Assembly (NCBI RefSeq): GCF_002954615.1
Contig: NZ_MSCJ01000001.1
Location: forward strand, 930,001-994,000
Source: Photobacterium angustum
GTDB lineage: Bacteria > Pseudomonadota > Gammaproteobacteria > Enterobacterales > Vibrionaceae
Direction: 5' to 3'
DNA: 64,000 nt
Below, in pieces: positions 1-64,000 of the stretch. The number at the start of each line of letters is the position of its first letter. The stretch's first letter is position 1. The translations under genes and the position numbers were made by a program. The notes beneath the pieces are model-generated. The model saw only the letters and a list, made by a program, of their open reading frames with translations. It was not told the DNA's origin and ran no database searches.

Positions 1-891
1 GATACCCATGATCCATGCAAATGGATAGAAAGCGTAGCCAATAACATCTTGGAAGCTAATACCGAATGCAGCATCAAAGCCGGCATTAATCATTGAAATT
101 AGTGCGATAAAACCAATCAGCATTGCCGCTACAATAACCGCGACTTTAAAACCAGTAAGAATATATTCTCCTAACATTTCAAAGAACGTCAGTTTCTCAC
201 CACTTTCAGCCGCCATCATCTCATCAATATTCATCTCTGCTTCGTGGTCATATGGGTTAATGATAGAGAGAATAATGAAGGTACTAAACATGTTTAGAAA
301 CAAGGCTGCAACCACGTATTTAGGATCGATTAGCTTCATGTAAGAACCGACAATAGACATCGATACGGTTGACATGGCTGTTGCCGCTAACGTGTACATG
401 CGACGCTCAGACATTCTACCGAGAATATCTTTATAGGTGATGAAGTTTTCAGATTGACCGACCATTAAGGCACTAATAGCGTTAAAGGATTCAAGTTTAC
501 CCATGCCATTAACTTTTGATAATAAATATCCAAGGCCTTTGATGACATATGGCAAAACTTTGATGTGCTGAAGAATACCAATCAGTGCTGAAATGAATAC
601 GATTGGCATTAGAACACTTAAGAAGAAGTTAAAGCCATCATTGTTAGATAGGTTACCAAATACGAAATTTGTCCCTTCTGCGGCAAAGTTCAGTAATCCA
701 TTAAATCCATCAGCAAACTCTTTAACGATCCCTGTACCCATTGAGGAGTTAAGCAAGAAGTAGGCTAATCCCATTTCAATAAGCAGTAGCTGAATAATAT
801 ATCTGTACTTGATGTTTTTACGGTTATTACTTGCAACAAGTGCTAGGGCAGCTATAACGATTAACCCTAAAACGAAATGTAGATAGACCAT
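1..891 (-). CDS. nupC: NupC-family concentrative nucleoside permease (3' end outside window)
   Basis: Reading the minus strand from the ATG at 891-889 gives an open frame running off the left edge, starting [18 protein letters not shown]. It is a very hydrophobic protein with the hallmarks of the CNT (concentrative nucleoside transporter) family: an N-terminal helix pair, then a gate segment including [14 protein letters not shown], and the conserved stretch [14 protein letters not shown]. Known role of the family: inner-membrane uptake of nucleosides driven by H+ or Na+ symport. About 297 codons are visible of a usual ~400, so the C-terminal quarter is missing. The gene is read leftward, alone, with a long upstream region that holds PurR-like and CRP-like sites. 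Family call is firm; substrate preference cannot be read from the sequence. Confidence 0.93.
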
Positions 892-1032
892 GTTTGGTTG
901 CTCTCAGTGTGATTCTTGTCGATCAATGTATTTATGTTTAAACATTTCTTTCTTACTAAAAGTGACCAATATCTCACTTTTTTAGTAGCGTAATTTTCTG
1001 TCATTATTACGTGCTTAGATCAATGACGATTG

Positions 1033-1048
1033 CGGCAAACGATTGCTC
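1033..1048 (-). promoter_or_regulatory. Candidate PurR-type operator upstream of nupC
   Basis: The core GCAAACGATTGC (1035-1046) matches every fixed position of the GCAANCGNTTNC core of the enterobacterial PurR consensus; the outer A and T positions do not match. It lies about 145-155 bp upstream of the nupC start. LacI-family regulators of purine or nucleoside genes (PurR, CytR) bind this type of palindrome, which fits a nucleoside permease, but binding is inferred. Confidence 0.5.
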
Positions 1049-1127
1049 TTCGAAAGAGCCCTGTAGTTACAGGGGTGTCGTTATACGCTTAAATGAGTCT
1101 CTCATCAATATACTAAATTAGTATAAC

Positions 1128-1143
1128 TGTGAGCTGAATCTCA
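1128..1143. promoter_or_regulatory. Candidate CRP site
   Basis: TGTGA-N6-TCTCA matches 9 of 10 positions of the CRP consensus TGTGA-N6-TCACA. It lies about 240 bp upstream of nupC and 270 bp upstream of the small ORF at 1410. Nucleoside permease genes are commonly cAMP-CRP activated in enterics; the distance is long, so it could serve either direction or neither. Confidence 0.4.
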
Positions 1144-1409
1144 CCTGTAATATGATTGAAAAATGCTTTATTCAGAGTTTTTAAAATATAACAGTAGGAT
1201 AGTCGTTAAAAACTCGTTGATTAAATAGACAGTTGTAGTTTGTGTGTATATCAAATGTTATTTTTAATTGTGTTCATTAAATATGGAAAATAATATTTTA
1301 GATAAATAAATTTCAGATTTTTGTAAATATGATTCAATGCTGCGCTTAATATTCATTTATCTTACGAAAGAAAATATTATATTCGTGATAATTTAGTGGA
1401 ATAGAAACG

Positions 1410-1505
1410 ATGAAAAAATCCTCTAAAAATCGTAAACTATGGTACTTCCATCGACACGATCAGCGCAATGAAACAAGACTGAATAAAAGCCTAAAGTCAA
1501 AATAA
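1410..1505 (+). CDS. Possible 31-residue small basic protein
   Basis: A short ORF starting MKKSSKNRKLWYFHRHDQ and ending in SLKSK. It carries a purine-rich GGAATAGAAA stretch just before the ATG and is followed within 20 bp by a long hairpin (1521-1560), so it has the outline of a complete small transcription unit. The product is strongly basic with an aromatic WYF patch and no membrane segment. I do not recognise a family. It is free-standing: the next gene to the right is convergent and the next to the left is divergent. Could equally be chance coding in a regulatory region. Confidence 0.35.
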   Translation: MKKSSKNRKLWYFHRHDQRNETRLNKSLKSK

Positions 1506-1520
1506 TGCATGGAAGGCTAA

Positions 1521-1560
1521 CTTACGTTGAACGTCTAAGTTAAAGACGGTTCAACGTAAG
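1521..1560. terminator. Long inverted repeat between convergent genes
   Basis: CTTACGTTGAAC (1521-1532) pairs with GTTCAACGTAAG (1549-1560), and the stem continues inward through GTCT/AGAC with one bulge. It lies between the small plus-strand ORF and the end of the minus-strand transglycosylase gene. There is no clear T-run on either side, so it may act as a weak bidirectional terminator or an mRNA 3' stabiliser. Confidence 0.5.
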
Positions 1561-1569
1561 TAAGAATAC

Positions 1570-3036
1570 TTATTCTAGAATGGTTGGGGCGTTAAACCGG
1601 TAGGGTGGTACAAAAGGTCGTATACTTTTCTCTCGGTGTTTTTTTAAACGCATTAATTGCTTATAGACAATATAATAACGATTTATATTCGTAACATAGA
1701 CAATAGGTTGTTTGCCTATGTGCTTCCTTGTGATAATTTCAACATTATTAAACCATATATCAGGGTTGTAGCCTTTTTCCTTTGCATAACGGCGCATTTT
1801 TCTTATATTGCCAGGACCAGCATTATAAGAGGCGAGTGTCATATATATTTTATTATCAAAAGTTAGGCGGTTATCATTTAAGTAATTATTTTGGATATAG
1901 CGCATATATTTTATACCCGCATGAACATTATTACTGGAGATATAAATGTTAGGAATATTTATATATCGATCTCTTGCCGTACTTGGTAGAACTTGCATGA
2001 TGCCAACGGCACCTTTATTTGAAACTTTATGTTGATTAAGCCCTGATTCTTGGAAGCCCTGAGCCATCATCATTAAGTAATCGAAATCATATTCCGTTGA
2101 ATATTTAAAAAACAGATCAGAAAGTTTCTCCATTTTATCAATATTATTATGACTCAATAGGTTTGTTATCCAACCTTGATTATCTAAATACTTGTTATAA
2201 ACAACATTCCCTAATAACGTCCCTGACTTTATTTGTTCAATATACCTATTAACCAATTTCATTAATTTAGGATTATCTTTTCTCATCGCCCATGCTATTT
2301 CACCGTTTTTTCTTAAAACGAAAGCAGAATTCATACGTAATTTAGGTAAGATTTTGTTCCATATTTTCATCTTATGATCATCTAAAACGGTCATATTCAT
2401 CAATCCGAGATTAACCATTTCCAGCAACTCATAATCTTGCAGTGTTTCTTCTATAAAGTGGATCTTCATTGGCGCAAGGCGTTGGAGTAATAGACGATTA
2501 TTGACTTCAAGCAGGCTCTGATAGTAACTCGAACTTTTTCTTACCCAGATTTCTTGATCGCTGAGTTGTTCTATTTTGGTAATTTCAGGTGAATCAATAT
2601 TATTAATAATAACTTCTGAAATATTGCTAAGTACAGGCTCGCTAAACGCGACTTGCTTTTTGCGTTGCTCTGTAATGGTTAAATTGGCAACGGCAAGATC
2701 ACCATGTCCAGCAATTAAGAATTTGATGAGTTGATCTCGATGTACAGGGATCACTTGAATATTAAGCTTTGGATAAGTTTTATGAATATCTAATTCAAAG
2801 TGATGAAGTAATTCAGCGATGATGCCTTTAGGCAGACCATCTTCAATATAATAAAAACCTAAATCAGCGGAGACTAATACTCTCAACACACGTTTTTTTT
2901 CAAGGACACTAAGATCGCCCGTGTAAGTTGGGCCTGTAAGCGGCGACAGTGCTAAGCCTAAAGTAGTGCTGGAAGTAAAGAGTAAAGCCAGATATACCCA
3001 TAAAGGTAATAACAGCCTTTTTAGTCGGACATTCAT
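1570..3036 (-). CDS. MltF-like membrane-bound lytic murein transglycosylase
   Basis: 488 residues: N-terminal hydrophobic signal/anchor (about residues 8-30), a solute-binding-protein family 3 domain (about 45-285, starting KKRVLRVLVSADLGFYYIEDG) and a C-terminal SLT lytic transglycosylase domain (about 305-470). The SLT domain keeps the catalytic glutamate in AQGFQESGLNQ, the GIMQVLPSTA motif and YNAGPGNI. This two-domain build is that of MltF, which cleaves the glycan strand of peptidoglycan to 1,6-anhydro ends at the outer membrane or in the periplasm. No lipobox cysteine is evident. The ATG overlaps the stop of the upstream VWA gene by 4 bp, so the two are co-transcribed and probably translationally coupled. 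E. coli MltF is 518 residues. Divergence from MltF itself is clear, so I give no symbol. Confidence 0.85.
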   Translation of the reverse strand: MNVRLKRLLLPLWVYLALLFTSSTTLGLALSPLTGPTYTGDLSVLEKKRVLRVLVSADLGFYYIEDGLPKGIIAELLHHFELDIHKTYPKLNIQVIPVHRDQLIKFLIAGHGDLAVANLTITEQRKKQVAFSEPVLSNISEVIINNIDSPEITKIEQLSDQEIWVRKSSSYYQSLLEVNNRLLLQRLAPMKIHFIEETLQDYELLEMVNLGLMNMTVLDDHKMKIWNKILPKLRMNSAFVLRKNGEIAWAMRKDNPKLMKLVNRYIEQIKSGTLLGNVVYNKYLDNQGWITNLLSHNNIDKMEKLSDLFFKYSTEYDFDYLMMMAQGFQESGLNQHKVSNKGAVGIMQVLPSTARDRYINIPNIYISSNNVHAGIKYMRYIQNNYLNDNRLTFDNKIYMTLASYNAGPGNIRKMRRYAKEKGYNPDIWFNNVEIITRKHIGKQPIVYVTNINRYYIVYKQLMRLKKHREKSIRPFVPPYRFNAPTILE

Positions 3037-4238
3037 AGGAAACTAAAGCCTTTTGATTTAGCTTGATCCTGTATGGTTAAAATAATCGCATTACCCAAGT
3101 CATCTTTCGGCTTTGTATTCTCATTTTTTGATTGTTTAATGAAGGTTTTTCTTTTTTGCTCTAACGACGAAATTTGTTGTTGCAGTTGTACTCTTTGCGC
3201 AATTTGTTGTTTAAGCTTTTCGGTGATTTGTTGATCATTTAATCCATGGTAATGCTGTTGATCTTTTTTGGCGTACGTTACACCTTGCTCTAAATTTTCT
3301 TGAGCGAGCGAAATCAAATCCCAATCTTGAGTTTTATACTGTTTTCCTGCTTTGGCAATACTGCGCTCTGTGCTACTGGATTTAGAAAGGTTTGATGCAT
3401 TGTTATCTTGAGCAATTTGCTGGCTTTTCTTAGTTGCCCCTTTTGCACCATAACCGATGTAAGTGTCGTTAAGCTTTCGACCTAGTAGGATAATATCGTC
3501 GTCGTAAGGGGTCTCAATATGAGGCGCTTTTTTCTTATGATCAATATTTAAATAATGACCATGTCCCAACAGTGCAGCAGATGCCCACTGTAATTTGCGG
3601 CCTTTTAAATGGGGGCCGCAATATAAGGTGTTGACGATGATATCTTTACTTGCTGCCAATGGAATAGCATGGCTAATCGGAATATCTCCTTGTTGAAACT
3701 CTTCATTACCCGCAATGATGATCAAACGGAGATCGTCTTGATGTTCGCTCCACTGTAATCGGTTTGCTGCTTCTTGAATCACTTGTGGCGCATATTCTTT
3801 ACTCCCTCCAATTTTTATTGCAAATAGTGCTTCTGAAAATTGGTCAAGATCGGACGTGAGTGGGGAGAGTAGACGTAAATAACCATCATATTTTGATTGA
3901 TGTTCAACACCATATTCAAACAATGCAACTTGTAATGTAACAGGGTGATCATGTTTATTGGCTGTTGAAATAGCATTGATAATTGACCAAATCTGCTCTC
4001 TTGCCTGATTGATTAACCCTCCCATAGAGCCACTAGCATCAAGTAAGATTGCGACTTGAATTGTGGGGCCTGTACGAGTAAAAGGTATTGGCGTGTTTTT
4101 ATTTTTTGTTTGTTCAGGTTGTAAAACGTCAGGCAATACGAGTGCTGGCGGCTTTTTATCACTGCTACTATAAGTGGGAATAGAGACCACCAAAAGAAAA
4201 CTGAGCATTAATAGTCGTATCAGCATAATATCTCGCAT
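3033..4238 (-). CDS. Periplasmic von Willebrand factor A domain protein
   Basis: 401 residues. A signal peptide is present (best from the internal Met at residue 5, MLIRLLMLSFLLVVS), then a VWA domain from about residue 58 with an intact MIDAS motif in AILLDASGSMGG. After the domain comes a hydrophilic, glutamine- and lysine-rich tail (about 270-400) likely to be helical or coiled coil. VWA domains bind partners through a metal ion, so this is probably a protein-interaction module in the periplasm. It is the first gene of an operon with the MltF-like transglycosylase (4-bp overlap), suggesting a role in envelope or cell-wall work. The true partner and function are unknown. The start is uncertain: Met1 at 4238 or Met5 at 4226, neither with a strong ribosome site. 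Confidence 0.8.
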   Translation of the reverse strand: MRDIMLIRLLMLSFLLVVSIPTYSSSDKKPPALVLPDVLQPEQTKNKNTPIPFTRTGPTIQVAILLDASGSMGGLINQAREQIWSIINAISTANKHDHPVTLQVALFEYGVEHQSKYDGYLRLLSPLTSDLDQFSEALFAIKIGGSKEYAPQVIQEAANRLQWSEHQDDLRLIIIAGNEEFQQGDIPISHAIPLAASKDIIVNTLYCGPHLKGRKLQWASAALLGHGHYLNIDHKKKAPHIETPYDDDIILLGRKLNDTYIGYGAKGATKKSQQIAQDNNASNLSKSSSTERSIAKAGKQYKTQDWDLISLAQENLEQGVTYAKKDQQHYHGLNDQQITEKLKQQIAQRVQLQQQISSLEQKRKTFIKQSKNENTKPKDDLGNAIILTIQDQAKSKGFSFL

Positions 4239-4407
4239 ATCAATATATTAAGTGCTAAATGTCAGCGTACACTAAAAACTAATTCTCTAAGTATGGCTGG
4301 TAAGTGCTATTTGTGCTGTGTTTGAGGCAATATTTGTGGTTTCCAATAACAAGCTAACGGTAATAAAAGCACGCTAAGTAATCACGCATTTTAAATTTAA
4401 TAGGTTA

Positions 4408-5316
4408 GTGTCAGTGGCGGATATATTTAAAAAAAACATCTATCTGATGGTAGTGTTACTCGGTTTATCAGGTTGTAGTTCAGCGTCTACGTATTCAGTA
4501 CGTAAGCCTTTAGAGGTTGATGTGTTGGCAAATTTGCCTGAAGTTTTAAATGAATCATCAGGTCTGGCGATTATTAATGGGCATGTATGGTCACATAATG
4601 ACAGCGGCAGCCGAAATCAGATTTATCAACTATCTTCTAATTTTCAAACAGTCACAAAAACGGTAACGGTCAAACGCAGTAAAAATTACGATTGGGAAGA
4701 TTTAGCGCAAAGTAAAGACTATTTATACATTGGTGACACAGGGAATAACTCAACACGCCGTGATGGCGGTGTGATTTATAAAGTACCACTCGCTTCACTT
4801 AAAAAAGGCTCGTCAGTCACGCCTATCACGACTATTCGTTACCGTTTTAAAGACTTTAAACCCGGTAAAACGTATCAACATAATTTTGATAGTGAAGCGA
4901 TAACGGTTGTGGGGGATCAATTATGGCTATTTAGTAAAAATTGGCAAAATGAGCATACCAACTTATATCGACTCAGTACGACTCAATCTAACCAGACGGT
5001 TTCACCGGTTGGGGATTATTTAACAGAAGGACTCATTACCAGTGCTGATTATAACGCTAAGACCTCAACACTTGCGTTATTAGGCTATCGTAAAGACATC
5101 TTTTTAGGTTATTCCTTTATTTGGTTAGTCAAAGTGAATAACAATCAATTGGATTGGTCAACAGCCAAATATAAGCGTTTAAGAATTTATTCACAGTGGG
5201 AAGCTGTGCATTGGTATAAAGATAATAAACTCTTAATCACTAGTGAGAAGAACCCATTAACTAAAGCGATGATAGCAACGGTAGATGTGTCATCTTTGAT
5301 CAATGCAAGTGAATAA
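4408..5316 (+). CDS. Putative lipoprotein with beta-propeller-like fold
   Basis: 302 residues from a GTG start. The N-terminus is a lipoprotein signal with lipobox LSGCS (Cys about residue 23), so a lipid-anchored envelope protein is expected. The rest has repeated aspartate/glycine-rich turns (HNDSGSRNQIYQL, YDWEDLAQ, YLYIGDTGNN, DSEAITVVGDQLWLFSKNW), a pattern seen in uncharacterised propeller-like proteins. I cannot name a function. It is divergent from the VWA gene and separate from yehS downstream (78 bp gap). A second in-frame GTG lies at 4414; the choice does not change the signal peptide much. Confidence 0.7.
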   Translation: MSVADIFKKNIYLMVVLLGLSGCSSASTYSVRKPLEVDVLANLPEVLNESSGLAIINGHVWSHNDSGSRNQIYQLSSNFQTVTKTVTVKRSKNYDWEDLAQSKDYLYIGDTGNNSTRRDGGVIYKVPLASLKKGSSVTPITTIRYRFKDFKPGKTYQHNFDSEAITVVGDQLWLFSKNWQNEHTNLYRLSTTQSNQTVSPVGDYLTEGLITSADYNAKTSTLALLGYRKDIFLGYSFIWLVKVNNNQLDWSTAKYKRLRIYSQWEAVHWYKDNKLLITSEKNPLTKAMIATVDVSSLINASE

Positions 5317-5394
5317 CCCTGCAACATCTGCTAGTATCTGCCAAAACTTAGCTGTAATCCCCATGAAGGGGCAGCCTACTAAACTGGAAAAACT

Positions 5395-5880
5395 GTGACT
5401 AATAACGATATTTTACGCCGTGTACGCTACATCTTTGATTTAAATGATAGCCAACTAATTGAAATATTTGCACAAGCAGATGCAACTGTAACTCGTGAGC
5501 AAGTATGTAACTGGTTAAAGCCAGAAGACAATGACGATTACAAAAGCTGTTCAGATGAAGAATTTGCAACGTTTCTTAACGGCTTTATCAATCAAAAGCG
5601 TGGCAAGAAAGAAGGTCCACAACCAGTACCAGAGCAAAAGCTAACGAATAATATTATTTTCCGTAAGCTGCAAATTGCCTTAAACCTAAAAGCAGATGAT
5701 GTATTAGATTTGTTTAAGCTGGTGGATTTCCGTTTAAGTAAGCATGAATTAAGTGCGTTTTTCCGTAAGCTAGATCATAAACACTACCGTGAGTGTAAAG
5801 ATCAGGTGCTACGTAACTTTTTACAAGCATTACAGATCAACCTTCGTGGTGATGAATCTGCGACGGTAGAAGCCGAATAA
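5395..5880 (+). CDS. yehS: YehS-like DUF1456 protein
   Basis: 161 residues from a GTG start. It consists of two repeats of the DUF1456 domain: one from NNDILRRVRYIFDLNDSQL (about 3-65) and one from NNIIFRKLQIALNLKADDV (about 85-150). Length and two-repeat layout match E. coli YehS. The function of the family is unknown. A strong intrinsic terminator follows 49 bp downstream, so the transcript is short. Confidence 0.88.
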   Translation: MTNNDILRRVRYIFDLNDSQLIEIFAQADATVTREQVCNWLKPEDNDDYKSCSDEEFATFLNGFINQKRGKKEGPQPVPEQKLTNNIIFRKLQIALNLKADDVLDLFKLVDFRLSKHELSAFFRKLDHKHYRECKDQVLRNFLQALQINLRGDESATVEAE

Positions 5881-5928
5881 TTGTATTGTCGTTGTAGACA
5901 GACACAACACATGAAATAGAAAGTGATA

Positions 5929-5953
5929 AAAAGCAGCGTTGGCTGCTTTTTTT
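5929..5953 (+). terminator. Intrinsic terminator of yehS
   Basis: AAAAGCAGC, loop GTTG, GCTGCTTTT and a T-run: a perfect 9-bp stem ending in seven Ts. Confidence 0.9.
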
Positions 5954-6033
5954 ACATCTGTAATATCAGGTTGCATGTGATTTTTAATAGAAAGAGTAAA
6001 ATTAATAGAAATTAAAATAATGGAAAACGGCTA

Positions 6034-6939
6034 ATGGCGCATTCACATGAACACCATGTTTCAAATTACAACTCCGCCTTTGCAATAGGGATTGTACTTA
6101 ACCTTCTTTATGTCATTGTAGAAGCGACTTATGGTTTTATTACTGATTCTCTAGCATTACTCGCAGATGCAGGGCATAACCTTAGCGATGTTGTTACTTT
6201 GGTATTGGCATGGGGAGCTTTTGCATTAGCAAAAAAAGCGGCAACCGAGCAGCGAACCTATGGGTTCCGTAAAGTGACAATATTAGCTTCATTAGCTAGT
6301 GCGCTATTATTGTTGTTTGCGCTTGGAGCAATTTCATGGGAAGCGGTGCAACGATTTTCTGAGCCCCGCCCTGTGGCTGGTAGTACAGTCATGGTGGTCG
6401 CTTTTATTGGTGTGATCATCAATGCTGCGACAGCGATGTTATTTGCCAAAGGACAAAAGCATGATTTAAATATGAAAGGGGCCTTCCTTCATATGGCGGG
6501 TGATGCCGCTGTCTCTCTTGGTGTGATTATTACCGCTTTGATTATAAATATTACTGGGTGGGATTGGTTAGATCCTGCGATGAGCTTAGCGATTGTCGTG
6601 GTAATTTTAATAGGTACGTGGAGCTTACTAAAAGACTCAATCAATTATTCATTAGATGCGGTGCCGAACAACGTTGATATATCAGCATTAAAAACCTATT
6701 TAGCAGAGTTGCCGCATGTTAATACTTTTCATGATTTACATGTTTGGCCGATGAGTACTACTGAAAATGCCATGACAGTTCACCTTGTTGTTGATGAGTA
6801 TGCTGAGGGGCAAGGTTTACCTGATGAAATTAAACATTATGTTCATGATCACTTTGAAATTGAACATGTGACAGTACAAATTGAGGCATCATCTTACGCA
6901 TGTGATAGTAAGCATCAACATTGCGGTATACAACAGTAG
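6034..6939 (+). CDS. Cation diffusion facilitator, ZitB/CzcD-like zinc exporter
   Basis: 301 residues with six predicted membrane segments and a C-terminal cytoplasmic domain (about 205-300). The two HD metal-site motifs of zinc CDF proteins are present: LLADAGHNLSD in segment 2 and HMAGDAAVS in segment 5. Histidines at the N-terminus (MAHSHEHH) and C-terminus (DSKHQHCG) are typical of zinc-handling members. Expected role: zinc (and possibly cadmium) export from the cytoplasm by proton antiport. It is monocistronic, with a terminator at 6957. E. coli ZitB is 313 residues. Substrate is inferred from the family. Confidence 0.9.
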   Translation: MAHSHEHHVSNYNSAFAIGIVLNLLYVIVEATYGFITDSLALLADAGHNLSDVVTLVLAWGAFALAKKAATEQRTYGFRKVTILASLASALLLLFALGAISWEAVQRFSEPRPVAGSTVMVVAFIGVIINAATAMLFAKGQKHDLNMKGAFLHMAGDAAVSLGVIITALIINITGWDWLDPAMSLAIVVVILIGTWSLLKDSINYSLDAVPNNVDISALKTYLAELPHVNTFHDLHVWPMSTTENAMTVHLVVDEYAEGQGLPDEIKHYVHDHFEIEHVTVQIEASSYACDSKHQHCGIQQ

Positions 6940-6956
6940 TTTATTAGATTAGAGAT

Positions 6957-7013
6957 AAAAGTGTACTTTAGTTAAAGCATTTTAGATTGCTTTACTTTTT
7001 TATGTACACTTTT
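6957..7013. terminator. Bidirectional terminator between convergent genes
   Basis: Nested inverted repeat: outer arms AAAAGTGTAC and GTACACTTTT, inner arms TAAAGCA and TGCTTTA followed by a T-run. It serves the CDF gene from the left and overlaps the last codons and stop of the small minus-strand gene on the right. Confidence 0.75.
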
Positions 7014-7239
7014 CATAGTTAGCCTGTGCCCAATAAATTCTAGCACTACGATCTCTTACAATTTTATAGCATTGTTCATCGATTTCTTTGTAAATAAATT
7101 GAATGTTAGGACTTGAAATAAGTAGGCCATCTGTACCGTATTTATTGTGAAAATCAAGTGAGTAATCGTTGTGATGCAAAGAAGGTAAGGCATATACAGC
7201 AGATGAAAGAAATAAGCTGATAAAGAAAAATCGTATCAT
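7000..7239 (-). CDS. Small secreted hypothetical protein
   Basis: 79 residues with a clear signal peptide (MIRFFFISLFLSSAVYA, cleavage after the Ala at residue 17) and a mature part of about 60 residues holding two cysteines (QCYKI and the penultimate YEKC), which could form a disulfide. I do not recognise the family. Its stop lies inside the terminator stem. Being short and isolated, it is less certain than its neighbours, but the signal peptide argues for a real gene. Confidence 0.6.
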   Translation of the reverse strand: MIRFFFISLFLSSAVYALPSLHHNDYSLDFHNKYGTDGLLISSPNIQFIYKEIDEQCYKIVRDRSARIYWAQANYEKCT

Positions 7240-7527
7240 AATTAATCCTTGTATTTATTTTTATAATAAAGAGACCTTTATAAGCTATAGCATATATATT
7301 CAATTACTGTTTTTATTTAGAAAAAGAGAGTAGTAATAAAGGCTAATTTAATTTATCTAACGTGTTAACGGCTTTACTAGTCTTTCATTTACAGACTATG
7401 GCATATTACATTCGATTTCGATCTTATTATTAGCGTGGAATTGTTTACTCTTTAATCAACCCCAGAATCTACTATTTGCATAAAATAAAAATAATGTAAA
7501 ATGTCGTAATTAACCATACTAGGAATA

Positions 7528-9126
7528 TTGATTTTGCCTTACTTAAACTTACGATCAGTAACAAGACTAAAAATGGTACCTCTTATTGTATCAATGATAG
7601 TTTTAGTGCTGACTGTGATTTTAGTTAGTGTAATCAATGATATACAAAATCATAATCAGCAGGCAGTATTAGAGTCAGCGGCTTCTCGTCAAGCTGATTT
7701 GCTGCGAGATCAAGTAAATAGCGATATTGATTTTATTGGATCGGCTGCTAACTTCTTTCAATCAAGTTCGCCTTCAAATTGGAGTAATTTTGACCGCTTT
7801 GCCAAAGAGGTTGTTGGAAGTTCAAAAAGTTTAATGAGCCTTCAATGGCTTCAAAAAGTGACGCCTGAAAATATAGATGATTTTATAAAATCGGAACGTC
7901 ATACTAGTTCAAATTTTAATATTTATACAATAACTAAAAATAAAAAGTTTAAATTTAATGGTAACTTTTCTGGTATGTCTGATATTTATGTTGTTACTGA
8001 TATTTATCCAAGAACTAAATATAATTTAGAAATACTTGGATATTATTCTATCAGTCATCGCACGCAGCATTTTTTCGATAATATAAGAACAACAAAGCAG
8101 CCTAATGTATCAGACAGCGTTTCTATTCTTTCTGATACGCTAGCATCAATTAAAAATGGCGAACTAAATAAAAACTCTGTTACATCTGATACACATAATA
8201 AAAAAGATAAGCGAGGATTGCTGATTGATTATCCTGTTTTTAATCTTGATAACAATGAGATGATAGGTGTTGTTGTTGGTGTGGTTGATCTAACTGTTTA
8301 TATGAACTCAGTTATTCAACACTCGCTCAATGGTATCCATAGTAAAATTAGAATTATTGATACAGGTATCGGTTCTAGAGACTTTCCAATTATGTACAAG
8401 AGCAAAGGTTGGGATTTAACAAAGGGAACGATACTGACGAGAAAAGTAACGTTGCCAAATAGAGTATGGCTCGTTGAATTTAAGCAGGCTAACGAGAAAA
8501 AAGAACAAGATTTATGGGTGTTAATCGGTATTGCTTGCGCTGGTGTTATTATTTCTGTTCTAGTTTATTTTATCGTTGCTTTTCAACGAGGTGAAAAAGA
8601 AAGAATTGAGGCTCAATTAAAGCTAAAAACGAAAGAGTTACAATTTCTTGTTAATAGAGATGTATTAACTAAATTAAGAAACCGACGCTCATTTAATCAG
8701 TATATCGATAAAATGTTTAGTCGAGAAACAACATTTACACTGATAAGTATTGATATTGACAAATTTAAGTCAATTAATGATAACTATGGACATGTTTTTG
8801 GGGATCAAGCTTTAATTCATGTTGCAACGATCGTCCATGGTTTATTAGCAAAAGAAGATAAATTGTTCCGTCTTGGGGGTGATGAGTTTTCTATTATTAC
8901 TCAGCAAATAAATGTGCCTGAAGTTGAACAGATGTTGTTTAAAATTTGTCATGCGGTTAATAACACAATTCTTCGATATAAAGGTGATGAAATTTATTGT
9001 TCTTTAAGCATCGGTGCAGCTATTTCTCACGATGATGATGACGTTGAAACATTAATGACGCGAACAGATAATGCATTATATGAAAGTAAGAAAAAAGGCC
9101 GAAATTGTTTCTTTATATCGCTCTAA
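7528..9126 (+). CDS. Membrane diguanylate cyclase with CHASE-type sensor
   Basis: 532 residues. A membrane segment (about 16-38), a periplasmic CHASE-like domain (about 75-300, with TDIYPRTKYNLEILGYYSIS), a second membrane segment (about 327-350), then a GGDEF domain (about 370-530). The active-site motif is intact (FRLGGDEFS), so it should make c-di-GMP. The inhibitory I-site is not: the RxxD position five residues before GGDEF reads AKED, so product feedback is probably absent. The frame opens with TTG at 7528, but the in-frame TTG at 7534 sits better behind the AGGA at 7521. Transcribed alone toward lgt; the signal sensed is unknown. Confidence 0.87.
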   Translation: MILPYLNLRSVTRLKMVPLIVSMIVLVLTVILVSVINDIQNHNQQAVLESAASRQADLLRDQVNSDIDFIGSAANFFQSSSPSNWSNFDRFAKEVVGSSKSLMSLQWLQKVTPENIDDFIKSERHTSSNFNIYTITKNKKFKFNGNFSGMSDIYVVTDIYPRTKYNLEILGYYSISHRTQHFFDNIRTTKQPNVSDSVSILSDTLASIKNGELNKNSVTSDTHNKKDKRGLLIDYPVFNLDNNEMIGVVVGVVDLTVYMNSVIQHSLNGIHSKIRIIDTGIGSRDFPIMYKSKGWDLTKGTILTRKVTLPNRVWLVEFKQANEKKEQDLWVLIGIACAGVIISVLVYFIVAFQRGEKERIEAQLKLKTKELQFLVNRDVLTKLRNRRSFNQYIDKMFSRETTFTLISIDIDKFKSINDNYGHVFGDQALIHVATIVHGLLAKEDKLFRLGGDEFSIITQQINVPEVEQMLFKICHAVNNTILRYKGDEIYCSLSIGAAISHDDDDVETLMTRTDNALYESKKKGRNCFFISL

Positions 9127-9280
9127 TTTTTCATTCTGATAGTTATAATCTGATTTATAGAATTAAATTTTCTTAAATTAAGCTAACGTTTATTCACCAC
9201 AGTGATTTTTCTTGCTAACCTGTGCTTATTGTAAGTCGTCCATCTTGTTTGGGCACTATGTTACTGAGAAGGTTACCTCG

Positions 9281-10081
9281 TTGGATCATTTTGTTTGGAA
9301 TGTCGACCCCGTTATGGTGTCAATCTTCGGTTTGAAGATTCATTGGTATGGTGTGTTATTTGCGTTAGCAATTACCGCTGGTTTCCAAGTTATGAAGTCA
9401 GTGTATGAACGTGAAGATAAGCCAGTAGAAAGTCTAGATTCATTATTAATGTACGCCGTCGTTGGTATTATTGTCGGCGCGCGTTTATTTCATGTCGTGT
9501 TTTACGATCCAGACTACTACTGGGCGAACCCAGGTCAGATTATTGCGGTATGGAACGGCGGGTTAGCGAGTCACGGTGGTGGTTTGGGTGTAATTCTAGC
9601 CGTCTACTTCTATACTAAGCGCTACAAAATTAACTTTATGTGGTTACTTGATCGTTTAGCCATCGCAACAGCATTGTTCGGCTTCTTTGTTCGTACGGGT
9701 AATTTCTTTAATTCAGAGATTCTAGGTACACCGAGTAATCTTCCATGGGCAGTTATTTTTGAGCGTGTTGATATGATCCCGCGTCACCCTGTCATGTTGT
9801 ACGAAGGGTTCTCTTATTTAGCCATCTTTGTTTTATTGTTTGCGCTCTACCGTAAAACAGATATTGGAAAGTATAAGGGGCTACTACTAGGCTGGTTCTT
9901 AGTATTAGTCATGACAGTACGTTTCTTATTAGAATTTATTAAAGTCCATCAGGCTGACTATTCTACAGATATGGTGCTTAATACAGGTCAACTGTTAAGT
10001 ATTCCATTTATTATTGCTGGTATTATCTTGGTGATTCGAGGTCAAAAAGCGCGTCGATTAGCGCGAGAATCACAAGGTTAA
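9281..10081 (+). CDS. lgt: Prolipoprotein diacylglyceryl transferase, atypical clade
   Basis: Lgt moves diacylglycerol from phosphatidylglycerol to the lipobox cysteine of prelipoproteins in the inner membrane. The frame is open from a TTG at 9212, but I choose the TTG at 9281, which has a GAGAAGG site 8 bp upstream and gives 266 residues starting DHFVWNVDPVMVS, the usual Lgt length and N-terminus. Lgt landmarks: IHWYGVLF, GARLFHVVFYDP, GGLASHGGGLG, VRTGNFFNSEI, PRHPVMLYE and VRFLLEFIK, with about seven membrane segments. Wording of these motifs (GGLASHGG, FFNSEILG, LPWAVIFERVD) resembles the Bacteroidota type more than that of E. coli or Vibrio (GGMSFHGG, RLGNFIN). This may be a second, acquired lgt. 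Confidence 0.85.
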   Translation: MDHFVWNVDPVMVSIFGLKIHWYGVLFALAITAGFQVMKSVYEREDKPVESLDSLLMYAVVGIIVGARLFHVVFYDPDYYWANPGQIIAVWNGGLASHGGGLGVILAVYFYTKRYKINFMWLLDRLAIATALFGFFVRTGNFFNSEILGTPSNLPWAVIFERVDMIPRHPVMLYEGFSYLAIFVLLFALYRKTDIGKYKGLLLGWFLVLVMTVRFLLEFIKVHQADYSTDMVLNTGQLLSIPFIIAGIILVIRGQKARRLARESQG

Positions 10082-10104
10082 AAATTATAGTTTGTATAGA
10101 TACT

Positions 10105-10135
10105 AAAAAGCCGATCTCATGATCGGCTTTTTTTT
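10105..10135. terminator. Intrinsic terminator after lgt
   Basis: AAAAAGCCGATC, loop TCAT, GATCGGCTTTTT and further Ts. The A-run on the other side lets it work also for the convergent ECF operon ending at 10167. Confidence 0.92.
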
Positions 10136-10166
10136 GCTGGTAATTGATAATGCAACACTAAAGTAA

Positions 10167-11009
10167 TTAGTGGAACGGATACCAAAATAAGCTGGTGGAT
10201 TCAACGCGGTGGAAAATACCAAAACCAAGTATTGCTACAATAATGACTAAAGCAATGAAATCATTTTTAGTCATTGGTTTTAAACTGTACCAAGTACGCT
10301 TTTTATTGCGACCAAAACCCCGTAAAGTCATTGCATTGGAAATGACATCTGCACGATCTAGGCTTGAAAAAATTAATGGGCCAAGAATCTTTGCTACATT
10401 ACGGATACGTGTCATCACGGGTGCATTTTTTGAAATATCCACACCACGTGCTTGTTGAGCATGCATAATGTTGGTGAAGTCTTTCATCACTTCTGGTAGA
10501 TAACGTAAAGTTAAGCTCACAGCATAAGCAACACGATAAGGTACACCTAGTTTATTTAAACTAGCGGAAAACTCTGTTGGATGAGTGGTGAACACAAACA
10601 CCAATGCGATCGGGAACATGCTGAAATATTTTAGTGTCACTGTTAACAAGTAAAACAATGTTTCAAGCGTAATATCGTAATGACCAAAGAGATGGATCAG
10701 AACGGTTTTGCTGTGCATATAATCGGTGCCTTGCTGCGGCGCAATCAAGAACATAAATAATGCGTTCATCAGTAAAACGACAGCTGTACCCATGAGTAAC
10801 GGTTTATAAACCTTAAAAGGTATTTTGGTTTCTTTAAGTAAGAACAGACCTAAAATAATCAATCCACAAATAACACGTAGATCGAACGTCAATAATACCA
10901 TGGTAACCCAAGCCATAAAGAGAATGAGTTTAGTAATACCGTTTAGCGAGTGTAGCCATGAATGGGTATTAATATAACTAATACCAAATTTGAATTTATT
11001 GGTTTTCAT
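10167..11009 (-). CDS. ECF transporter T-component (CbiQ/EcfT family)
   Basis: 280 residues with five or six membrane segments and the long cytoplasmic coupling region. The two coupling motifs that dock on the ATPases are visible: AQQARGVD (about residue 186) and TLRGFGRN (about 230). It is the last gene of a three-gene minus-strand operon, 2 bp after the ATPase gene. Known role: EcfT links the ATPase pair to the substrate-binding S-component in energy-coupling-factor importers. Terminated at 10105-10135. Confidence 0.92.
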   Translation of the reverse strand: MKTNKFKFGISYINTHSWLHSLNGITKLILFMAWVTMVLLTFDLRVICGLIILGLFLLKETKIPFKVYKPLLMGTAVVLLMNALFMFLIAPQQGTDYMHSKTVLIHLFGHYDITLETLFYLLTVTLKYFSMFPIALVFVFTTHPTEFSASLNKLGVPYRVAYAVSLTLRYLPEVMKDFTNIMHAQQARGVDISKNAPVMTRIRNVAKILGPLIFSSLDRADVISNAMTLRGFGRNKKRTWYSLKPMTKNDFIALVIIVAILGFGIFHRVESTSLFWYPFH

Positions 11010-11011
11010 GA

Positions 11012-12706
11012 TTATTTCGTTTTTGCTTCGTGCTCAATAAAACAACGGATGAAGTTGTCGATACGTGTAATGCCCATAGCCTCAGCTAAAGTGTAAAGGC
11101 TTGTCACTGTTAAGTTAGCTTTATCAAGTAGGGTTGGCAGGCTAAATATACGGTAGACACTGTCATCTGCTAGCAATTGGCTGTCAGCAATAACAATGGC
11201 GCGCTGTGTGTATTCCAGTACTAAATGCATATCATGCGAGATAATAATGATGGTAATACCAAGCTTTTCATTTAGCTCTTTAATGAATGCCATCATTGCG
11301 GTGTAGTGGTGGTAGTCTTGTCCTGCTGTTGGCTCGTCAAGGATTAACAGTTCAGGCTCTAACACAAGCATAGTCGCAATAGTTACACGTTTCTTTTGGC
11401 CAAAACTCAGTGCATCAATCGGCCATTCACGGTAACGACCTAAGCCACAGAGCTCAAGCATGTGATTAACTTTTTCTTTTACTATATTTTCGTCAACACC
11501 ACGGTTACGAAGCCCAGATGCGACTTCATCGAAAATCATGTGATGTGAAATCATATGATTGGGGTTTTGTAATACAACACCAATTTTATGGCTGCGTTCA
11601 AAGATAGAACAATTGGCGAGATTATCACCATTTAACGAAATAGTACCGCTATCTTGCTCTAATACACCCATGATTAAACGGGTGATAGTTGACTTGCCCG
11701 AACCATTTTTTCCCATAATAGAGACAAATTCGCCTTTATGGACATCAAAGCTAACATCATTAAGGGTGTTTTTTACGCCATCATAGGAGTAAGACAAGTT
11801 TTTCACGCTCAATAATACTTCGCTAAGCTCAGGCTTTTGTACTGGCGCAACCTGATGAAACCATTGCTCTAGTTGTGGCTTAAATTTATCTAGCGAAAGG
11901 GTAGAGAAATAAGCGGGGTGATCCTCTTTTGAAAGTGTACAACCCGCCGCTTTAATAGCAGAAATATACAAAGGTTCACGAATACCGTGCTGCTCAAGCA
12001 CCGTACTTGCTAATAATTCGTCAGGCGTCATATCTGCGACAATTTCACCACGATTCATCATAATGATGCGATCAACAGGACGATGGAGAACATCTTCTAA
12101 ACGGTGTTCAATGATAATTACTGTTTTGCCTGTATCTTTATGCAGGTTATCAATGATTTCTATTGCTGCTTTGCCTGTTTTAGGGTCAAGACTTGCTAAA
12201 GGTTCATCAAATAAGAGGATATCAACATCATCAACCATAACGCCAGCAAGTGACACTCGCTGTTTTTGACCACCACTTAAATCAAATGGTGAGTGATCAA
12301 TGATTGCGTTCAAATCAATCATGTCAGCCGTTGCTTGAACAATCTCGTGCATCTCTTTTTGTGGGATCATTTGATTTTCAAGCGCAAAAGCGATGTCTTC
12401 GCCGACACTTAATCCAACAAACTGACCATCAGTATCTTGTAATACTGTACCAACCATACTTGTACAGTGGTCAAGGCCCATTTTTTGAGTATCTTGCTGA
12501 TTAATGGTGAGTGTTCCTGAGCAATCACCTTTAATTGCATGTGGAATGAGACCATTAAGACATTGTCCCAATGTTGATTTACCACTACCACTAGGACCAA
12601 CAATCACGACTTTCTCACCAGTATTAATGGTGAGGTTGATATTTTTTAGTGTTGGCTTTTCAAGCGCCCAATATTTAAAGGAGAAATCAGTAAATTGAAT
12701 AGCCAT
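11012..12706 (-). CDS. ECF transporter fused double ATPase (EcfA-EcfA')
   Basis: 564 residues made of two ABC ATPase domains in one chain. First half: Walker [10 protein letters not shown] (about 37), signature DLSGGQKQR, Walker B ILLFDEP. Second half: Walker A GKNGSGKST (about 332), signature LSFGQKKR, Walker B LLILDEP. Both look catalytically complete. Between them (about 255-295) is a linker. Layout as in YkoD-type ATPases of thiamine-precursor and related importers. It sits between the S- and T-component genes with 2-bp gaps on both sides, so the three form one operon. Confidence 0.93.
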   Translation of the reverse strand: MAIQFTDFSFKYWALEKPTLKNINLTINTGEKVVIVGPSGSGKSTLGQCLNGLIPHAIKGDCSGTLTINQQDTQKMGLDHCTSMVGTVLQDTDGQFVGLSVGEDIAFALENQMIPQKEMHEIVQATADMIDLNAIIDHSPFDLSGGQKQRVSLAGVMVDDVDILLFDEPLASLDPKTGKAAIEIIDNLHKDTGKTVIIIEHRLEDVLHRPVDRIIMMNRGEIVADMTPDELLASTVLEQHGIREPLYISAIKAAGCTLSKEDHPAYFSTLSLDKFKPQLEQWFHQVAPVQKPELSEVLLSVKNLSYSYDGVKNTLNDVSFDVHKGEFVSIMGKNGSGKSTITRLIMGVLEQDSGTISLNGDNLANCSIFERSHKIGVVLQNPNHMISHHMIFDEVASGLRNRGVDENIVKEKVNHMLELCGLGRYREWPIDALSFGQKKRVTIATMLVLEPELLILDEPTAGQDYHHYTAMMAFIKELNEKLGITIIIISHDMHLVLEYTQRAIVIADSQLLADDSVYRIFSLPTLLDKANLTVTSLYTLAEAMGITRIDNFIRCFIEHEAKTK

Positions 12707-12708
12707 GC

Positions 12709-13260
12709 TTAATATGCCTCTTTGAGGTTGTAGCTTTGCTGTTTACGTTTAGCAACAGATGTCAAAATAAAGTGTCCGACAACGGCAATTAACGTTGTGT
12801 TACCTGCCGCAATAATGACAAGTTGCGCTAAGACTTTGGCAAAAGGTTCGGCATAGAGAATAGAGTCTAAAAAGGCAGAGCAGCCATAACCAATCACATT
12901 GCCTAAGAATGCGAGTACTACAAATAGAGTGAAATCAAGTTTAGAAAAAAGGCCTTTTTCCAAGCGTTCGCGGGTGAGTTTAGGATATAAGCCAATGATC
13001 ATACCAACGATTCCAGAGCCTAAAACCCAAGTGAACCATACTCCCCATCCGGCAAACAGATCTGTTACCCAGTGGCCGATAAAACCAACAAGAAAGCCAA
13101 CTAATGGGCCAAATAGAACAGCGAATAGTGCCAGTACAGCCATTGCTGGCTTTAAAGTTGTGTTTGCAAAAACAGGAATACCAAACATAGGTAACCCCCC
13201 AATGCCGTAAAGTGCAGCACCGATAGCAATCAGAACAACCGTTTTGGCTGAAAGACTCAT
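12709..13260 (-). CDS. ECF transporter S-component, UPF0397 family
   Basis: 183 residues, six predicted membrane segments. The N-terminal wording [19 protein letters not shown] followed by [20 protein letters not shown] and [16 protein letters not shown] is characteristic of the UPF0397 family, the substrate-binding S-unit of ECF importers. First gene of the operon, with AAGG about 6-8 bp before the ATG. Substrate is unknown: the fused ATPase resembles the YkoD group (hydroxymethylpyrimidine/thiamine), but there is no recognisable TPP riboswitch in front, so I name no vitamin. A folded 5' leader precedes it. Confidence 0.88.
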
Positions 13261-13322
13261 AACTAAACCTTGTAAACTCTTGATAATTATTCAACGTATA
13301 TTGAACAACACATATAAAAACT

Positions 13323-13435
13323 GGATTCGCGTATGCTTTATGGTTAAGTAAATGTCACCGGTTCAGCAGCCATGCCAAAGTTGGTGATAATCAATAGCAA
13401 GTTATGCTAAATGTTGTCACTCAACGCGAATAATC
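13323..13435 (-). promoter_or_regulatory. Folded 5' leader of the ECF operon (riboswitch or attenuator candidate)
   Basis: On the minus-strand transcript, ATTCGCGT (13431-13424) pairs perfectly with ACGCGAAT (13332-13325), enclosing about 90 nt. Inside is a further TCACC/GGTGA stem around a loop rich in GGC/GCTG. A promoter with -10 TATAAT lies just upstream, so transcription would begin at or next to the 5' arm, as is common for riboswitches. The 3' arm is followed 4 nt later by a run of five Ts. The S-component start codon is about 60 nt further on. It does not match the TPP, cobalamin, preQ1-I, purine or ZTP consensus that I can recall. Function inferred only from position and pairing. Confidence 0.45.
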
Positions 13436-13436
13436 C

Positions 13437-13465
13437 ATTATAAAACAAGAGCGGTGTCGGCCTAA
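13437..13465 (-). promoter_or_regulatory. Probable promoter of the ECF importer operon
   Basis: On the minus strand, -35 TTAGGC (13465-13460) and a perfect -10 TATAAT (13442-13437) with 17-bp spacing. Predicted start near 13430, the 5' arm of the leader fold. Confidence 0.5.
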
Positions 13466-14187
13466 TTTCTGAGTTCGAGATATCGAAAAAAGAGTAGAAC
13501 CAAAAGCGGCGCACATAATACTCTATTAAGTAAGCGATGGGAATGCTTTACATCTAGACGTCTAAAGAATGAGCGACTTTATTTAAATAAATATTCAAAA
13601 CTAAAATTTAGTCTGTATTTGCTGTTATTTCATTCAATTATTCAATACGTTATAGAGTCAATAAAACGTGTTTTTTTACAATGTGTTCGTAGTTTTTGTT
13701 GGGTTAGGAATGCTGTTGTAAAAATTTGAGTATTAGGGCTTAAGAGGTTGGAGTGTCTTTGTTACTGGTATTTTTTTGCGCTTATTTTTCTATTTAAGTA
13801 AAAAAAATCACATAATCAATTACACTCAATATAGTGGGTACAGTAAAAAGCATTACAAATCTAGCGTTAGATCTGAATTTTATAAATCATAATTGATGTA
13901 ACAAATTGTTATTTGATTGATAATTATAACTAATTGGAAATATTATATTTTTCGCTTTATTTTTTTTCCCAAATAGGAAATAATCAATGTGCACTCTTTA
14001 TTTTGAAGCGTGTAATAAAGAATAATAGAACAACGTATTGTCAAGCTTTAACTTGATACTAAACTTTGCGCTGATACACAGAATCAGCATTTGGTGAAGT
14101 GTTAAGTTAAGGTAGAATTATGTAGTATTAGTAGTAGCTATCCTGCCATTCTGGCTGGGTGCAGAGCCAAATCATTGGAGATACAGC
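13466..14187. other. Long AT-rich divergent intergenic region
   Basis: No gene can be supported. Toward the right end are two small inverted repeats in the uvrY leader: TCAAG/CTTGA near 14041-14056 and GCTGAT/ATCAGC around 14071-14090. The region must contain the uvrY promoter. I see no array of GGA motifs that would suggest a CsrB-type RNA. Confidence 0.4.
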
Positions 14188-14832
14188 TTGATTAATGTAT
14201 TCCTTGTAGATGATCACGAACTGGTTCGCACAGGGATTCGACGTCTTCTTGAAGATGTCCGTGGTATTAAAGTGGTAGGGGAAGCCATCAGTGGTGAGGA
14301 AGCCGTAAAATGGTGTCGTAGCAATCATGCCGACATTATTCTTATGGATATGAATATGCCTGGTATTGGTGGACTTGAAGCGACCCGTAAGATTTTACGA
14401 TTCAATCCCGATGTAAAAATTATTGTTTTAACAATTCATACCGAAAACCCATTTCCGACAAAAGTAATGCAAGCAGGTGCTGCCGGTTACTTAACGAAGG
14501 GAGCGGGACCTGATGAAATGGTTAACGCAATAAGAATGGTAAACAGTGGCCAGCGTTATATTTCACCTGAAATTGCGCAGCAGATGGCGTTAAGCCAATT
14601 TGCTTCAAATTCTGAGAATCCTTTTAAAGAGCTTTCTGAGCGCGAACTTCAGATAATGATGATGATCACGAAAGGGCAAAAAGTAACAGATATTTCGGAG
14701 CAATTAAATTTGAGTCCGAAAACCGTTAATAGTTATCGCTATCGTTTGTTTAACAAACTGGATATTAGTGGTGATGTTGAATTAACGCATCTTGCCATTC
14801 GACATGGAATGCTTGATACAGAGACGTTATAG
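14188..14832 (+). CDS. uvrY: Response regulator UvrY (GacA/SirA family)
   Basis: 214 residues: receiver domain (1-120) with acidic pair DD at 8-9, phospho-acceptor Asp in ILMDMNMPG (about 54), Thr in LTIHTEN and Lys in YLTKGAG; then a LuxR-type helix-turn-helix (about 150-205, [12 protein letters not shown] ... [17 protein letters not shown]). Partner of the BarA/GacS kinase; activates csrB-type small RNAs and so controls CsrA, carbon storage, motility and biofilm. TTG start with GGAG 7 bp upstream; a TTG start is also used by E. coli uvrY. Its stop overlaps the uvrC start by one base, the classic uvrY-uvrC operon. Confidence 0.97.
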
Positions 14833-16682
14833 TGTCAGATGTTCCAAAAGAAAAAAGTTTTGATCCTCAAGCTTTTCTGAAAACAGTAACACACCAGCCA
14901 GGCGTCTATCGTATGTATGACGCTACTGGTGTGGTTATTTACGTCGGTAAAGCAAAAGATTTAAAAAAACGCCTTTCTAGTTATTTTCGAACTAATGTTG
15001 CGGGTGAAAAAACACGTGCTTTGGTTAAAAATATCTGCAATGTGGATGTGACAGTAACCCATACTGAAACAGAAGCACTTATCCTTGAACATAACTATAT
15101 CAAGCAGTATTTACCTAAATATAATGTATTACTGCGTGATGATAAGTCTTATCCTTATATTCTTCTAAGTGCCAGCAAGCATCCACGCTTGTCGATTCAC
15201 CGCGGTGTTAAACGTCGCAAAGGTGAATACTTTGGCCCATATCCTGATGCTGGTGCAGTACGCGAAAGTTTGCATCTTATGCAGAAAATCTTTCCGGTGC
15301 GTCAGTGTGAAGATTCAGTATATGCTAACCGAAGTCGTCCATGTTTGATGTATCAAATTGGGCGCTGCTCTGGGCCTTGTGTCGAAGGGTTGATCAGCGA
15401 CGATGACTATCAACAGCAAGTGCAATTGGTGCGATTATTTTTGCAGGGTAAAGATCGCCAAGTGATTAGCATTATGGTTGAGAAAATGGAGCAAGCTAGC
15501 CAAGCGTTAGAGTTTGAGCAAGCGGCACGATATCGCGACCAGATCCAAGCACTAAGACGTATCCAAGAACAGCAGTTTGTAAGCCAAGACAATGAAGATG
15601 ATATTGATGTCATTGGTATTGCACACAGTAATGGGCTGGCATGCATTCATGGATTATATATTCGTCAAGGTAAGATCTTAGGTAGTCGCAGTTATTTTCC
15701 TAAAGTGCCCGTTGATGCAACGTTAACAGAAGTCCTTTCAGGGTTTGTTACTCAATACTATTTCAACCAAGTTGAAGGTCGAGTGATCCCGAGCGTCATT
15801 TTATTAAGTGAAACGCTGGGTGAAGAAGGTGAAACTATTGCTAAAGCGTTAACGGAAATGGCTGGGCGTACTATTAATTTTAAATATAATCCACGAGGCA
15901 GTCGTGCTCAGTATTTAAAATTGGCAAAGACGAATGCAGAAACCGCACTGACGAGCAAAATTAATCACCGTTTAACGATACAAGAGCGTTTCTTTGCTCT
16001 TCAACAAGCTTTAAACTTAAAGCCGATTTCACGTATGGAATGTTTTGATATTAGCCATACTATGGGTGAAAAAACGGTAGCCTCATGCGTTGTCTTCAAT
16101 CAGGAAGGACCATTAAAGCAAGAGTATCGTCGTTATAATATAACGGGTATTACTGGCGGTGATGATTACGCAGCAATGGCACAAGTTTTGGAACGTCGCT
16201 ACAGCAAAAATATGGAATTAGATAAAATTCCAGACATAATTTTCATAGATGGCGGTAGAGGTCAGTTATCAACAGCGTATGATGTAGTGAAGCCGTATAT
16301 TGCTGATTGGCCAAAACGACCTTTGCTTGTCGGTGTGGCAAAAGGCACTACACGTAAGCCTGGTTTAGAAACACTGATATTTGTTACAGGTGAAGAGTTT
16401 TCTATGCCAAGTGATTCACCAGCGTTGCATCTGATCCAGCATATTCGTGATGAAAGTCATAACCATGCTATAAGTGGTCACCGCGCCCAACGTGCAAAAG
16501 TTCGTAAGCGTAGTAGCCTTGAAGATGTAGAAGGTATTGGGCCTAAACGACGCCAAGCGTTGCTCAAATATATGGGTGGTATGCAAGAGCTGAAGAAAGC
16601 AAGTAAAGAAGAAATTGCTAAAGTACCTGGTATTAGTCCTGCTTTAGCAGAAAAAATAGTCGATGCATTGCAACATAATTAG
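14832..16682 (+). CDS. uvrC: UvrABC excinuclease subunit C
   Basis: 616 residues (E. coli 610). GIY-YIG nuclease domain at 15-95 ([19 protein letters not shown]) for the 3' incision; UVR motif for UvrB contact at about 205-240 ([19 protein letters not shown]); RNase H-like C-terminal nuclease (about 380-540, with [11 protein letters not shown] and FIDGGRGQL) for the 5' incision; tandem helix-hairpin-helix at the end ([31 protein letters not shown]). Nucleotide excision repair in the cytoplasm. GTG start overlapping the uvrY stop, so translation is probably coupled. All key motifs look intact. Confidence 0.98.
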
Positions 16683-16791
16683 TTCGCTGCACTTTTTTGG
16701 TTTAATTTACTGATAAATTCGCACCTAAGCAGACTTTGGAGTAGGCTAGGGAAGTAGATTAAACTCTGATTTTGAACATAAGAATAATATT

Positions 16792-17349
16792 ATGCGTTTA
16801 TCAATACCTAACATCTTAAGTTTCGTCCGGCTCATGCTTATCCCATTTTTTGTTATTGCCTTTTATGTGCCGTACGAGTGGTCTGCTTTTGCAACAGCGT
16901 TAATTTTTTGGGTCGCGGGTGTCACCGATTGGTTCGATGGCTACCTTGCTCGTAAATTAAATCAAACAACTCGGTTTGGTGCTTTTATCGATCCTGTTGC
17001 TGATAAACTCATGGTAGCAACGGCCTTAGTACTTGTAGTTGAGCATTATCATTCAGTATGGGTTACGATCCCAGCTGTCACTATGATTGGTCGTGAAATT
17101 ATTATTTCAGCACTACGTGAATGGATGGCAGAAATTGGTAAACGTGCAAGTGTTGCCGTTTCTTGGGTAGGGAAAGTGAAGACTGCCTCTCAGATGTTTG
17201 CTCTATTATTGTTGTTATGGCATCCGCATGAATACGTTGTATGGTTAGGTTATGTATCTTTGTATGTTGCAATGGTATTAACGTACTGGTCAATGGTGCA
17301 ATATTTAAAAGCAGCCAAAGGTGATTTGCTTAACGCAGAAAATCACTAG
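16792..17349 (+). CDS. pgsA: CDP-diacylglycerol-glycerol-3-phosphate 3-phosphatidyltransferase
   Basis: 185 residues with about four to five membrane segments. The CDP-alcohol phosphotransferase signature is complete: [20 protein letters not shown] continuing to IDPVADK (Asp, Asp-Gly, Ala-Arg, Gly, Asp, Asp spacing). Makes phosphatidylglycerol phosphate, the committed step to phosphatidylglycerol and cardiolipin, in the inner membrane. Third gene of the conserved uvrY-uvrC-pgsA block, 109 bp after uvrC, followed by a terminator. Confidence 0.96.
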
Positions 17350-17365
17350 CAAGTCCTATTTTTGG

Positions 17366-17394
17366 AAAAGGTCTGATTAATCAGGCCTTTTTTT
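17366..17394 (+). terminator. Intrinsic terminator of pgsA
   Basis: AAAAGGTCTGA, loop TTAA, TCAGGCCTTTTTT: an 11-bp stem with one G-T pair, then Ts. Confidence 0.9.
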
Positions 17395-17523
17395 ATATTT
17401 CTAGTATTTGTTAAGACACCCTCTCTTAGTTATATTGAGTGAAAATCAAACGATTATGGATGAGGGATCTGCGCAATGGAATATGCTCAAGAATACTCAA
17501 AGAAATAAAAAGCGGTTCGGATC

Positions 17524-17949
17524 TTGACTGGAGTATTCGTTGGGAGCGTCATTTACTTTCTTCATACAATCTGGCTGATACCTATTATTAACGATGTTGT
17601 ATCTCGTCCACATTGCTTTGAATGGTTGGGTTTTAATCTCGCTGATTATTTTTGGTATTTGGTGATGGTTGGTGTACCACTATTTGCTTTTACGATGAGT
17701 TGGATATTGATACCGCGAGGGATCGCAGGAATTCGTGAAAGGCGCTTTCCACCTAAAGCGGTAAAAGTCTATCGACCAACGAAAGTAAAAACAGGATTTT
17801 TGGCTTGGTTAATATCAGCTATGCACTTATTAATTCCCTTCGTACTTTTATTACTTGCTGTTTGGGGGTATCTACAAACTCCTCATTTTCCTACTTTTGA
17901 TAAGCAAGCGTTAGATCCTAACCTGTGTATAAAAGATAGTATTCATTAA
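17524..17949 (+). CDS. Hypothetical inner-membrane protein
   Basis: 141 residues with three predicted membrane segments (about 4-24, 40-65, 95-120), separated by a basic cytoplasmic loop (IRERRFPPKAVKVYRPTKVK). No family recognised. The frame begins with TTG at 17524 without an obvious ribosome site; a ten-codon ORF (MEYAQEYSKK, 17476-17508) behind a GAGGGA sits just upstream in the same phase and could supply ribosomes by coupling, or the true start may be elsewhere. Isolated, no operon partner. Confidence 0.55.
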   Translation: MTGVFVGSVIYFLHTIWLIPIINDVVSRPHCFEWLGFNLADYFWYLVMVGVPLFAFTMSWILIPRGIAGIRERRFPPKAVKVYRPTKVKTGFLAWLISAMHLLIPFVLLLLAVWGYLQTPHFPTFDKQALDPNLCIKDSIH

Positions 17950-18208
17950 TGTCCAACATGCAGTTATAACTCTTTCTTGTTGAAAGTATATAATCTGCAT
18001 GTTGTCATCTTGGTTTAAACGCAAGTTAGCATTCATTGTCACGATATACATCATGTTCGTAATGATGTTCAATTTTCAGGTGGTGAACTTTTAGTTTTCT
18101 GAGCTACCATGAACATCTTTGTTATCAGCAGATTTTATTTATTAGTCGACTTAATCGCTATAAAAAACGTCTATGCCATTTACGAATTACAAAAGTGCTT
18201 AATACTTT

Positions 18209-18964
18209 TCATATGTTCGCAGCATCTCGACGTTTAATGTCTTTGTGGCCATCTTCTGACACACCGTTTTTCCAATAACTGCTAATGTAAATGAACTCTC
18301 TTTCAACGTTTTTTTCATTACGAAAATATTGTCGTAGTTCACGCATGGTATCGAATTCACAGGCTGACCAAACAGAAACCTTGCCATCTTTCCAAGGTAA
18401 TGATGTGACAGTATCTGCTAGCGATTCAGAGGCTGTTATCCATATCACTTTAATATCTTCAGGCTTAGATAATTCCTGTATATCCTCTTTATCAATAACT
18501 TGAATAACGGCGTATCCCTTCGCATCTATTGGCAGCCTTTGTATTTTTGTCGTTAATGATGGTAGTGCAGTCATATCGGCAACCATAAAAAACCAATCTG
18601 CATCAGGATTGAGGTCTTTAATTTCCCCAGGGCCTAATAGACTAATTTTATCGCCTAATGATGCTTGCTTCGCCCATTTAGCCGCATAACTGTGATCGCC
18701 TTGAACTGTATTATGACGAACAAAATCGACTTCAATACTATTTTGTTCCGGAATATATTTTCTAATCGTATAGGTACGCATCACTGGTCGTTGCCCTTTC
18801 GGCACAAGACTAATATCAGTACTGCCATTTTCAGCAAAAAGTAATTTTATGTAGTTTCCTGCACTATTCTTAGAAAATGCAGATAAGCACTCTCCTTGTA
18901 AGGTGATTCGTTGCATATTGGTTGTGATAGTTTTGCTGTTTATTACTTTTACTTCGTTATTCAT
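18209..18964 (-). CDS. Siderophore-interacting FAD/NAD(P)H ferric reductase (SIP/ViuB family)
   Basis: 251 residues. N-terminal FAD-binding domain with the SIP motif VMRTYTIRKY (about 61-70) and a HSYAAKWA segment that corresponds to the HGPAAxWA motif; C-terminal NAD(P)H-binding domain ending YWKNGVSEDGHK. The family (ViuB, YqjH, SIP) reduces ferric siderophores in the cytoplasm to release iron. A Fur-like site lies just in front of the ATG, as expected for iron-regulated genes. Divergent from the SDR gene at 19142. No siderophore synthesis genes are nearby, so the cognate siderophore is unknown. Confidence 0.88.
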   Translation of the reverse strand: MNNEVKVINSKTITTNMQRITLQGECLSAFSKNSAGNYIKLLFAENGSTDISLVPKGQRPVMRTYTIRKYIPEQNSIEVDFVRHNTVQGDHSYAAKWAKQASLGDKISLLGPGEIKDLNPDADWFFMVADMTALPSLTTKIQRLPIDAKGYAVIQVIDKEDIQELSKPEDIKVIWITASESLADTVTSLPWKDGKVSVWSACEFDTMRELRQYFRNEKNVEREFIYISSYWKNGVSEDGHKDIKRRDAANI

Positions 18965-18975
18965 GTTTCACCAAT

Positions 18976-18990
18976 TGAGAATGGTTTTTA
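18976..18990 (-). promoter_or_regulatory. Possible Fur box
   Basis: TGAGAATGGTTTTTA, 12 bp upstream of the siderophore-interacting protein ATG, matches about 10 of 14 fixed positions of the TGATAAT-N-ATTATCA Fur motif; the left half is good, the right half degenerate. Confidence 0.35.
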
Positions 18991-19141
18991 TTTATATTAA
19001 CAAGGCTCTGTGCAATAAGATATTTTATTTACTATTTTTTACGTAGATGGATAACAGTAATTATTTGAACGAATATCTATATTTATTCCCTGTAAGTGAC
19101 AGATATAATAAATAAAAACATTGTTCGATATCGGGTGGTTT

Positions 19142-19933
19142 ATGTTTAAAAATAAAACAGTGCTAGTACTAGCTGGCGCACAAGGAATTGGTAAGGCATG
19201 TAGTAAGTTATTGGCCTCTCAAGGTGCCAATGTCTATGTTGCTGATTGGAATATTGATGAGGCAACAGCGACGGCTAATGAAATTACCAAAAATAACGGT
19301 AAAGCAACGGGGATGTTTTTTAATGCGTTCGATAATGATTCTTACGCGCCGTTGATTGATTCTATTCTTGAAAAAGAAGGAAAGATTGATGTGCTGGTTA
19401 ACAACTTTGGCGGTGTAGATTTACGTAAAGATCGTGACTTAGCCCATACTGAAGTGGTTGATTGGGAAAAGAATATGCTTGCTAATATAAATAGCGTATT
19501 TATTCCATCAAAAGCAGTTATTCCAACGATGGTTAAACATGGTGGTGGTAGCATTGTAAACATCTCATCACTGTCTTCTTTAAGTGCTGAAATGTCGAGC
19601 ATCTCTTACGGCACGGCTAAAAATGCCATTAACCATATGACACGTCAAATCGCGATTCAATACGCGAGTTTTGGTATTCGTTGTAATGCAGTACTACCAG
19701 GAATGATCGCGACAGATGCTGTGAAAAATAATTTAAACCAAGAGTTTATTGATAATTTCTTAGCAACGCAGCCAATTAAACGTATGGGGGAGCCTGAGGA
19801 TATTGCTAATGCGGTGAGTTTCTTAGCAAGTGATCTGGCAGGTTTTATTACAGGTGTTTGTTTGCCGGTTACGGGTGGTATGAATATCGCACCAGCACGC
19901 TATTACTTTGATGCAGATAAAGTGAGCTTCTAA
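19142..19933 (+). CDS. Short-chain dehydrogenase/reductase
   Basis: 263 residues from the ATG at 19142, which has GGGTGG just upstream; an in-frame TTG at 19121 has no ribosome site. Classical SDR: nucleotide site AGAQGIGKA (about 10-18), DW after beta-2 (about 36, favours NAD), NNFGG in place of NNAGG, catalytic Ser in NISSLSSLS, YxxxK in SYGTAKNAI, and PGMIATDA. Substrate unknown. Divergent from the siderophore-interacting protein, so a link to iron metabolism is possible but unproven. Followed by a strong terminator. Confidence 0.88.
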   Translation: MFKNKTVLVLAGAQGIGKACSKLLASQGANVYVADWNIDEATATANEITKNNGKATGMFFNAFDNDSYAPLIDSILEKEGKIDVLVNNFGGVDLRKDRDLAHTEVVDWEKNMLANINSVFIPSKAVIPTMVKHGGGSIVNISSLSSLSAEMSSISYGTAKNAINHMTRQIAIQYASFGIRCNAVLPGMIATDAVKNNLNQEFIDNFLATQPIKRMGEPEDIANAVSFLASDLAGFITGVCLPVTGGMNIAPARYYFDADKVSF

Positions 19934-19975
19934 GTTTTACTTATTAGTTCATCACGTTAATTTTCTATAATGACC

Positions 19976-20003
19976 AAACGGCTCAATATGCAGCCGTTTT
20001 TTT
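19976..20003 (+). terminator. Intrinsic terminator of the SDR gene
   Basis: AAACGGCT and AGCCGTTT around an 8-nt loop, then a T-run. Confidence 0.9.
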
Positions 20004-20059
20004 ATAACTATTCGTGTATAACTAGAAAAGGGTAGTGATCAACAAATTAAGGAGTGATG

Positions 20060-20530
20060 ATGATCCCGATTGATTCTTCGATTGTAGCGGGCGTTGCGTT
20101 ATCAGAAATTGATGGCGTGATGAAAATGCTACTCATGAAGCGCGTGAAAGGTGGATATTGGTGCCATGTTGGTGGGTCTATCGAAGGTAATGAAACGGGT
20201 TGGCAAGCCATTGTCCGTGAGTTTAAAGAAGAGACCAAAATTGAAGTGGTAGATCTTTATAACGCTCAGTATTTGCAGCAGTTTTTTGAAGCCAACGTTA
20301 ATGTGCTACAAATTATTCCGGTTTTTGTGGTGATGTGCCCTCCAAATCAAGCCGTAACACTTAATCACGAACATACAGATTATCAATGGTGCACACTAGA
20401 AGAAGCAAAAGCACTAACGCCATTTCCCAATCAGCACCGTGTTTTTGATCATGTATGGGCCTATTTTGTTGATAAGCCGATTGAATCTCTTTTTAAAGTA
20501 GATATTAAGCAGAACATTCCAGATTATTGA
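20060..20530 (+). CDS. Nudix hydrolase
   Basis: 156 residues. AAGGAG at 20049-20054 favours the ATG at 20060 over the overlapping GTG 20054 and ATG 20057. The Nudix box is present as GSIEGNETGWQAIVREFKEE (about 36-55) with all metal-binding glutamates; the usual Gly after EE is Lys. These enzymes cleave nucleoside diphosphates linked to another moiety; substrate not predictable. First of a short run with an ABM-domain protein (13-bp gap) and a MAPEG protein (14-bp gap), likely one transcript. Confidence 0.85.
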   Translation: MIPIDSSIVAGVALSEIDGVMKMLLMKRVKGGYWCHVGGSIEGNETGWQAIVREFKEETKIEVVDLYNAQYLQQFFEANVNVLQIIPVFVVMCPPNQAVTLNHEHTDYQWCTLEEAKALTPFPNQHRVFDHVWAYFVDKPIESLFKVDIKQNIPDY

Positions 20531-20543
20531 GGAAATTGAAAAT

Positions 20544-20831
20544 ATGGGAAAAGTGATATTAAAAGGATTTATTGTCGTTCCTGAAGAAGAACTTAATCGT
20601 GTTAGCAAAGCACTTGAGAAGCACGTCGAATTAACGAAGCAAGAATCTGGTTGTTTAGTGTTTAATGTTTATCAACGTTCACATTCTCCTTGTTATTTTG
20701 ATGTTTATGAAGAGTTTTCTAGTAATACTGCGTTCGAACATCACCAAAGGCGGGTCAAAGCATCTGAATGGGGGAGAGTCACTTCAAATGTTGAACGCCA
20801 TTATGAGGTGTGGCAAACCGAGAACGAATAG
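20544..20831 (+). CDS. Antibiotic biosynthesis monooxygenase (ABM) domain protein
   Basis: 95 residues covering one ABM/dimeric alpha-beta barrel domain: VILKGFIVVPEEELNRV, the ESGCLVFNVYQ core and FDVYEEFSSNTAFEHHQ. Members (YgiN, and small quinol or heme-type monooxygenases) act without cofactor or as stress proteins. Middle gene of a likely three-gene transcript. GGAAAT-rich site before the ATG. Specific substrate unknown. Confidence 0.83.
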   Translation: MGKVILKGFIVVPEEELNRVSKALEKHVELTKQESGCLVFNVYQRSHSPCYFDVYEEFSSNTAFEHHQRRVKASEWGRVTSNVERHYEVWQTENE

Positions 20832-20845
20832 AAAAGGATAATTCA

Positions 20846-21250
20846 ATGGAGTTTTTGCTTCCCTATAAAATGACAATTTGGGTTATTGGCTCTTTGGGAT
20901 TGTTGTTACTATTGCAATTAGTCGTATTAGATATTGCTATTCTTAGTCAAAAGCATATCCCCGGTTTTACTATTGAAGCTAACCATGAACACTTTTTATT
21001 TCGTGCTAATAGAGCATTAGCTAATAGCAATGAAAGCCTTGGGATCTTTATTGTATTCGTTCTGTTTGCATTATTTTCTCAGCCCATTGCTCACTGGATT
21101 AATGGCTTCGCTGTGGTTTATTTATTCGGACGAATAGGGCATATGTTGTGTTATTACTTTAATTTAAAAGTATTACGCAGTATCTTTTTCGCAGTGAGTT
21201 TACTGGGGCTTATTGGACTATTTGCTACAGCAGTTATGGCTTGGCTGTAA
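20846..21250 (+). CDS. MAPEG-family inner-membrane protein
   Basis: 134 residues with four membrane segments. The ATG at 20846, with AAGGA 7 bp upstream, is preferred to an overlapping longer reading frame that begins inside the ABM gene. Family pattern: NHEHFLFRANRALANSNESLGIF in loop 1-2 and FGRIGHMLCYYFNLKVLRS near segment 3, as in MAPEG proteins (eicosanoid/glutathione metabolism in eukaryotes; role in bacteria mostly unknown). Last gene of the Nudix-ABM-MAPEG run; a terminator follows. Confidence 0.83.
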   Translation: MEFLLPYKMTIWVIGSLGLLLLLQLVVLDIAILSQKHIPGFTIEANHEHFLFRANRALANSNESLGIFIVFVLFALFSQPIAHWINGFAVVYLFGRIGHMLCYYFNLKVLRSIFFAVSLLGLIGLFATAVMAWL

Positions 21251-21296
21251 ATTAAGTTATTTTGATTGTAAAAATGGTAGTCACAAATACATTATG

Positions 21297-21330
21297 AAAG
21301 GCACTAGTAATAAACTTTAGTGCCTTTTTA
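21297..21330. terminator. Bidirectional terminator between the MAPEG gene and cobA
   Basis: AAAGGCACTA and TAGTGCCTTT around an 11-nt loop, with Ts on the plus side and A/T on the other; the convergent cobA stop is 11 bp away. Confidence 0.85.
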
Positions 21331-21340
21331 TTTGATTGCG

Positions 21341-22198
21341 TTAGCTTACCTTACGGTTTACTTGATATTGATAAACTTTTGGATAGCTTTGTGTTTCTAT
21401 CTCTTGTTTTGCTTTAAACCAATTTAAGCGATGAGTGAGGGTCGTAACACTGCCTATCACAATAAGAGCTGGGCTTTCTGCCTCTTTGGCTAATATCTCT
21501 AAGTGTGCCAAATCGCCAGTATGTACTTGTTGTTGTGAACTGGTACCACGTTCAATAATAGCAATAGGTGTTGCCAGCGACATGCCATACGCACTGAGTT
21601 TATGGCGAATAACATGGCTCTGGTTTAATCCCATATAAAAGACTAAGGTGTGGTTAGCGCGAGCCAGTGATGACCAGTCAATTTGATCTTTACCTTCTTT
21701 TAAATGTCCGGTAATAAATTGAACACTTTGTGCATGATCGCGATGGGTTAATGGAATACCAGAATAAGCCGCACAACCGGATGCTGCTGTAATACCAGGT
21801 ACCACTTCAAAGGGAATATTAAACGGCAATAAGGCTTCTAGTTCTTCGCCACCTCGACCAAAAATAAACGGGTCACCGCCTTTAAGTCTAACCACTAATT
21901 TTCCGCTGAGTGCCTGCGTTACCAGAATTTGGTTTATGTCACCTTGTGGTACACAGTGATTACCCGCTTCTTTTCCTACAAAAAGGCGTTCGCAATGTTG
22001 AGGGAATAGTTCAACAATGTCGTTAGACACAAGACGATCATAGACAATGACATCAGCCTGTTGAATACAACGTAATGCTTTTACTGTTAACAAATCAGGG
22101 TCACCCGGTCCAGCACCAACAAGTATTACTTTACCGATAGTAGCAGAAGGTTTTTCTTCTAAGGTTAGCAGTGAAAACACAGTTTCATTTGTTGTCAT
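21341..22198 (-). CDS. cobA: Uroporphyrinogen-III C-methyltransferase (SUMT)
   Basis: 285 residues, one tetrapyrrole methylase domain: [20 protein letters not shown] (about 22), [35 protein letters not shown] and PLTHRDHA. Adds two methyl groups to uroporphyrinogen III to make precorrin-2, the precursor of siroheme needed by NirB. It is the last gene of nirB-nirD-nirC-cobA; E. coli has the trifunctional cysG in this place, while here only the methyltransferase is present, so the dehydrogenase/ferrochelatase part must come from elsewhere in the genome. Confidence 0.94.
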
Positions 22199-22237
22199 TC
22201 TATTTGCTCCAGGCTGATTTTTATTTTATTTCGTCAA

Positions 22238-23053
22238 TTAAGCTGTTTGTTTCTGTTGTTCAACTTGCTTTGCAGAGCCTAAATGTGGACGTTCGCTACG
22301 TGGTGTGATGAACCAGTAGCCTAAGCCCATAAATACAACACCTGAAATTGTGTTACCTAACGTTACCCAGAATAAGTTATGACCAATTCCAGCTAGGGTG
22401 AATGCTTCTTTGTGTTGACCAAACCATGAAAGAGCAAAGATGGTCATGTTAGCAATAGAGTGCTCATAACCTGATGCTATGAAGGCAAGTAAGCACCACC
22501 AAATAGCAATAAATTTAGCCGAGCCTTCAACACGTTGGCACATCCAAATTGCTAAACAAACGAGCCAGTTACATAAAATACCTTTAAATAAAAGCACCGA
22601 TGCTGAAGCGTCTGTTTTTGCAAGTGCTACGTTATTTAATAAGCTATTTGTATCAGGTAATAGTTTTCCGCCACCTGCGTAGAAAAACAGTAATGCGACG
22701 CCAACCGAGCCCAGTAAGTTTCCCAGCCAAGTTTGTGGTAAAACGCGAACTGTATCAGCGATGGTGATTTGGCCTGTTTTAACACCAAAAGTTAAAAACA
22801 TAGTGTGTCCGGTGAATAATTCAGAGCCTGCAATAATCACAAGGGTAAGAGCTATACCAAAGGTTGCTCCCATAACAAGTGGGCGAATAGAGGGATCAAC
22901 CATATTGCCTAAAGTGAAAATAAGAATAATGCCAAGACCAACATAAGCACCAGCCATAGCTGAGCTTAACCAAAAACCAAATTTTTCTTTATTTGCAAAT
23001 TCAACAATACGTGCGGCATTGGCTGAGCATTTTTTAATTGTGTCTGCGTACAT
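22238..23053 (-). CDS. nirC: Nitrite transporter NirC (FNT family)
   Basis: 271 residues with six membrane segments in the formate/nitrite transporter fold. Family signatures: AYVGLGIILIFTLG in segment 1, GSELFTGHTM in the first half-helix, NWLVCLAIW and GYEHSIANM in the second. Imports nitrite into the cytoplasm for NirBD. It lies 110 bp after nirD and 39 bp before cobA on the same strand, consistent with one operon. Confidence 0.94.
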   Translation of the reverse strand: MYADTIKKCSANAARIVEFANKEKFGFWLSSAMAGAYVGLGIILIFTLGNMVDPSIRPLVMGATFGIALTLVIIAGSELFTGHTMFLTFGVKTGQITIADTVRVLPQTWLGNLLGSVGVALLFFYAGGGKLLPDTNSLLNNVALAKTDASASVLLFKGILCNWLVCLAIWMCQRVEGSAKFIAIWWCLLAFIASGYEHSIANMTIFALSWFGQHKEAFTLAGIGHNLFWVTLGNTISGVVFMGLGYWFITPRSERPHLGSAKQVEQQKQTA

Positions 23054-23163
23054 AGTTTTGTCCCTGTATAAAATTAAACTTTTTGGAATAGATAACGTGG
23101 TGTTGTTCTATTACCTATGCCGAAAAGGGGGAAATAACATCACGCTACTTCCCATTTCTGTCG

Positions 23164-23490
23164 TTATAGCTGGACTAACACATTGCCGTCTTTGATTTTT
23201 ACTTTGTAACTTTCAATGTTCATTGCTGAATTTTCTAAGCAACGACCATCACGCAGTGAAAACCGTTGTTTTTTTAATGGGCTAGCGACCCATAACTCAT
23301 CTTGGTGTTGGCAAATAAGCCCACGAGATAACACATTGGATTTTGAAAACGGATCCATATTATTTATCGCAAAGACTTGTTCGCTATGATCGGGACGAAA
23401 GATGGCAACTTGCTTATCTTCAATAAGAGCGCACACGCCAGTACCAGGAATTAAATCGTCTAATTGACATGCAGTGTTCCAAGAACTCAT
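23164..23490 (-). CDS. nirD: Nitrite reductase (NADH) small subunit
   Basis: 108 residues (E. coli 108), a Rieske-like beta fold that lacks the cysteine/histidine ligands for a 2Fe-2S centre, as is normal for NirD: motifs DDLIPGTGVCALIEDKQVAI, FAINNMDPFSKSNVLSRG and SPLKKQRFSLRDGRCLE. Partners NirB in the cytoplasmic siroheme nitrite reductase. Its ATG overlaps the nirB stop by 4 bp. Confidence 0.96.
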   Translation of the reverse strand: MSSWNTACQLDDLIPGTGVCALIEDKQVAIFRPDHSEQVFAINNMDPFSKSNVLSRGLICQHQDELWVASPLKKQRFSLRDGRCLENSAMNIESYKVKIKDGNVLVQL

Positions 23491-26036
23491 ACATTCTCCT
23501 CCAATGAAATGGTGTAAGTGTTGGCTTTTTCTTCGTTAGACGCGGGACGATGTTGGTCACGGCTGGGTACAAATACGACGTTATCATCACGCTTATCACT
23601 GTTAATAAAGTGACTAAAGCGTTTTAGTTGCTGTTCATTATCTAACGTATTTGACCATTCACAGTGGTAAGAGCTAATCAGCTTTTCAATATCAGCTTCA
23701 AGTTGATCGTTTATACCCAGTTTGTTGTTAATGATCACTTCACGGAGGTACTCAACACCACCATCAAGGTTTTCTAACCATGTTGAAGTACGTTGCAGTT
23801 TGTCTGCTGTACGGACATAGAACATTAAATAGCGATCAACGTATTTGATTAAGGTGTCGTGGTCGAGATCGGCTGCCAGCAAATCACCATGGCGTGGTTT
23901 CATGCCACCGTTACCACCAACATACATATTCCAACCTGCATCTGTTGCAATAAGACCTAAGTCTTTGCCCTGTGCTTCTGCACATTCACGAGTACAACCT
24001 GATACACCAAACTTCATTTTGTGAGGGGTACGAATACCTTTGTAGCGGTTTTCTAATTCAACACCTAAACCGACACTGTCTTGCACACCAAAACGGCACC
24101 ATGTGCTTCCGACACAGGTTTTGGCCATACGTAGCGCTTTGGCATAGGCTTGGCCTGTTTCAAATCCAGCTTCAATTAAACGTTGCCAAATGGCTGGTAA
24201 ATCATCTTTTTGTGCGCCAAATAAACCGATACGTTGTGCACCTGTGATTTTGGTATATAAATTATAATCATTAGCGACTTGTGCAACGGCGAGTAATCCA
24301 GCAGGTGTTACTTCACCACCTGTCATACGAGGGATCACTGAATAAGTGCCATCTTTTTGCATGTTGCCAAGGAAAATGTCGTTGGTATCTTGCAGTGGGG
24401 TATTTTGAGGCGTTAGTACATAATCGTTCCAACAAGAAGCCAAAATAGAGCCAACGGTTGGCTTACAGGTTTCACAGCCGTAACCTTTACCGTATTTCGA
24501 TAGAAGTTCATCAAACGACTTGATCTCTTCAATACGGATCAAGTGGAATAACTCTTGGCGAGAATAAGCGAAGTGTTCACATAGGTGATTATTCACTTCA
24601 ATACCGGCTTTCGCTAATTCGCTGTTCAGTACTTGCGTGATGAGAGGTAAACAACCGCCACAGCCTGTACCCGCTTTGGTAACGGCTTTGATTTCACCTA
24701 ATGTCGTGTGTCCTTCAGCAACAGCTGCTGCAATCTTGCCTTTCGTTACATCAAAACAGGAACACATCACTGCGCTTTCTGGTAGGGATTCCACGCCCAT
24801 GGCAGGTTTTTCTGCACCCGCATGAGCAGGTAAGATTAAACTGTCAGGATTTTCTGGTAGCTCAATATTGTTTAGCGATAATTGTAAAAGGTTACCGTAA
24901 TCTGATGTATCGCCAACAAGTACTGCACCAAGAAGGTATTTACCATCTTCAGAAACAATAATGCGCTTATATACTTCTTCTTGTTCGTTTAAATAGACGT
25001 AGCTTTTACAGTTTTCAGTACGACCATTAGCATCACCAATACTGCCAACTTTTACACCGAGCAGCTTCAACTTGGCACTCATATCAGCACCTTCAAACTG
25101 TAGTTCTTCACCTAATAAGTGACCAACCGCAATTTGTGCCATTTTGTAACCTGGCGCCACTAAGCCAAAGAACATGTTATTCCAAGAGGCACATTCACCA
25201 ATGGCGTAAACATCAGCATCTGATGTTTGGCAGGCGTTGTTAATTGCAATACCGCCGCGCTGCCCTGTTGTTAATCCACATTGTATAGCTAATTTATCTT
25301 GCGGACGGATACCGGTAGAGAACACGATGAAATCAACTTCAAGAGAAGTACCATCTGCAAACTGCAGAGTATTACGTGCATTTTCACCGGAAGGGATGAT
25401 CTCTTGGGTATTTTTACCTGTGTGAACATTTACGCCGAGTTGTTCTATTTTGTTTCGTAGCTGCTGACCACCTTGAGGATCAAGTTGCTCAGCCATAAGG
25501 ACATTAGCAAACTCAATAACATGAGTTTCAACACCCAGTGCTTTTAGTGCGCCAGCCGCTTCTAAGCCAAGTAGTCCGCCACCGATGACAACGCCACTTT
25601 TACTGCGTTTAGCGGTTAATTCAATTGCTTTAAGATCTTCGATCGTGCGGTAAACAAAACAGTCTTTGTTTTCGCTACCTTTAATGGGTGGAACCCAAGG
25701 GTAAGATCCGGTTGCCATGATGAGTTTATCGTAGCGAATTTCACGACCTGTATTAGAGAGAATAAGCTTTTGTTCACGATTAATGTTAATGGCGCGTTCG
25801 CCGAGCAAAACATTAATTCCATGTTTTTCGTAAAGTCCTTGCTTAACAAGAGAGAGCTCATCAGCCGTATGGTGAGAAAAATAAGAAGATAAATGTACTC
25901 TATCGTAAGCAATACGAGGCTCTTCACAAAACACAGTTACTTCGTAGTTTTTGATATCCGATCTATCTATTAATTCTTCGATGTAACGGTGGCCGACCAT
26001 ACCGTTGCCGATAATTGCCAATTTAATTTTGCTCAT
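23487..26036 (-). CDS. nirB: Nitrite reductase (NADH) large subunit
   Basis: 849 residues (E. coli 847). N-terminal FAD/NAD(P)H oxidoreductase (1-400: IIGNGMVGHRYIEEL, GGGLLGLEAAGAL), BFD-like 2Fe-2S domain with cysteines in VMCSCFDVTKG and GTGCGGCLP (about 425-470), then the siroheme/4Fe-4S sulfite-nitrite reductase domain with TCVGSTWCRFG and GVSGCTRECAEAQGKDLG (about 640-700). Reduces nitrite to ammonium with NADH in the cytoplasm, detoxifying nitrite during anaerobic respiration. First gene of nirBDC-cobA; FNR-like and NarP-like sites lie upstream. Confidence 0.98.
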   Translation of the reverse strand: MSKIKLAIIGNGMVGHRYIEELIDRSDIKNYEVTVFCEEPRIAYDRVHLSSYFSHHTADELSLVKQGLYEKHGINVLLGERAININREQKLILSNTGREIRYDKLIMATGSYPWVPPIKGSENKDCFVYRTIEDLKAIELTAKRSKSGVVIGGGLLGLEAAGALKALGVETHVIEFANVLMAEQLDPQGGQQLRNKIEQLGVNVHTGKNTQEIIPSGENARNTLQFADGTSLEVDFIVFSTGIRPQDKLAIQCGLTTGQRGGIAINNACQTSDADVYAIGECASWNNMFFGLVAPGYKMAQIAVGHLLGEELQFEGADMSAKLKLLGVKVGSIGDANGRTENCKSYVYLNEQEEVYKRIIVSEDGKYLLGAVLVGDTSDYGNLLQLSLNNIELPENPDSLILPAHAGAEKPAMGVESLPESAVMCSCFDVTKGKIAAAVAEGHTTLGEIKAVTKAGTGCGGCLPLITQVLNSELAKAGIEVNNHLCEHFAYSRQELFHLIRIEEIKSFDELLSKYGKGYGCETCKPTVGSILASCWNDYVLTPQNTPLQDTNDIFLGNMQKDGTYSVIPRMTGGEVTPAGLLAVAQVANDYNLYTKITGAQRIGLFGAQKDDLPAIWQRLIEAGFETGQAYAKALRMAKTCVGSTWCRFGVQDSVGLGVELENRYKGIRTPHKMKFGVSGCTRECAEAQGKDLGLIATDAGWNMYVGGNGGMKPRHGDLLAADLDHDTLIKYVDRYLMFYVRTADKLQRTSTWLENLDGGVEYLREVIINNKLGINDQLEADIEKLISSYHCEWSNTLDNEQQLKRFSHFINSDKRDDNVVFVPSRDQHRPASNEEKANTYTISLEENV

Positions 26037-26097
26037 AACACTTACTTCACCATGCCTTAAATTGGTTGTAGTGTATTAAGACAAAATGTGAAGAAAT

Positions 26098-26111
26098 ATG
26101 ATTTAAATCAA
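26098..26111 (-). promoter_or_regulatory. FNR site of the nir promoter
   Basis: Minus-strand TTGATTTAAATCAT matches 9 of 10 fixed positions of TTGAT-N4-ATCAA. Centre about 68 bp upstream of the nirB ATG, which places a start site about 26 bp before the ATG if FNR sits at -41.5. Confidence 0.75.
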
Positions 26112-26124
26112 GTGGTATTCTAAA

Positions 26125-26140
26125 TACCACTTTAGTGGTA
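26125..26140. promoter_or_regulatory. NarP/NarL-type 7-2-7 inverted repeat
   Basis: TACCACT-TT-AGTGGTA is a perfect inverted pair of heptamers with 2-bp spacing, the arrangement bound by NarP (and NarL); each heptamer matches TACYYMT in 6 of 7 positions. A further AGTGGTA half lies at 26111-26117. Centre 28 bp upstream of the FNR site, as expected for nitrate/nitrite activation of nirB. Confidence 0.65.
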
Positions 26141-26501
26141 CTCAAACAAAATCAATGCATTAGATTTGCAGTTCTATAACACGGCCTCCTCACTTCTTTT
26201 CGTTAGTATGCTGTAAATGATTTTACCTTATTGAATTATAATGATATTTATATTTATTGGGCTTTTTAACTTGTAATGTTAAAGGTTGTTTTAGCTCTAG
26301 TAACAGTCGAATTATGGCTAAATTTTCGCGCGTGGTAATTTGTAAAAGTTTGTATCTTTTTATTTTTCAATGTTGTTTTTTATTAATAGGTTGTGGTATT
26401 TTTGCTCGGTCTTAGATTGAGTAAGATAATAACGTAGTTCACTTAGCAATTACGCAGTAGGTATTTGTGCTTATCAGCATAAATAGAAGGGAAATTATAC
26501 G
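26141..26501. other. AT-rich divergent region between nir and norspermidine operons
   Basis: No gene supported. It should contain the promoter of the leader ORF and norspermidine operon. Nothing I could assign beyond AT-rich sequence. Confidence 0.4.
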
Positions 26502-26618
26502 ATGTTCAGTTTTGTAAGAGCTGACTCATATTTAAGGGACCCAACAGTGGATCTATTATCACTTTCATTTCATTTTGGTTTTCATTTACCGAAATACCGT
26601 ATTATTACGGAGCCTTGA
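26502..26618 (+). CDS. Candidate 38-residue leader peptide of the norspermidine operon
   Basis: ORF with a good ribosome site (AGAAGGGA 8-9 bp before the ATG), starting MFSFVRADSYLRDPT and ending HFGFHLPKYRIITEP, 199 bp upstream of the first biosynthetic gene on the same strand. Aromatic/histidine-rich wording SFHFGFHLP recalls, without being demonstrably homologous to, the SFDFHFF region of the ornithine-sensing SpeFL leader of E. coli. A hairpin CCGTA/TACGG (26597-26610) forms in the last codons, and TTGATC/GATCGA (26615-26630) right at the stop codon. No T-run terminator is seen, so control by Rho access or translation would be more likely than intrinsic attenuation. Function is inferred from position and composition only. 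Confidence 0.5.
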   Translation: MFSFVRADSYLRDPTVDLLSLSFHFGFHLPKYRIITEP

Positions 26619-26817
26619 TCGTTCCTGATCGAAAATCACACTAAACATTGAGTTGCATATTGTTCTAGATACTTATTGTCTCTATACATTTGTACTTTAC
26701 GTGTGATTTTATATTTAAAGATATCTTAACTCGGTATTTATATCGTTATTAATATAGTTTTTACTTATCTTTTGTTACGTTTTTTGTGCAAAAGCTAAGT
26801 GATGACAGGAACGAAAT

Positions 26818-29727
26818 ATGTCTACACTTTTTAATTTTGGCGACACTGATTTATCAACAACAGTGCCTGTTGTTAATGGTTTATATGACTTAACGCTTGA
26901 TGAATTGTTATTAAGCCAAGAGCACTATGAATCGGATGTACGCTCATACCCAAGACGTTTACCTTTAGCAATAGCGAAAGCAGCAGGTGTATTAGTTGAA
27001 GATACTCGTGGGCAATTGTTTATTGATTGCCTAGCTGGGGCTGGAACACTAGCACTTGGCTATAATCACCCAGAAATTAATAAGTCAATTGTTGACCAAT
27101 TAGAATCAGGCTTACCATATCAAACGCTGGATATCACAACGGTTGCTAAAGATAAATTTATTAAGCAATTGTTGAGCTTTTTACCCGAGTCGTTTGCGAA
27201 TAATGCTTGTGTACAGTTTTGTGGCCCTACAGGGGCTGATGCCGTAGAAGCTGCGATTAAACTAGCCAAACAAACAACAGGTAGAAATACCATGGCAGCT
27301 TTTCATGGTGCTTATCATGGAATGACAAATGGCACGATGGCTATGATGGGAAATTTAAACACTAAATCTCGCCGTCAAGGGTTAATGGCTGATGTACATT
27401 TCCTGCCATTCCCATATTCATTACGCTGTCCGTATGGTTTGTCTGGCGATGAAGGCGCAAAACAAAGCTTACGTTATATCGAACATATGCTGAGTGACGA
27501 TGAAAGCGGAATTCAAAAACCTGCAGCCATCATTGTAGAGCCTGTTCAAGGTGAGGGCGGGGTTATTCCCGCACCTGCTTTTTGGCTGCGAGAATTACGT
27601 CGAATAACGCAAGAGCATGGCATTCTACTTATCTTTGATGAGATCCAATGCGGTATTGGTAAAACTGGTCACAATTTTGCGTTTGAAGAATCAGGTATCA
27701 CGCCAGATATTCTTTGTTTATCAAAAGCGGTGGGCGGTGGTTTGCCAATGTCAGTCCTTGTTTTTAATAAAGAGATTGATAGTTGGAACCCTGGAGAGCA
27801 TACCGGCACATTTCGTGGCAACCAGTTAGCGATGGCAACAGGCGCTAAAACGTTAGAAATTATCGAACGAGACGGTTTAGTTGAGCATGCTCACAAAGCC
27901 GGTATGTATCTGCGTCGCGGTTTAGAAAAAGTGGCAGCACAAACAAGCTGTATTGCTGAAGTGCGCGGTAAAGGCTTAATGCTGGGCATCGAAATTGTCC
28001 AACCTGATGGTAGTAAGAATAAGTTTGATGAGCCGATCGCCGATCCTGAGTTAACCGCTGCGATTCAACGCTCTGCATTAGAGCGCGGTTTGATTATTGA
28101 AAAAGGTGGGCGTCAAGGCTCGGTATTACGCTTTTTACCGCCTCTTATCATTAGCTTTGAACAACTTGATTTTGTGATTAATACGGTTAAAGAGGCTATT
28201 GAGGTACATGTTGAACCGATTGAACAAGGATTGGTTTTAGAGTCGGATAATAAAGCGAATTGGAAAGAGTACTTTATTCAAACGGGTAAAGGCGGATCTG
28301 AGAGCTTTGAAACGGCACTGAATCAAACGACTCAAGTGCTAAAAAAGGTCTTTGAACAAACTAATCAGCCTTATTCAGGGATGGATCCTCAATTATTAAA
28401 AACGCTTATAAATGGTATTGATTTAAATCAGCCTCAGTCCTCACTTGATGCCGTGATTGATCAAACAGGCGATCTTATCGCGAAGCACTCAATTATGGTG
28501 CAACATCCGCATTGTATTGCGCATTTACATACTCCGCCACTTGTCCCAGCTATTGCTGCAGAAGCTTTTATTGCCGCATTGAATCAGTCAATGGATTCAT
28601 GGGATCAGGCCAGTGCAGCAACGTTTGTTGAACAGAAAATCGTTGATTGGTTGTGTGATGTTTATCAATTAGGCCAACAAGCAGATGGTGTGTTTACCAG
28701 TGGGGGAACGCAAAGTAATCTGATGGGATTATTGTTAGCACGTGATTGGGCTGCCGACACTATCTCTGGCCATAATATTCAGCAACAAGGTTTGCCATCA
28801 TACGCGGATAAACTACGTATATTATGCTCGAAAAAGTCCCATTTCACCGTCCAAAAATCAGCGTCGTTGATGGGGCTTGGTGAACAATCTGTTGTCTGTG
28901 TTGATACCAATCCTGATGGCACTATTCAATTGGCATCATTGATTACCACTATTGAAGCTTTAAAAGCAGATGATCTTATTCCGTTTGCCGTTATTGGCAC
29001 TGCTGGGACAACAGATCACGGTGCAATTGATGATCTTACCGGATTGGCAGACATTTCCGCTCGTCACAATCTTTGGTTCCATGTTGATGGCGCATACGGT
29101 GGTGCACTTATTTTAAGTCGTCATCAAAGTCGTTTACATGGTATTGAAAAAGCGGATTCTTTAAGCGTCGATTTTCATAAACTTTTCTTTCAGCCGATTA
29201 GCTGTGGTGCAGTATTAGTGAAAGATAAAGCGCACTTTAAATACCTGCTCCATCATGCAGACTATCTTAATCGTGAAGATGATTTACTGCCAAATTTAGT
29301 GGATAAATCAATAGCAACAACTAAGCGTTTTGATGCTTTAAAAGTGTTAATGACAATGCAAAGCGTTGGCGCTGATGCATTAGGTGAAATGTACGACCAT
29401 CTTATTAATCAAACGCAACATGTCGCCGATTTAGTTAATCAACAACCGCAATTTGAGTTATTGGCCGATCCTGCTTTATCGACAGTGTTATTCCGTTTTG
29501 TAGGTGAAGGAGCAAACTTAAATGAGCAACAACTTAACCAACTAAATAAACAATTGCGCATAGATGCCTTAGTGCAAGGGCAAGCCGTACTGGGTGAAAC
29601 CGTTGTTGACGATAAAGTGGCATTAAAGTTCACGATTTTAAACCCGTGTTTAACTATTAACGATTTCAGAACCTTATTGAATAAAGTCTCTCAATTAGGT
29701 CAATCGCTATTGTCTTTAACTCAGTAA
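26818..29727 (+). CDS. Fused L-2,4-diaminobutyrate aminotransferase / decarboxylase
   Basis: 969 residues. N-terminal half (1-460) is a class III PLP aminotransferase making 2,4-diaminobutyrate from aspartate semialdehyde: FHGAYHGMTNG, LLIFDEIQCGIGKTG and PLP lysine in CLSKAVGGGLPMSV. C-terminal half (480-969) is a group II PLP decarboxylase making 1,3-diaminopropane: HVDGAYGGALILS and PLP lysine in SVDFHKLFFQP. Such fusions are known from Vibrio norspermidine clusters (V. cholerae VC1625, similar length). First enzyme gene of the operon; the next gene starts 40 bp on. Cytoplasmic. Both active-site lysines are intact, so both halves should be active. Confidence 0.95.
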   Translation: MSTLFNFGDTDLSTTVPVVNGLYDLTLDELLLSQEHYESDVRSYPRRLPLAIAKAAGVLVEDTRGQLFIDCLAGAGTLALGYNHPEINKSIVDQLESGLPYQTLDITTVAKDKFIKQLLSFLPESFANNACVQFCGPTGADAVEAAIKLAKQTTGRNTMAAFHGAYHGMTNGTMAMMGNLNTKSRRQGLMADVHFLPFPYSLRCPYGLSGDEGAKQSLRYIEHMLSDDESGIQKPAAIIVEPVQGEGGVIPAPAFWLRELRRITQEHGILLIFDEIQCGIGKTGHNFAFEESGITPDILCLSKAVGGGLPMSVLVFNKEIDSWNPGEHTGTFRGNQLAMATGAKTLEIIERDGLVEHAHKAGMYLRRGLEKVAAQTSCIAEVRGKGLMLGIEIVQPDGSKNKFDEPIADPELTAAIQRSALERGLIIEKGGRQGSVLRFLPPLIISFEQLDFVINTVKEAIEVHVEPIEQGLVLESDNKANWKEYFIQTGKGGSESFETALNQTTQVLKKVFEQTNQPYSGMDPQLLKTLINGIDLNQPQSSLDAVIDQTGDLIAKHSIMVQHPHCIAHLHTPPLVPAIAAEAFIAALNQSMDSWDQASAATFVEQKIVDWLCDVYQLGQQADGVFTSGGTQSNLMGLLLARDWAADTISGHNIQQQGLPSYADKLRILCSKKSHFTVQKSASLMGLGEQSVVCVDTNPDGTIQLASLITTIEALKADDLIPFAVIGTAGTTDHGAIDDLTGLADISARHNLWFHVDGAYGGALILSRHQSRLHGIEKADSLSVDFHKLFFQPISCGAVLVKDKAHFKYLLHHADYLNREDDLLPNLVDKSIATTKRFDALKVLMTMQSVGADALGEMYDHLINQTQHVADLVNQQPQFELLADPALSTVLFRFVGEGANLNEQQLNQLNKQLRIDALVQGQAVLGETVVDDKVALKFTILNPCLTINDFRTLLNKVSQLGQSLLSLTQ

Positions 29728-29767
29728 GACAACCACACAGATAAATGAATTTAGAAGGAAATAAATA

Positions 29768-31012
29768 ATGGCTATTTTACAAATTGGTGCTGGTGGTGTT
29801 GGCTGGGTTGTCGCACATAAAGCGGCGCAAAATAATGACGTACTTGGCGATATTACATTAGCTTCTCGTACAATTGGCAAATGTGAAAAGATCATTAGCT
29901 CGATTGATAAGAAAAATAATTTAAAAGACCCGACAAAAACAATTCAAGCACGTGCTGTCAATGCAGACGATGTTGATGCATTAGTTGCTTTAATTGAAGA
30001 CGTGAAACCTGATTTGGTTATTAATGCAGGGCCTCCGTGGGTTAATATGTCGATAATGGAAGCGTGCTATCAAGCGAAAGTTTCATATCTCGATACCTCT
30101 GTTGCTGTTGATTTATGCTCTGAAGGTCAACAAGTGCCTCAAGCTTATGATTGGCAATGGGGTTACCGTGAGAAATTTAAGCAAGCAGGTATTACAGGTA
30201 TTTTAGGCGCGGGTTTTGATCCTGGTGTAGTGAGTGTTTTTGCAGCGTATGCAGTAAAGCATTTGTTTGATGAAATCGACTCCATTGATGTAATGGATGT
30301 CAATGCAGGCGATCACGGTAAGAAGTTTGCGACTAACTTTGATCCAGAAACCAATATGTTAGAAATCCAAGGCGATTCTTTCTATTGGGAAAATGGTGAG
30401 TGGAAACAAGTGGGCTGCCATAGCCGTATGCTTGAATTTGATTTCCCGCTGGTGGGAAAACATAAAGTTTATTCTATGGCGCATGATGAAGTGCGTTCAA
30501 TGCAGGAATTTATTCCGGCAAAGCGTATTGAATTTTGGATGGGCTTTGGTGATAAATACCTAAATTATTTCAATTGTATGCGTGATATTGGCTTATTAAG
30601 TCCAGATCCACTAACGCTGCATGATGGCACTGTTGTACAACCTCTTCATGTTTTAAAAGCGTTATTGCCTGATCCGACATCATTAGCGCCGGGTTACACA
30701 GGAAAAACCTGTATAGGCACATGGGTCCAAGGCAAGAAAGAAGGCAAAGAACGCAGTGTGTTTATCTATAACAATGCTGATCATGAAGTGGCGTATGAAG
30801 ATGTAGAGCATCAAGCAATTTCATACACAACAGGTGTTCCTGCTATTACTGCCGCATTACAGTTCTTTAATGGTAAATGGGCGGATAAAGGTGTGTTCAA
30901 TATGGAGCAGCTAGATCCAGACCCATTCTTAGCGACAATGCCAACTATTGGTTTAGATTGGCATGTACAAGAATTGCCCGTCGGTCAGCCTGATATTCAA
31001 ATTTTAAAATAA
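29768..31012 (+). CDS. Carboxynorspermidine synthase (dehydrogenase)
   Basis: 414 residues, saccharopine dehydrogenase-like: N-terminal Rossmann motif ILQIGAGGVGWVVAHKAA (3-20), then NAGPPWVNMSIMEACYQ, GAGFDPGVVSVFAAYA and GYTGKTCIGTWVQG. Condenses 1,3-diaminopropane with aspartate semialdehyde and reduces the product with NADPH to carboxynorspermidine. Placed between the diaminobutyrate fusion (40-bp gap) and nspC (79-bp gap with a hairpin), the order known from Vibrio. GAAGGAAAT ribosome site before the ATG. Confidence 0.94.
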   Translation: MAILQIGAGGVGWVVAHKAAQNNDVLGDITLASRTIGKCEKIISSIDKKNNLKDPTKTIQARAVNADDVDALVALIEDVKPDLVINAGPPWVNMSIMEACYQAKVSYLDTSVAVDLCSEGQQVPQAYDWQWGYREKFKQAGITGILGAGFDPGVVSVFAAYAVKHLFDEIDSIDVMDVNAGDHGKKFATNFDPETNMLEIQGDSFYWENGEWKQVGCHSRMLEFDFPLVGKHKVYSMAHDEVRSMQEFIPAKRIEFWMGFGDKYLNYFNCMRDIGLLSPDPLTLHDGTVVQPLHVLKALLPDPTSLAPGYTGKTCIGTWVQGKKEGKERSVFIYNNADHEVAYEDVEHQAISYTTGVPAITAALQFFNGKWADKGVFNMEQLDPDPFLATMPTIGLDWHVQELPVGQPDIQILK

Positions 31013-31025
31013 GATAATCCTATTG

Positions 31026-31065
31026 AAGCGAGCTTGTATGATGATCCAAGCTCGCTTTCTTATTT
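31026..31065 (+). terminator. Intercistronic hairpin between the carboxynorspermidine genes
   Basis: AAGCGAGCTTG (31026-31036) pairs perfectly with CAAGCTCGCTT (31047-31057), followed by TCTTATTTCT. It is a terminator-like element inside the operon, probably a partial terminator or an RNA-stabilising end that lowers nspC relative to upstream genes. Confidence 0.7.
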
Positions 31066-31091
31066 CTACATAAAAAGAAGAGAAAACCATC

Positions 31092-32210
31092 TTGAAAACG
31101 CCTTACTTCATGATTGATGAGCAGAAGCTGATCGATAATTTAGAGCAAGCCAAAAAGTTAAAACAATTGTCTGGTGTAAAACTGGTACTCGCGTTGAAGT
31201 GTTTTTCAACATGGGGTGTGTTTGATGTCATGAAGCCTTATCTTGACGGTACAACCAGTAGCGGACCATTTGAAGTCAGGTTAGGTGCTGAAAAATTTGG
31301 TGGTGAAACTCATGCTTATAGCGTTGGATATAGCCAAGAAGATGTAGAAGAGGTACTAGAGCACTGTAATAAAATTATTTTTAACTCCGTTTCTCAATTG
31401 CAAGCCCATCGCCATTTGGCTGACGGCAAGGCGTCAGTTGGCCTACGTTTAAATCCGGGGATAAGTTGTGCAGGGCAAGATTTAGCTGATCCTGCTCGTC
31501 AGTATTCGCGTTTAGGAGTTCAAGAAAACCTATTAACAGATGGATTGTTTGATGATCTTGATGGCGCGATGTTTCATATGAACTGTGAAAATAAAAGTGC
31601 GGATGCGTTTATTGCGTTATTAGATTCTATATCAGAACGTTTTGGGCGTTATTTGGAAAAGCTTGATTGGGTGAGTTTAGGTGGCGGTGTTTTCTTCACT
31701 TGGCCTGATTACGAGTTAGAAAAGTTATCTATTGCATTAAAAGCATTTGCTTCACGATTTAATGTCCAATTATATCTAGAACCAGGCGAAGCCATTATTA
31801 CTCAAACGGCAGATTTAGTCGTGACGGTGGTTGATATTGTTGAAAATGAAATGAAAACGGCAATTGTAGATAGTGCGACAGAAGCGCATCGACTCGATAC
31901 ATTAATTTATAATGAGCCCGCCACAATTAGTGAAGCTTCTGAAAAGGGGAGTTATCAATACGTGATTGGTAGTTGTTCTTGTTTAGCGGGCGACCAATTC
32001 TGCGTAGCTAACTTTGAACAGCCATTAGTTATTGGACAGAAATTACACATAGCAGATAGTGCGGGATATACCATGGTGAAGCTTAATTGGTTTAATGGCT
32101 TAAGAATGCCTAGTATTTATTGCCGTAGAATCGATGGTGGCGTGGAAAAATTAAACGAATTCACTTATCAAGACTTTGAGTCTTCATTGTCGCGTTTTTC
32201 AATTTCGTAA
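31092..32210 (+). CDS. nspC: Carboxynorspermidine decarboxylase
   Basis: 372 residues, fold type III (alanine racemase-like) PLP decarboxylase. PLP lysine in [15 protein letters not shown] (about residue 36), [37 protein letters not shown], and the C-terminal active-site cysteine motif GSCSCLAGD. Converts carboxynorspermidine to norspermidine, the triamine used for biofilm control in Vibrio. TTG start with GAAGAG upstream gives [12 protein letters not shown], the usual N-terminus. Last gene of the operon. Confidence 0.96.
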
Positions 32211-32321
32211 ATGAGAAAAAGTTAACAATTAAAGATTGTCTGGTTTTTGATCATTTACGGGCTGAAATATAGGTCGATGTAATGGAAAATGACCAATTAA
32301 ATAAAAAGTCATAATTTTTCG

Positions 32322-32349
32322 TTGACTGATTCTGTAAAATCAGTAAATT
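32322..32349 (+). promoter_or_regulatory. Promoter of the tRNA array
   Basis: TTGACT (32322-32327), 16-bp spacer, TAAATT (32344-32349), followed by a GC-rich stretch (GCAGCGGGG), typical of stringently controlled stable-RNA promoters. Confidence 0.55.
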
Positions 32350-32425
32350 ACACCACGTACCGCAGCGGGGTGACTCGCAAAGGACAAAAGATTCTGAAAA
32401 AGTTAACTTCTTCAGAAACAACGTT

Positions 32426-32499
32426 GGCGCGTTGGCAGAGTGGCTATGCAGCGGATTGCAAATCCGTGGACCTCGGTTCGACTCCGGGACGCGCCTCCA
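32426..32499 (+). tRNA. tRNA-Cys(GCA), copy 1
   Basis: 74 nt with encoded CCA. Acceptor GGCGCGT/ACGCGCC, anticodon GCA in the loop of CGGAT/ATCCG. First gene of the array. Confidence 0.97.
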
Positions 32500-32518
32500 T
32501 TATCTTATGAGAATCTAT

Positions 32519-32594
32519 GCGACACTAGCTCAGCTGGTAGAGCGCAACCTTGCCAAGGTTGAGGTCACGAGTTCGAACCTCGTGTGTCGCTCCA
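32519..32594 (+). tRNA. tRNA-Gly(GCC), copy 1
   Basis: 76 nt with CCA. Acceptor GCGACAC/GTGTCGC, anticodon GCC in AACCT/AGGTT. T-stem ACGAG/CTCGT, as in copy 4 but unlike copies 2 and 3. Confidence 0.97.
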
Positions 32595-32657
32595 AATTAA
32601 AGATTATGGCGAAAGCGGTAATCACAGATGGTGTCTAACCATCGCAAGAAATTGCGT
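32595..32657 (+). other. Folded Gly-Leu spacer, conserved in all four repeats
   Basis: The 63-nt spacer between tRNA-Gly and tRNA-Leu(UAA) is the same in all four units (also 32933-32995, 33272-33334, 33612-33674). It holds two hairpins: GATGG/CCATC around TGTCTAA, and CGCAA-GAAA-TTGCG, a 5-bp stem capped by a GNRA tetraloop directly before the Leu gene. It also holds an 11-codon ORF (MAKAVITDGV plus stop) with no ribosome site. Possibly a processing signal, or a small-RNA sponge like the leuZ spacer of E. coli. Confidence 0.6.
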
Positions 32658-32744
32658 GCCCCGGTGGTGGAATTGGTAGACACAAGGGATTTAAAATCCC
32701 TCGGCGTTCGCGCTGTGCCGGTTCAAGTCCGGCCCGGGGCACCA
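32658..32744 (+). tRNA. tRNA-Leu(UAA), copy 1
   Basis: 87 nt with CCA, long variable arm (CGGCGTTCGCGCTG). Acceptor GCCCCGG/CCGGGGC fully paired; anticodon TAA in GGGAT/ATCCC. Confidence 0.97.
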
Positions 32745-32763
32745 TCTAATTGAGAAGTAAAAT

Positions 32764-32837
32764 GGCGCGTTGGCAGAGTGGCTATGCAGCGGATTGCAAA
32801 TCCGTGGACCTCGGTTCGACTCCGGGACGCGCCTCCA
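32764..32837 (+). tRNA. tRNA-Cys(GCA), copy 2
   Basis: 74 nt, identical to copy 1. Confidence 0.97.
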
Positions 32838-32856
32838 TTCTCTTATGAGAATCTAT

Positions 32857-32932
32857 GCGACACTAGCTCAGCTGGTAGAGCGCAACCTTGCCAAGGTTGA
32901 GGTCATCGGTTCGAACCCGATGTGTCGCTCCA
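32857..32932 (+). tRNA. tRNA-Gly(GCC), copy 2
   Basis: 76 nt with CCA. T-stem ATCGG/CCGAT: three compensatory base-pair changes against copy 1, pairing kept. Confidence 0.97.
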
Positions 32933-32995
32933 AATTAAAGATTATGGCGAAAGCGGTAATCACAGATGGTGTCTAACCATCGCAAGAAATTGCGT

Positions 32996-33082
32996 GCCCT
33001 GGTGGTGGAATTGGTAGACACAAGGGATTTAAAATCCCTCGGCGTTCGCGCTGTGCCGGTTCAAGTCCGGCCCGGGGCACCA
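32996..33082 (+). tRNA. tRNA-Leu(UAA), copy 2
   Basis: 87 nt with CCA. Acceptor starts GCCCTGG, so one C-G pair of copy 1 becomes a T-G wobble; otherwise as copy 1. Confidence 0.96.
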
Positions 33083-33102
33083 TCTAATTGAGAAGTAAAA
33101 AT

Positions 33103-33176
33103 GGCGCGTTGGCAGAGTGGCTATGCAGCGGATTGCAAATCCGTGGACCTCGGTTCGACTCCGGGACGCGCCTCCA
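33103..33176 (+). tRNA. tRNA-Cys(GCA), copy 3
   Basis: 74 nt, identical to copy 1. Confidence 0.97.
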
Positions 33177-33195
33177 TTCTCTTGTGAGAATATAT

Positions 33196-33271
33196 GCGAC
33201 ACTAGCTCAGCTGGTAGAGCGCAACCTTGCCAAGGTTGAGGTCATCGGTTCGAACCCGATGTGTCGCTCCA
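33196..33271 (+). tRNA. tRNA-Gly(GCC), copy 3
   Basis: 76 nt with CCA. T-stem ATCGG/CCGAT as in copy 2. Confidence 0.97.
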
Positions 33272-33334
33272 AATTAAAGATTATGGCGAAAGCGGTAATC
33301 ACAGATGGTGTCTAACCATCGCAAGAAATTGCGT

Positions 33335-33421
33335 GCCCTGGTGGTGGAATTGGTAGACACAAGGGATTTAAAATCCCTCGGCGTTCGCGCTGTGCCGGTT
33401 CAAGTCCGGCCCGGGGCACCA
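33335..33421 (+). tRNA. tRNA-Leu(UAA), copy 3
   Basis: 87 nt with CCA, acceptor with the GCCCTGG wobble variant as in copy 2. Confidence 0.96.
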
Positions 33422-33442
33422 TCTAATTTGAGAAGTAAAAAT

Positions 33443-33516
33443 GGCGCGTTGGCAGAGTGGCTATGCAGCGGATTGCAAATCCGTGGACCTCGGTTCAACT
33501 CCGGGACGCGCCTCCA
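33443..33516 (+). tRNA. tRNA-Cys(GCA), copy 4
   Basis: 74 nt. One change from the other copies, TTCAACT for TTCGACT in the T-loop (purine kept), so it should still fold. Confidence 0.96.
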
Positions 33517-33535
33517 TTCTCTTATGAGAATCTAT

Positions 33536-33611
33536 GCGACACTAGCTCAGCTGGTAGAGCGCAACCTTGCCAAGGTTGAGGTCACGAGTTCGAACCTCGT
33601 GTGTCGCTCCA
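33536..33611 (+). tRNA. tRNA-Gly(GCC), copy 4
   Basis: 76 nt with CCA. T-stem ACGAG/CTCGT as in copy 1. Confidence 0.97.
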
Positions 33612-33674
33612 AATTAAAGATTATGGCGAAAGCGGTAATCACAGATGGTGTCTAACCATCGCAAGAAATTGCGT

Positions 33675-33761
33675 GCCCTGGTGGTGGAATTGGTAGACAC
33701 AAGGGATTTAAAATCCCTCGGCGTTCGCGCTGTGCCGGTTCAAGTCCGGCCCGGGGCACCA
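33675..33761 (+). tRNA. tRNA-Leu(UAA), copy 4
   Basis: 87 nt with CCA, GCCCTGG wobble variant as in copies 2 and 3. Confidence 0.96.
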
Positions 33762-33780
33762 TCTAATTGAGAAGTAAAAT

Positions 33781-33854
33781 GGCGCGTTGGCAGAGTGGCT
33801 ATGCAGCGGATTGCAAATCCGTGGACCTCGGTTCGACTCCGGGACGCGCCTCCA
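33781..33854 (+). tRNA. tRNA-Cys(GCA), copy 5
   Basis: 74 nt, identical to copy 1. It begins a truncated fifth unit that lacks Gly and Leu(UAA). Confidence 0.97.
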
Positions 33855-33869
33855 TTCTCTAAAATATAA

Positions 33870-33954
33870 GCCCGAGTGGTGAAATTGGTATACACGACGG
33901 ATTCAAAATCCGTTTCCTTCGGGAGTGACGGTTCAAGTCCGTCCTCGGGCACCA
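33870..33954 (+). tRNA. tRNA-Leu(CAA)
   Basis: 85 nt with CCA, acceptor GCCCGAG/CTCGGGC, anticodon CAA in CGGAT/ATCCG, long variable arm. Single-copy last gene of the array; its D-arm and body differ from Leu(UAA), so it is not a duplicate of it. Confidence 0.97.
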
Positions 33955-33965
33955 TTACAAACAAT

Positions 33966-33999
33966 AAAGCCTCAGCTCATGCTGGGGCTTTGTTGTTTC
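33966..33999 (+). terminator. Terminator of the tRNA array
   Basis: AAAGCCTCAGC, loop TCAT, GCTGGGGCTTT with one G-T pair, then GTTGTTT. Confidence 0.88.
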
Positions 34000-34449
34000 T
34001 AGTCTAATCAAAAAACTTAGCCCTGTCTTTTTCAGGTCAACGTCCTGTCCCATTCCGTTAAAACTATTTTGTAAAACTGCCGCTCCAGCTCATATCCGGT
34101 CGTGTTGAAAATTGATAGCAAATTCCAACATAGTCTAAAGCTTGTTAAGACGTTTAAATGTCCACATCTGATACTGCAAGGGGATATTGTAGTGATATGG
34201 TTGATAGGGTGGTGCTGCATTAAATTACGTAGTCTGTTTTCACGAGTTTATCGTTATGTTATCTCATTTAGTGTTTATTCATTAAAAAGTGAACTAACAT
34301 CGTTCTGAAACACGATAAGGGCATACTGATAAATCTAATCTTTTTGAAGAGATTAAGAATAAATTGATTTCAATACTTGTTAAAAACTCAAAGCAAGTGA
34401 TAATGCGATAAATTTAAAGTTTGTTTTGTAATTAATTTATGTAGGTGCA
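34000..34449. other. Intergenic region with possible decayed coding remnant
   Basis: No intact gene. On the minus strand around 34140-34220 a 30-codon open stretch bounded by stops on both sides reads PPYQPYHYNIPLQ then MWTFKRLNKL, which has the look of a protein C-terminus and may be a remnant. I cannot assign it. The right part is AT-rich and holds the promoter of the RIO kinase gene. Confidence 0.3.
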
Positions 34450-35307
34450 ATGAAGATACCCCCACGATTACAACCTCTTGTAGAGGATGGCCTTATTGAT
34501 GATGTTTTATCACAATTGATGAGTGGCAAAGAAGCTTCCGTATATGTTGTTCGCAGTGGTGGAAAAATCTGTTGCGCTAAAGTTTACAAAGAAATAGATC
34601 AACGTAGCTTTAAAAAAGCTGTCTCATATCGAGAAGGGCGGAAGGTACGTAATAGCCGTCGTGCACGAGCGATGGAAAAAGGTTCTAAGTTTGGCCGTGA
34701 TGAACAGGAAAAAGTGTGGCAGCAGGCTGAAGTTGACGCACTATCATTGTTAGCTAAAGCCGATATAAGGGCTCCTGTTCCTTATGGCTGTTTTGATGGC
34801 GTATTATTGATGGAGTTGATCACCGATGCAAATGGCAATGTTGCACCTCGACTCAACGATATCACGCTAACTAAAGATCAGGCACTACACCACCATGAGC
34901 TAATGATTAACTATGTTAAACGTATGCTATGCATCGGTCTTATTCATGGTGATTTATCAGAGTTTAATGTGTTAGTGGATGCCAATGGGCCTGTTATTAT
35001 CGATTTGCCGCAAGCAGTAGATGCTTCAGCCAATAACAACGCCAAATGGATGCTTGAGCGTGATGTTAAAAATATGGCTAACTATTATGGTCAATATGTA
35101 CCTGAGTTGCTTGATACACAATACGCAAAAGAAATGTGGGCATTATTTGAAGCTGGAACATTAAAGCCAGAAACTGAACTAACTGGTCTTTATGTTGAAA
35201 GCGATGCCGACGCAGATATTGATAGCGTGATGGCGGAAATTAATGCTGTGATGGAAGAAGCAGCATTACGTCGTGCTCGTATTGCTGAACAGGAAGAAAT
35301 AGACTAA
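34450..35307 (+). CDS. RIO1-family atypical serine protein kinase
   Basis: 285 residues. RIO kinase motifs in order: nucleotide loop LMSGKEASVYVV (about 22-33), catalytic-site lysine in CCAKVYKE, RIO-specific insert rich in basic residues (SYREGRKVRNSRRARAMEKG), catalytic loop HGDLSEFNVLV (about 166-176) and metal-binding IIDLPQAV. An acidic C-terminal tail follows (about 255-285). Bacterial members of this family are thought to be cytoplasmic kinases; targets are unknown. Transcribed alone after the tRNA array. Confidence 0.92.
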   Translation: MKIPPRLQPLVEDGLIDDVLSQLMSGKEASVYVVRSGGKICCAKVYKEIDQRSFKKAVSYREGRKVRNSRRARAMEKGSKFGRDEQEKVWQQAEVDALSLLAKADIRAPVPYGCFDGVLLMELITDANGNVAPRLNDITLTKDQALHHHELMINYVKRMLCIGLIHGDLSEFNVLVDANGPVIIDLPQAVDASANNNAKWMLERDVKNMANYYGQYVPELLDTQYAKEMWALFEAGTLKPETELTGLYVESDADADIDSVMAEINAVMEEAALRRARIAEQEEID

Positions 35308-35716
35308 CGACTTAAAATATTTCTTACGAATCAAATAAAGACGTTTGGATCATTCTGGGCGTCATTTATCCTTTTTTAATTTATTACAGCCCTTTTTTAT
35401 ATATTGAACTTTCTAAATATAGTTATTTCAACGGAATATAATATCACTTATGGTTTAAAACTAGGCAAATATAAGCATTCTTGATTGTAAAATAATATCC
35501 GATAAAAATGAAAAATTTGCTATAAAAGTGATATTAATCTCATATGTAAAAGAAATGCAATATATGTATATATATATGTGTGATCTGTTAGGTATTTAGT
35601 TGATAAAAAATTAACGATAATTCTGCCCTTAAATTTTCATATGTTGAATTGTTCAAGATCAGTGGTTGGTCTTGTTAGTATTTCATACTATTTGAAGTAT
35701 CAATTAAGGAAAGATA
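35308..35716. other. Very AT-rich intergenic region
   Basis: No gene supported. Just after the RIO kinase stop is a weak hairpin (GACG/CGTC, about 35339-35370) followed by CCTTTTTTAATTT that may terminate the kinase mRNA. Near 35560-35580 there is a short TA-alternating tract. The promoter of the next gene is expected at the right end. Confidence 0.35.
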
Positions 35717-36574
35717 ATGAATCTAAAAACGTTAGCTGCTCTATGCGTATTTTCTTTTTCAACAAATACATTTGCTGATGTAGTCGTAAAAGATACAGAC
35801 AAATTCCAAGATGTTGCTGTTAAGGTAGATGAGCTCACGTCGAAAGGAGAAAACCCCCTTATTGTTATCGATATTGATAATACGTTGTTGACGTCAACCT
35901 CTGATATTGGTGGTGATATATGGTACCAATGGCAAAGAGGAAAACTTGATGTAAAACCAACTAAGGGCGAGAAAGTTCATTGTCTTTTTGAAGATTCAAT
36001 CGGTATGCTATACGAACTTATGCCTATGAAAACTATTGAAGAGAAGGTACCTTCAACTGTTCGAGGTTGGCAAGATAATGGTCTAACAGTCATTGCACTA
36101 ACATCCCGCTCGCCTAATTATCGTTATGCTACTGAAAGAGAGATGTATCGTAACCACTATGATATGACTATTTCTCCTTTGAAAGAAAAAGGGGCAGATA
36201 AAACGCCTGTTTATATTGATAAGCTCGACCGTCCTCTTAGCTATATCAATGGCATTATGATGACAACAGGTATGAATAAAGGCACGATGCTTAAATATAT
36301 TCTTGATAAAACAAATCAAAAATATGATGAGATCATCTTTGTGGATGATAGTGAAAAGAATGTTGTAAATATGGAGAATGCTTACAAAGCTGATCCAGAA
36401 GTGGATATGACTATTTTCCATTATACAAAAGTTGAAGACGATCGCATTAAGGCCAATGGAACAGTATTGACTCAGAAGCAAGCGGATAAAATGGCAAATG
36501 ATTGGAAACAATTAAATGCTGTATTAAAGACAATTGCTCCAGCAAGAGCAGGAGATACTTGCTTAGGTAAATAA
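35717..36574 (+). CDS. Secreted DUF2608 HAD-like protein
   Basis: 285 residues. Signal peptide MNLKTLAALCVFSFSTNTFA (1-20), then a HAD-superfamily core: motif I VIDIDNTLL (about 51-59, both aspartates present), motif II region IALTSRSPNY, and motif IV EIIFVDDSEKNV (about 212). This is the DUF2608 family; members are presumed phosphatases of the periplasm or exported proteins. Substrate unknown. AAGGAAAG ribosome site; monocistronic with a strong terminator. Confidence 0.85.
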   Translation: MNLKTLAALCVFSFSTNTFADVVVKDTDKFQDVAVKVDELTSKGENPLIVIDIDNTLLTSTSDIGGDIWYQWQRGKLDVKPTKGEKVHCLFEDSIGMLYELMPMKTIEEKVPSTVRGWQDNGLTVIALTSRSPNYRYATEREMYRNHYDMTISPLKEKGADKTPVYIDKLDRPLSYINGIMMTTGMNKGTMLKYILDKTNQKYDEIIFVDDSEKNVVNMENAYKADPEVDMTIFHYTKVEDDRIKANGTVLTQKQADKMANDWKQLNAVLKTIAPARAGDTCLGK

Positions 36575-36595
36575 CCACTATTCTTATCCCTTTTT

Positions 36596-36627
36596 AAGCC
36601 GTAAAATTAGTTTTTTACGGCTTTTTT
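36596..36627 (+). terminator. Intrinsic terminator of the DUF2608 gene
   Basis: AAGCCGTAAAA and TTTTACGGCTT around a short loop, ending in six Ts. Confidence 0.92.
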
Positions 36628-36681
36628 ATTAACTAATGAATTTAATTTAAGCTGTTAAGGTAATAAAGGTACAAAGAAAAA

Positions 36682-37194
36682 ATGAAAGATACGTCAGTCA
36701 TTATTGGATTGAGCAATCCTAAAAGCCCTACAAATGTTGGAGCGGTACTTAGAGCTGCTGGGTGTTATCAGGCGGATGCAGTTATATATACAGGAACTCG
36801 TTATGATAAAGCGGCAAAGTTTCAAACTGATACGAAACAAATGTTGCAGTCAATCCCTTTGACTGGCGTAGAATCAATGCTTGATGATCTACCCGAAGAT
36901 ATGAAAGTTGTGTGTGTCGATTTTGCAGAAGGCGCAACATTGCTTCCTCATTTTACGCATCCAGAAAAAGCGATTTACATCTTTGGCCCTGAAGATGGCT
37001 CAATTGCACAAGATGTTGCAGATAAAGCCGATCATGTTGTTTATGTACCTACTGTTGGGTGTATGAATTTAGCCGCCTCAGTAAATGTTGTGCTATATGA
37101 TCGTCTAGCTAAGCAAGAGAATATTGTTCAAAGTGATGAGCATATTCGACAAAATAGAGATAATAAAAATAATCTGCGTGTCACAGTTAAATAA
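36682..37194 (+). CDS. SpoU/TrmH-family RNA 2'-O-methyltransferase
   Basis: 170 residues, a compact SPOUT methyltransferase without an extra N-terminal RNA-binding domain. Motif 1 LSNPKSPTNVGAVLRAAG (about 10-27), motif 2 AIYIFGPEDGSIAQ (about 97) and motif 3 VYVPTVGCMNLAASVNVVLY (about 119-138), which makes the knot and binds S-adenosylmethionine. Likely modifies a tRNA or rRNA ribose; target not predictable. Monocistronic. Confidence 0.9.
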   Translation: MKDTSVIIGLSNPKSPTNVGAVLRAAGCYQADAVIYTGTRYDKAAKFQTDTKQMLQSIPLTGVESMLDDLPEDMKVVCVDFAEGATLLPHFTHPEKAIYIFGPEDGSIAQDVADKADHVVYVPTVGCMNLAASVNVVLYDRLAKQENIVQSDEHIRQNRDNKNNLRVTVK

Positions 37195-37355
37195 CGTAGA
37201 GTAAAAATGATAACTTAATGGTACGCCCTATAAACAGGGCTATCATTGAGGATCTAGAGATTAATTATCACTTAACCCTCCCTTAAAAATATTTATATTT
37301 CTAACTATTAGTCTGCAGCGTATGCTTTTTAATTATTATATAAAAAGAAAGAAGC

Positions 37356-37676
37356 ATGAATATTTGTATAGATAACAACCGACACTTACGTAAGTTTTTT
37401 CATCAACATGCTTGTTATGAAGAAGCGATTATGTGTGATCTTCGTGAACGATTACCGATCTTATTAACGTTACATAATGGTAAAATTAAATCTGTGCCTC
37501 ACGCTTTTTTTTCTAAATTACGAGTTTTAGAATATAAGATTATTGTGAAATCAGATGTAGCATTTAGGGTCGCGTTTACAGTTAAGGATAAAGTGCTGAC
37601 AGTGATTTTTATTAGTGAGGTACTCATTAAAGCACATTTTTGTAAGCTGATAGCGAAAACAGATTTACTTGATTAA
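37356..37676 (+). CDS. Unknown small protein, first of a two-gene module
   Basis: 106 residues. I do not recognise a family with confidence. The central part (about residues 45-100: SKLRVLEYKIIVKSDVAFRV then AFTVKDKVLTVIFISE) has the beta-strand rhythm of RelE/HigB/Gp49-like toxin folds, where Leu-x-Glu-x-(Lys/Arg) and Arg-x-x-(Phe/Tyr) are common, but the usual catalytic residues cannot be confirmed. A purine-rich site (AAAGAAAGAAG) precedes the ATG. The next gene starts 9 bp after the stop, so they are co-transcribed. Confidence 0.6.
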   Translation: MNICIDNNRHLRKFFHQHACYEEAIMCDLRERLPILLTLHNGKIKSVPHAFFSKLRVLEYKIIVKSDVAFRVAFTVKDKVLTVIFISEVLIKAHFCKLIAKTDLLD

Positions 37677-37685
37677 GGGATTGCG

Positions 37686-38015
37686 ATGTCAAAGTTACAT
37701 ATTTCTCAGGTTGAATCAGGTTGTGAACGTTTTTTAAAGTCGATGCAGATTGGTGATGCATTTGAAGTCCTGACCTTTAAAAAGGATCGTGGTTTTAAAG
37801 TATTGAAACAGTCATCAACAGATTATGTATTTAAGCAGTTTGGCTACATTGATCAGAATATTATATCTGAGTCTAGCACATTGAAAAAATACATTAAAAA
37901 AGCCATTAAAATAGAGTTTCCGAGAAGTAATATTGCATGGATTGAGCATTTCCATGGGGTAGATTCGATTGATGCATTAAGCAAAAACCAACAAACACAA
38001 TACCATTTATTTTAG
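37686..38015 (+). CDS. Unknown small protein, second of a two-gene module
   Basis: 109 residues, start MSKLHISQVESGCERFL, with the stretch GDAFEVLTFKKDRGFKVLKQ and a basic region STLKKYIKKAIKIEFPRS. No signal peptide, membrane segment or evident helix-turn-helix. I do not recognise a family. The 9-bp gap and GGGATTGCG before the ATG suggest tight coupling to the gene at 37356. If that gene were a HigB-like toxin, this would sit in the antitoxin place, but it lacks the Xre-type DNA-binding domain of HigA. Confidence 0.6.
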   Translation: MSKLHISQVESGCERFLKSMQIGDAFEVLTFKKDRGFKVLKQSSTDYVFKQFGYIDQNIISESSTLKKYIKKAIKIEFPRSNIAWIEHFHGVDSIDALSKNQQTQYHLF

Positions 38016-38150
38016 TTAGAAATATTGTTTTTTATTAATGGTGTAACAAAACATCACAAGTAGAAAAATTGCATTTGAGAATAAATTTTATGATTTGTTC
38101 TAAACATCAACAGGCGATATAAAACGTTTTTTATTTCGATTGGAACGAAT

Positions 38151-38759
38151 ATGAATTACGACAAACTTATTGATGCTTTATTCACGCAAGGTTGGTTTGT
38201 CTGGGATGACTTTTTAGCTCAGGATGAGGTTAAAGCACTTAAAGCTTGTATTCCCGATGATTGGAGTCAAGCGGGCATTGGCCGAAATGATGAATACACC
38301 ACCCAAAAATCTATTCGAAGTGATAAAATTCAATGGCTCTCGGCTGAAATGGGAGAGCCTGTTGCTAACTTTTTAAAACGTATGAATGAAATTCGTTTAG
38401 AGGTAAATCGTCACTTTTTTCTTGGCTTATTTGAATATGAAGCACATTTTGCCAAATATGAGCAAGGTGATTTCTACCAAAAGCATTTAGATTGTTTTCG
38501 TGGTCAAGAAAATCGTAAATTAACTACGGTATTTTACCTTAACGATGATTGGCAACCAGAACATGGTGGTCGTCTAAAAATGTATGATTTAGACGATAAT
38601 GAATTAGCAACATTAGATCCAAAAGCGGGGCGTTTAGTTGTGTTCTTATCTGAAATGTTCCCTCATGAAGTGCTGCCAGCAACACAGCGTCGATTTAGTA
38701 TCGCTGGCTGGTTTCGCACGAACGGTGTTACTGGAAATCAATTAGATATTTCACGTTAA
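38151..38759 (+). CDS. 2-oxoglutarate/Fe(II)-dependent dioxygenase (prolyl 4-hydroxylase type)
   Basis: 202 residues. Double-stranded beta-helix fold with iron ligands in FYQKHLDCF (His and Asp, about 117-119) and PHEVLPA (His, about 176), and the 2-oxoglutarate-binding basic residue in RRFSIAGWFR (about 185). Wording FAKYEQGDFYQKHLD and LTTVFYLNDDWQPEHGG is that of prolyl 4-hydroxylase alpha-subunit homologues. Hydroxylates a protein or small-molecule substrate, not predictable. Followed by a terminator. Confidence 0.9.
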   Translation: MNYDKLIDALFTQGWFVWDDFLAQDEVKALKACIPDDWSQAGIGRNDEYTTQKSIRSDKIQWLSAEMGEPVANFLKRMNEIRLEVNRHFFLGLFEYEAHFAKYEQGDFYQKHLDCFRGQENRKLTTVFYLNDDWQPEHGGRLKMYDLDDNELATLDPKAGRLVVFLSEMFPHEVLPATQRRFSIAGWFRTNGVTGNQLDISR

Positions 38760-38767
38760 TTAATGAT

Positions 38768-38795
38768 AAAAGGGAGTTTAAGCGCTCCTTTTTTA
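38768..38795 (+). terminator. Intrinsic terminator of the dioxygenase gene
   Basis: AAAGGGAG pairs with CTCCTTT (one bulged G), followed by six Ts. The remaining 294 bp before the next gene are AT-rich with no gene; they hold its promoter. Confidence 0.8.
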
Positions 38796-39089
38796 TTATT
38801 TTCAATACGTTATAAATCCTATATGTAATATAAGAATGCAATATACGAACTAAAATTATTTAGATTATAGACACATATTGACTAACCATATGATTACTAA
38901 AAGTAAGATATTTATATAAATAATGCGTTATGTTTTATATAAACAGATATCTTATATTCCGAAGTTTAAACTGAACATAAGTGAGCTTGATTTCATATTT
39001 TTATTTTAAAGGTAATATGTAATCTGATTTAAATCAAAGTAGGTGTAATAAAACTAGGCATCTATGTCTAGAAACTTCTTTCCAATAAA

Positions 39090-42000
39090 ATGATACTGTA
39101 TATTCAAGGGTCATACCTTATAAGAATACCGCCACTCAGATCAGCTAGGTTAGAATATTTAATGGTTACTGGACTAAAAGCATTAAAACGAAATCAATAT
39201 GGTAAAGATTTTATCTGTAACACCATGCAATTGGTACATGATGAATTAAAGCCAGATCATTTTTATATAGCCTATTTTAATAAGACTGGTACACAAGCAA
39301 CGTCATTAGCTTATTACATCAATGGTAATAAAAAAGTCAGTAATATTAGCTATATGCTAGATGACATACCATGTCGTAAAGTGTTAGAAAGTGGTGCCAT
39401 ATACTTGTTGAGCTCTCAAGCGCATCTTATTTATCCTAAAGATAAACTACTGGTTGAGTATGGTTTTGAAGCTTATTTAGGTATTCCTATTTTTTCACAA
39501 CATGATGATGTGATAGGTATTCTCGTTTGCTTGTTTGATCAGCCTATTACTTTAGTACCTGCACAATTTGATTGGTGCGAGGGTATTGGTCATCAATTAG
39601 GTTCAGAGCTTCAGTACTTAGCATTGTTAGCAGAGCAAAAGTTGTTGTTAAGTGAGATGGAGTCATCTCAACGTGTTGCAAAGTTAGGTAACTGGCAATG
39701 GTATGTACAGACAAATACAATTACTTGGAGCCAAGAAGTATATCGTATATATGAAATAGATCATCAGTTAGCACCAAGTTTGAAATTAGTTCAAGAATAC
39801 ATTCATCCTGAAGATAGAGAACGCGTTATCCACTTTATGGATAATATTATAGAATCATCACATTCAAGCTACAATATAATATATCGTATACTACTGCCTA
39901 CTGGTAAAATTAAATATATTAGAAATGAATCGACAATATTTAAAGATGATAACGGAAATACGATTCTAGTACGCGGTATAGTTCAAGATATAACTGAATT
40001 TTATCATTTATCATCTGAGCTATCGAAAACATCAAATAAATTACATGTTACTTATAATGCAATAATAGAGGGTGTGTGGGAATATCATTTTTTAAGTGAT
40101 AAGAAAATAACATCACCTAAAATATGGGATTTATTAAAAGTCGATAGTGCTAAAGTTAATACTTTTCATGAGTGGATATCTATTGTTCATAAAGATGAAA
40201 GAAAAGCTGTAATAAAAGCTTTTAAAAATATTAAAGATAATACTTCTCAGTCATTTAGTTTTGAATTTAGAAAAAATCCTTATTTAGTTAATGATGATTT
40301 ATCTGAATGTTGGTTTAAGTGTGAAGGACGTGTTGTTGACGCTGATACTTTTGGGAAAAATAAAAAAATAGCTGGAGTATTAACTGATATTACGGATTCG
40401 ATATCAACTATTCAGCAGTTGAATTTAGCGAAAACTGTCTTTGATAATACTTCTGAATGTATTGTCATCACTGATAGCTGCAATAATATTGTTACGGTAA
40501 ATAAGTCATTTGAAGAAGTGACTGGGTATAAAAAAGATGACGTAGTTGGAAAAAATCCAAGTATATTATCGTCTGGTATGCATGATAAATCATTTTATGA
40601 AAACATGTGGCACAGTGTCGAAAATACCGGCCAATGGAAAGGACAGTTATATAATCGCCGTAAAAATGGTCATGTATATCCTGAAGAAATGTCAATTAAT
40701 AAAATTGAAGATGATAACCACGAAGTTGTTAACTATGTTGGTGTTTTTCATGATGTTAGTCTACGTCAGCAAACAGAAAGAAAACTACGTTTTTATGCGA
40801 ATAATGATGCGTTAACTACGCTTATGAATCGTCGTTGCTTTAGTGAAATGGTAGAAAAAGAGGTCGTATTTGTTAATGACAACAAAACAGACGCTAGTTG
40901 TTATCAGGAGTTTTCTATTCTGTTTATTGATCTGGATGACTTTAAAGCAATCAATGATTTATATGGTCATAGTGTAGGTGACAAACTACTAAAAAATATC
41001 GCTGCAACATTATTAAAATATTGTGATGATGACACTTTAGTCTGTCGATACGGTGGTGATGAATTTGCTATTTTACTTAAAGGGTCATCATCTTTTGAAG
41101 CCAAAAAATATGCTGAAAATTTAATGGTTGCATTACTTAAACCTATTTATATCGATACAATTAAATTGGATATTACAATTAGTATTGGTATTTCTACATA
41201 TCCAGAAAGTGGTTTGACGCATCTAGATCTATTAAAGAATGCTGATTATGCAATGTATGAACAAAAGCGTAAGGGGCGAAATGGTATTTCTATTTATGAT
41301 GGAAAATTACAAGCTGAATATCTACGTCAATTAAGATTGAAAGATCGTCTTATTAAAGCCATTTCAGAAAATAAAATACAAGTTTATTATCAGCCAATTA
41401 TTGATATCGAGACAGGTAAAGTATGTAAATTTGAAGCTTTAACGCGTTGGTTTGATGAAGAAGAAGGATATATATCACCTGTTATTTTTATTAAAATGGC
41501 AGAGAAATATGGCCTGATTGGTGAGTTAGGAAAAATAGTTTTTGATAAATCGTGTCGTGATCTTGCAGATATTCGTCAACAAGGTTTTACTGACATTTGT
41601 ATATCGATAAATCGTTCTGTTCGTGAGTTCTCAAGCTGTGATCAAAAATATATCTACGATATTATTGAACGATATAACTTACCGTTTGATAAAATCATGA
41701 TTGAAATAACCGAATCAGCAGCATTAGATGAAGGTAATAATATTTTGGAACTATTATCTGAATTTTCTCAAAAAGGGATATCTATTGCGATTGATGATTT
41801 TGGCACAGGTTATTCCTCAATGTCCGCTATTATCGCTAATAAACCAAATGTTATTAAAATTGATAGAAGTTTCATTATTGATATAGAACATAGTGTTGAA
41901 AGCCAAATTTTAGTTTCTCTCGTTATGGATATGAGCCGAAAACTAAATCTAGATGTTGTTGCTGAAGGTGTTGAATCTGAAGCTCAAGTCCGAATTTTAT

Positions 42001-42116
42001 CTAAAATGGGCTGCCACTATATTCAAGGTTTCCATTTTAGTCCTGCCGTTGAATTTAAACAGGCAATGAGATTACTTGAACAGAATGAAATTTGTACGAT
42101 CCCTGCATATGTTTAA
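39090..42116 (+). CDS. GAF-PAS-PAS-PAS-GGDEF-EAL c-di-GMP protein
   Basis: 1008 residues, soluble. GAF domain (about 35-180), three PAS folds (about 195-300, 315-430, 435-560; the third begins TVFDNTSECIVITDSCNNIV), GGDEF (about 565-735) with intact CRYGGDEFAILL but no RxxD I-site, and EAL (about 745-1000) with FEALTRW, EITESAAL, IAIDDFGTGYSSM, VIKIDRSFI and VAEGVESE, all catalytic residues present. It could both make and degrade c-di-GMP; GGDEF may instead regulate the EAL by GTP. Start uncertain: ATG 39090 has no ribosome site, and ATG 39162 would remove 24 residues outside any domain. Signal unknown. Confidence 0.92.
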   Translation: MILYIQGSYLIRIPPLRSARLEYLMVTGLKALKRNQYGKDFICNTMQLVHDELKPDHFYIAYFNKTGTQATSLAYYINGNKKVSNISYMLDDIPCRKVLESGAIYLLSSQAHLIYPKDKLLVEYGFEAYLGIPIFSQHDDVIGILVCLFDQPITLVPAQFDWCEGIGHQLGSELQYLALLAEQKLLLSEMESSQRVAKLGNWQWYVQTNTITWSQEVYRIYEIDHQLAPSLKLVQEYIHPEDRERVIHFMDNIIESSHSSYNIIYRILLPTGKIKYIRNESTIFKDDNGNTILVRGIVQDITEFYHLSSELSKTSNKLHVTYNAIIEGVWEYHFLSDKKITSPKIWDLLKVDSAKVNTFHEWISIVHKDERKAVIKAFKNIKDNTSQSFSFEFRKNPYLVNDDLSECWFKCEGRVVDADTFGKNKKIAGVLTDITDSISTIQQLNLAKTVFDNTSECIVITDSCNNIVTVNKSFEEVTGYKKDDVVGKNPSILSSGMHDKSFYENMWHSVENTGQWKGQLYNRRKNGHVYPEEMSINKIEDDNHEVVNYVGVFHDVSLRQQTERKLRFYANNDALTTLMNRRCFSEMVEKEVVFVNDNKTDASCYQEFSILFIDLDDFKAINDLYGHSVGDKLLKNIAATLLKYCDDDTLVCRYGGDEFAILLKGSSSFEAKKYAENLMVALLKPIYIDTIKLDITISIGISTYPESGLTHLDLLKNADYAMYEQKRKGRNGISIYDGKLQAEYLRQLRLKDRLIKAISENKIQVYYQPIIDIETGKVCKFEALTRWFDEEEGYISPVIFIKMAEKYGLIGELGKIVFDKSCRDLADIRQQGFTDICISINRSVREFSSCDQKYIYDIIERYNLPFDKIMIEITESAALDEGNNILELLSEFSQKGISIAIDDFGTGYSSMSAIIANKPNVIKIDRSFIIDIEHSVESQILVSLVMDMSRKLNLDVVAEGVESEAQVRILSKMGCHYIQGFHFSPAVEFKQAMRLLEQNEICTIPAYV

Positions 42117-42186
42117 TTACCAAGCTATATGGATAATCATAGTCGTGCTATAAAAGTAAGAGTTATTCGTATTTTTCAGGTAGTAC

Positions 42187-42840
42187 ATGCAAACGATTTT
42201 TTTTGATTTTGATGGGACACTCGTTGACTCTGAACGCTTTCATGCTGTGAATTGGAGTCAGTATTTAGCTAGCCATGGCGTTGAATTAAGTACTGATACG
42301 TTCATGTCTCAGTACGCTGGTGTTACTTGGCCTCAGATTGCAGAGCACTTTATCTCTCAATACAATATACCAGTTACGGAAATGGTAATGATTGAAGAGA
42401 TGGAAGCATTAACAGAGACGATGATCATTGAAAATGGCATACCACCGATGCCTGGCGTGGATGAATTGCTAAAAACCTTATCGGGGAAAGTGCCGATGGC
42501 TGTCGTCACCGGAGCTCCAAAAGATTACGTGCAAGGTGTTCTAGCGCAACATGGCTGGCTCTCACTCTTTGATCATGTATTTAGTGGCTATGAAGTAGCG
42601 AATAATAAGCCTGCACCAGATGTATATTTACAAGCCTGTAAAACAATGCACGTTCTGCCTGAAAAGGCCGTTGCAGTAGAAGATAGCCGTACTGGGTTAA
42701 TGTCTGCACTGAGTGCTAATATTCATGCGGTTTTTGTAAATAGTCATGATATGAAATTATCCGCCCACGCTCAGCATTCGTTTACATCAATGAAAGAGGC
42801 AACACCTGTGCTGTTATCATTGCTTAAGGTGAATGATTAG
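42187..42840 (+). CDS. HAD-superfamily phosphatase (beta-phosphoglucomutase/PGP type)
   Basis: 217 residues. Motif I IFFDFDGTLVDSE (4-16) with both aspartates, an alpha-helical cap (about 18-85), motif II AVVTGAPKDYV, motif III Lys in NNKPAPDVY and motif IV VAVEDSRTGL. Subfamily IA like YniC/YfbT sugar phosphatases or phosphoglycolate phosphatase. Cytoplasmic; physiological substrate open. It follows the GGDEF-EAL gene by 70 bp on the same strand. Confidence 0.9.
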   Translation: MQTIFFDFDGTLVDSERFHAVNWSQYLASHGVELSTDTFMSQYAGVTWPQIAEHFISQYNIPVTEMVMIEEMEALTETMIIENGIPPMPGVDELLKTLSGKVPMAVVTGAPKDYVQGVLAQHGWLSLFDHVFSGYEVANNKPAPDVYLQACKTMHVLPEKAVAVEDSRTGLMSALSANIHAVFVNSHDMKLSAHAQHSFTSMKEATPVLLSLLKVND

Positions 42841-42930
42841 GCATATTACTTAGCTTACAGGTCAAGGTTAGCTATTACCTGACAAGTTAAGCTAGAATAT
42901 ATCCAAATTTTAGATAGGCTAATATAAAAA

Positions 42931-43197
42931 ATGGAAAACGAAGATATCATGACAGGCGATATGCTTGTTGAGACGGTTGAAAATCAACTTGCTGACGGCG
43001 AACCGTTAGTTGTTAAAGAAACGCTGATGCGTCTTGTGATGACTGGTACACCACGAGATGAAGCAATTCAAATGATGGCGTGCGCATTATCTATTGAAGT
43101 TTTCGATGTTATGAAAAACGACGGTAAATTTGATCTCAAGCGTTATAGCGAAAACTTAGCAGCGCTTCCTGAGATGCCTTGGGAAGATGATATCTAA
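42931..43197 (+). CDS. Small acidic hypothetical protein
   Basis: 88 residues, acidic, no signal or membrane segment. Starts MENEDIMTGDMLVETVENQL and ends EMPWEDDI; a helical middle (KETLMRLVMTGTPRDEAIQM). I do not recognise the family with certainty. The ORF ends at a perfect 12-bp terminator stem, and its codon usage matches its neighbours, so I accept it as real. An in-frame second ATG lies at residue 7. Confidence 0.65.
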   Translation: MENEDIMTGDMLVETVENQLADGEPLVVKETLMRLVMTGTPRDEAIQMMACALSIEVFDVMKNDGKFDLKRYSENLAALPEMPWEDDI

Positions 43198-43207
43198 ATC
43201 ATAATAG

Positions 43208-43254
43208 AACCGCATAATCTCTTGTTGATATTAATATGATTATGCGGTTTATTT
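43208..43254. terminator. Bidirectional terminator
   Basis: AACCGCATAATC (43208-43219) and GATTATGCGGTT (43238-43249): perfect 12-bp arms around an 18-nt loop, then TATTTACTTT. Between two convergent genes. Confidence 0.85.
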
Positions 43255-43291
43255 ACTTTAACCATTCTATAAGTTTGAAACTCATTTCCCT

Positions 43292-43858
43292 TTATTTTAC
43301 ATCCGTCGATTGGTGTATTGTTGCTATACGAGACAATGTTGTGATTGAGGTATTGTGTTCTTCTTCTGTTGCTGCTGTACAAGCATCAGCAATGATATGT
43401 ACTCGATAATCTCTATCATGGGCATCTCGAGCTGCTGATTGAATAGCCCATGTTGTACTTACCCCACAAAAATAAATATCAGTAATTTTATTTGCACTTA
43501 ATACGCTATCTAATTGTGTGTTATGGAAAGGATTGACTCTTGGTTTAGTGATCACAATATCTTCTTTTCCAATAAGTAGATTTTGATGAAATTGTGTTCC
43601 CCACTCGTTCAGATTTAATGCGTTGATAGATTGTGCTTTACCAAACATTGGAGAGTGTTGGGGGAGATCGAGATAATTATTATGAAAGCCTACTTTGATA
43701 TAAATACAAGGAATGTGTTGACTCTGTGCCCATAGAATTGAGCGGTTTGCATTTTCAATTGTATTATTATCAATAGCTTGTTGAGCACAACTAGGGATTT
43801 TTCCGTTAAGATCAACAATATCATTAATAAAATCAATAATAACAAGTGCTTTTTTCAT
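43292..43858 (-). CDS. Isochorismatase-fold protein lacking the catalytic cysteine
   Basis: 188 residues of cysteine-hydrolase/isochorismatase fold. The catalytic Asp is in ALVIIDFIND (residue 9), the Lys in ITKPRVNPF (about 104). The nucleophile motif, normally G-[VI]-x-T-x-x-C-V, reads GVSTTWAI: Ala replaces Cys (GCT in the DNA). Nicotinamidases and N-carbamoylsarcosine hydrolases need that Cys; EntB and PhzD, which hydrolyse the vinyl ether of isochorismate-like substrates, lack it as well. So either an ether hydrolase or an inactive member. Monocistronic, convergent with the small acidic gene. Confidence 0.85.
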   Translation of the reverse strand: MKKALVIIDFINDIVDLNGKIPSCAQQAIDNNTIENANRSILWAQSQHIPCIYIKVGFHNNYLDLPQHSPMFGKAQSINALNLNEWGTQFHQNLLIGKEDIVITKPRVNPFHNTQLDSVLSANKITDIYFCGVSTTWAIQSAARDAHDRDYRVHIIADACTAATEEEHNTSITTLSRIATIHQSTDVK

Positions 43859-44022
43859 TATAAACCCCGAAAATTAAAACAATTCTAACATTACAAAGTA
43901 AATAACAACTTAACGGATGGGTTATAGGAAATAAAAAAATTGATTGAAAAGAGAAGTATAAAAAAGCTGTTAACATTTAACTTATTTTAGCTAAATACTA
44001 ACAGCCTGTTTTAATGAAGAAA

Positions 44023-44658
44023 TTAAGCGTAAGCAAAAATAACACTACCGCCTTTGATAGTATCAATAATTTTCTTTGCAATTGCCTCAGGTAGTGCAGG
44101 ACAGCCCCAACTACGACCTAAATAGCCATTACGTTTAATAAATTTTTCAGAAACATATTTTGCGCCATGAATAACAATATAGCGTTTAAGTGCATTGTCA
44201 TTTTTACCACGGGTTAAACCATTTAGTTTAAGAGAATAACCATTTCCGCCTATATAAGTCGATTCGGTTAAAAATGTACCCAGTGATGTCTTGTGCGAAT
44301 TTACTTTATTAGAAAACTCATCGGCTTTAAGCAGGCCGCTATTCATACCATGTGATACGTATGTTTTGTAAAGTAATTTGTTTTGTTTTAAATCAATTAC
44401 ATAAAATCTTTTTTGTGTCGAAGGTTTACTATAATCAATGATTGTTAGTAACGACTTTTTTTTGCCTTTGGTTTTGTTATACGCAATAAAGGCTTGTTTA
44501 AATACGTCGTAGTTAATTTTGTTTTTCAAATGTGCTTTTTGGTAAACATAATCTACAACGATATCAGTATTCTTTCTTTCAGTATGGAGAGCATGTGCTG
44601 AAGTCTGAAATGACAAAGAACACATGATCAGAATTATTAGACATATCGCTTTTTTCAT
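44023..44658 (-). CDS. Murein L,D-transpeptidase-like protein (YkuD_2 family)
   Basis: 211 residues from the ATG at 44658, which begins a good signal peptide (MKKAICLIILIMCSLSFQTSAHA); a longer frame adds eight residues without a start signal. The catalytic region near the C-terminus has the pattern His-x-Gly-Ala-Lys ... Ser-x-Gly-Cys-Pro-Ala-Leu: YIVIHGAKYVSEKF and LGRSWGCPALPE, with the nucleophile Cys in WGCPAL. Family members are periplasmic and presumed to cross-link or edit peptidoglycan. Monocistronic. Confidence 0.85.
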   Translation of the reverse strand: MKKAICLIILIMCSLSFQTSAHALHTERKNTDIVVDYVYQKAHLKNKINYDVFKQAFIAYNKTKGKKKSLLTIIDYSKPSTQKRFYVIDLKQNKLLYKTYVSHGMNSGLLKADEFSNKVNSHKTSLGTFLTESTYIGGNGYSLKLNGLTRGKNDNALKRYIVIHGAKYVSEKFIKRNGYLGRSWGCPALPEAIAKKIIDTIKGGSVIFAYA

Positions 44659-45069
44659 TAAGTCAGTACTACCATCGAACAATGCTTACGGGGATGCTTG
44701 GAGGGTTGAACTTTAGCATAAAAATAGCGAATTAATAGGTAGTGTGAATGTAAAGCTATGTCTAGTAGGGATAGTGTGGGTGCTGTTTATTTTATAAATA
44801 ATGAAACTTAAATATTAAATAACAGAGAGTTATAAAAAAGAACAGCATTTAATTATATTTATAGATATCAGTTTTATCTGGAATGTGTAATTTTGACATT
44901 TAGTCGTTGATAGGTTACTAAGCACTTGTTTTAAAAAATTAAAAATATGCTTATATTCACTAAGGTAAAAATAAATATTTTTTTTAGAAAAAATGAATTT
45001 TCGTGCGAAAAATAACCATGTAAACGATTGTATCTGTCTAAATGCCTATTTTTCTAGATTTTAGTGAAT
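44659..45069. other. AT-rich gap between L,D-transpeptidase-like and chitinase genes
   Basis: No gene supported; very AT-rich. It holds the promoter of the minus-strand L,D-transpeptidase-like gene. I see nothing else assignable. Confidence 0.4.
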
Positions 45070-45099
45070 AAAAAAGCAGGTAGTGAACTACCTGCTTTT
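45070..45099 (-). terminator. Intrinsic terminator of the chitinase gene
   Basis: AAAAGCAGGTAGT and ACTACCTGCTTTT, a perfect 13-bp stem with a 2-nt centre, T-run on the minus-strand side. Confidence 0.9.
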
Positions 45100-45121
45100 A
45101 GGGCTTTAATTAGAGGTTGAT

Positions 45122-48100
45122 TTAGATGTTACAAACTTTCGTCCAACTACCGTCACTTCCAGGTACTGATGATGTCCACCAGTTAGCTTTGTACACAGCA
45201 CCATCATGGATGATTTCATCGCCGCTACCGGCATGAGTTGGTGTACCTTGCCAATCAGTCTGAGGCCAGTTAGGGTAAGTCGTTAGGCCATCTGAATCAC
45301 AGTTGCCATTATTACCACCCGAATCGCCGCCACCGTTATTACCACCACCGGCATTTAAATCACCGATAGGTAGGTTTGGTTGCTCAAACTTAAACGCATA
45401 CTCATTACCATCAACATTCACTGAGTAGTTAGCAGGACCTGAGATAGGTAGGTAGTAAATAAAGTCTAACTCGTAGCTTTCACCTGCTGGTAGTGTTTTC
45501 CACTTAGGCAGAGTAAAGGCAACACGGTGCATTGTTCCGTCTAGGCCACCAATGTTATCACCACGAGTATGGCCAGAAGAGATAACTTTCAGGCCACCAC
45601 CAGATTGATCTTTCGCGTTATCTGGTGCAGATACTGGAATATCAAACTGGAATTCAGTTCCACCCGGTAAATCAGTTCCTGTGTTATTGGTAAAGGTTAC
45701 AGTTGGGTTGATAGGGTAGTTTTGGTCACCAACTTTGAAGCCGCTAACGTTAACAGCAATATCAATTGCTTGAGTTGGGATTGCACCTGTTGCGATTGTA
45801 TTACCGTATGGAGTTGCTGACTTAAACTTATCGTAGATAGCTTTCGTCATAGCATTACCCATGTGGTACTCACCGTTACCAGAAGCACATGCCTTTTCAG
45901 TTGCGTCAATAGTGTTAGTACGCTTACCGTTTGCATCGAATAAGTAACAGTTGTAGTCGCCAGCAAGCTCCCAGAACATGATACCACCGATTTCTTTATC
46001 GATTACGTAGTCAGCTTTCACACCAACAGATGCTTTATCTTCTGTTGAGATAAATACGCTCTTCTCTGCATTCCATAACCATGGTGCAACAGCGACATCA
46101 TCGTAATTACGGGTGTACGAACCAACAAGTTTATCTTGTGGATCATTAACAGGATCTAAGCCATAAGCGGCTGTGTACGAACCGAAGATACCTTGCTCAA
46201 GGTTTTTCGCATGCCACATAGGGTTAGAACCTGCACCCATTTCTTTACCATCTGGGTCAAGATCGTGCCACATGTTGTCGATACCGATAGCACCGTAACC
46301 ACAGTTGTTCTTCTCGCCCTCACCAGTACCTGCCTGACACTCAGACTGGTTAGGTAGTGCTGCACGGCCCCATAGACCGTTATCACCACCTTTAACATCT
46401 TGCCAACCACGGGTGTAGTATGGAACACCGATATTGATACGACCAGCAGGCATTGAACCACGGAAGTAGTGGTAAGCCCAGTCAGTATTAAGGTAACCAA
46501 TACCACCGTATGCTGCAGTGCCGTATACGTTCCACTGTGCTAACTCTGAATCTTTACCTGTATCAAATAGCGCAGCATTATGACCAACGTGGTCATTCCA
46601 AGCACCGTGTAGGTCGTAAGACATGATGTTTACATAATCTAAGTATTTCGTTACATCAAATGTTTCCATACCACGTAGTAGGTAACCAGATGATGGTGCA
46701 GCAATTGTAAGCATGTAGTGAATGCCATCTTCTGCAGAAGCAACATCCAGTTTTTCACGAAGTACTTTCATCAGTTCTTGGTAAGAAGCCCATAGGTATG
46801 GACGACGTGGTTCCATGAACTCTTTATCGTATGGGTTACCCGCACCTGCCATAGACGTTGGGTATTCGTAATCAATATCTAGACCATCGAACTTGTACTT
46901 ACGTAGCATTTCAACGGCAGATGTGGCGAATTTCTCAATGCCTGCATGGTTAATAGAACCATCATCATTTGTCGTCATAGTGTAGAAGCCACCATCTGGT
47001 GCTCGACCACCATCAGTACCAAAGTGACCACCTGTTTCAGCCCAACCACCGATAGAGATTAATGTTTTAACATCGTGTTTCGCTTTTGCTGTTGCAAGTG
47101 CACCGAAGTGACCTTTAAAGCCAAGTGCTGGGTCAATTTCAACACCATCCCATTCCATACCTACAGCGGCATTACTTGGATCTGATGTATCACCGATATT
47201 AACTTTGCCGTCAGCACCAATACTTACGAATGCGTAGTTAATGTGTGTTAACTGTTCCCATGGGATATCGTTAACTAAGTAGCTGCTTTGAGGATCATCG
47301 CCTGCACGCCAGCTTGTGAAGTAACCAATAACACGACGAGGGTGATCAGCACCCATCATTTCACGGCCATCTTCATCATAGATAGAACAGTAAGGAACAT
47401 TTACACCTTCAGTTTGGTATAAACCGTCAGGACGACAACCATTTGATACAACAGCGCCATTAACTGCAACAGAACTTACGGCTGAATCAGATGTTTTGTT
47501 TTGGTCATCAGTTGCACGAGCAAAGATTTTTGCATTGCCTGCTTGAACCGTTGTGTATTCAAGAGCATAAGGGGCTGTAGCTGCGGTGCCAACCAGTGCG
47601 CCATTTACGTAGAAATCAACTTTTTCTACTGTACCATCAGTATCTGCTGCGTCAGCAGTAATAGTAACAACTTCGCCTAACTCAACACTTGTCGCTGAAA
47701 CAGCAACAGAAACGGTAGGCGCTTCGTTAACTGGTCCTTCAGGTGCGACATCGACGCTAACACTTGCTTGGCTACTTGCTGCATTCTTATCATCGTAAGC
47801 CATCGCTGAAAGGCTATGTACACCTTCTGTTGCTGTCCATGCAAACTCGTATGGTGCTGTTGTTGTTGAACCAACAACTTGTCCGTCGACTAGGAAGTCA
47901 ACTTTAGCAATAGTACCGTCAGTGTCGGTTGCATTTGCTTTGATGAGAACAGTTTCACCCGTTGTGATAGCAGTTGTCGCTGTTGGTGCAGTAAGACTTG
48001 CTGTAGGTGCCGCATTTTCAACTGGATCAACTGGTGGGTCGATAGGTGGCTCGCCACCAGAACAAAGATCGAGTTGAACCCATTGTGAATACGGACCGTT

Positions 48101-48322
48101 GTTATCTTTCGGTGAGTTATTCTGTGTCCAGTAATTAGCTTTATAAGCAACACCCGCTTGTTGGACTTGATCGCCGCCAGTATAAACGCTGTCACTTTTC
48201 CATTCTGTAAGGTCAGTACAATCAACAGCAGCTTGTGCGTTGAATGCAAATAAGCATGACATAGTTAGAGTACTAAGAGTGAAAATCCCTTTCCTCATCG
48301 TTCCATGTTTACCATTATCCAT
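45122..48322 (-). CDS. Secreted GH18 chitinase with carbohydrate-binding modules at both ends
   Basis: 1066 residues from the ATG at 48322, behind AAAAGGA; a longer frame from 48358 lacks a ribosome site. Signal peptide ending FNAQA (about residue 31), N-terminal CBM5/12 (about 32-90: [16 protein letters not shown] ... [10 protein letters not shown]), two Ig-like/Big_9 repeats (about 105-285, each with DTDGT-V-KVDF), GH18 catalytic domain (about 320-830) with the acid motif [11 protein letters not shown] (DxxDxDxE complete), a glycine/asparagine linker and a C-terminal CBM5/12 (YKANWWTSS). Degrades chitin outside the cell, a hallmark of Vibrionaceae. Large and monocistronic. Confidence 0.95.
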
Positions 48323-48663
48323 TAGGTATCCTTTTAGTTTCAGTAAAATAAGCAACACTCAGTTTGTCCGTTATTCTTATGTGAATCTTTTTGAGTGCCG
48401 TAAAAAAACTATAATGCTGACAGCTAAATTTGCACGATGGGATGTACTGATCTTCAGACATGCTCTCGGAAAGATGTAAATAAAATGTAAATAAAATTGC
48501 TTTTATTGAATTAAAAGCAAGTCTTCAACAGTATTTAGGGCTTTATTGTGGTCGGATGAGTGGTGGGTGAATTCTTTTTTTACGCTGTGTTTTATAATGC
48601 AATATGTAGGATAGCTACAAGTTGTAAGCTATCCTATTGATTAAAATCAATTTTATAAATTAC
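48323..48663. other. Chitinase upstream region
   Basis: No gene. It contains a direct repeat of ATGTAAATAAA at about 48474-48499. The minus strand has a TATAGT hexamer about 80-90 bp before the chitinase ATG, a possible -10. No clear ChiS or CRP site seen. Confidence 0.35.
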
Positions 48664-49287
48664 TTATTTGTTAATAGCAGATTTGAATTGTTCTTGTGTT
48701 GCCTTGTCTGCTTTTTTGTACCAGTAATTTAGCATCTTGGTTACGTAGGCTTGATCGACTTTTCCACTTTTTTCGACGGCAATTTGTTGTACTTGAGGTA
48801 CAGAAACTGAAATTGCAGTGGTTAGAGCAGCAGGTGCGTTGCTTAAATTATACTTAGCTATTTCTTGCTGAAAATCTCGTCCAATTTGAACACCATTTTT
48901 GATTAATACATCCTGCTTAATGGCGATATCATTCTTTTGCTTGTCTGTAATCACAACATTTGGCTGCTTGTTAAATGCCTTGGCTTCATATTGACTATGA
49001 ATTTTAGGCAGATTTAATGTGTAGTTTGCGTTTGTGCCATCGAATGTGACAATCACAACTTCAGATTTGAATAGGTGAGTATCACCGTTTTCACGGTAGT
49101 TAGTTTCGTAGCGAAAAGCGATTTGATTATCACCATTTTTTAATGACAGTGGATCATTACCTTGCGCTTTTGTACCATTAACAAGCACAAGATCAGCTGA
49201 GTCGGGTAGTGTAAGCGAAACGTTAGCAAAAGAAGAGAAGCTCACACCACAAACGGCTAAGGTTAAAAGTGCTGTACGTAATTTCAT
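48664..49287 (-). CDS. yccT: DUF2057 (YccT-like) periplasmic protein
   Basis: 207 residues. Signal peptide MKLRTALLTLAVCGVSFSSFA (1-21), then the DUF2057 pattern VSLTLPDSADLVLVNGTKA and LKNGDNQIAFRYETNYRENG. In E. coli YccT (CsgI) sits near the same rlmI neighbourhood and influences curli assembly; the role in this organism is open. Start codon preceded by AAGGAAT. Transcribed after rlmI but separated by that gene's terminator. Confidence 0.87.
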   Translation of the reverse strand: MKLRTALLTLAVCGVSFSSFANVSLTLPDSADLVLVNGTKAQGNDPLSLKNGDNQIAFRYETNYRENGDTHLFKSEVVIVTFDGTNANYTLNLPKIHSQYEAKAFNKQPNVVITDKQKNDIAIKQDVLIKNGVQIGRDFQQEIAKYNLSNAPAALTTAISVSVPQVQQIAVEKSGKVDQAYVTKMLNYWYKKADKATQEQFKSAINK

Positions 49288-49405
49288 GTTAATTCCTTGT
49301 ATTTGTTGATAGCAAAATACGCTATTGGTATTTTCTTATTGTATTCTTTTATTAATACCAATGACAAATAATGTCTATTTGTAATTAAGCATATAAACAG
49401 TTAGA

Positions 49406-49442
49406 AAATAAAAAGCCCAATGAATTATGCTCATTGGGCTTT
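49406..49442 (-). terminator. Intrinsic terminator of rlmI
   Basis: AAAGCCCAATGA and TCATTGGGCTTT arms around a 7-nt loop; T-run on the minus strand. Confidence 0.92.
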
Positions 49443-49478
49443 CGTTACATTAGGCACTAATTAAAGCTAATTTGATGA

Positions 49479-50675
49479 TTACTTAACGTAACACGCAAAT
49501 CCTTTTAGGTAGAAACCCTCAGGGTAGGCGCTATCTAATGGGTGATCCGCTGCTTGGCTAAAACGCTCAATAAATTGAACTTCACGTTTAGCATCAAGTG
49601 CCGCATCTGCAATGATTTTTTGGAATAATCCGTTATCCATTAAACCTGAGCAAGAGTAAGTCAGTAACGTACCACCAGGTTTAAGAATTTGCATTGCTAG
49701 CATATTGATATCTTTGTAACCACGGCATGCACCAACAAGCTGAGATTTAGATTCAGCAAACTTTGGTGGATCCATAATCACAACATCAAATAACTCGCCA
49801 CGATCACGGTACTCACGTAGTAATTTAAATACATCAGCATTTAAGAATTGTGCATTTTCAACAGGGAAGCCGTTGTCTTGTGCATTTTGTAATGCAGTAT
49901 CAAGCGCGTGTTGAGAGACATCAACGTTAACCACTTCTTTAGCGCCACCTTTCAGTGCATAAAGACCGAAACCACCGGTGTAGCAGAAACAGTTAAGTAC
50001 ACGTTTGCCGTTAACGTATTTAACAGAAGCTTCACGGCTGTCACGTTGGTCAAGATAGAAACCTGTTTTATGACCACCAACAATATCAACGTTAATTTTA
50101 ACGCCGTTTTCTTCAATCATTACAAATTTAGGTGGCTCTTCACCATGAAGAACGCCTGTACGTTGTTTCAAGCCTTCTTTTTTACGCACAGAAACATCAG
50201 AACGTTCGTAGATGCTGCATTCTGGGTAGCAGTGTTGAAGCGCTTCAATCAGCACATCACGTTGTGCTTCAGCACCAGCACTGAGTAACTGACAAACTAA
50301 AAAGTTTTGGTAACGGTCAATCGTAATGCCCGGTAGGCCATCAGATTCTGCTGCAATTAAACGATAACCTGTTAAGCCATCACGCTGAGCTAAAATATCG
50401 CGCAAACCTTGTGCTTGGTTTAGACGTTTAATAAAGAAGTTAACGTCGATATTTTCGTTTTTCTCAAAACTCCATACGCGAACGCGAATTTGTGATTGTG
50501 GTGAATAAGCGCCTTTTGCTAACCATTCGCCTTTGTTGTCGTAAATATCGACGGTTTCGCCTAAGCCTGGTTTACCTTCAATGCGATCAATACCGCGAGA
50601 GAAAACCCAAGGGTGGCGACGACGTAGTGATTTTTCGCGGCCTTTTACCAAATAAATAGAAGCTGTCATGAACAT
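49479..50675 (-). CDS. rlmI: 23S rRNA m5C1962 methyltransferase
   Basis: 398 residues (E. coli 396). N-terminal PUA domain (about 1-80: [19 protein letters not shown]) and a Rossmann methyltransferase with [16 protein letters not shown] for S-adenosylmethionine, [12 protein letters not shown] and the catalytic cysteine motif LTYSCSGLM. Methylates C1962 of 23S rRNA. Start: Met1 at 50675 or Met3 at 50669; the latter gives TASIYLVKG like E. coli. Belongs to the conserved yccT-rlmI-acyP-tusE-yccA area. Confidence 0.95.
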
Positions 50676-50734
50676 GCCCAGTATGGAATTCGAGTGGGGG
50701 CGTATTATCTTTCTCTAGGCATATAAAATCAAAT

Positions 50735-50775
50735 GAAAAAGCCGCTATCTTATCGGATACAAACAAGATAGCGGC
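50735..50775 (-). terminator. Intrinsic terminator of the chemoreceptor gene
   Basis: GCCGCTATCTT and AAGATAGCGGC (perfect 11 bp) around a 13-nt loop, then T-run on the minus strand. Confidence 0.88.
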
Positions 50776-50804
50776 ATAAAAGATGATTTAAGCAATGGAA
50801 CTGG

Positions 50805-52211
50805 TTATGAGGCTTTTAAACCACTCATTAACTGTTCAAGGGTTTGTGCTTGCTGGCTCAGTTGTTCAATCTCATTACTAGATTCACTGATCATCTGTGC
50901 TATCTGACTGGATTGGGTACGAACTTGTTCTACGCTGCTCGCTATATTTTCAGCAACAGCCCCTTGTTGTTCAGCAGCCGCTGCAATTTCAGAACTACGA
51001 TCAGAGATCCCTTGGTTACGTTCGTTAATTTGGCCAATTTCGCTATCAACAGAATCCATTAATTGTTCACTGTTAATAGCGTTATCAACGGTATTTTTCA
51101 TAACTGCAATGAGCTGTTGGCTATTTTGTTGTAGTGACTCAATCATTTGCTGAATTTCAACAGTAGCACTTTGGGTGCGCCCAGCAAGGGTACGTACTTC
51201 ATCTGCAACTACAGCAAAACCACGCCCTTGTTCACCCGCACGTGCCGCTTCAATTGCTGCGTTTAGTGCAAGCAGGTTAGTTTGTTCTGAAATACCATTA
51301 ATGGTTGTGACAACGTCATCAATTTTTGCCGCATTGCTATCTAACGCAGATACTGCTTGAGCGGCGGAATTAATTTCATTAGAAAGAATCGAAATGGCAT
51401 TTTTTGTTTCGCTTACTTTTACACGACCATTTTCACTCACCGATTGTGCTTCTTGAGTTTGCAGTGATGTTTCGTGGGCATGGGTGGCAACCTCACGAAT
51501 TGAGCTTGCCATTTCTTCAGTCGCACTTGCGAGTGAATCTAAATGGCTTTGTTGAGATTGTGATAAATCACCACTGTTATCACTGCGACGATGTAAATCG
51601 ACACTTATTTGTTGCATAAGCGCTACAGCTTGTTGCGTTGCGAGTACTAACTGTTGTTCACGTTCTGCGACTTTATCAATTGTGATAGCAATCAGGCTAA
51701 ATTCATCTCGAACAGGAAAGAAATTTAATCGGTTCGTTAGATCGCCGTCGGCTAAACTTTGTAGTGCTTTTTGCATATTAAACATCGCACCGCCAATGAA
51801 GGTCATGATGTAGTACACAGAAGCAAGAATAATAACGAGTAGAATACCAGTTATAACTAATTGTGTTGTTGATAAATAATCAAATAATCCAGTCTGTGTG
51901 ACAGCTTGTAAACTATAATTTTGGCCACTCACTAATACAGAATCTGATGATGAATTTGTCACTTTTATTGCGCTATTTTGCAGTAAAATTGCAGCATCCG
52001 TAGAAGAGATATTTTGTTGTTGGAGGATGTTAGCGGTCAGTTTTAGTTGTTGCTGTGTTATTTCTAAGCGTTGTTGAGAGGCGGCATCAACTAAAATAGC
52101 ACTAACAAAGATAATAGCGGCAAACGGAAGAAGAAAAAGTAAGTAAAATTTTTCTGTAATTTTTAAATGTATAAGGTATTTATCGATCCATCGAAAAGCG
52201 ACTTCTTTCAT
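50805..52211 (-). CDS. Methyl-accepting chemotaxis protein
   Basis: 468 residues. Membrane segment 1 (about 22-44), a short periplasmic part (about 45-118), membrane segment 2 (about 119-142), HAMP (about 143-195), and a long coiled-coil signalling domain with the conserved hairpin tip [20 protein letters not shown] and [14 protein letters not shown] (about 300-340). Relays ligand sensing to CheA/CheW. The small sensor domain is not a recognisable ligand-binding family, and there is no C-terminal CheR-binding pentapeptide. Inserted between rlmI and acyP, unlike E. coli. Confidence 0.95.
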
Positions 52212-52309
52212 ACTTACATCCTAATTAGCATAGATAAGTGGTTGCGAGATAACATTAGTGGTGGAACTACATATACATCGACAAAATTACTTAGAACTTG
52301 AGGTGATGA

Positions 52310-52582
52310 ATGTCACAGTTATGTATAAGAGCGAATGTTACAGGCCGTGTGCAAGGGGTGGGCTTTCGTTTTCACACCGCTCATGAAGGGTTGAAATACA
52401 GTTTAAAAGGTTATGCGAAAAACCTACCTGATGGCAGTGTGGAAATTTTAGCTTGTGGTGAAAAAGAAAATATAGATGCGTTATTACTTTGGTTAGGGAG
52501 TGGGTTAAAGCTCGCTGATGTTAAGTCAATAACAACGGAAGAGTTGGAATGGCGGCATGTTGATGGATTTACGATTAAGTAG
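52310..52582 (+). CDS. acyP: Acylphosphatase
   Basis: 90 residues (E. coli YccX 92). Motif VTGRVQGVGFRFHTAHEG with the phosphate-binding Arg (about 21) and GYAKNLPDGSVEI with the catalytic Asn (about 39), both present. Hydrolyses acyl phosphates in the cytoplasm. GAGGTGATG ribosome site. Divergent from the chemoreceptor and convergent with tusE. Confidence 0.95.
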   Translation: MSQLCIRANVTGRVQGVGFRFHTAHEGLKYSLKGYAKNLPDGSVEILACGEKENIDALLLWLGSGLKLADVKSITTEELEWRHVDGFTIK

Positions 52583-52665
52583 TCAATGTTGTCAATAACA
52601 GAGGGTCACAAGATACCAAGTAAACGCGTACCCTGTGACCACAGAGGATTAGTAACAGTAGTGAA

Positions 52666-52995
52666 TTAAATACATTTTACTGGTTTCGGTAACCCTGCTA
52701 ATTTTGTTGCTTGTTTTGCTGGCCCTTTAGGGAATAGACGATAAAGATAACGAGAATTTCCTTTTTCTTCGCCGTATTTTTTCGCCATTGCTTTAACCAA
52801 CATACGGACAGCTGGTGATGTATTAAATTCTAAATAAAATTCGCGCACAAAATGGATCACTTCCCAGTGCGCAGCAGAAAGATCAATCCCTTCTTCTTCT
52901 GCAAGTAAAGGGACTAGTTCTTCACACCAGTCACTAACATTTTTCAGATAGCCTTGTGCATCTGTTTCGATTTCTTTTTTATTAAATTCAAGCAT
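52666..52995 (-). CDS. tusE: Sulfur relay protein TusE (DsrC family)
   Basis: 109 residues (E. coli 109). DsrC/TusE fold with the catalytic cysteine second from the C-terminus (LPKPVKCI), [15 protein letters not shown] and [15 protein letters not shown]. Passes persulfide sulfur to MnmA for 2-thiouridine synthesis at position 34 of tRNA. Same order relative to yccA and acyP as in E. coli. Confidence 0.96.
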
Positions 52996-53096
52996 GGTGA
53001 GCCTCGGTATTCATTACGGCTCAAAGCATAGTGAGTGTGGTACGGTGCTGCAAGTAAAACTGTTCACTATGTTCATGTATTTGACTATTTCTGATA

Positions 53097-53125
53097 TAAA
53101 AATGCCCGCAAGATAGCGGGCATTT
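53097..53125 (-). terminator. Intrinsic terminator of yccA
   Basis: AAATGCCCGC and GCGGGCATTT around a 6-nt loop; the minus strand ends in Ts. Confidence 0.9.
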
Positions 53126-53148
53126 ATCATTAAGAATAGCGGTTGCTA

Positions 53149-53817
53149 TTAGTTATTATCGCTGTTGATAACACCAAGAATTTGCAACAAGCTTAGGAAC
53201 AGATTGTAGATAGAAACGTACAACGTTACTGTTGCTGAAATATAGTTTGTTTCACCACCACGAACAATTGACTGTGTAGTCAATAGAATTGCAGCTGATG
53301 AGAACAGAACAAACATACCGCTAATAGCAAGTGACAGCATTGGCATCTTCAAGAAGATATTAGCAACCACTGCAACAAGAATTGCGATAAAGCCTGCCAT
53401 TAACATACCGTTTAAGAACGATAGGTCACGTTTAGTTGTTAGTGCGTAAGCTGAACAGCCAAGGAAAGTTACCGCTGTACCACCAAGGGCAGTCATTACA
53501 ACATCGCCCATACCCGCGCCAACATACATGTTTAGAATTGGACCTAAGGTATAACCCATAAATCCAGTCAGTGCGAAGACGAAAACTAAGCCTAAGCTGC
53601 TATCTCGGTTACGTTCGGTTAAGAAAATTAAACCATAGAAACCTACAAGTAATACAATCCAGTGTACAGGCGGTACATTCATTGCCATCGCTACACCTGC
53701 AATACCTGCAGAAAATAACAAAGTTAACGAAAGTAGGAAGTAGGTGTTACGTAGAACCTTGTTAGTAGATAGTAAGCCTTCGTAACCGCCGTCACGATTA
53801 ACTATACGATCGTTCAT
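53149..53817 (-). CDS. yccA: Bax inhibitor-1/YccA family membrane protein
   Basis: 222 residues (E. coli 219), seven membrane segments. Starts MNDRIVNRDG then TNKVLRNTYFLLSLTLLFSA, with ALTGFMGYTLGPILNMYVG in the middle and SIYNLFLSLLQILG near the end, as in YccA, a substrate and modulator of the membrane protease FtsH. Terminated at 53097-53125; next to tusE. Confidence 0.95.
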   Translation of the reverse strand: MNDRIVNRDGGYEGLLSTNKVLRNTYFLLSLTLLFSAGIAGVAMAMNVPPVHWIVLLVGFYGLIFLTERNRDSSLGLVFVFALTGFMGYTLGPILNMYVGAGMGDVVMTALGGTAVTFLGCSAYALTTKRDLSFLNGMLMAGFIAILVAVVANIFLKMPMLSLAISGMFVLFSSAAILLTTQSIVRGGETNYISATVTLYVSIYNLFLSLLQILGVINSDNN

Positions 53818-53994
53818 AAAAATCCCCTTAGGGTAGTTATATTGAGACTATTAATTTATATATGAGGCTAAATTACCATAAAAGCAAGTTTAACTAAGCA
53901 CTCAACATTAAAATATTTGTACTGAAGCACGTTATCATCACTTAGCTCGTGTATTACTTAACCGCGGCGATGAAAATCAGATAAATGTGTAAGT

Positions 53995-54053
53995 AAATGT
54001 TTCAAAGTGACTATGGTTAGCGCTACTAATCACTTGTTTTCTTTGAAACATTT
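53995..54053 (-). repeat. Long nested inverted repeat after the aap operon
   Basis: Outer arms AAATGTTTCAAAG (53995-54007) and CTTTGAAACATTT (54041-54053), 13 bp perfect. The loop holds a second stem AGTGA/TCACT and a palindromic TAGCGCTA core. It follows the aapP stop by 12 bp on the minus strand; the T-run is weak, so mRNA 3' protection is as likely as termination. Confidence 0.6.
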
Positions 54054-54065
54054 AAATTATACGAA

Positions 54066-54842
54066 TTAATGTAATATTTGGCTTAAGAACAGTTGAGTAC
54101 GATCAGATTTTGGATTATCAAAGAAATCATGTGGATTATTTTCTTCAATGATTTCACCTTGATCCATGAATATAACCCGATCAGCAACTTGTCGTGCAAA
54201 CCCCATTTCGTGAGTCACACAAAGCATCGTCATGCCTTCATTTGCTAACTCGACCATTACATCAAGCACTTCTCTAACCATTTCAGGATCGAGTGCTGAT
54301 GTCGGCTCATCAAAAAGCATAACTTGCGGATTCATACAAAGTGAGCGAGCGATAGCAACACGTTGTTGCTGGCCACCAGAAAGTTGTCCTGGGAATTTAT
54401 TTGCTTGATCGGTAATTTGAACGCGTTCAAGGTACTTCATCGCTAAAGCTTCTGCTTCTTTCTTTGGCATTTTCTTTACCCAAATAGGAGCAAGGGTACA
54501 ATTTTCTAATACCGTTAGGTGAGGGAAGAGGTTGAAGTGCTGGAAACACATGCCGACTTCCTTTCGTACCAACTCGATATTTTTCAAATCATCAGTTAGC
54601 TCTGTACCACCAACAATAATTTGTCCTTTTTGGTGTTCTTCTAGGCTGTTAATACATCTTATCATGGTTGATTTACCTGATCCTGAAGGACCACAAATCA
54701 CGATTTTCTCGCCTTTCTTTACCTGCAAGTTAATATTTTTCAGAACATGGAATTGACCATACCATTTATTCACATCAGTTAGCTGGATCATAAGATCAGA
54801 GCTGTTGTTATCCGTATTAGGTTTTGAAGTACTACTCGTCAT
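54066..54842 (-). CDS. aapP: Polar amino-acid ABC importer, ATPase
   Basis: 258 residues, GlnQ/HisP-type ATPase. Walker [11 protein letters not shown] (about 52), Q-loop in [11 protein letters not shown], signature LSGGQQQR (about 155), Walker [15 protein letters not shown] and H-loop CVTHEMGF; all present. Energises uptake of polar amino acids by AapQM with AapJ. Last gene of the aapJQMP operon, 13 bp after aapM. Confidence 0.95.
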
Positions 54843-54855
54843 AATGCTGTCCTTG

Positions 54856-55953
54856 CTAACGTTTGTGCCCAGTGTGCAATTTGTTTTCTAAATAAATACT
54901 GTAACGCGACATACCAAAACAGAAGATCCAGAAGACTAAAGCAACGAAGACATAGCTTTCAGTTGCGAAGCCTAACCATTCAGGATCGCTGGTGGCTGCT
55001 TGTCCTATACCCAATACATCAAACATACCGATAATGAGTACTAGACTGGTATCTTTAAACAAGCCGATAAACGTATTTACGATTGAGGGAATGGTAATCT
55101 TTAAAGCTTGAGGTAAAACGATAAGATACATCTTTTTCCAATACGTCAAACCTAATGCATCCGCTGCTTCATATTGTCCTTTCGGGATAGCTTGTAAGCC
55201 CCCACGAATAACCTCTGCCATATAAGCGGCACTGAACATCACCACACCGATGAGTGCGCGGAACAATTTATTGGTTTCCATTTCAGCGGAAAGGAAAAGT
55301 GGAAGCATTACCGATGCCATAAAGAGTACGGTGATCAGCGGTACACCACGCCACAACTCAATATAAACCGTACAGATACTACGTATAATCGGCATTTCTG
55401 AACGTCGTCCTAACGCAAGAACGACACCGATAGGTAAAGAAACCACAATACCGACAATGGCAATAACTAAGGTGATTAATAATCCACCCCATAGATGTGT
55501 TTCAACAACCGGTAAGCCAAATACGCCGCCGTAAAGGAGAAAGCCAGCAAGGAATGGATAAATATTGACAAAAAAGAGCCATATCCATCCACGGTAAGGT
55601 GTTTTCTCGTAAGCTAATAGTCCAATAAATAGCGCTAATGTTGCGTAAAAGAGTTTAGGTCTCCAAAGCTCAACTGTTGGATAAAACCCAAACATAAATT
55701 GATCAAAGCGAACGTTGATAAATGTCCAACACGCACCACTACTGGTACATGCATCACGACTATCACCTGTCCAGTCAGCATTAATAAATGCCCATTCAAC
55801 AATGTACCAAATACCTAAAATTGCAAAGTAGCCTAAGATAAATGTCGCAATACTACTGGTCAGGGATGAAAATAAATTGGTACGTAACCAACCAATAACC
55901 CCTACTGTATTGGATGGTGGCGGGAGATCGGGTAAAAATTGATGTTTATTCAT
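54856..55953 (-). CDS. aapM: Polar amino-acid ABC importer, permease AapM
   Basis: 365 residues with an extended N-terminal region of extra membrane segments typical for AapM/YhdY. The ABC permease EAA loop is present as [21 protein letters not shown] (shown in part; about 270-290). Pairs with AapQ in the inner membrane. 5 bp after aapQ. Confidence 0.94.
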
Positions 55954-55958
55954 AGTGA

Positions 55959-57158
55959 TTACCTCTCCACCAACGCGACTTTCTTGTTATAGATATTCAT
56001 CACCAATGAAGTGAGTAGGCTTAATGTGAGATAGACAGCCATAGTCATTGCGATGATTTCGATAGCTTGACCTGTTTGGTTTAAGGTCGTTCCTGCAAAT
56101 ACAGAAATAAGATCAGGATAACCAATAGCCATCGCAAGTGATGAGTTTTTAGTTAAATTCAAATATTGACTGGTGAGCGGCGGAATAATAATACGAAGTG
56201 CTTGAGGAACAACGACAAGACGTAAGGTCTTATTCCTTGACAATCCTAATGCTTCAGCGGCTTCGGTTTGACCATGGCTAACGGCATTAATGCCTGAACG
56301 GACAATTTCAGCAATAAAAGAAGCGGTATAGATGCTTAGTGCCAGTAAAAGGGCAGCAAGTTCAGGAAGGATCGTTATTCCACCTTTAAAGTTAAAACCT
56401 TTCAATTCTGGATATTGCAAATCAATAGGCATACCTGTGATAAAAAAGGCAATCAGTGGTAAGCCTAAGACTAATCCTGTTACGGTTAATAATACTGGAA
56501 GTTGCTGACCTGTTTGTTGTTGTTTTTTCTTAGCATATCGATAAAAGAACAAAGAAATAATGATAGCAATGGCTAAACACCAACCAACAATTTCAGAGCC
56601 CGCTCCATATATAGGGCTAGGAATAGATAGTCCCCGAATATTTAAAAAGATAGCTTCGCCTAAGCTGATACTTTGTCGGGGAGAGGGAAGTGCCTGGAGT
56701 ACAGCAAAGTACCAAAAAAAGATTTGCAGTAATAAAGGAATATTACGAAATACTTCAATATAAACTGCGGCTAAACGGCTGATTAACCAATTTGAAGATA
56801 GTCGAGCTATACCCATGATAAAGCCAATGATTGTGGCTAGGATAATCCCTAACACTGCGACTAACGCAGTATTTAATAATCCAACAACAAAGGTTCGCCC
56901 ATAAGTGTAAGTTTCATCATAATCAATCAGTGTTAAGCCAATACCAAATCCGGCTTCTTGGCTAAGAAAGTCAAATCCTGTCGAGATACCTCGTGATTCT
57001 AAATTGGTAAGGGCATTATTTACGATGGAGTAAAAAAAGAATACCAGTCCGATAACAGCAATAACTTGAAAAATAATAGCCCTAAAAGTAGGGTTATAAA
57101 AAATATTCTGCTTGGATTTTGGATTAGATACATCCGATGTATTTGGTGTAGGAGCCAT
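55959..57158 (-). CDS. aapQ: Polar amino-acid ABC importer, permease AapQ
   Basis: 399 residues, eight or so membrane segments, EAA loop EAAEALGLSRNKTLRLVVVP (about 298-317). The N-terminal half has the added segments and periplasmic loop of AapQ/YhdX. Located between aapJ (108-bp gap) and aapM. Confidence 0.94.
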   Translation of the reverse strand: MAPTPNTSDVSNPKSKQNIFYNPTFRAIIFQVIAVIGLVFFFYSIVNNALTNLESRGISTGFDFLSQEAGFGIGLTLIDYDETYTYGRTFVVGLLNTALVAVLGIILATIIGFIMGIARLSSNWLISRLAAVYIEVFRNIPLLLQIFFWYFAVLQALPSPRQSISLGEAIFLNIRGLSIPSPIYGAGSEIVGWCLAIAIIISLFFYRYAKKKQQQTGQQLPVLLTVTGLVLGLPLIAFFITGMPIDLQYPELKGFNFKGGITILPELAALLLALSIYTASFIAEIVRSGINAVSHGQTEAAEALGLSRNKTLRLVVVPQALRIIIPPLTSQYLNLTKNSSLAMAIGYPDLISVFAGTTLNQTGQAIEIIAMTMAVYLTLSLLTSLVMNIYNKKVALVER

Positions 57159-57266
57159 ACAACAACCTCAGTTCCTATTGAGATGTAAAATTAGGGACCC
57201 GTTACCGAATCCCTATATAGTGCTACGTTGTACTATGTTTCTTTCAATAAATTTCTATGCTTATGA

Positions 57267-58295
57267 TTAACGAATTGGTGGTGCGTATTGGATACCGCCA
57301 TTAGTCCAAAGTGCGTTTAGACCACGTTTGATTTTAAGTGGTGAGCCTTCACCGACTGTACGCTCAAAGCTTTCACCGTAGTTACCTACCTGTTTGATAA
57401 TCTGGTAGCCCCAATCATCTTTAAGTCCTAAACCTTTACCTTTTGGTCCATCTAAACCGATAAGACGACGAATATTTGGATCTTTTGATTCTTTCGCTAA
57501 TTTATCAACGTTGGCAGAGGTTACATTGAATTCTTCAGCATTAATCATTGTGAAGAGTGTCCAGCGAACAACGTTGAACCATTGATCATCACCTTGACGA
57601 ACGACAGGGCCTAAAGGCTCTTTAGAAATAATTTCTGGTAGTACAACTGCTGAACTTGGATCTTTTAAGTTTAAGCGCAGAGCATATAGTCCAGATTGAT
57701 CTGTTGTTAATACGTCACAACGACCAGAATCAAAACCTTTAGATGTTTGAGGTGCTGTATCAAATACAACTGGCTTATAAGTCATCCCATTAACACGGAA
57801 GTAATCAGCAAGGTTTAGCTCTGTAGTTGTTCCTGATTGGACACAAACAGCCGCACCATCTAATTCTTTAGCACTTGTGATGCCCATGTCTTTTTTAACC
57901 ATAAAGCCTTGACCGTCGTAATAGTTAACGCCGGTAAAGTTGAGTCCTAATGAGGTATCACGGTGAAGTGTCCATGTAGTATTTCGCGATAAAACATCAA
58001 TCTCACCAGACTGTAGTGCAGTAAAGCGCTCTTTTGCTGTCAGTGGGATGTATTTAACTTTTGATTTATCACCAATGGTTGCTGCCGCAATAGCTTGACA
58101 GAATTCTACATCAAGGCCTTCCCATTGACCTTTTGCATTAGGGTTTGAAAAACCAGGTAGACCTGCACTTACGCCACACTGGACATAACCTTGTTTCATC
58201 ACTTTGTCTAACGTAGCTTCAGCATTGGCGTTTGCAGCAAAAAGGGCAGTTGAAGAGGCTAACGCCGCAAATACCACTGATAATTTATTAGCCAT
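57267..58295 (-). CDS. aapJ: Polar amino-acid ABC importer, periplasmic binding protein
   Basis: 342 residues from the ATG at 58295, which follows AAAGGAAGG; a longer frame from 58361 has no ribosome site. Signal peptide MANKLSVVFAALASSTALFA (cleavage near ANA, residue 25). Family 3 solute-binding fold with GYVQCGVSAGLPGFS and TTWTLHRDTSLGLNFTGVNY, as in AapJ/YhdW, general L-amino-acid binding proteins. First gene of aapJQMP; a large palindrome lies 57 bp upstream. Confidence 0.95.
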   Translation of the reverse strand: MANKLSVVFAALASSTALFAANANAEATLDKVMKQGYVQCGVSAGLPGFSNPNAKGQWEGLDVEFCQAIAAATIGDKSKVKYIPLTAKERFTALQSGEIDVLSRNTTWTLHRDTSLGLNFTGVNYYDGQGFMVKKDMGITSAKELDGAAVCVQSGTTTELNLADYFRVNGMTYKPVVFDTAPQTSKGFDSGRCDVLTTDQSGLYALRLNLKDPSSAVVLPEIISKEPLGPVVRQGDDQWFNVVRWTLFTMINAEEFNVTSANVDKLAKESKDPNIRRLIGLDGPKGKGLGLKDDWGYQIIKQVGNYGESFERTVGEGSPLKIKRGLNALWTNGGIQYAPPIR

Positions 58296-58351
58296 TTGTA
58301 CCTTCCTTTGTTGGTCTTGATGTGAAATTAAAAATGCATAAGTTAATAATT

Positions 58352-58376
58352 TTAACAACATGTTAACAGTTGTTAA
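58352..58376. promoter_or_regulatory. Palindromic operator candidate upstream of aapJ
   Basis: Arms TTAACAAC (58352-58359) and GTTGTTAA (58369-58376) are perfect inverted repeats flanking ATGTTAACA, whose core TGTTAACA is itself palindromic. About 57-80 bp upstream of the aapJ ATG, a usual place for a repressor or activator site. Regulator unknown. Confidence 0.5.
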
Positions 58377-58834
58377 TTATAGGAAGAGAAAATAAAAGGT
58401 CTAGTGAGCAAAAAGATGTAGATCACGAAAAGCTAACAAGATGAAAATTAGAATAAAATAGTAATCATTACTATTTGTGACTAATTATTCATGGTGGCTG
58501 ATTTTAAAAGTGTGGTGTTAGTGATGATAATAATGACGATATATTGGTGTGGTTCTTGCGTTGTAGCTTTATTTAAACGGTTGTTTAAAGTTAATCATAA
58601 TGAGGTATAAGTTGTAAGACGAGATGTTTTAAAATATTTAATGTGCATAAGTGTGATTTATTATGCATTATGGTGGGGGTATTGAGTTGCAGTTAAAGTG
58701 TTTAGTATTTTGTTTTATTTTGAATTTTAATATCACATTAAGCCAGTTAATAAAGCATTTAAGTCTGATATTTTTACGTTACTTGGATTAGTGTTGTTAA
58801 TTTGTTAAAAATTGGGAAATACTGTCTTATAAAC
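58377..58834. other. AT-rich upstream region of the aap operon
   Basis: No gene supported. It should hold the aapJ promoter. Otherwise low-complexity AT-rich sequence. Confidence 0.4.
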
Positions 58835-58865
58835 AAGAAAGACTCAATAAAATTGAGTCTTTCTT
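58835..58865. terminator. Terminator of the OFA transporter gene
   Basis: AAGAAAGACTCAAT and ATTGAGTCTTTCTT: a perfect 14-bp stem with a 3-nt loop, 17 bp after the transporter stop on the minus strand. Confidence 0.85.
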
Positions 58866-58882
58866 ACGTATATTTTAGATTG

Positions 58883-60112
58883 TTATGCGTTTGTCGCTTT
58901 TGTTGCCAATGCGACCGAATCTACTTTCTTCGTCACAAACGAAAGAACAACTGCGACACCAAGCATGATAGAACAAACGGTATATGCCAGCGTGTAAGTA
59001 CCTGTCGTATCAACAGCGAACGCAGCTACGACTGGACCAATAAAGCCACTCACACCCCAAGCAGTATAAAGTACGCCATAGTTTGCACCATAGTTTTTCA
59101 AACCATAGAAATCAGCAATGATTGATGGGAATACCGCAAGCAGTGTACCGTAACCAATACCTGCAACAGCTGCACCAATAATTAATGTGAAATCTGACTT
59201 AAACGTTGCGAACATTACCATATTGATTGCTTGCATAATAAAGGCAATCATGAGGGTTTTAATGCCACCGATCTTGTCAGATAGAATACCGGCAGCAACA
59301 CGACCACCAGAGTTGAATATTGCTAAAATTACAACTAAGTAAGCAGCATCTGCGATATTTGCTTGTGTTGCTGCAATAGAGGTGATGTTACCAATGATCA
59401 TCAAACCTGATGCAGAAGCAAATGCATACATTACCCACAGAGAGTAAAATTGTGGTGTTTTAAGCATTGCACGCCAGTTTAGATCTGCAGCATTACCTGA
59501 TTTATTATTTACATCGTAGCCAGAAGGAACTTCAGGTGTATAGCCTGCTGGTGGATTATTAATTGTACAAGCAAGAGGAACTGCAATAATAAGTACAGCA
59601 ATACCTAGTACTAAGAAACTTGTGTTTATTCCTACTTCTTTAATCAGGAAAGATGTTAGCGGGGCTAAGTATACCGCTGCTAAACCAAAGCCTGCTGCAA
59701 TTAAGCCATTAACTAGACCTTTCTTTGAAGGGTGGAACCACTTCATTGCAGATGGGCTTAGACATGCGTAGCCAAACCCGATACCACTACCCGTTAAGAT
59801 ACCGAAGGTTATGATCAGTAGCGTAGGCGTGGTTGCAAAGCTTGAAATGATCATACCTAGACCGACCATCACGGTACCAAGAATGAGTACACGACGTGGA
59901 CCCATACGGTCTTGCAGAATACCTGCCACTAATAATGATAATGAGAAGGTAATAATGGCAACTGTATAAGGCAGTGAAGCGTCCGCATTTGACCAGCCTA
60001 AATCAACAACAAGTGCTTTTTTGAAAACACTCCATGCGTAAAGAATACCCATACACAAATTAATGCAGAATCCAGCAAGTAAGATCTGCATTGCTCTATC
60101 AAATTTTTTCAT
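58883..60112 (-). CDS. MFS transporter, oxalate/formate antiporter (OFA) family
   Basis: 409 residues with 12 membrane segments. OFA-type landmarks: GFCINLCMGILYAWSVFKKAL in segment 1, MFS loop GILQDRMGPRRVLILG between segments 2 and 3, GYACLSPSAMKWFHPSKKGL, and KTPQFYSLWVMYAF. Moves small organic acids across the inner membrane; formate, oxalate, pyruvate and others are known substrates in the family, so specificity is open. Monocistronic. Confidence 0.9.
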   Translation of the reverse strand: MKKFDRAMQILLAGFCINLCMGILYAWSVFKKALVVDLGWSNADASLPYTVAIITFSLSLLVAGILQDRMGPRRVLILGTVMVGLGMIISSFATTPTLLIITFGILTGSGIGFGYACLSPSAMKWFHPSKKGLVNGLIAAGFGLAAVYLAPLTSFLIKEVGINTSFLVLGIAVLIIAVPLACTINNPPAGYTPEVPSGYDVNNKSGNAADLNWRAMLKTPQFYSLWVMYAFASASGLMIIGNITSIAATQANIADAAYLVVILAIFNSGGRVAAGILSDKIGGIKTLMIAFIMQAINMVMFATFKSDFTLIIGAAVAGIGYGTLLAVFPSIIADFYGLKNYGANYGVLYTAWGVSGFIGPVVAAFAVDTTGTYTLAYTVCSIMLGVAVVLSFVTKKVDSVALATKATNA

Positions 60113-60369
60113 ACTTCTCTCAATTAAGGCGATGTCAGCAGATCACTTTGCCAACAAAGATAATGTTATATCTCAATGGGGTTTTTAAAGTGCGCGAATC
60201 TTATCAAGATTATTTAAATTTAAAATTAGCTAGAAATTGTTTGTTACAAATGAGCTGAAAGTATGAAAGTTAGAGTGTAACTGAATTTGAATAGCGTTTT
60301 AATTGAGAGGTGAATGTAATAAGAGTGTTATTTATTTGTGGCGCTATTGAGTGTTTCAAAAGGAATAAT
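60113..60369. other. Intergenic region upstream of the OFA transporter
   Basis: No gene supported; AT-rich, contains the transporter promoter on the minus strand. Confidence 0.35.
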
Positions 60370-60401
60370 AAAAGGGGAAAGAGTGCATCTCTTTCCCCTT
60401 T
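60370..60401 (-). terminator. Intrinsic terminator of gltS
   Basis: AAAGGGGAAAGAG and CTCTTTCCCCTTT, a perfect 13-bp stem with a 5-nt loop, T-rich on the minus strand. Confidence 0.92.
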
Positions 60402-60425
60402 ATAAAGCATTAAGTGTGATTACTA

Positions 60426-61652
60426 TTAGTGACCAAGGAAACTCATATAGCCCTGTAGTACAAGTAGGTTAGTAATATCAATAAAGAAAGCACCAACAAT
60501 AGGTACTACCATAAATGCTTGTGGTGATGGCCCATTTCGCGATACAAGCGCACCCATGTTCATTACAGCTGTTGGTGTTGCGCCCATACCAAAACCACAG
60601 TGACCACCTGCAATAATTGCAGCATCGTAATTTTTACCCATTACGCGGAAAGTCACGAAATAAGTAAATAGTGCTAGCACAATGGTTTGTACTACAAGAA
60701 TCACCAACATAGGTAATGCGAGATCCATTAATTCCCATAAGTGCAGGCTCATTAGTGCCATTGCAAGGAATAGAGATAACGAAATAGTACCTAAGGCATC
60801 AACGGTTTCCTTATTGATTTTGTAACACTTAGTACCTTCACAAAAGTTAGTAATGAAAACACCAATGAAAAGTGCGTACACAAATTCAGGAATACGAAGT
60901 GCATTAATGCCGAAGCTATCTACAAATTCTTTAGCATGTGATGCACCAGCAACACAGACAAGAAGAATAAATAATACTTCAATCGTATTCTTTGAGGTAA
61001 TACGATCTTCTTCTTTATCACTGTATGTAACAAGATCTGGGTGATCAATATGGTGATTACCGCTTTCACCAAAATCTGATTTTAGGTTGTATTTATTAAT
61101 AAGACGCTGTGCGACAGGTCCTCCAATAATCCCCCCCATAACTAAACCAAATGTTGCACATGCCATCGATAATTCAAGCGTATTTAAGCCATAGTCAGTA
61201 GAGAAGGTATGCGCCCAAGCTGCACCTGTACCATGACCGCCTGATAATGTAATTGAGCCGACAACAAGCCCTAGTAATGGATCTAGACCAAGCAGTTTAC
61301 TCAAGCCAACACCAACACCATTTTGAATAACAATGAATACCGTTGCTAAGGCTAAGAATAAGAACACGCGCGATCCACCTTTAGCTAAAAGCTTGTAGCT
61401 AGCAGCAAGACCTACTGTTGCGAAAAACATTTCCATTAATGCGTTTTGCATACTTAGCTTGAAGCTAATATCAAACCCTTGGAAATGAAAAATTGTTATA
61501 ATAACAGCAACAACCAAGCCACCAACAATCGGCTCTGGAATGTTATATTTTCTTAAAATCGCAACTTTACTATTAATAAAGTAACCTAGAAAAAGCACGA
61601 TTATTGCTATGAGCAATGATTCGAGCTCATTAATTTGAATAGTTGTGTTCAT
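60426..61652 (-). CDS. gltS: Sodium/glutamate symporter
   Basis: 408 residues (E. coli 401) with about ten membrane segments. GltS wording: PEPIVGGLVVAVIITIFHF, GSITLSGGHGTGAAWAHTF (first re-entrant loop) and AGGHCGFGMGATPTAVMNMG (second). Takes up L-glutamate with Na+ at the inner membrane. Followed by a strong terminator; monocistronic. Confidence 0.96.
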   Translation of the reverse strand: MNTTIQINELESLLIAIIVLFLGYFINSKVAILRKYNIPEPIVGGLVVAVIITIFHFQGFDISFKLSMQNALMEMFFATVGLAASYKLLAKGGSRVFLFLALATVFIVIQNGVGVGLSKLLGLDPLLGLVVGSITLSGGHGTGAAWAHTFSTDYGLNTLELSMACATFGLVMGGIIGGPVAQRLINKYNLKSDFGESGNHHIDHPDLVTYSDKEEDRITSKNTIEVLFILLVCVAGASHAKEFVDSFGINALRIPEFVYALFIGVFITNFCEGTKCYKINKETVDALGTISLSLFLAMALMSLHLWELMDLALPMLVILVVQTIVLALFTYFVTFRVMGKNYDAAIIAGGHCGFGMGATPTAVMNMGALVSRNGPSPQAFMVVPIVGAFFIDITNLLVLQGYMSFLGH

Positions 61653-62256
61653 CGATAATCTTCTATTGTACTTCTTTGATGCTAATTTTAACGTTTAAAA
61701 GGTATTCTGACCATATTGCTATTCAAATTATAATGTAGTAGCTAATTAAGCTTTAAGTGATGAGATTGTATAAAATATCGAATATACCTACTTTAAAAAG
61801 TAAATTAAGTTACTTTTTGGTGTTTTTATTGTTATTAAATTGTTTTGTTTTTATGCTTTAAGGGTTGTTATTTTTAGAAGGTTAAAACTGCAAATAAAAT
61901 TTACATAAATATCATCTTTAAAATTTAAATTTTATTATAAAACATATGCTTAACTGATTGTTTTTGTCTAAATCAATAAGTGGAGTCATATTTATTACGA
62001 AATATGCACTGTAATACGAAGGTTAAAATGAAATTTTAGTTATTATGAATGCAATTGAAAAAAAACAGAATTTTCTCACAATATAAGATTGGTTGTTTTT
62101 CGAACAGATATTTTTTGATTTATTTGGATAAAAATTTAAAAAAACTGAGTGATTTACACTTTAATAGTATTCAATGCTGTAATTTGTGCTTGTTTTTTGA
62201 GTTGTTTTTATTGGTATTAAAATTTATTGTAATTTTATTTGGTTATTTACAATAAG
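61653..62256. other. AT-rich intergenic region upstream of gltS
   Basis: More than 600 bp of very AT-rich sequence with no supported gene. A weak plus-strand frame at 62049-62255 exists but has a composition expected by chance. It holds the gltS promoter on the minus strand. Confidence 0.4.
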
Positions 62257-62287
62257 AAAAAAGGAAGCTATTGCGATAACTTCCTTT
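62257..62287 (-). terminator. Terminator of the small gene at 62306
   Basis: AAAAGGAAG(T)TAT and ATA(G)CTTCCTTTT arms around CGCA on the minus-strand RNA, followed by Ts. Confidence 0.85.
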
Positions 62288-62305
62288 TGATGGATGAAGA
62301 GAAGA

Positions 62306-62647
62306 TCAGTTACTGTATTTTTTGAGTTTTAGATCTTTTTTAAGCTGTTGTATATATGCGATACGGCTAGGATCTGCCGGTCGTGCTTGTAATTTATTGT
62401 TTTCTAATGTTTGTGCTTCATCTGGCAAAACACAACGACCACTCACGCGTTCATGGTGTTGTTTGGTTTCAAATTCAGCACGTTTTGCAGCTAATTCTTG
62501 TTCACGAGCCATCGACTCACGGGCTTTACTTTGATCCGTTGCATCGACAACGACATAGCTATTACGTTTCTGCTGTCGTTGTTGGACTGTGCCACCAAAT
62601 TGATCGCGCTGCTTGATAAAGTTATTTAAGTGGTCATCAAAGCTCAT
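62306..62647 (-). CDS. Small hydrophilic hypothetical protein
   Basis: 113 residues from the ATG at 62647, with AGGA at good distance. Highly charged and probably helical: KRNSYVVVDATDQSKARESM, then EQELAAKRAEFETKQHHERV, and a C-terminal basic segment QLKKDLKLKKYS. No signal peptide or membrane segment. I do not recognise the family. It follows the EAL-domain gene (70-bp gap) on the same strand and ends at its own terminator. Confidence 0.65.
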   Translation of the reverse strand: MSFDDHLNNFIKQRDQFGGTVQQRQQKRNSYVVVDATDQSKARESMAREQELAAKRAEFETKQHHERVSGRCVLPDEAQTLENNKLQARPADPSRIAYIQQLKKDLKLKKYSN

Positions 62648-62717
62648 CAAAGCATCCTACATAACAATTCTATTACCATAATAATAAGACACATTGAGAA
62701 TGATGAGAACCTTGTTT

Positions 62718-64000
62718 TCAACTTAAAGTTGACCTTATTTCATTTGTTGTTAAATATTTATTCTCAAAATCCGATATTGGTAATGGTTTATCAAAATAAT
62801 AGCCTTGTAACTCTTCCACGCCTAAAGATTCTAAGAACTTAAGTTGTTCTTCTGTTTCAACACCTTCAGCGACGATTGTTAAATTTAAATTATGGGCAAG
62901 CTCTATAATAGAGCGACAAATCGTAATGCTGTCTTTATTAGAAGGTAGATCTTTGATGAACTCTCTATCGACTTTTAGAATATTTATAGGAAAGCGCGAA
63001 AGGTAAGCAAGGGAAGAGTAACCAGTGCCGAAATCATCAATAGCGATTTTAATGCCTAGTTCACGTAAAGACTTAAGCTGCTTTAAAGCAAAATTAACAT
63101 CACACATAAGTACGCTTTCTGTTAATTCAAGTTCTAGGTAATGAGGGTTACAGCCTGTATTATTTATCGCGTGCGTTATTGTTTCAACTAAGTCTGCCTC
63201 TAATAACTGTCTTGCTGAAATATTTATTGCAATGTCAAAAAAATACCCTTTGTCTTGCCATGATTTCAATTGAAGGCATGCTTGATTTATCAGGTATCGC
63301 CCAGCATCGATAATAAGTTCTGATGACTCTAAAACGGGAATGACATCGATAGGTGAACGATATTCTCCTTTACTATTTTTCCAGCGCAGTAGGGCTTCAA
63401 CACCGCACAGTGTGTGCGTATTAGCATTCACCTTAGGTTGATAGAAGTATTCATATTGATCACTACCAACGGATTTGCGTAGGTCAGACTCAAGTATTAA
63501 ACGTTGAATATTTTCGGCTTCCATTGATTCAGTGAAATAGCAGTAGTTACTTCCAGATAATCCTTTAGCGCGATATAAGGCAATGTGTGCGTATTTTTGT
63601 ATCAGCTTAGGATCTGATTCTGCATCTGAACTTAATGCAATACCAATGTTAGTTGAAATAGAAATCACTTGGCTATCAATAGATAATGGCGCATTAGTAT
63701 TTTGTAGTAATCGTTCGGCCACTTGTGTGATTGTTTGTAAATCGTGAAATGATCTGATTAAGATGCCAAACTCATCGCTATCAATACGGGCTAAAACATC
63801 TGTCTCACGTAAATTGGATTTAATCCGTTTTGAGACGATTAAAAGGATTTTTTCAATGTCTTCATTGCTCATGGATTCATGAAGCTGTTTGGTTAACTCT
63901 AAATCAATCACTACGATAGCTATTTGAGCCTTATGTCGAATGGCTTCTTGCATACTGTGAGCAATATCTTGAGTAAACATTGTTCTATTAGGTAATTGGG
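62718..64000 (-). CDS. Degenerate GGDEF / EAL protein (N-terminus outside window)
   Basis: The frame stays open to the right edge: upstream of the first ATG (63980) it reads QLPNRT, completing the LPNRxxF motif of GGDEF domains, so the gene begins beyond the window. GGDEF region (to about 63540) has DSDEFG where GGDEF is expected, so no cyclase activity is likely. EAL domain (about 63480-62760) has CGVEALLRW, LELELTESVL, IAIDDFGTGYSSL, ILKVDREFI and VAEGVETEEQ, all residues for c-di-GMP hydrolysis. Expected: a phosphodiesterase with an unknown N-terminal sensor. Confidence 0.9.
   Translation of the reverse strand, partial: QLPNRTMFTQDIAHSMQEAIRHKAQIAIVVIDLELTKQLHESMSNEDIEKILLIVSKRIKSNLRETDVLARIDSDEFGILIRSFHDLQTITQVAERLLQNTNAPLSIDSQVISISTNIGIALSSDAESDPKLIQKYAHIALYRAKGLSGSNYCYFTESMEAENIQRLILESDLRKSVGSDQYEYFYQPKVNANTHTLCGVEALLRWKNSKGEYRSPIDVIPVLESSELIIDAGRYLINQACLQLKSWQDKGYFFDIAINISARQLLEADLVETITHAINNTGCNPHYLELELTESVLMCDVNFALKQLKSLRELGIKIAIDDFGTGYSSLAYLSRFPINILKVDREFIKDLPSNKDSITICRSIIELAHNLNLTIVAEGVETEEQLKFLESLGVEELQGYYFDKPLPISDFENKYLTTNEIRSTLS

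Follow-up and report, generated by a model that had tools for sequence, protein, structure and literature searches.

The stretch of DNA analysed here (hereafter the window, 64,000 nucleotides at full length) raises the question of how a norspermidine operon is controlled from the sequence in front of it. Norspermidine has been described as a biofilm and lysis signal in Vibrio cholerae (PMC8079147, PMC10914755), and our literature search returned no account of how its synthesis is regulated. An earlier note on this DNA had placed a possible polyamine-sensing arrest peptide, in part resembling SpeFL, ahead of the operon. Its assignment of the genes behind the leader to norspermidine synthesis (26818-32210) is borne out by profile matches:

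26818 to 29727, forward strand: L-2,4-diaminobutyrate aminotransferase/decarboxylase fusion gene, 969 aa (TIGR00709, NF052646)
29768 to 31012, forward strand: carboxynorspermidine synthase/dehydrogenase gene (NF043000, 860 bits, cut-off 800)
31092 to 32210, forward strand: nspC, carboxynorspermidine decarboxylase (TIGR01047, 491 bits, cut-off 409)

In the fusion protein, TIGR00709 covers residues 31-462 with 531.8 bits, above its cut-off, and NF052646 covers residues 488-962 with 420.5 bits, not reaching its whole-protein cut-off of 900. The closest named loci among the matches listed are those of P. angustum and two Photobacterium species, with 98% identity of the fusion protein.

Directly 5' of the leader lies a known RNA motif, RF02951, that had been overlooked:

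26404 to 26546, forward strand: structured RNA DABA-DC-AT (Rfam RF02951, cmscan), its last base abutting the leader start codon

The motif reportedly originates from Weinberg and colleagues (2017). In a permissive Rfam search of 26050-26830, the match in the window spans the full model (positions 1-149 of 149) with 54.6 bits (E 9.2e-12), which is 1.5 bits short of the gathering score of 56.1, so that it is missed at the gathering threshold. By covariance-model match over the full model, 26404-26546 is a member of this family, relatives of which score up to 159 bits, and the gene context is identical, the RNA being located upstream of DABA-DC/AT genes, here the fusion gene (26818-29727). Under strict filters the RNA was found in 288 of 329 genomes of the family, with one match each; the operon has a similar spread, its carboxynorspermidine synthase being detected (E 1e-100) in 292 of the 329. 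Beyond the family, none of 368 other genomes in an even class sample rendered a match under the strict filters, the window's genome being the only one (1 of 369). Within the window's genus, 39 of 52 genomes carry the RNA, 26 of the 39 above the cut-off; the Rfam gathering score of 56.1 passes over the other 13. The family model could be widened to take in the window and the 12 other members of the genus below that score.

The Rfam model is limited to the RNA and stops just before the NTG, whereas here a conserved leader ORF has its ribosome site in the 3' end of the RNA, and the gene under control is located 115-360 nt past the leader stop. The elements in question are the following:

26502 to 26618, forward strand: 38-codon ORF of the earlier note, its ATG inside the RNA motif, the same N-terminus being found only in the window's nearest relatives
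26534 to 26539, forward strand: Shine-Dalgarno AAGGGA of the leader, followed by the conserved spacer CCCAACA (25-mer table)
26547 to 26618, forward strand: conserved leader ORF, GTG start, 23 codons, MDLLSLSFHFGFHLPKYRIITEP, stop UGA at 26616-26618, homologues in 133 of 134 loci

The 38-codon ORF (26502-26618) is indeed present, and its stop precedes the fusion gene by 199 nt, but its start codon is not that of the conserved leader, and both the ATG at 26502 and its ribosome site fall within the RF02951 RNA (26404-26546). We take the conserved leader to be 26547-26618, because 42 of 133 loci have no upstream in-frame start and all 133 have the NTG. In the window itself the longer form might conceivably be used. 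An upstream in-frame ATG occurs in 83 of the 133 loci, and in 70 of these 83 it precedes the NTG by exactly 15 nt, ATGGGAAACCCAACATTG being one example; judging by the sequence, initiation five codons earlier could conceivably occur in those 70.

The arrangement of RNA, NTG and a short ORF ending in [I/L/V]-Thr-Glu-Pro-UGA was found in 133 of 134 Vibrionaceae loci (115 distinct RNA-plus-leader segments), the sole locus without it, L025, having just 28 nt of upstream sequence. The set comprises the window, 73 loci from a protein search (the best 80 of a longer list, minus seven distant ones, L073-L079) and 60 RNA places (L081-L140, the 30 best-scoring each from the family and the genus searches), some strains of which duplicate the first set; L143, L145 and L146 were left out of the upstream comparison, their contigs ending near the operon. 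Our earlier counts of leaders favoured candidates ending in TEP; in a recount that ignored the peptide, the RNA anchor led to exactly one NTG candidate per locus, and 133 of 133 ended in TEP. Start codons were TTG in 74 loci, GTG in 53 and ATG in 6, and the stop was UGA in all 133. Around the Shine-Dalgarno, G at -11 was present in 51 of 53 distinct 25-mers and C at -6 and -5 in all 53, conservation that is partly by construction, as the search pattern demanded GTAGG, TAG[AG]NGGG, C[CT]CAAC and NTG. Among eight further places, mostly with low RNA scores, six had the leader and two a decayed one, and six further genomes of the genus that were fetched all had it. A search of the window's own genome rendered no second leader, the two other ATHACNGARCCNTGA sites both lying in unrelated frames.

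Some genomes depart from this pattern. G001 (locus L159) and G016 (L161), a small genome, have both kept the RNA. The leader of G001 lacks the TEP end and is not followed by any ORF as long as the fusion gene; that of G016 has neither the NTG start nor the TEP-UGA end, and its fusion gene is cut short by an early stop. These sequence relics suggest that the leader is kept only together with the operon. In G007 the leader is intact, and no match to carboxynorspermidine synthase was obtained at E 1e-100, part of the stretch reading N; G036 carries the fusion gene with neither RNA nor leader. In G046 (L157) and G037 (L158), aminotransferase and decarboxylase are encoded by separate ORFs, with neither an RNA match nor a leader, and therefore the leader goes with the fused gene; the aminotransferase match of G037 ends at profile position 349 of 469.

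The comparison of upstream regions proposed in the earlier note was carried out, and it confirmed peptide-level conservation in front of the operon in Vibrio, Photobacterium and relatives. The 133 loci contain 111 distinct leader sequences encoding 89 distinct peptides of 21-52 codons, with the consensus M[NK]...ISFVLPxC...ITEP; Vibrio-type leaders have about five extra residues before ITEP, and the window's clade bears SFHFGFHLPKYRIITEP in place of the consensus. The longest, of 52 codons, belong to the V. litoralis/rumoiensis/hibernica group (L014, L015, L017 and L066) and carry a long insertion that separates the ISF part from the terminal TEP. TEP is preceded by I in 130 loci, by L in two and by V in one. 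For the last 14 codons in frame, pN/pS between nearest neighbours (paired with no tree) was 0.27 (5 pairs, 21-aa class), 0.24 (16 pairs, 23-aa class) and 0.15 (25 pairs, 28-aa class), versus 1.01-2.29 when either of the two other frames was read; constraint on the N-terminal parts is weak (0.55-0.71). By this measure the last 14 leader codons evolve as protein. The Thr codon of TEP is ACT in 67 of the 111 distinct leaders, ACC in 20, ACG in 16 and ACA in 8, and the T and E codons vary synonymously, never in amino acid, as nearly so does I. Pro ahead of the stop is encoded by CCT in 109 of 111 distinct leaders, and the stop itself is UGA in all 111; CCT is also kept in Photobacterium-type leaders, whose pairing with the ribosome site lies mostly past the stop. 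No protein family of NCBIfam matches the leader peptide, and the only Pfam match, of the 38-aa form to DUF4321, is sub-threshold (E 0.2) and assigns it to no known family. The anatomy of the leader, as read from its sequence, fits a nascent-peptide attenuator.

How such a peptide could act on the operon is suggested by a co-varying pairing between the leader stop and the ribosome site of the gene, which had likewise escaped notice:

26619 to 26630, forward strand: anti-RBS directly past the leader stop, TCGTTCCTGATC (predicted pairing, complementarity over 58 loci)
26804 to 26817, forward strand: RBS of the fusion gene, GACAGGAACGAAAT, sequestered by the anti-RBS (predicted fold)

In the window, 26619-26630 is predicted to pair with 26804-26814 with a probability of 0.77-0.99, the RBS being closed. 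The fold of 26547-26835 has a z of -5.43 against 200 shuffles, and when the stretch is shortened to begin 30 nt ahead of the leader end, z is -3.57 in the window, with a mean of -2.36 over 58 loci, 32 of which are below -2. These 58 were obtained from the 73 loci with a chosen gene start by removing L018, L021 and L069 (no ATG start chosen) and thinning similar ones; gene starts were picked by a simple rule and may be wrong at some loci. Across them, complementarity to the gene RBS is strongest at -10 to +19 relative to the stop (mean z -1.24, sem 0.21, n=58), overlapping neighbours of this peak giving -0.42, -0.69 and -0.80. Nine segments of the +10 to +119 range all stay between -0.11 and +0.15, and of four segments from -70 to -11, three lie between -0.18 and -0.03, the fourth (-70 to -41, the 5' part of the leader) reaching -0.55 (sem 0.13).

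Cognate pairs of stop region and RBS are more stable than swapped ones (-11.0 vs -9.2 kcal/mol; P 5e-5, the observed value not being reached in any of 20,000 permutations), both for short leaders (n=20, P 0.02) and for long ones (n=38, P 5e-5). The 20 bases after the stop alone also distinguish cognate from swapped pairs (P 0.0145 for short leaders and 0.0001 for long ones), and a control segment rendered P values of 0.75 and 0.78. In 26 of 45 long-leader loci the gene ribosome site contains TCAAGG, the complement of CCTTGA at the Pro-stop; in the window's clade the bases past the stop pair with CAGGAACG. The co-variation is one of position and sequence, not one frozen duplex. In minimum free energy folds, at least 6 RBS bases are paired to the stop region in 35 of the 58 loci and fewer than 4 in 20, and single-locus z values are below -1 in 39 of 73 loci and above 0 in some. 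Masking the stop region raises the mean predicted openness of the RBS from 0.401 to 0.471, versus 0.411 with control masks (Wilcoxon P 5e-4), and shuffling it gives 0.442, a slight gain seen in 34 of 58 loci (P 0.02), so that the predicted opening is modest in size. Prediction and co-variation agree in that the leader/stop region pairs with the downstream RBS, as in sequestration of the SecM and ToiL type.

Two hairpins had previously been proposed at the end of the leader. The one over its last codons, CCGTATTATTACGG at 26597-26610, is present in the window and is not a conserved element, its five pairs holding in 109, 73, 105, 75 and 67 of the 111 distinct leaders; the second, after the stop, coincides with the segment that, in the predicted fold, is the partner of the ribosome site of the fusion gene. 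A search for intrinsic terminators in the window found none between leader and fusion gene, the sole match being located within the fusion gene. As to the structured RNA, its segment at -60 to -31 is weakly complementary to the leader RBS (z -0.4 to -0.5), and no signal appeared when complementarity of RNA segments to the gene RBS or to the stop region was looked for.

We favour, as the moderately probable reading of these data, a two-part 5' leader (the RNA, then an arrest peptide with an anti-RBS) that would control translation of the norspermidine operon, arrest being the ON state. The DABA-DC-AT RNA, folded up to the leader start codon, would set how frequently the leader is initiated; a gating role at this point is proposed because the RNA extends as far as the start codon, with a segment that is weakly complementary to the leader's ribosome site and no complementarity detected to the gene RBS or the stop region. 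The peptide ending in [I/L/V]-Thr-Glu-Pro would then pause or arrest its ribosome at the UGA, with Pro in the P site, since Pro-UGA is the arrest site of TnaC and release is slow after a C-terminal Glu-Pro. The bases at and just past the stop would act as the anti-RBS, shutting the fusion gene's ribosome site 115-360 nt further on, and it is supported by co-variation and by predicted folding that this site is kept closed. From the geometry, a ribosome on the UGA would cover the anti-RBS and open the fusion gene, so that ribosome pausing at the leader stop probably switches the norspermidine genes on. Such an effect of the footprint is proposed because the stalled ribosome frees the secA ribosome site in SecM (PMC7897499) and ToiL is modelled to free topAI (PMC12121999). 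As for the signal, our guess would be the end product of the pathway or another polyamine, ample norspermidine silencing the leader either by way of the RNA or by speeding up release. Against the two-part model stand the uneven strength of the pairing and the modest predicted opening, the additional complementarity of the leader's 5' part to the RBS, the fusion gene of G036 with neither RNA nor leader, and the fact that the known systems TnaC, SpeFL and MdtU answer to an inducer and not to what the operon finally makes. More tentatively, DABA-DC-AT may be a metabolite-sensing RNA whose output is the arrest peptide, the ribosome at Glu-Pro-UGA opening the ribosome site of the operon; a ligand would then gate leader initiation, possibly with a second, peptide-based sensing step.

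It can also be the case that the RNA, as a riboswitch, is the only sensor and that the leader is a passive relay, its ordinary translation disrupting the anti-RBS pairing without any arrest. The RNA ends exactly at the leader start and its spread is near that of the operon (288 vs 292 of 329 genomes); besides, the RBS helix of the window reaches the first leader codons and, over the 58 loci, the leader's 5' part shows weak complementarity to the RBS, so that passing ribosomes would disturb the pairing too. A passive relay, however, needs no conserved C-terminal peptide, no TEP-UGA in 133 of 133 loci and no pN/pS of 0.15-0.27, and we regard it as unlikely.

A transcriptional alternative, of the kind known from TnaC and SpeFL, is that the parked ribosome masks a rut site past the stop and thereby controls Rho. 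The Pro-UGA ending is that of TnaC, and base composition past the stop points the same way: the 20 nt directly after it have C at 0.24 and G at 0.11 (58 loci), and over 90 nt the values are C 0.217 and G 0.183, with C exceeding G in 38 of the 58 loci. Past 20 nt, however, the excess is weak, and at 60-79 and 100-119 G outnumbers C; where the excess is strong it overlaps the anti-RBS, and in the window itself the values over 90 nt are just C 0.18 and G 0.14. Since Rho control also leaves the RBS co-variation unexplained, we hold it to be quite unlikely as the whole explanation; the excess of C over G after the stop does make a Rho component of the two-part model possible, and Rho control and RBS sequestration may act together. 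Action of the peptide in trans as a small protein, for instance on the enzymes, would agree with its conservation in 133 loci, but is very improbable, as conservation is concentrated at the extreme C-terminus up to the stop, while the N-terminus and the length (21-52 aa) vary, and the RBS with which the stop region co-varies lies in cis. Codon-based attenuation upon starvation for Ile or Thr, both also made from aspartate semialdehyde, is barely credible: Ile and Thr codons do lie close to the stop, but there is no run of regulatory codons, Glu and Pro are equally invariant, and no intrinsic terminator was found between leader and gene in the window.

Returning to the two-part reading, comparison with known systems places it among several precedents. 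Kinship with SpeFL, drawn on in the earlier proposal, is not supported. The stretch SFHFGFHLP is present in the window; it is a variant of ISFVLPxC confined to peptides like the window's own, and SFxFxF occurs in 3 of 89 distinct peptides, all of them variants of the window's own, the comparison having used the letters SFDFHFF of the earlier note in place of a SpeFL sequence. SpeFL is also a leader peptide before a polyamine operon, with its arrest beside the stop codon (PMC8429421, PMC7815308), and it is described as acting on RF1, release by which is inhibited (PMC8429421). This RF1 feature is absent here because the leader stop is UGA in 133 of 133 loci, read by RF2 only, and both the gene (speF, responding to ornithine) and the C-terminus are different.

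TnaC, the 24-aa leader peptide of E. coli tnaCAB, has Pro-UGA (RF2) as its arrest site (PMC8429421), and a short leader with a C-terminal Pro before UGA is what we found in all 133 loci. Trp12 and Asp16 (WFNID), reported as strictly conserved in TnaC (PMC8429421), have no counterpart, Trp being found in one of the 89 distinct peptides, a 52-aa one; also unlike TnaC, the stop region here pairs with the downstream RBS and a structured RNA precedes the leader. By analogy, the nearest polyamine precedent is MdtU of E. coli, which responds to spermidine ahead of mdtJI: its conserved C-terminus overlaps a segment whose predicted partner is the mdtJI ribosome site, and induction by spermidine requires that MdtU be translated, with Rho involved (PMC7815308). 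Both are uORFs with a conserved C-terminus and pairing to the RBS of the next gene in a polyamine context, whereas mdtJI encodes an exporter and not a synthesis pathway, and the part of PMC7815308 available describes no structured RNA family ahead of MdtU. SecM and ToiL share with the present proposal a stalled ribosome that frees a sequestered downstream ribosome site, but in SecM the arrest occurs within elongation and export is monitored (PMC7897499), and ToiL belongs to an antibiotic response (PMC12121999). Arrest peptides that monitor export (SecM, MifM, VemP) have an N-terminal export or membrane signal; the present leaders are no longer than 21-52 aa.

RF02951 and leader-peptide attenuators that free a ribosome site are thus already known, and the serial arrangement of RNA and then peptide is the unusual part. 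A literature search with most subscription journals outside its scope found neither a leader peptide for the norspermidine operon nor an output for DABA-DC-AT. This orphan RNA now gains a concrete output, its 3' end being the ribosome site of a conserved leader peptide, and therefore a search for its ligand should read leader initiation and not the distant gene. If the two-part model is true, the operon has a serial RNA-plus-arrest-peptide switch; on the more tentative reading of DABA-DC-AT as a metabolite-sensing RNA, this would be a riboswitch feeding nascent-chain arrest, widespread in Vibrionaceae, and norspermidine synthesis would have a translation-level sensor.

Shortly past nspC, the window contains a tandem array (32425-33860) of 4.2 copies of a 338-bp unit with 98% matches, each unit carrying tRNA-Cys, tRNA-Gly and tRNA-Leu; 14 tRNA genes lie within 1.5 kb at this array.
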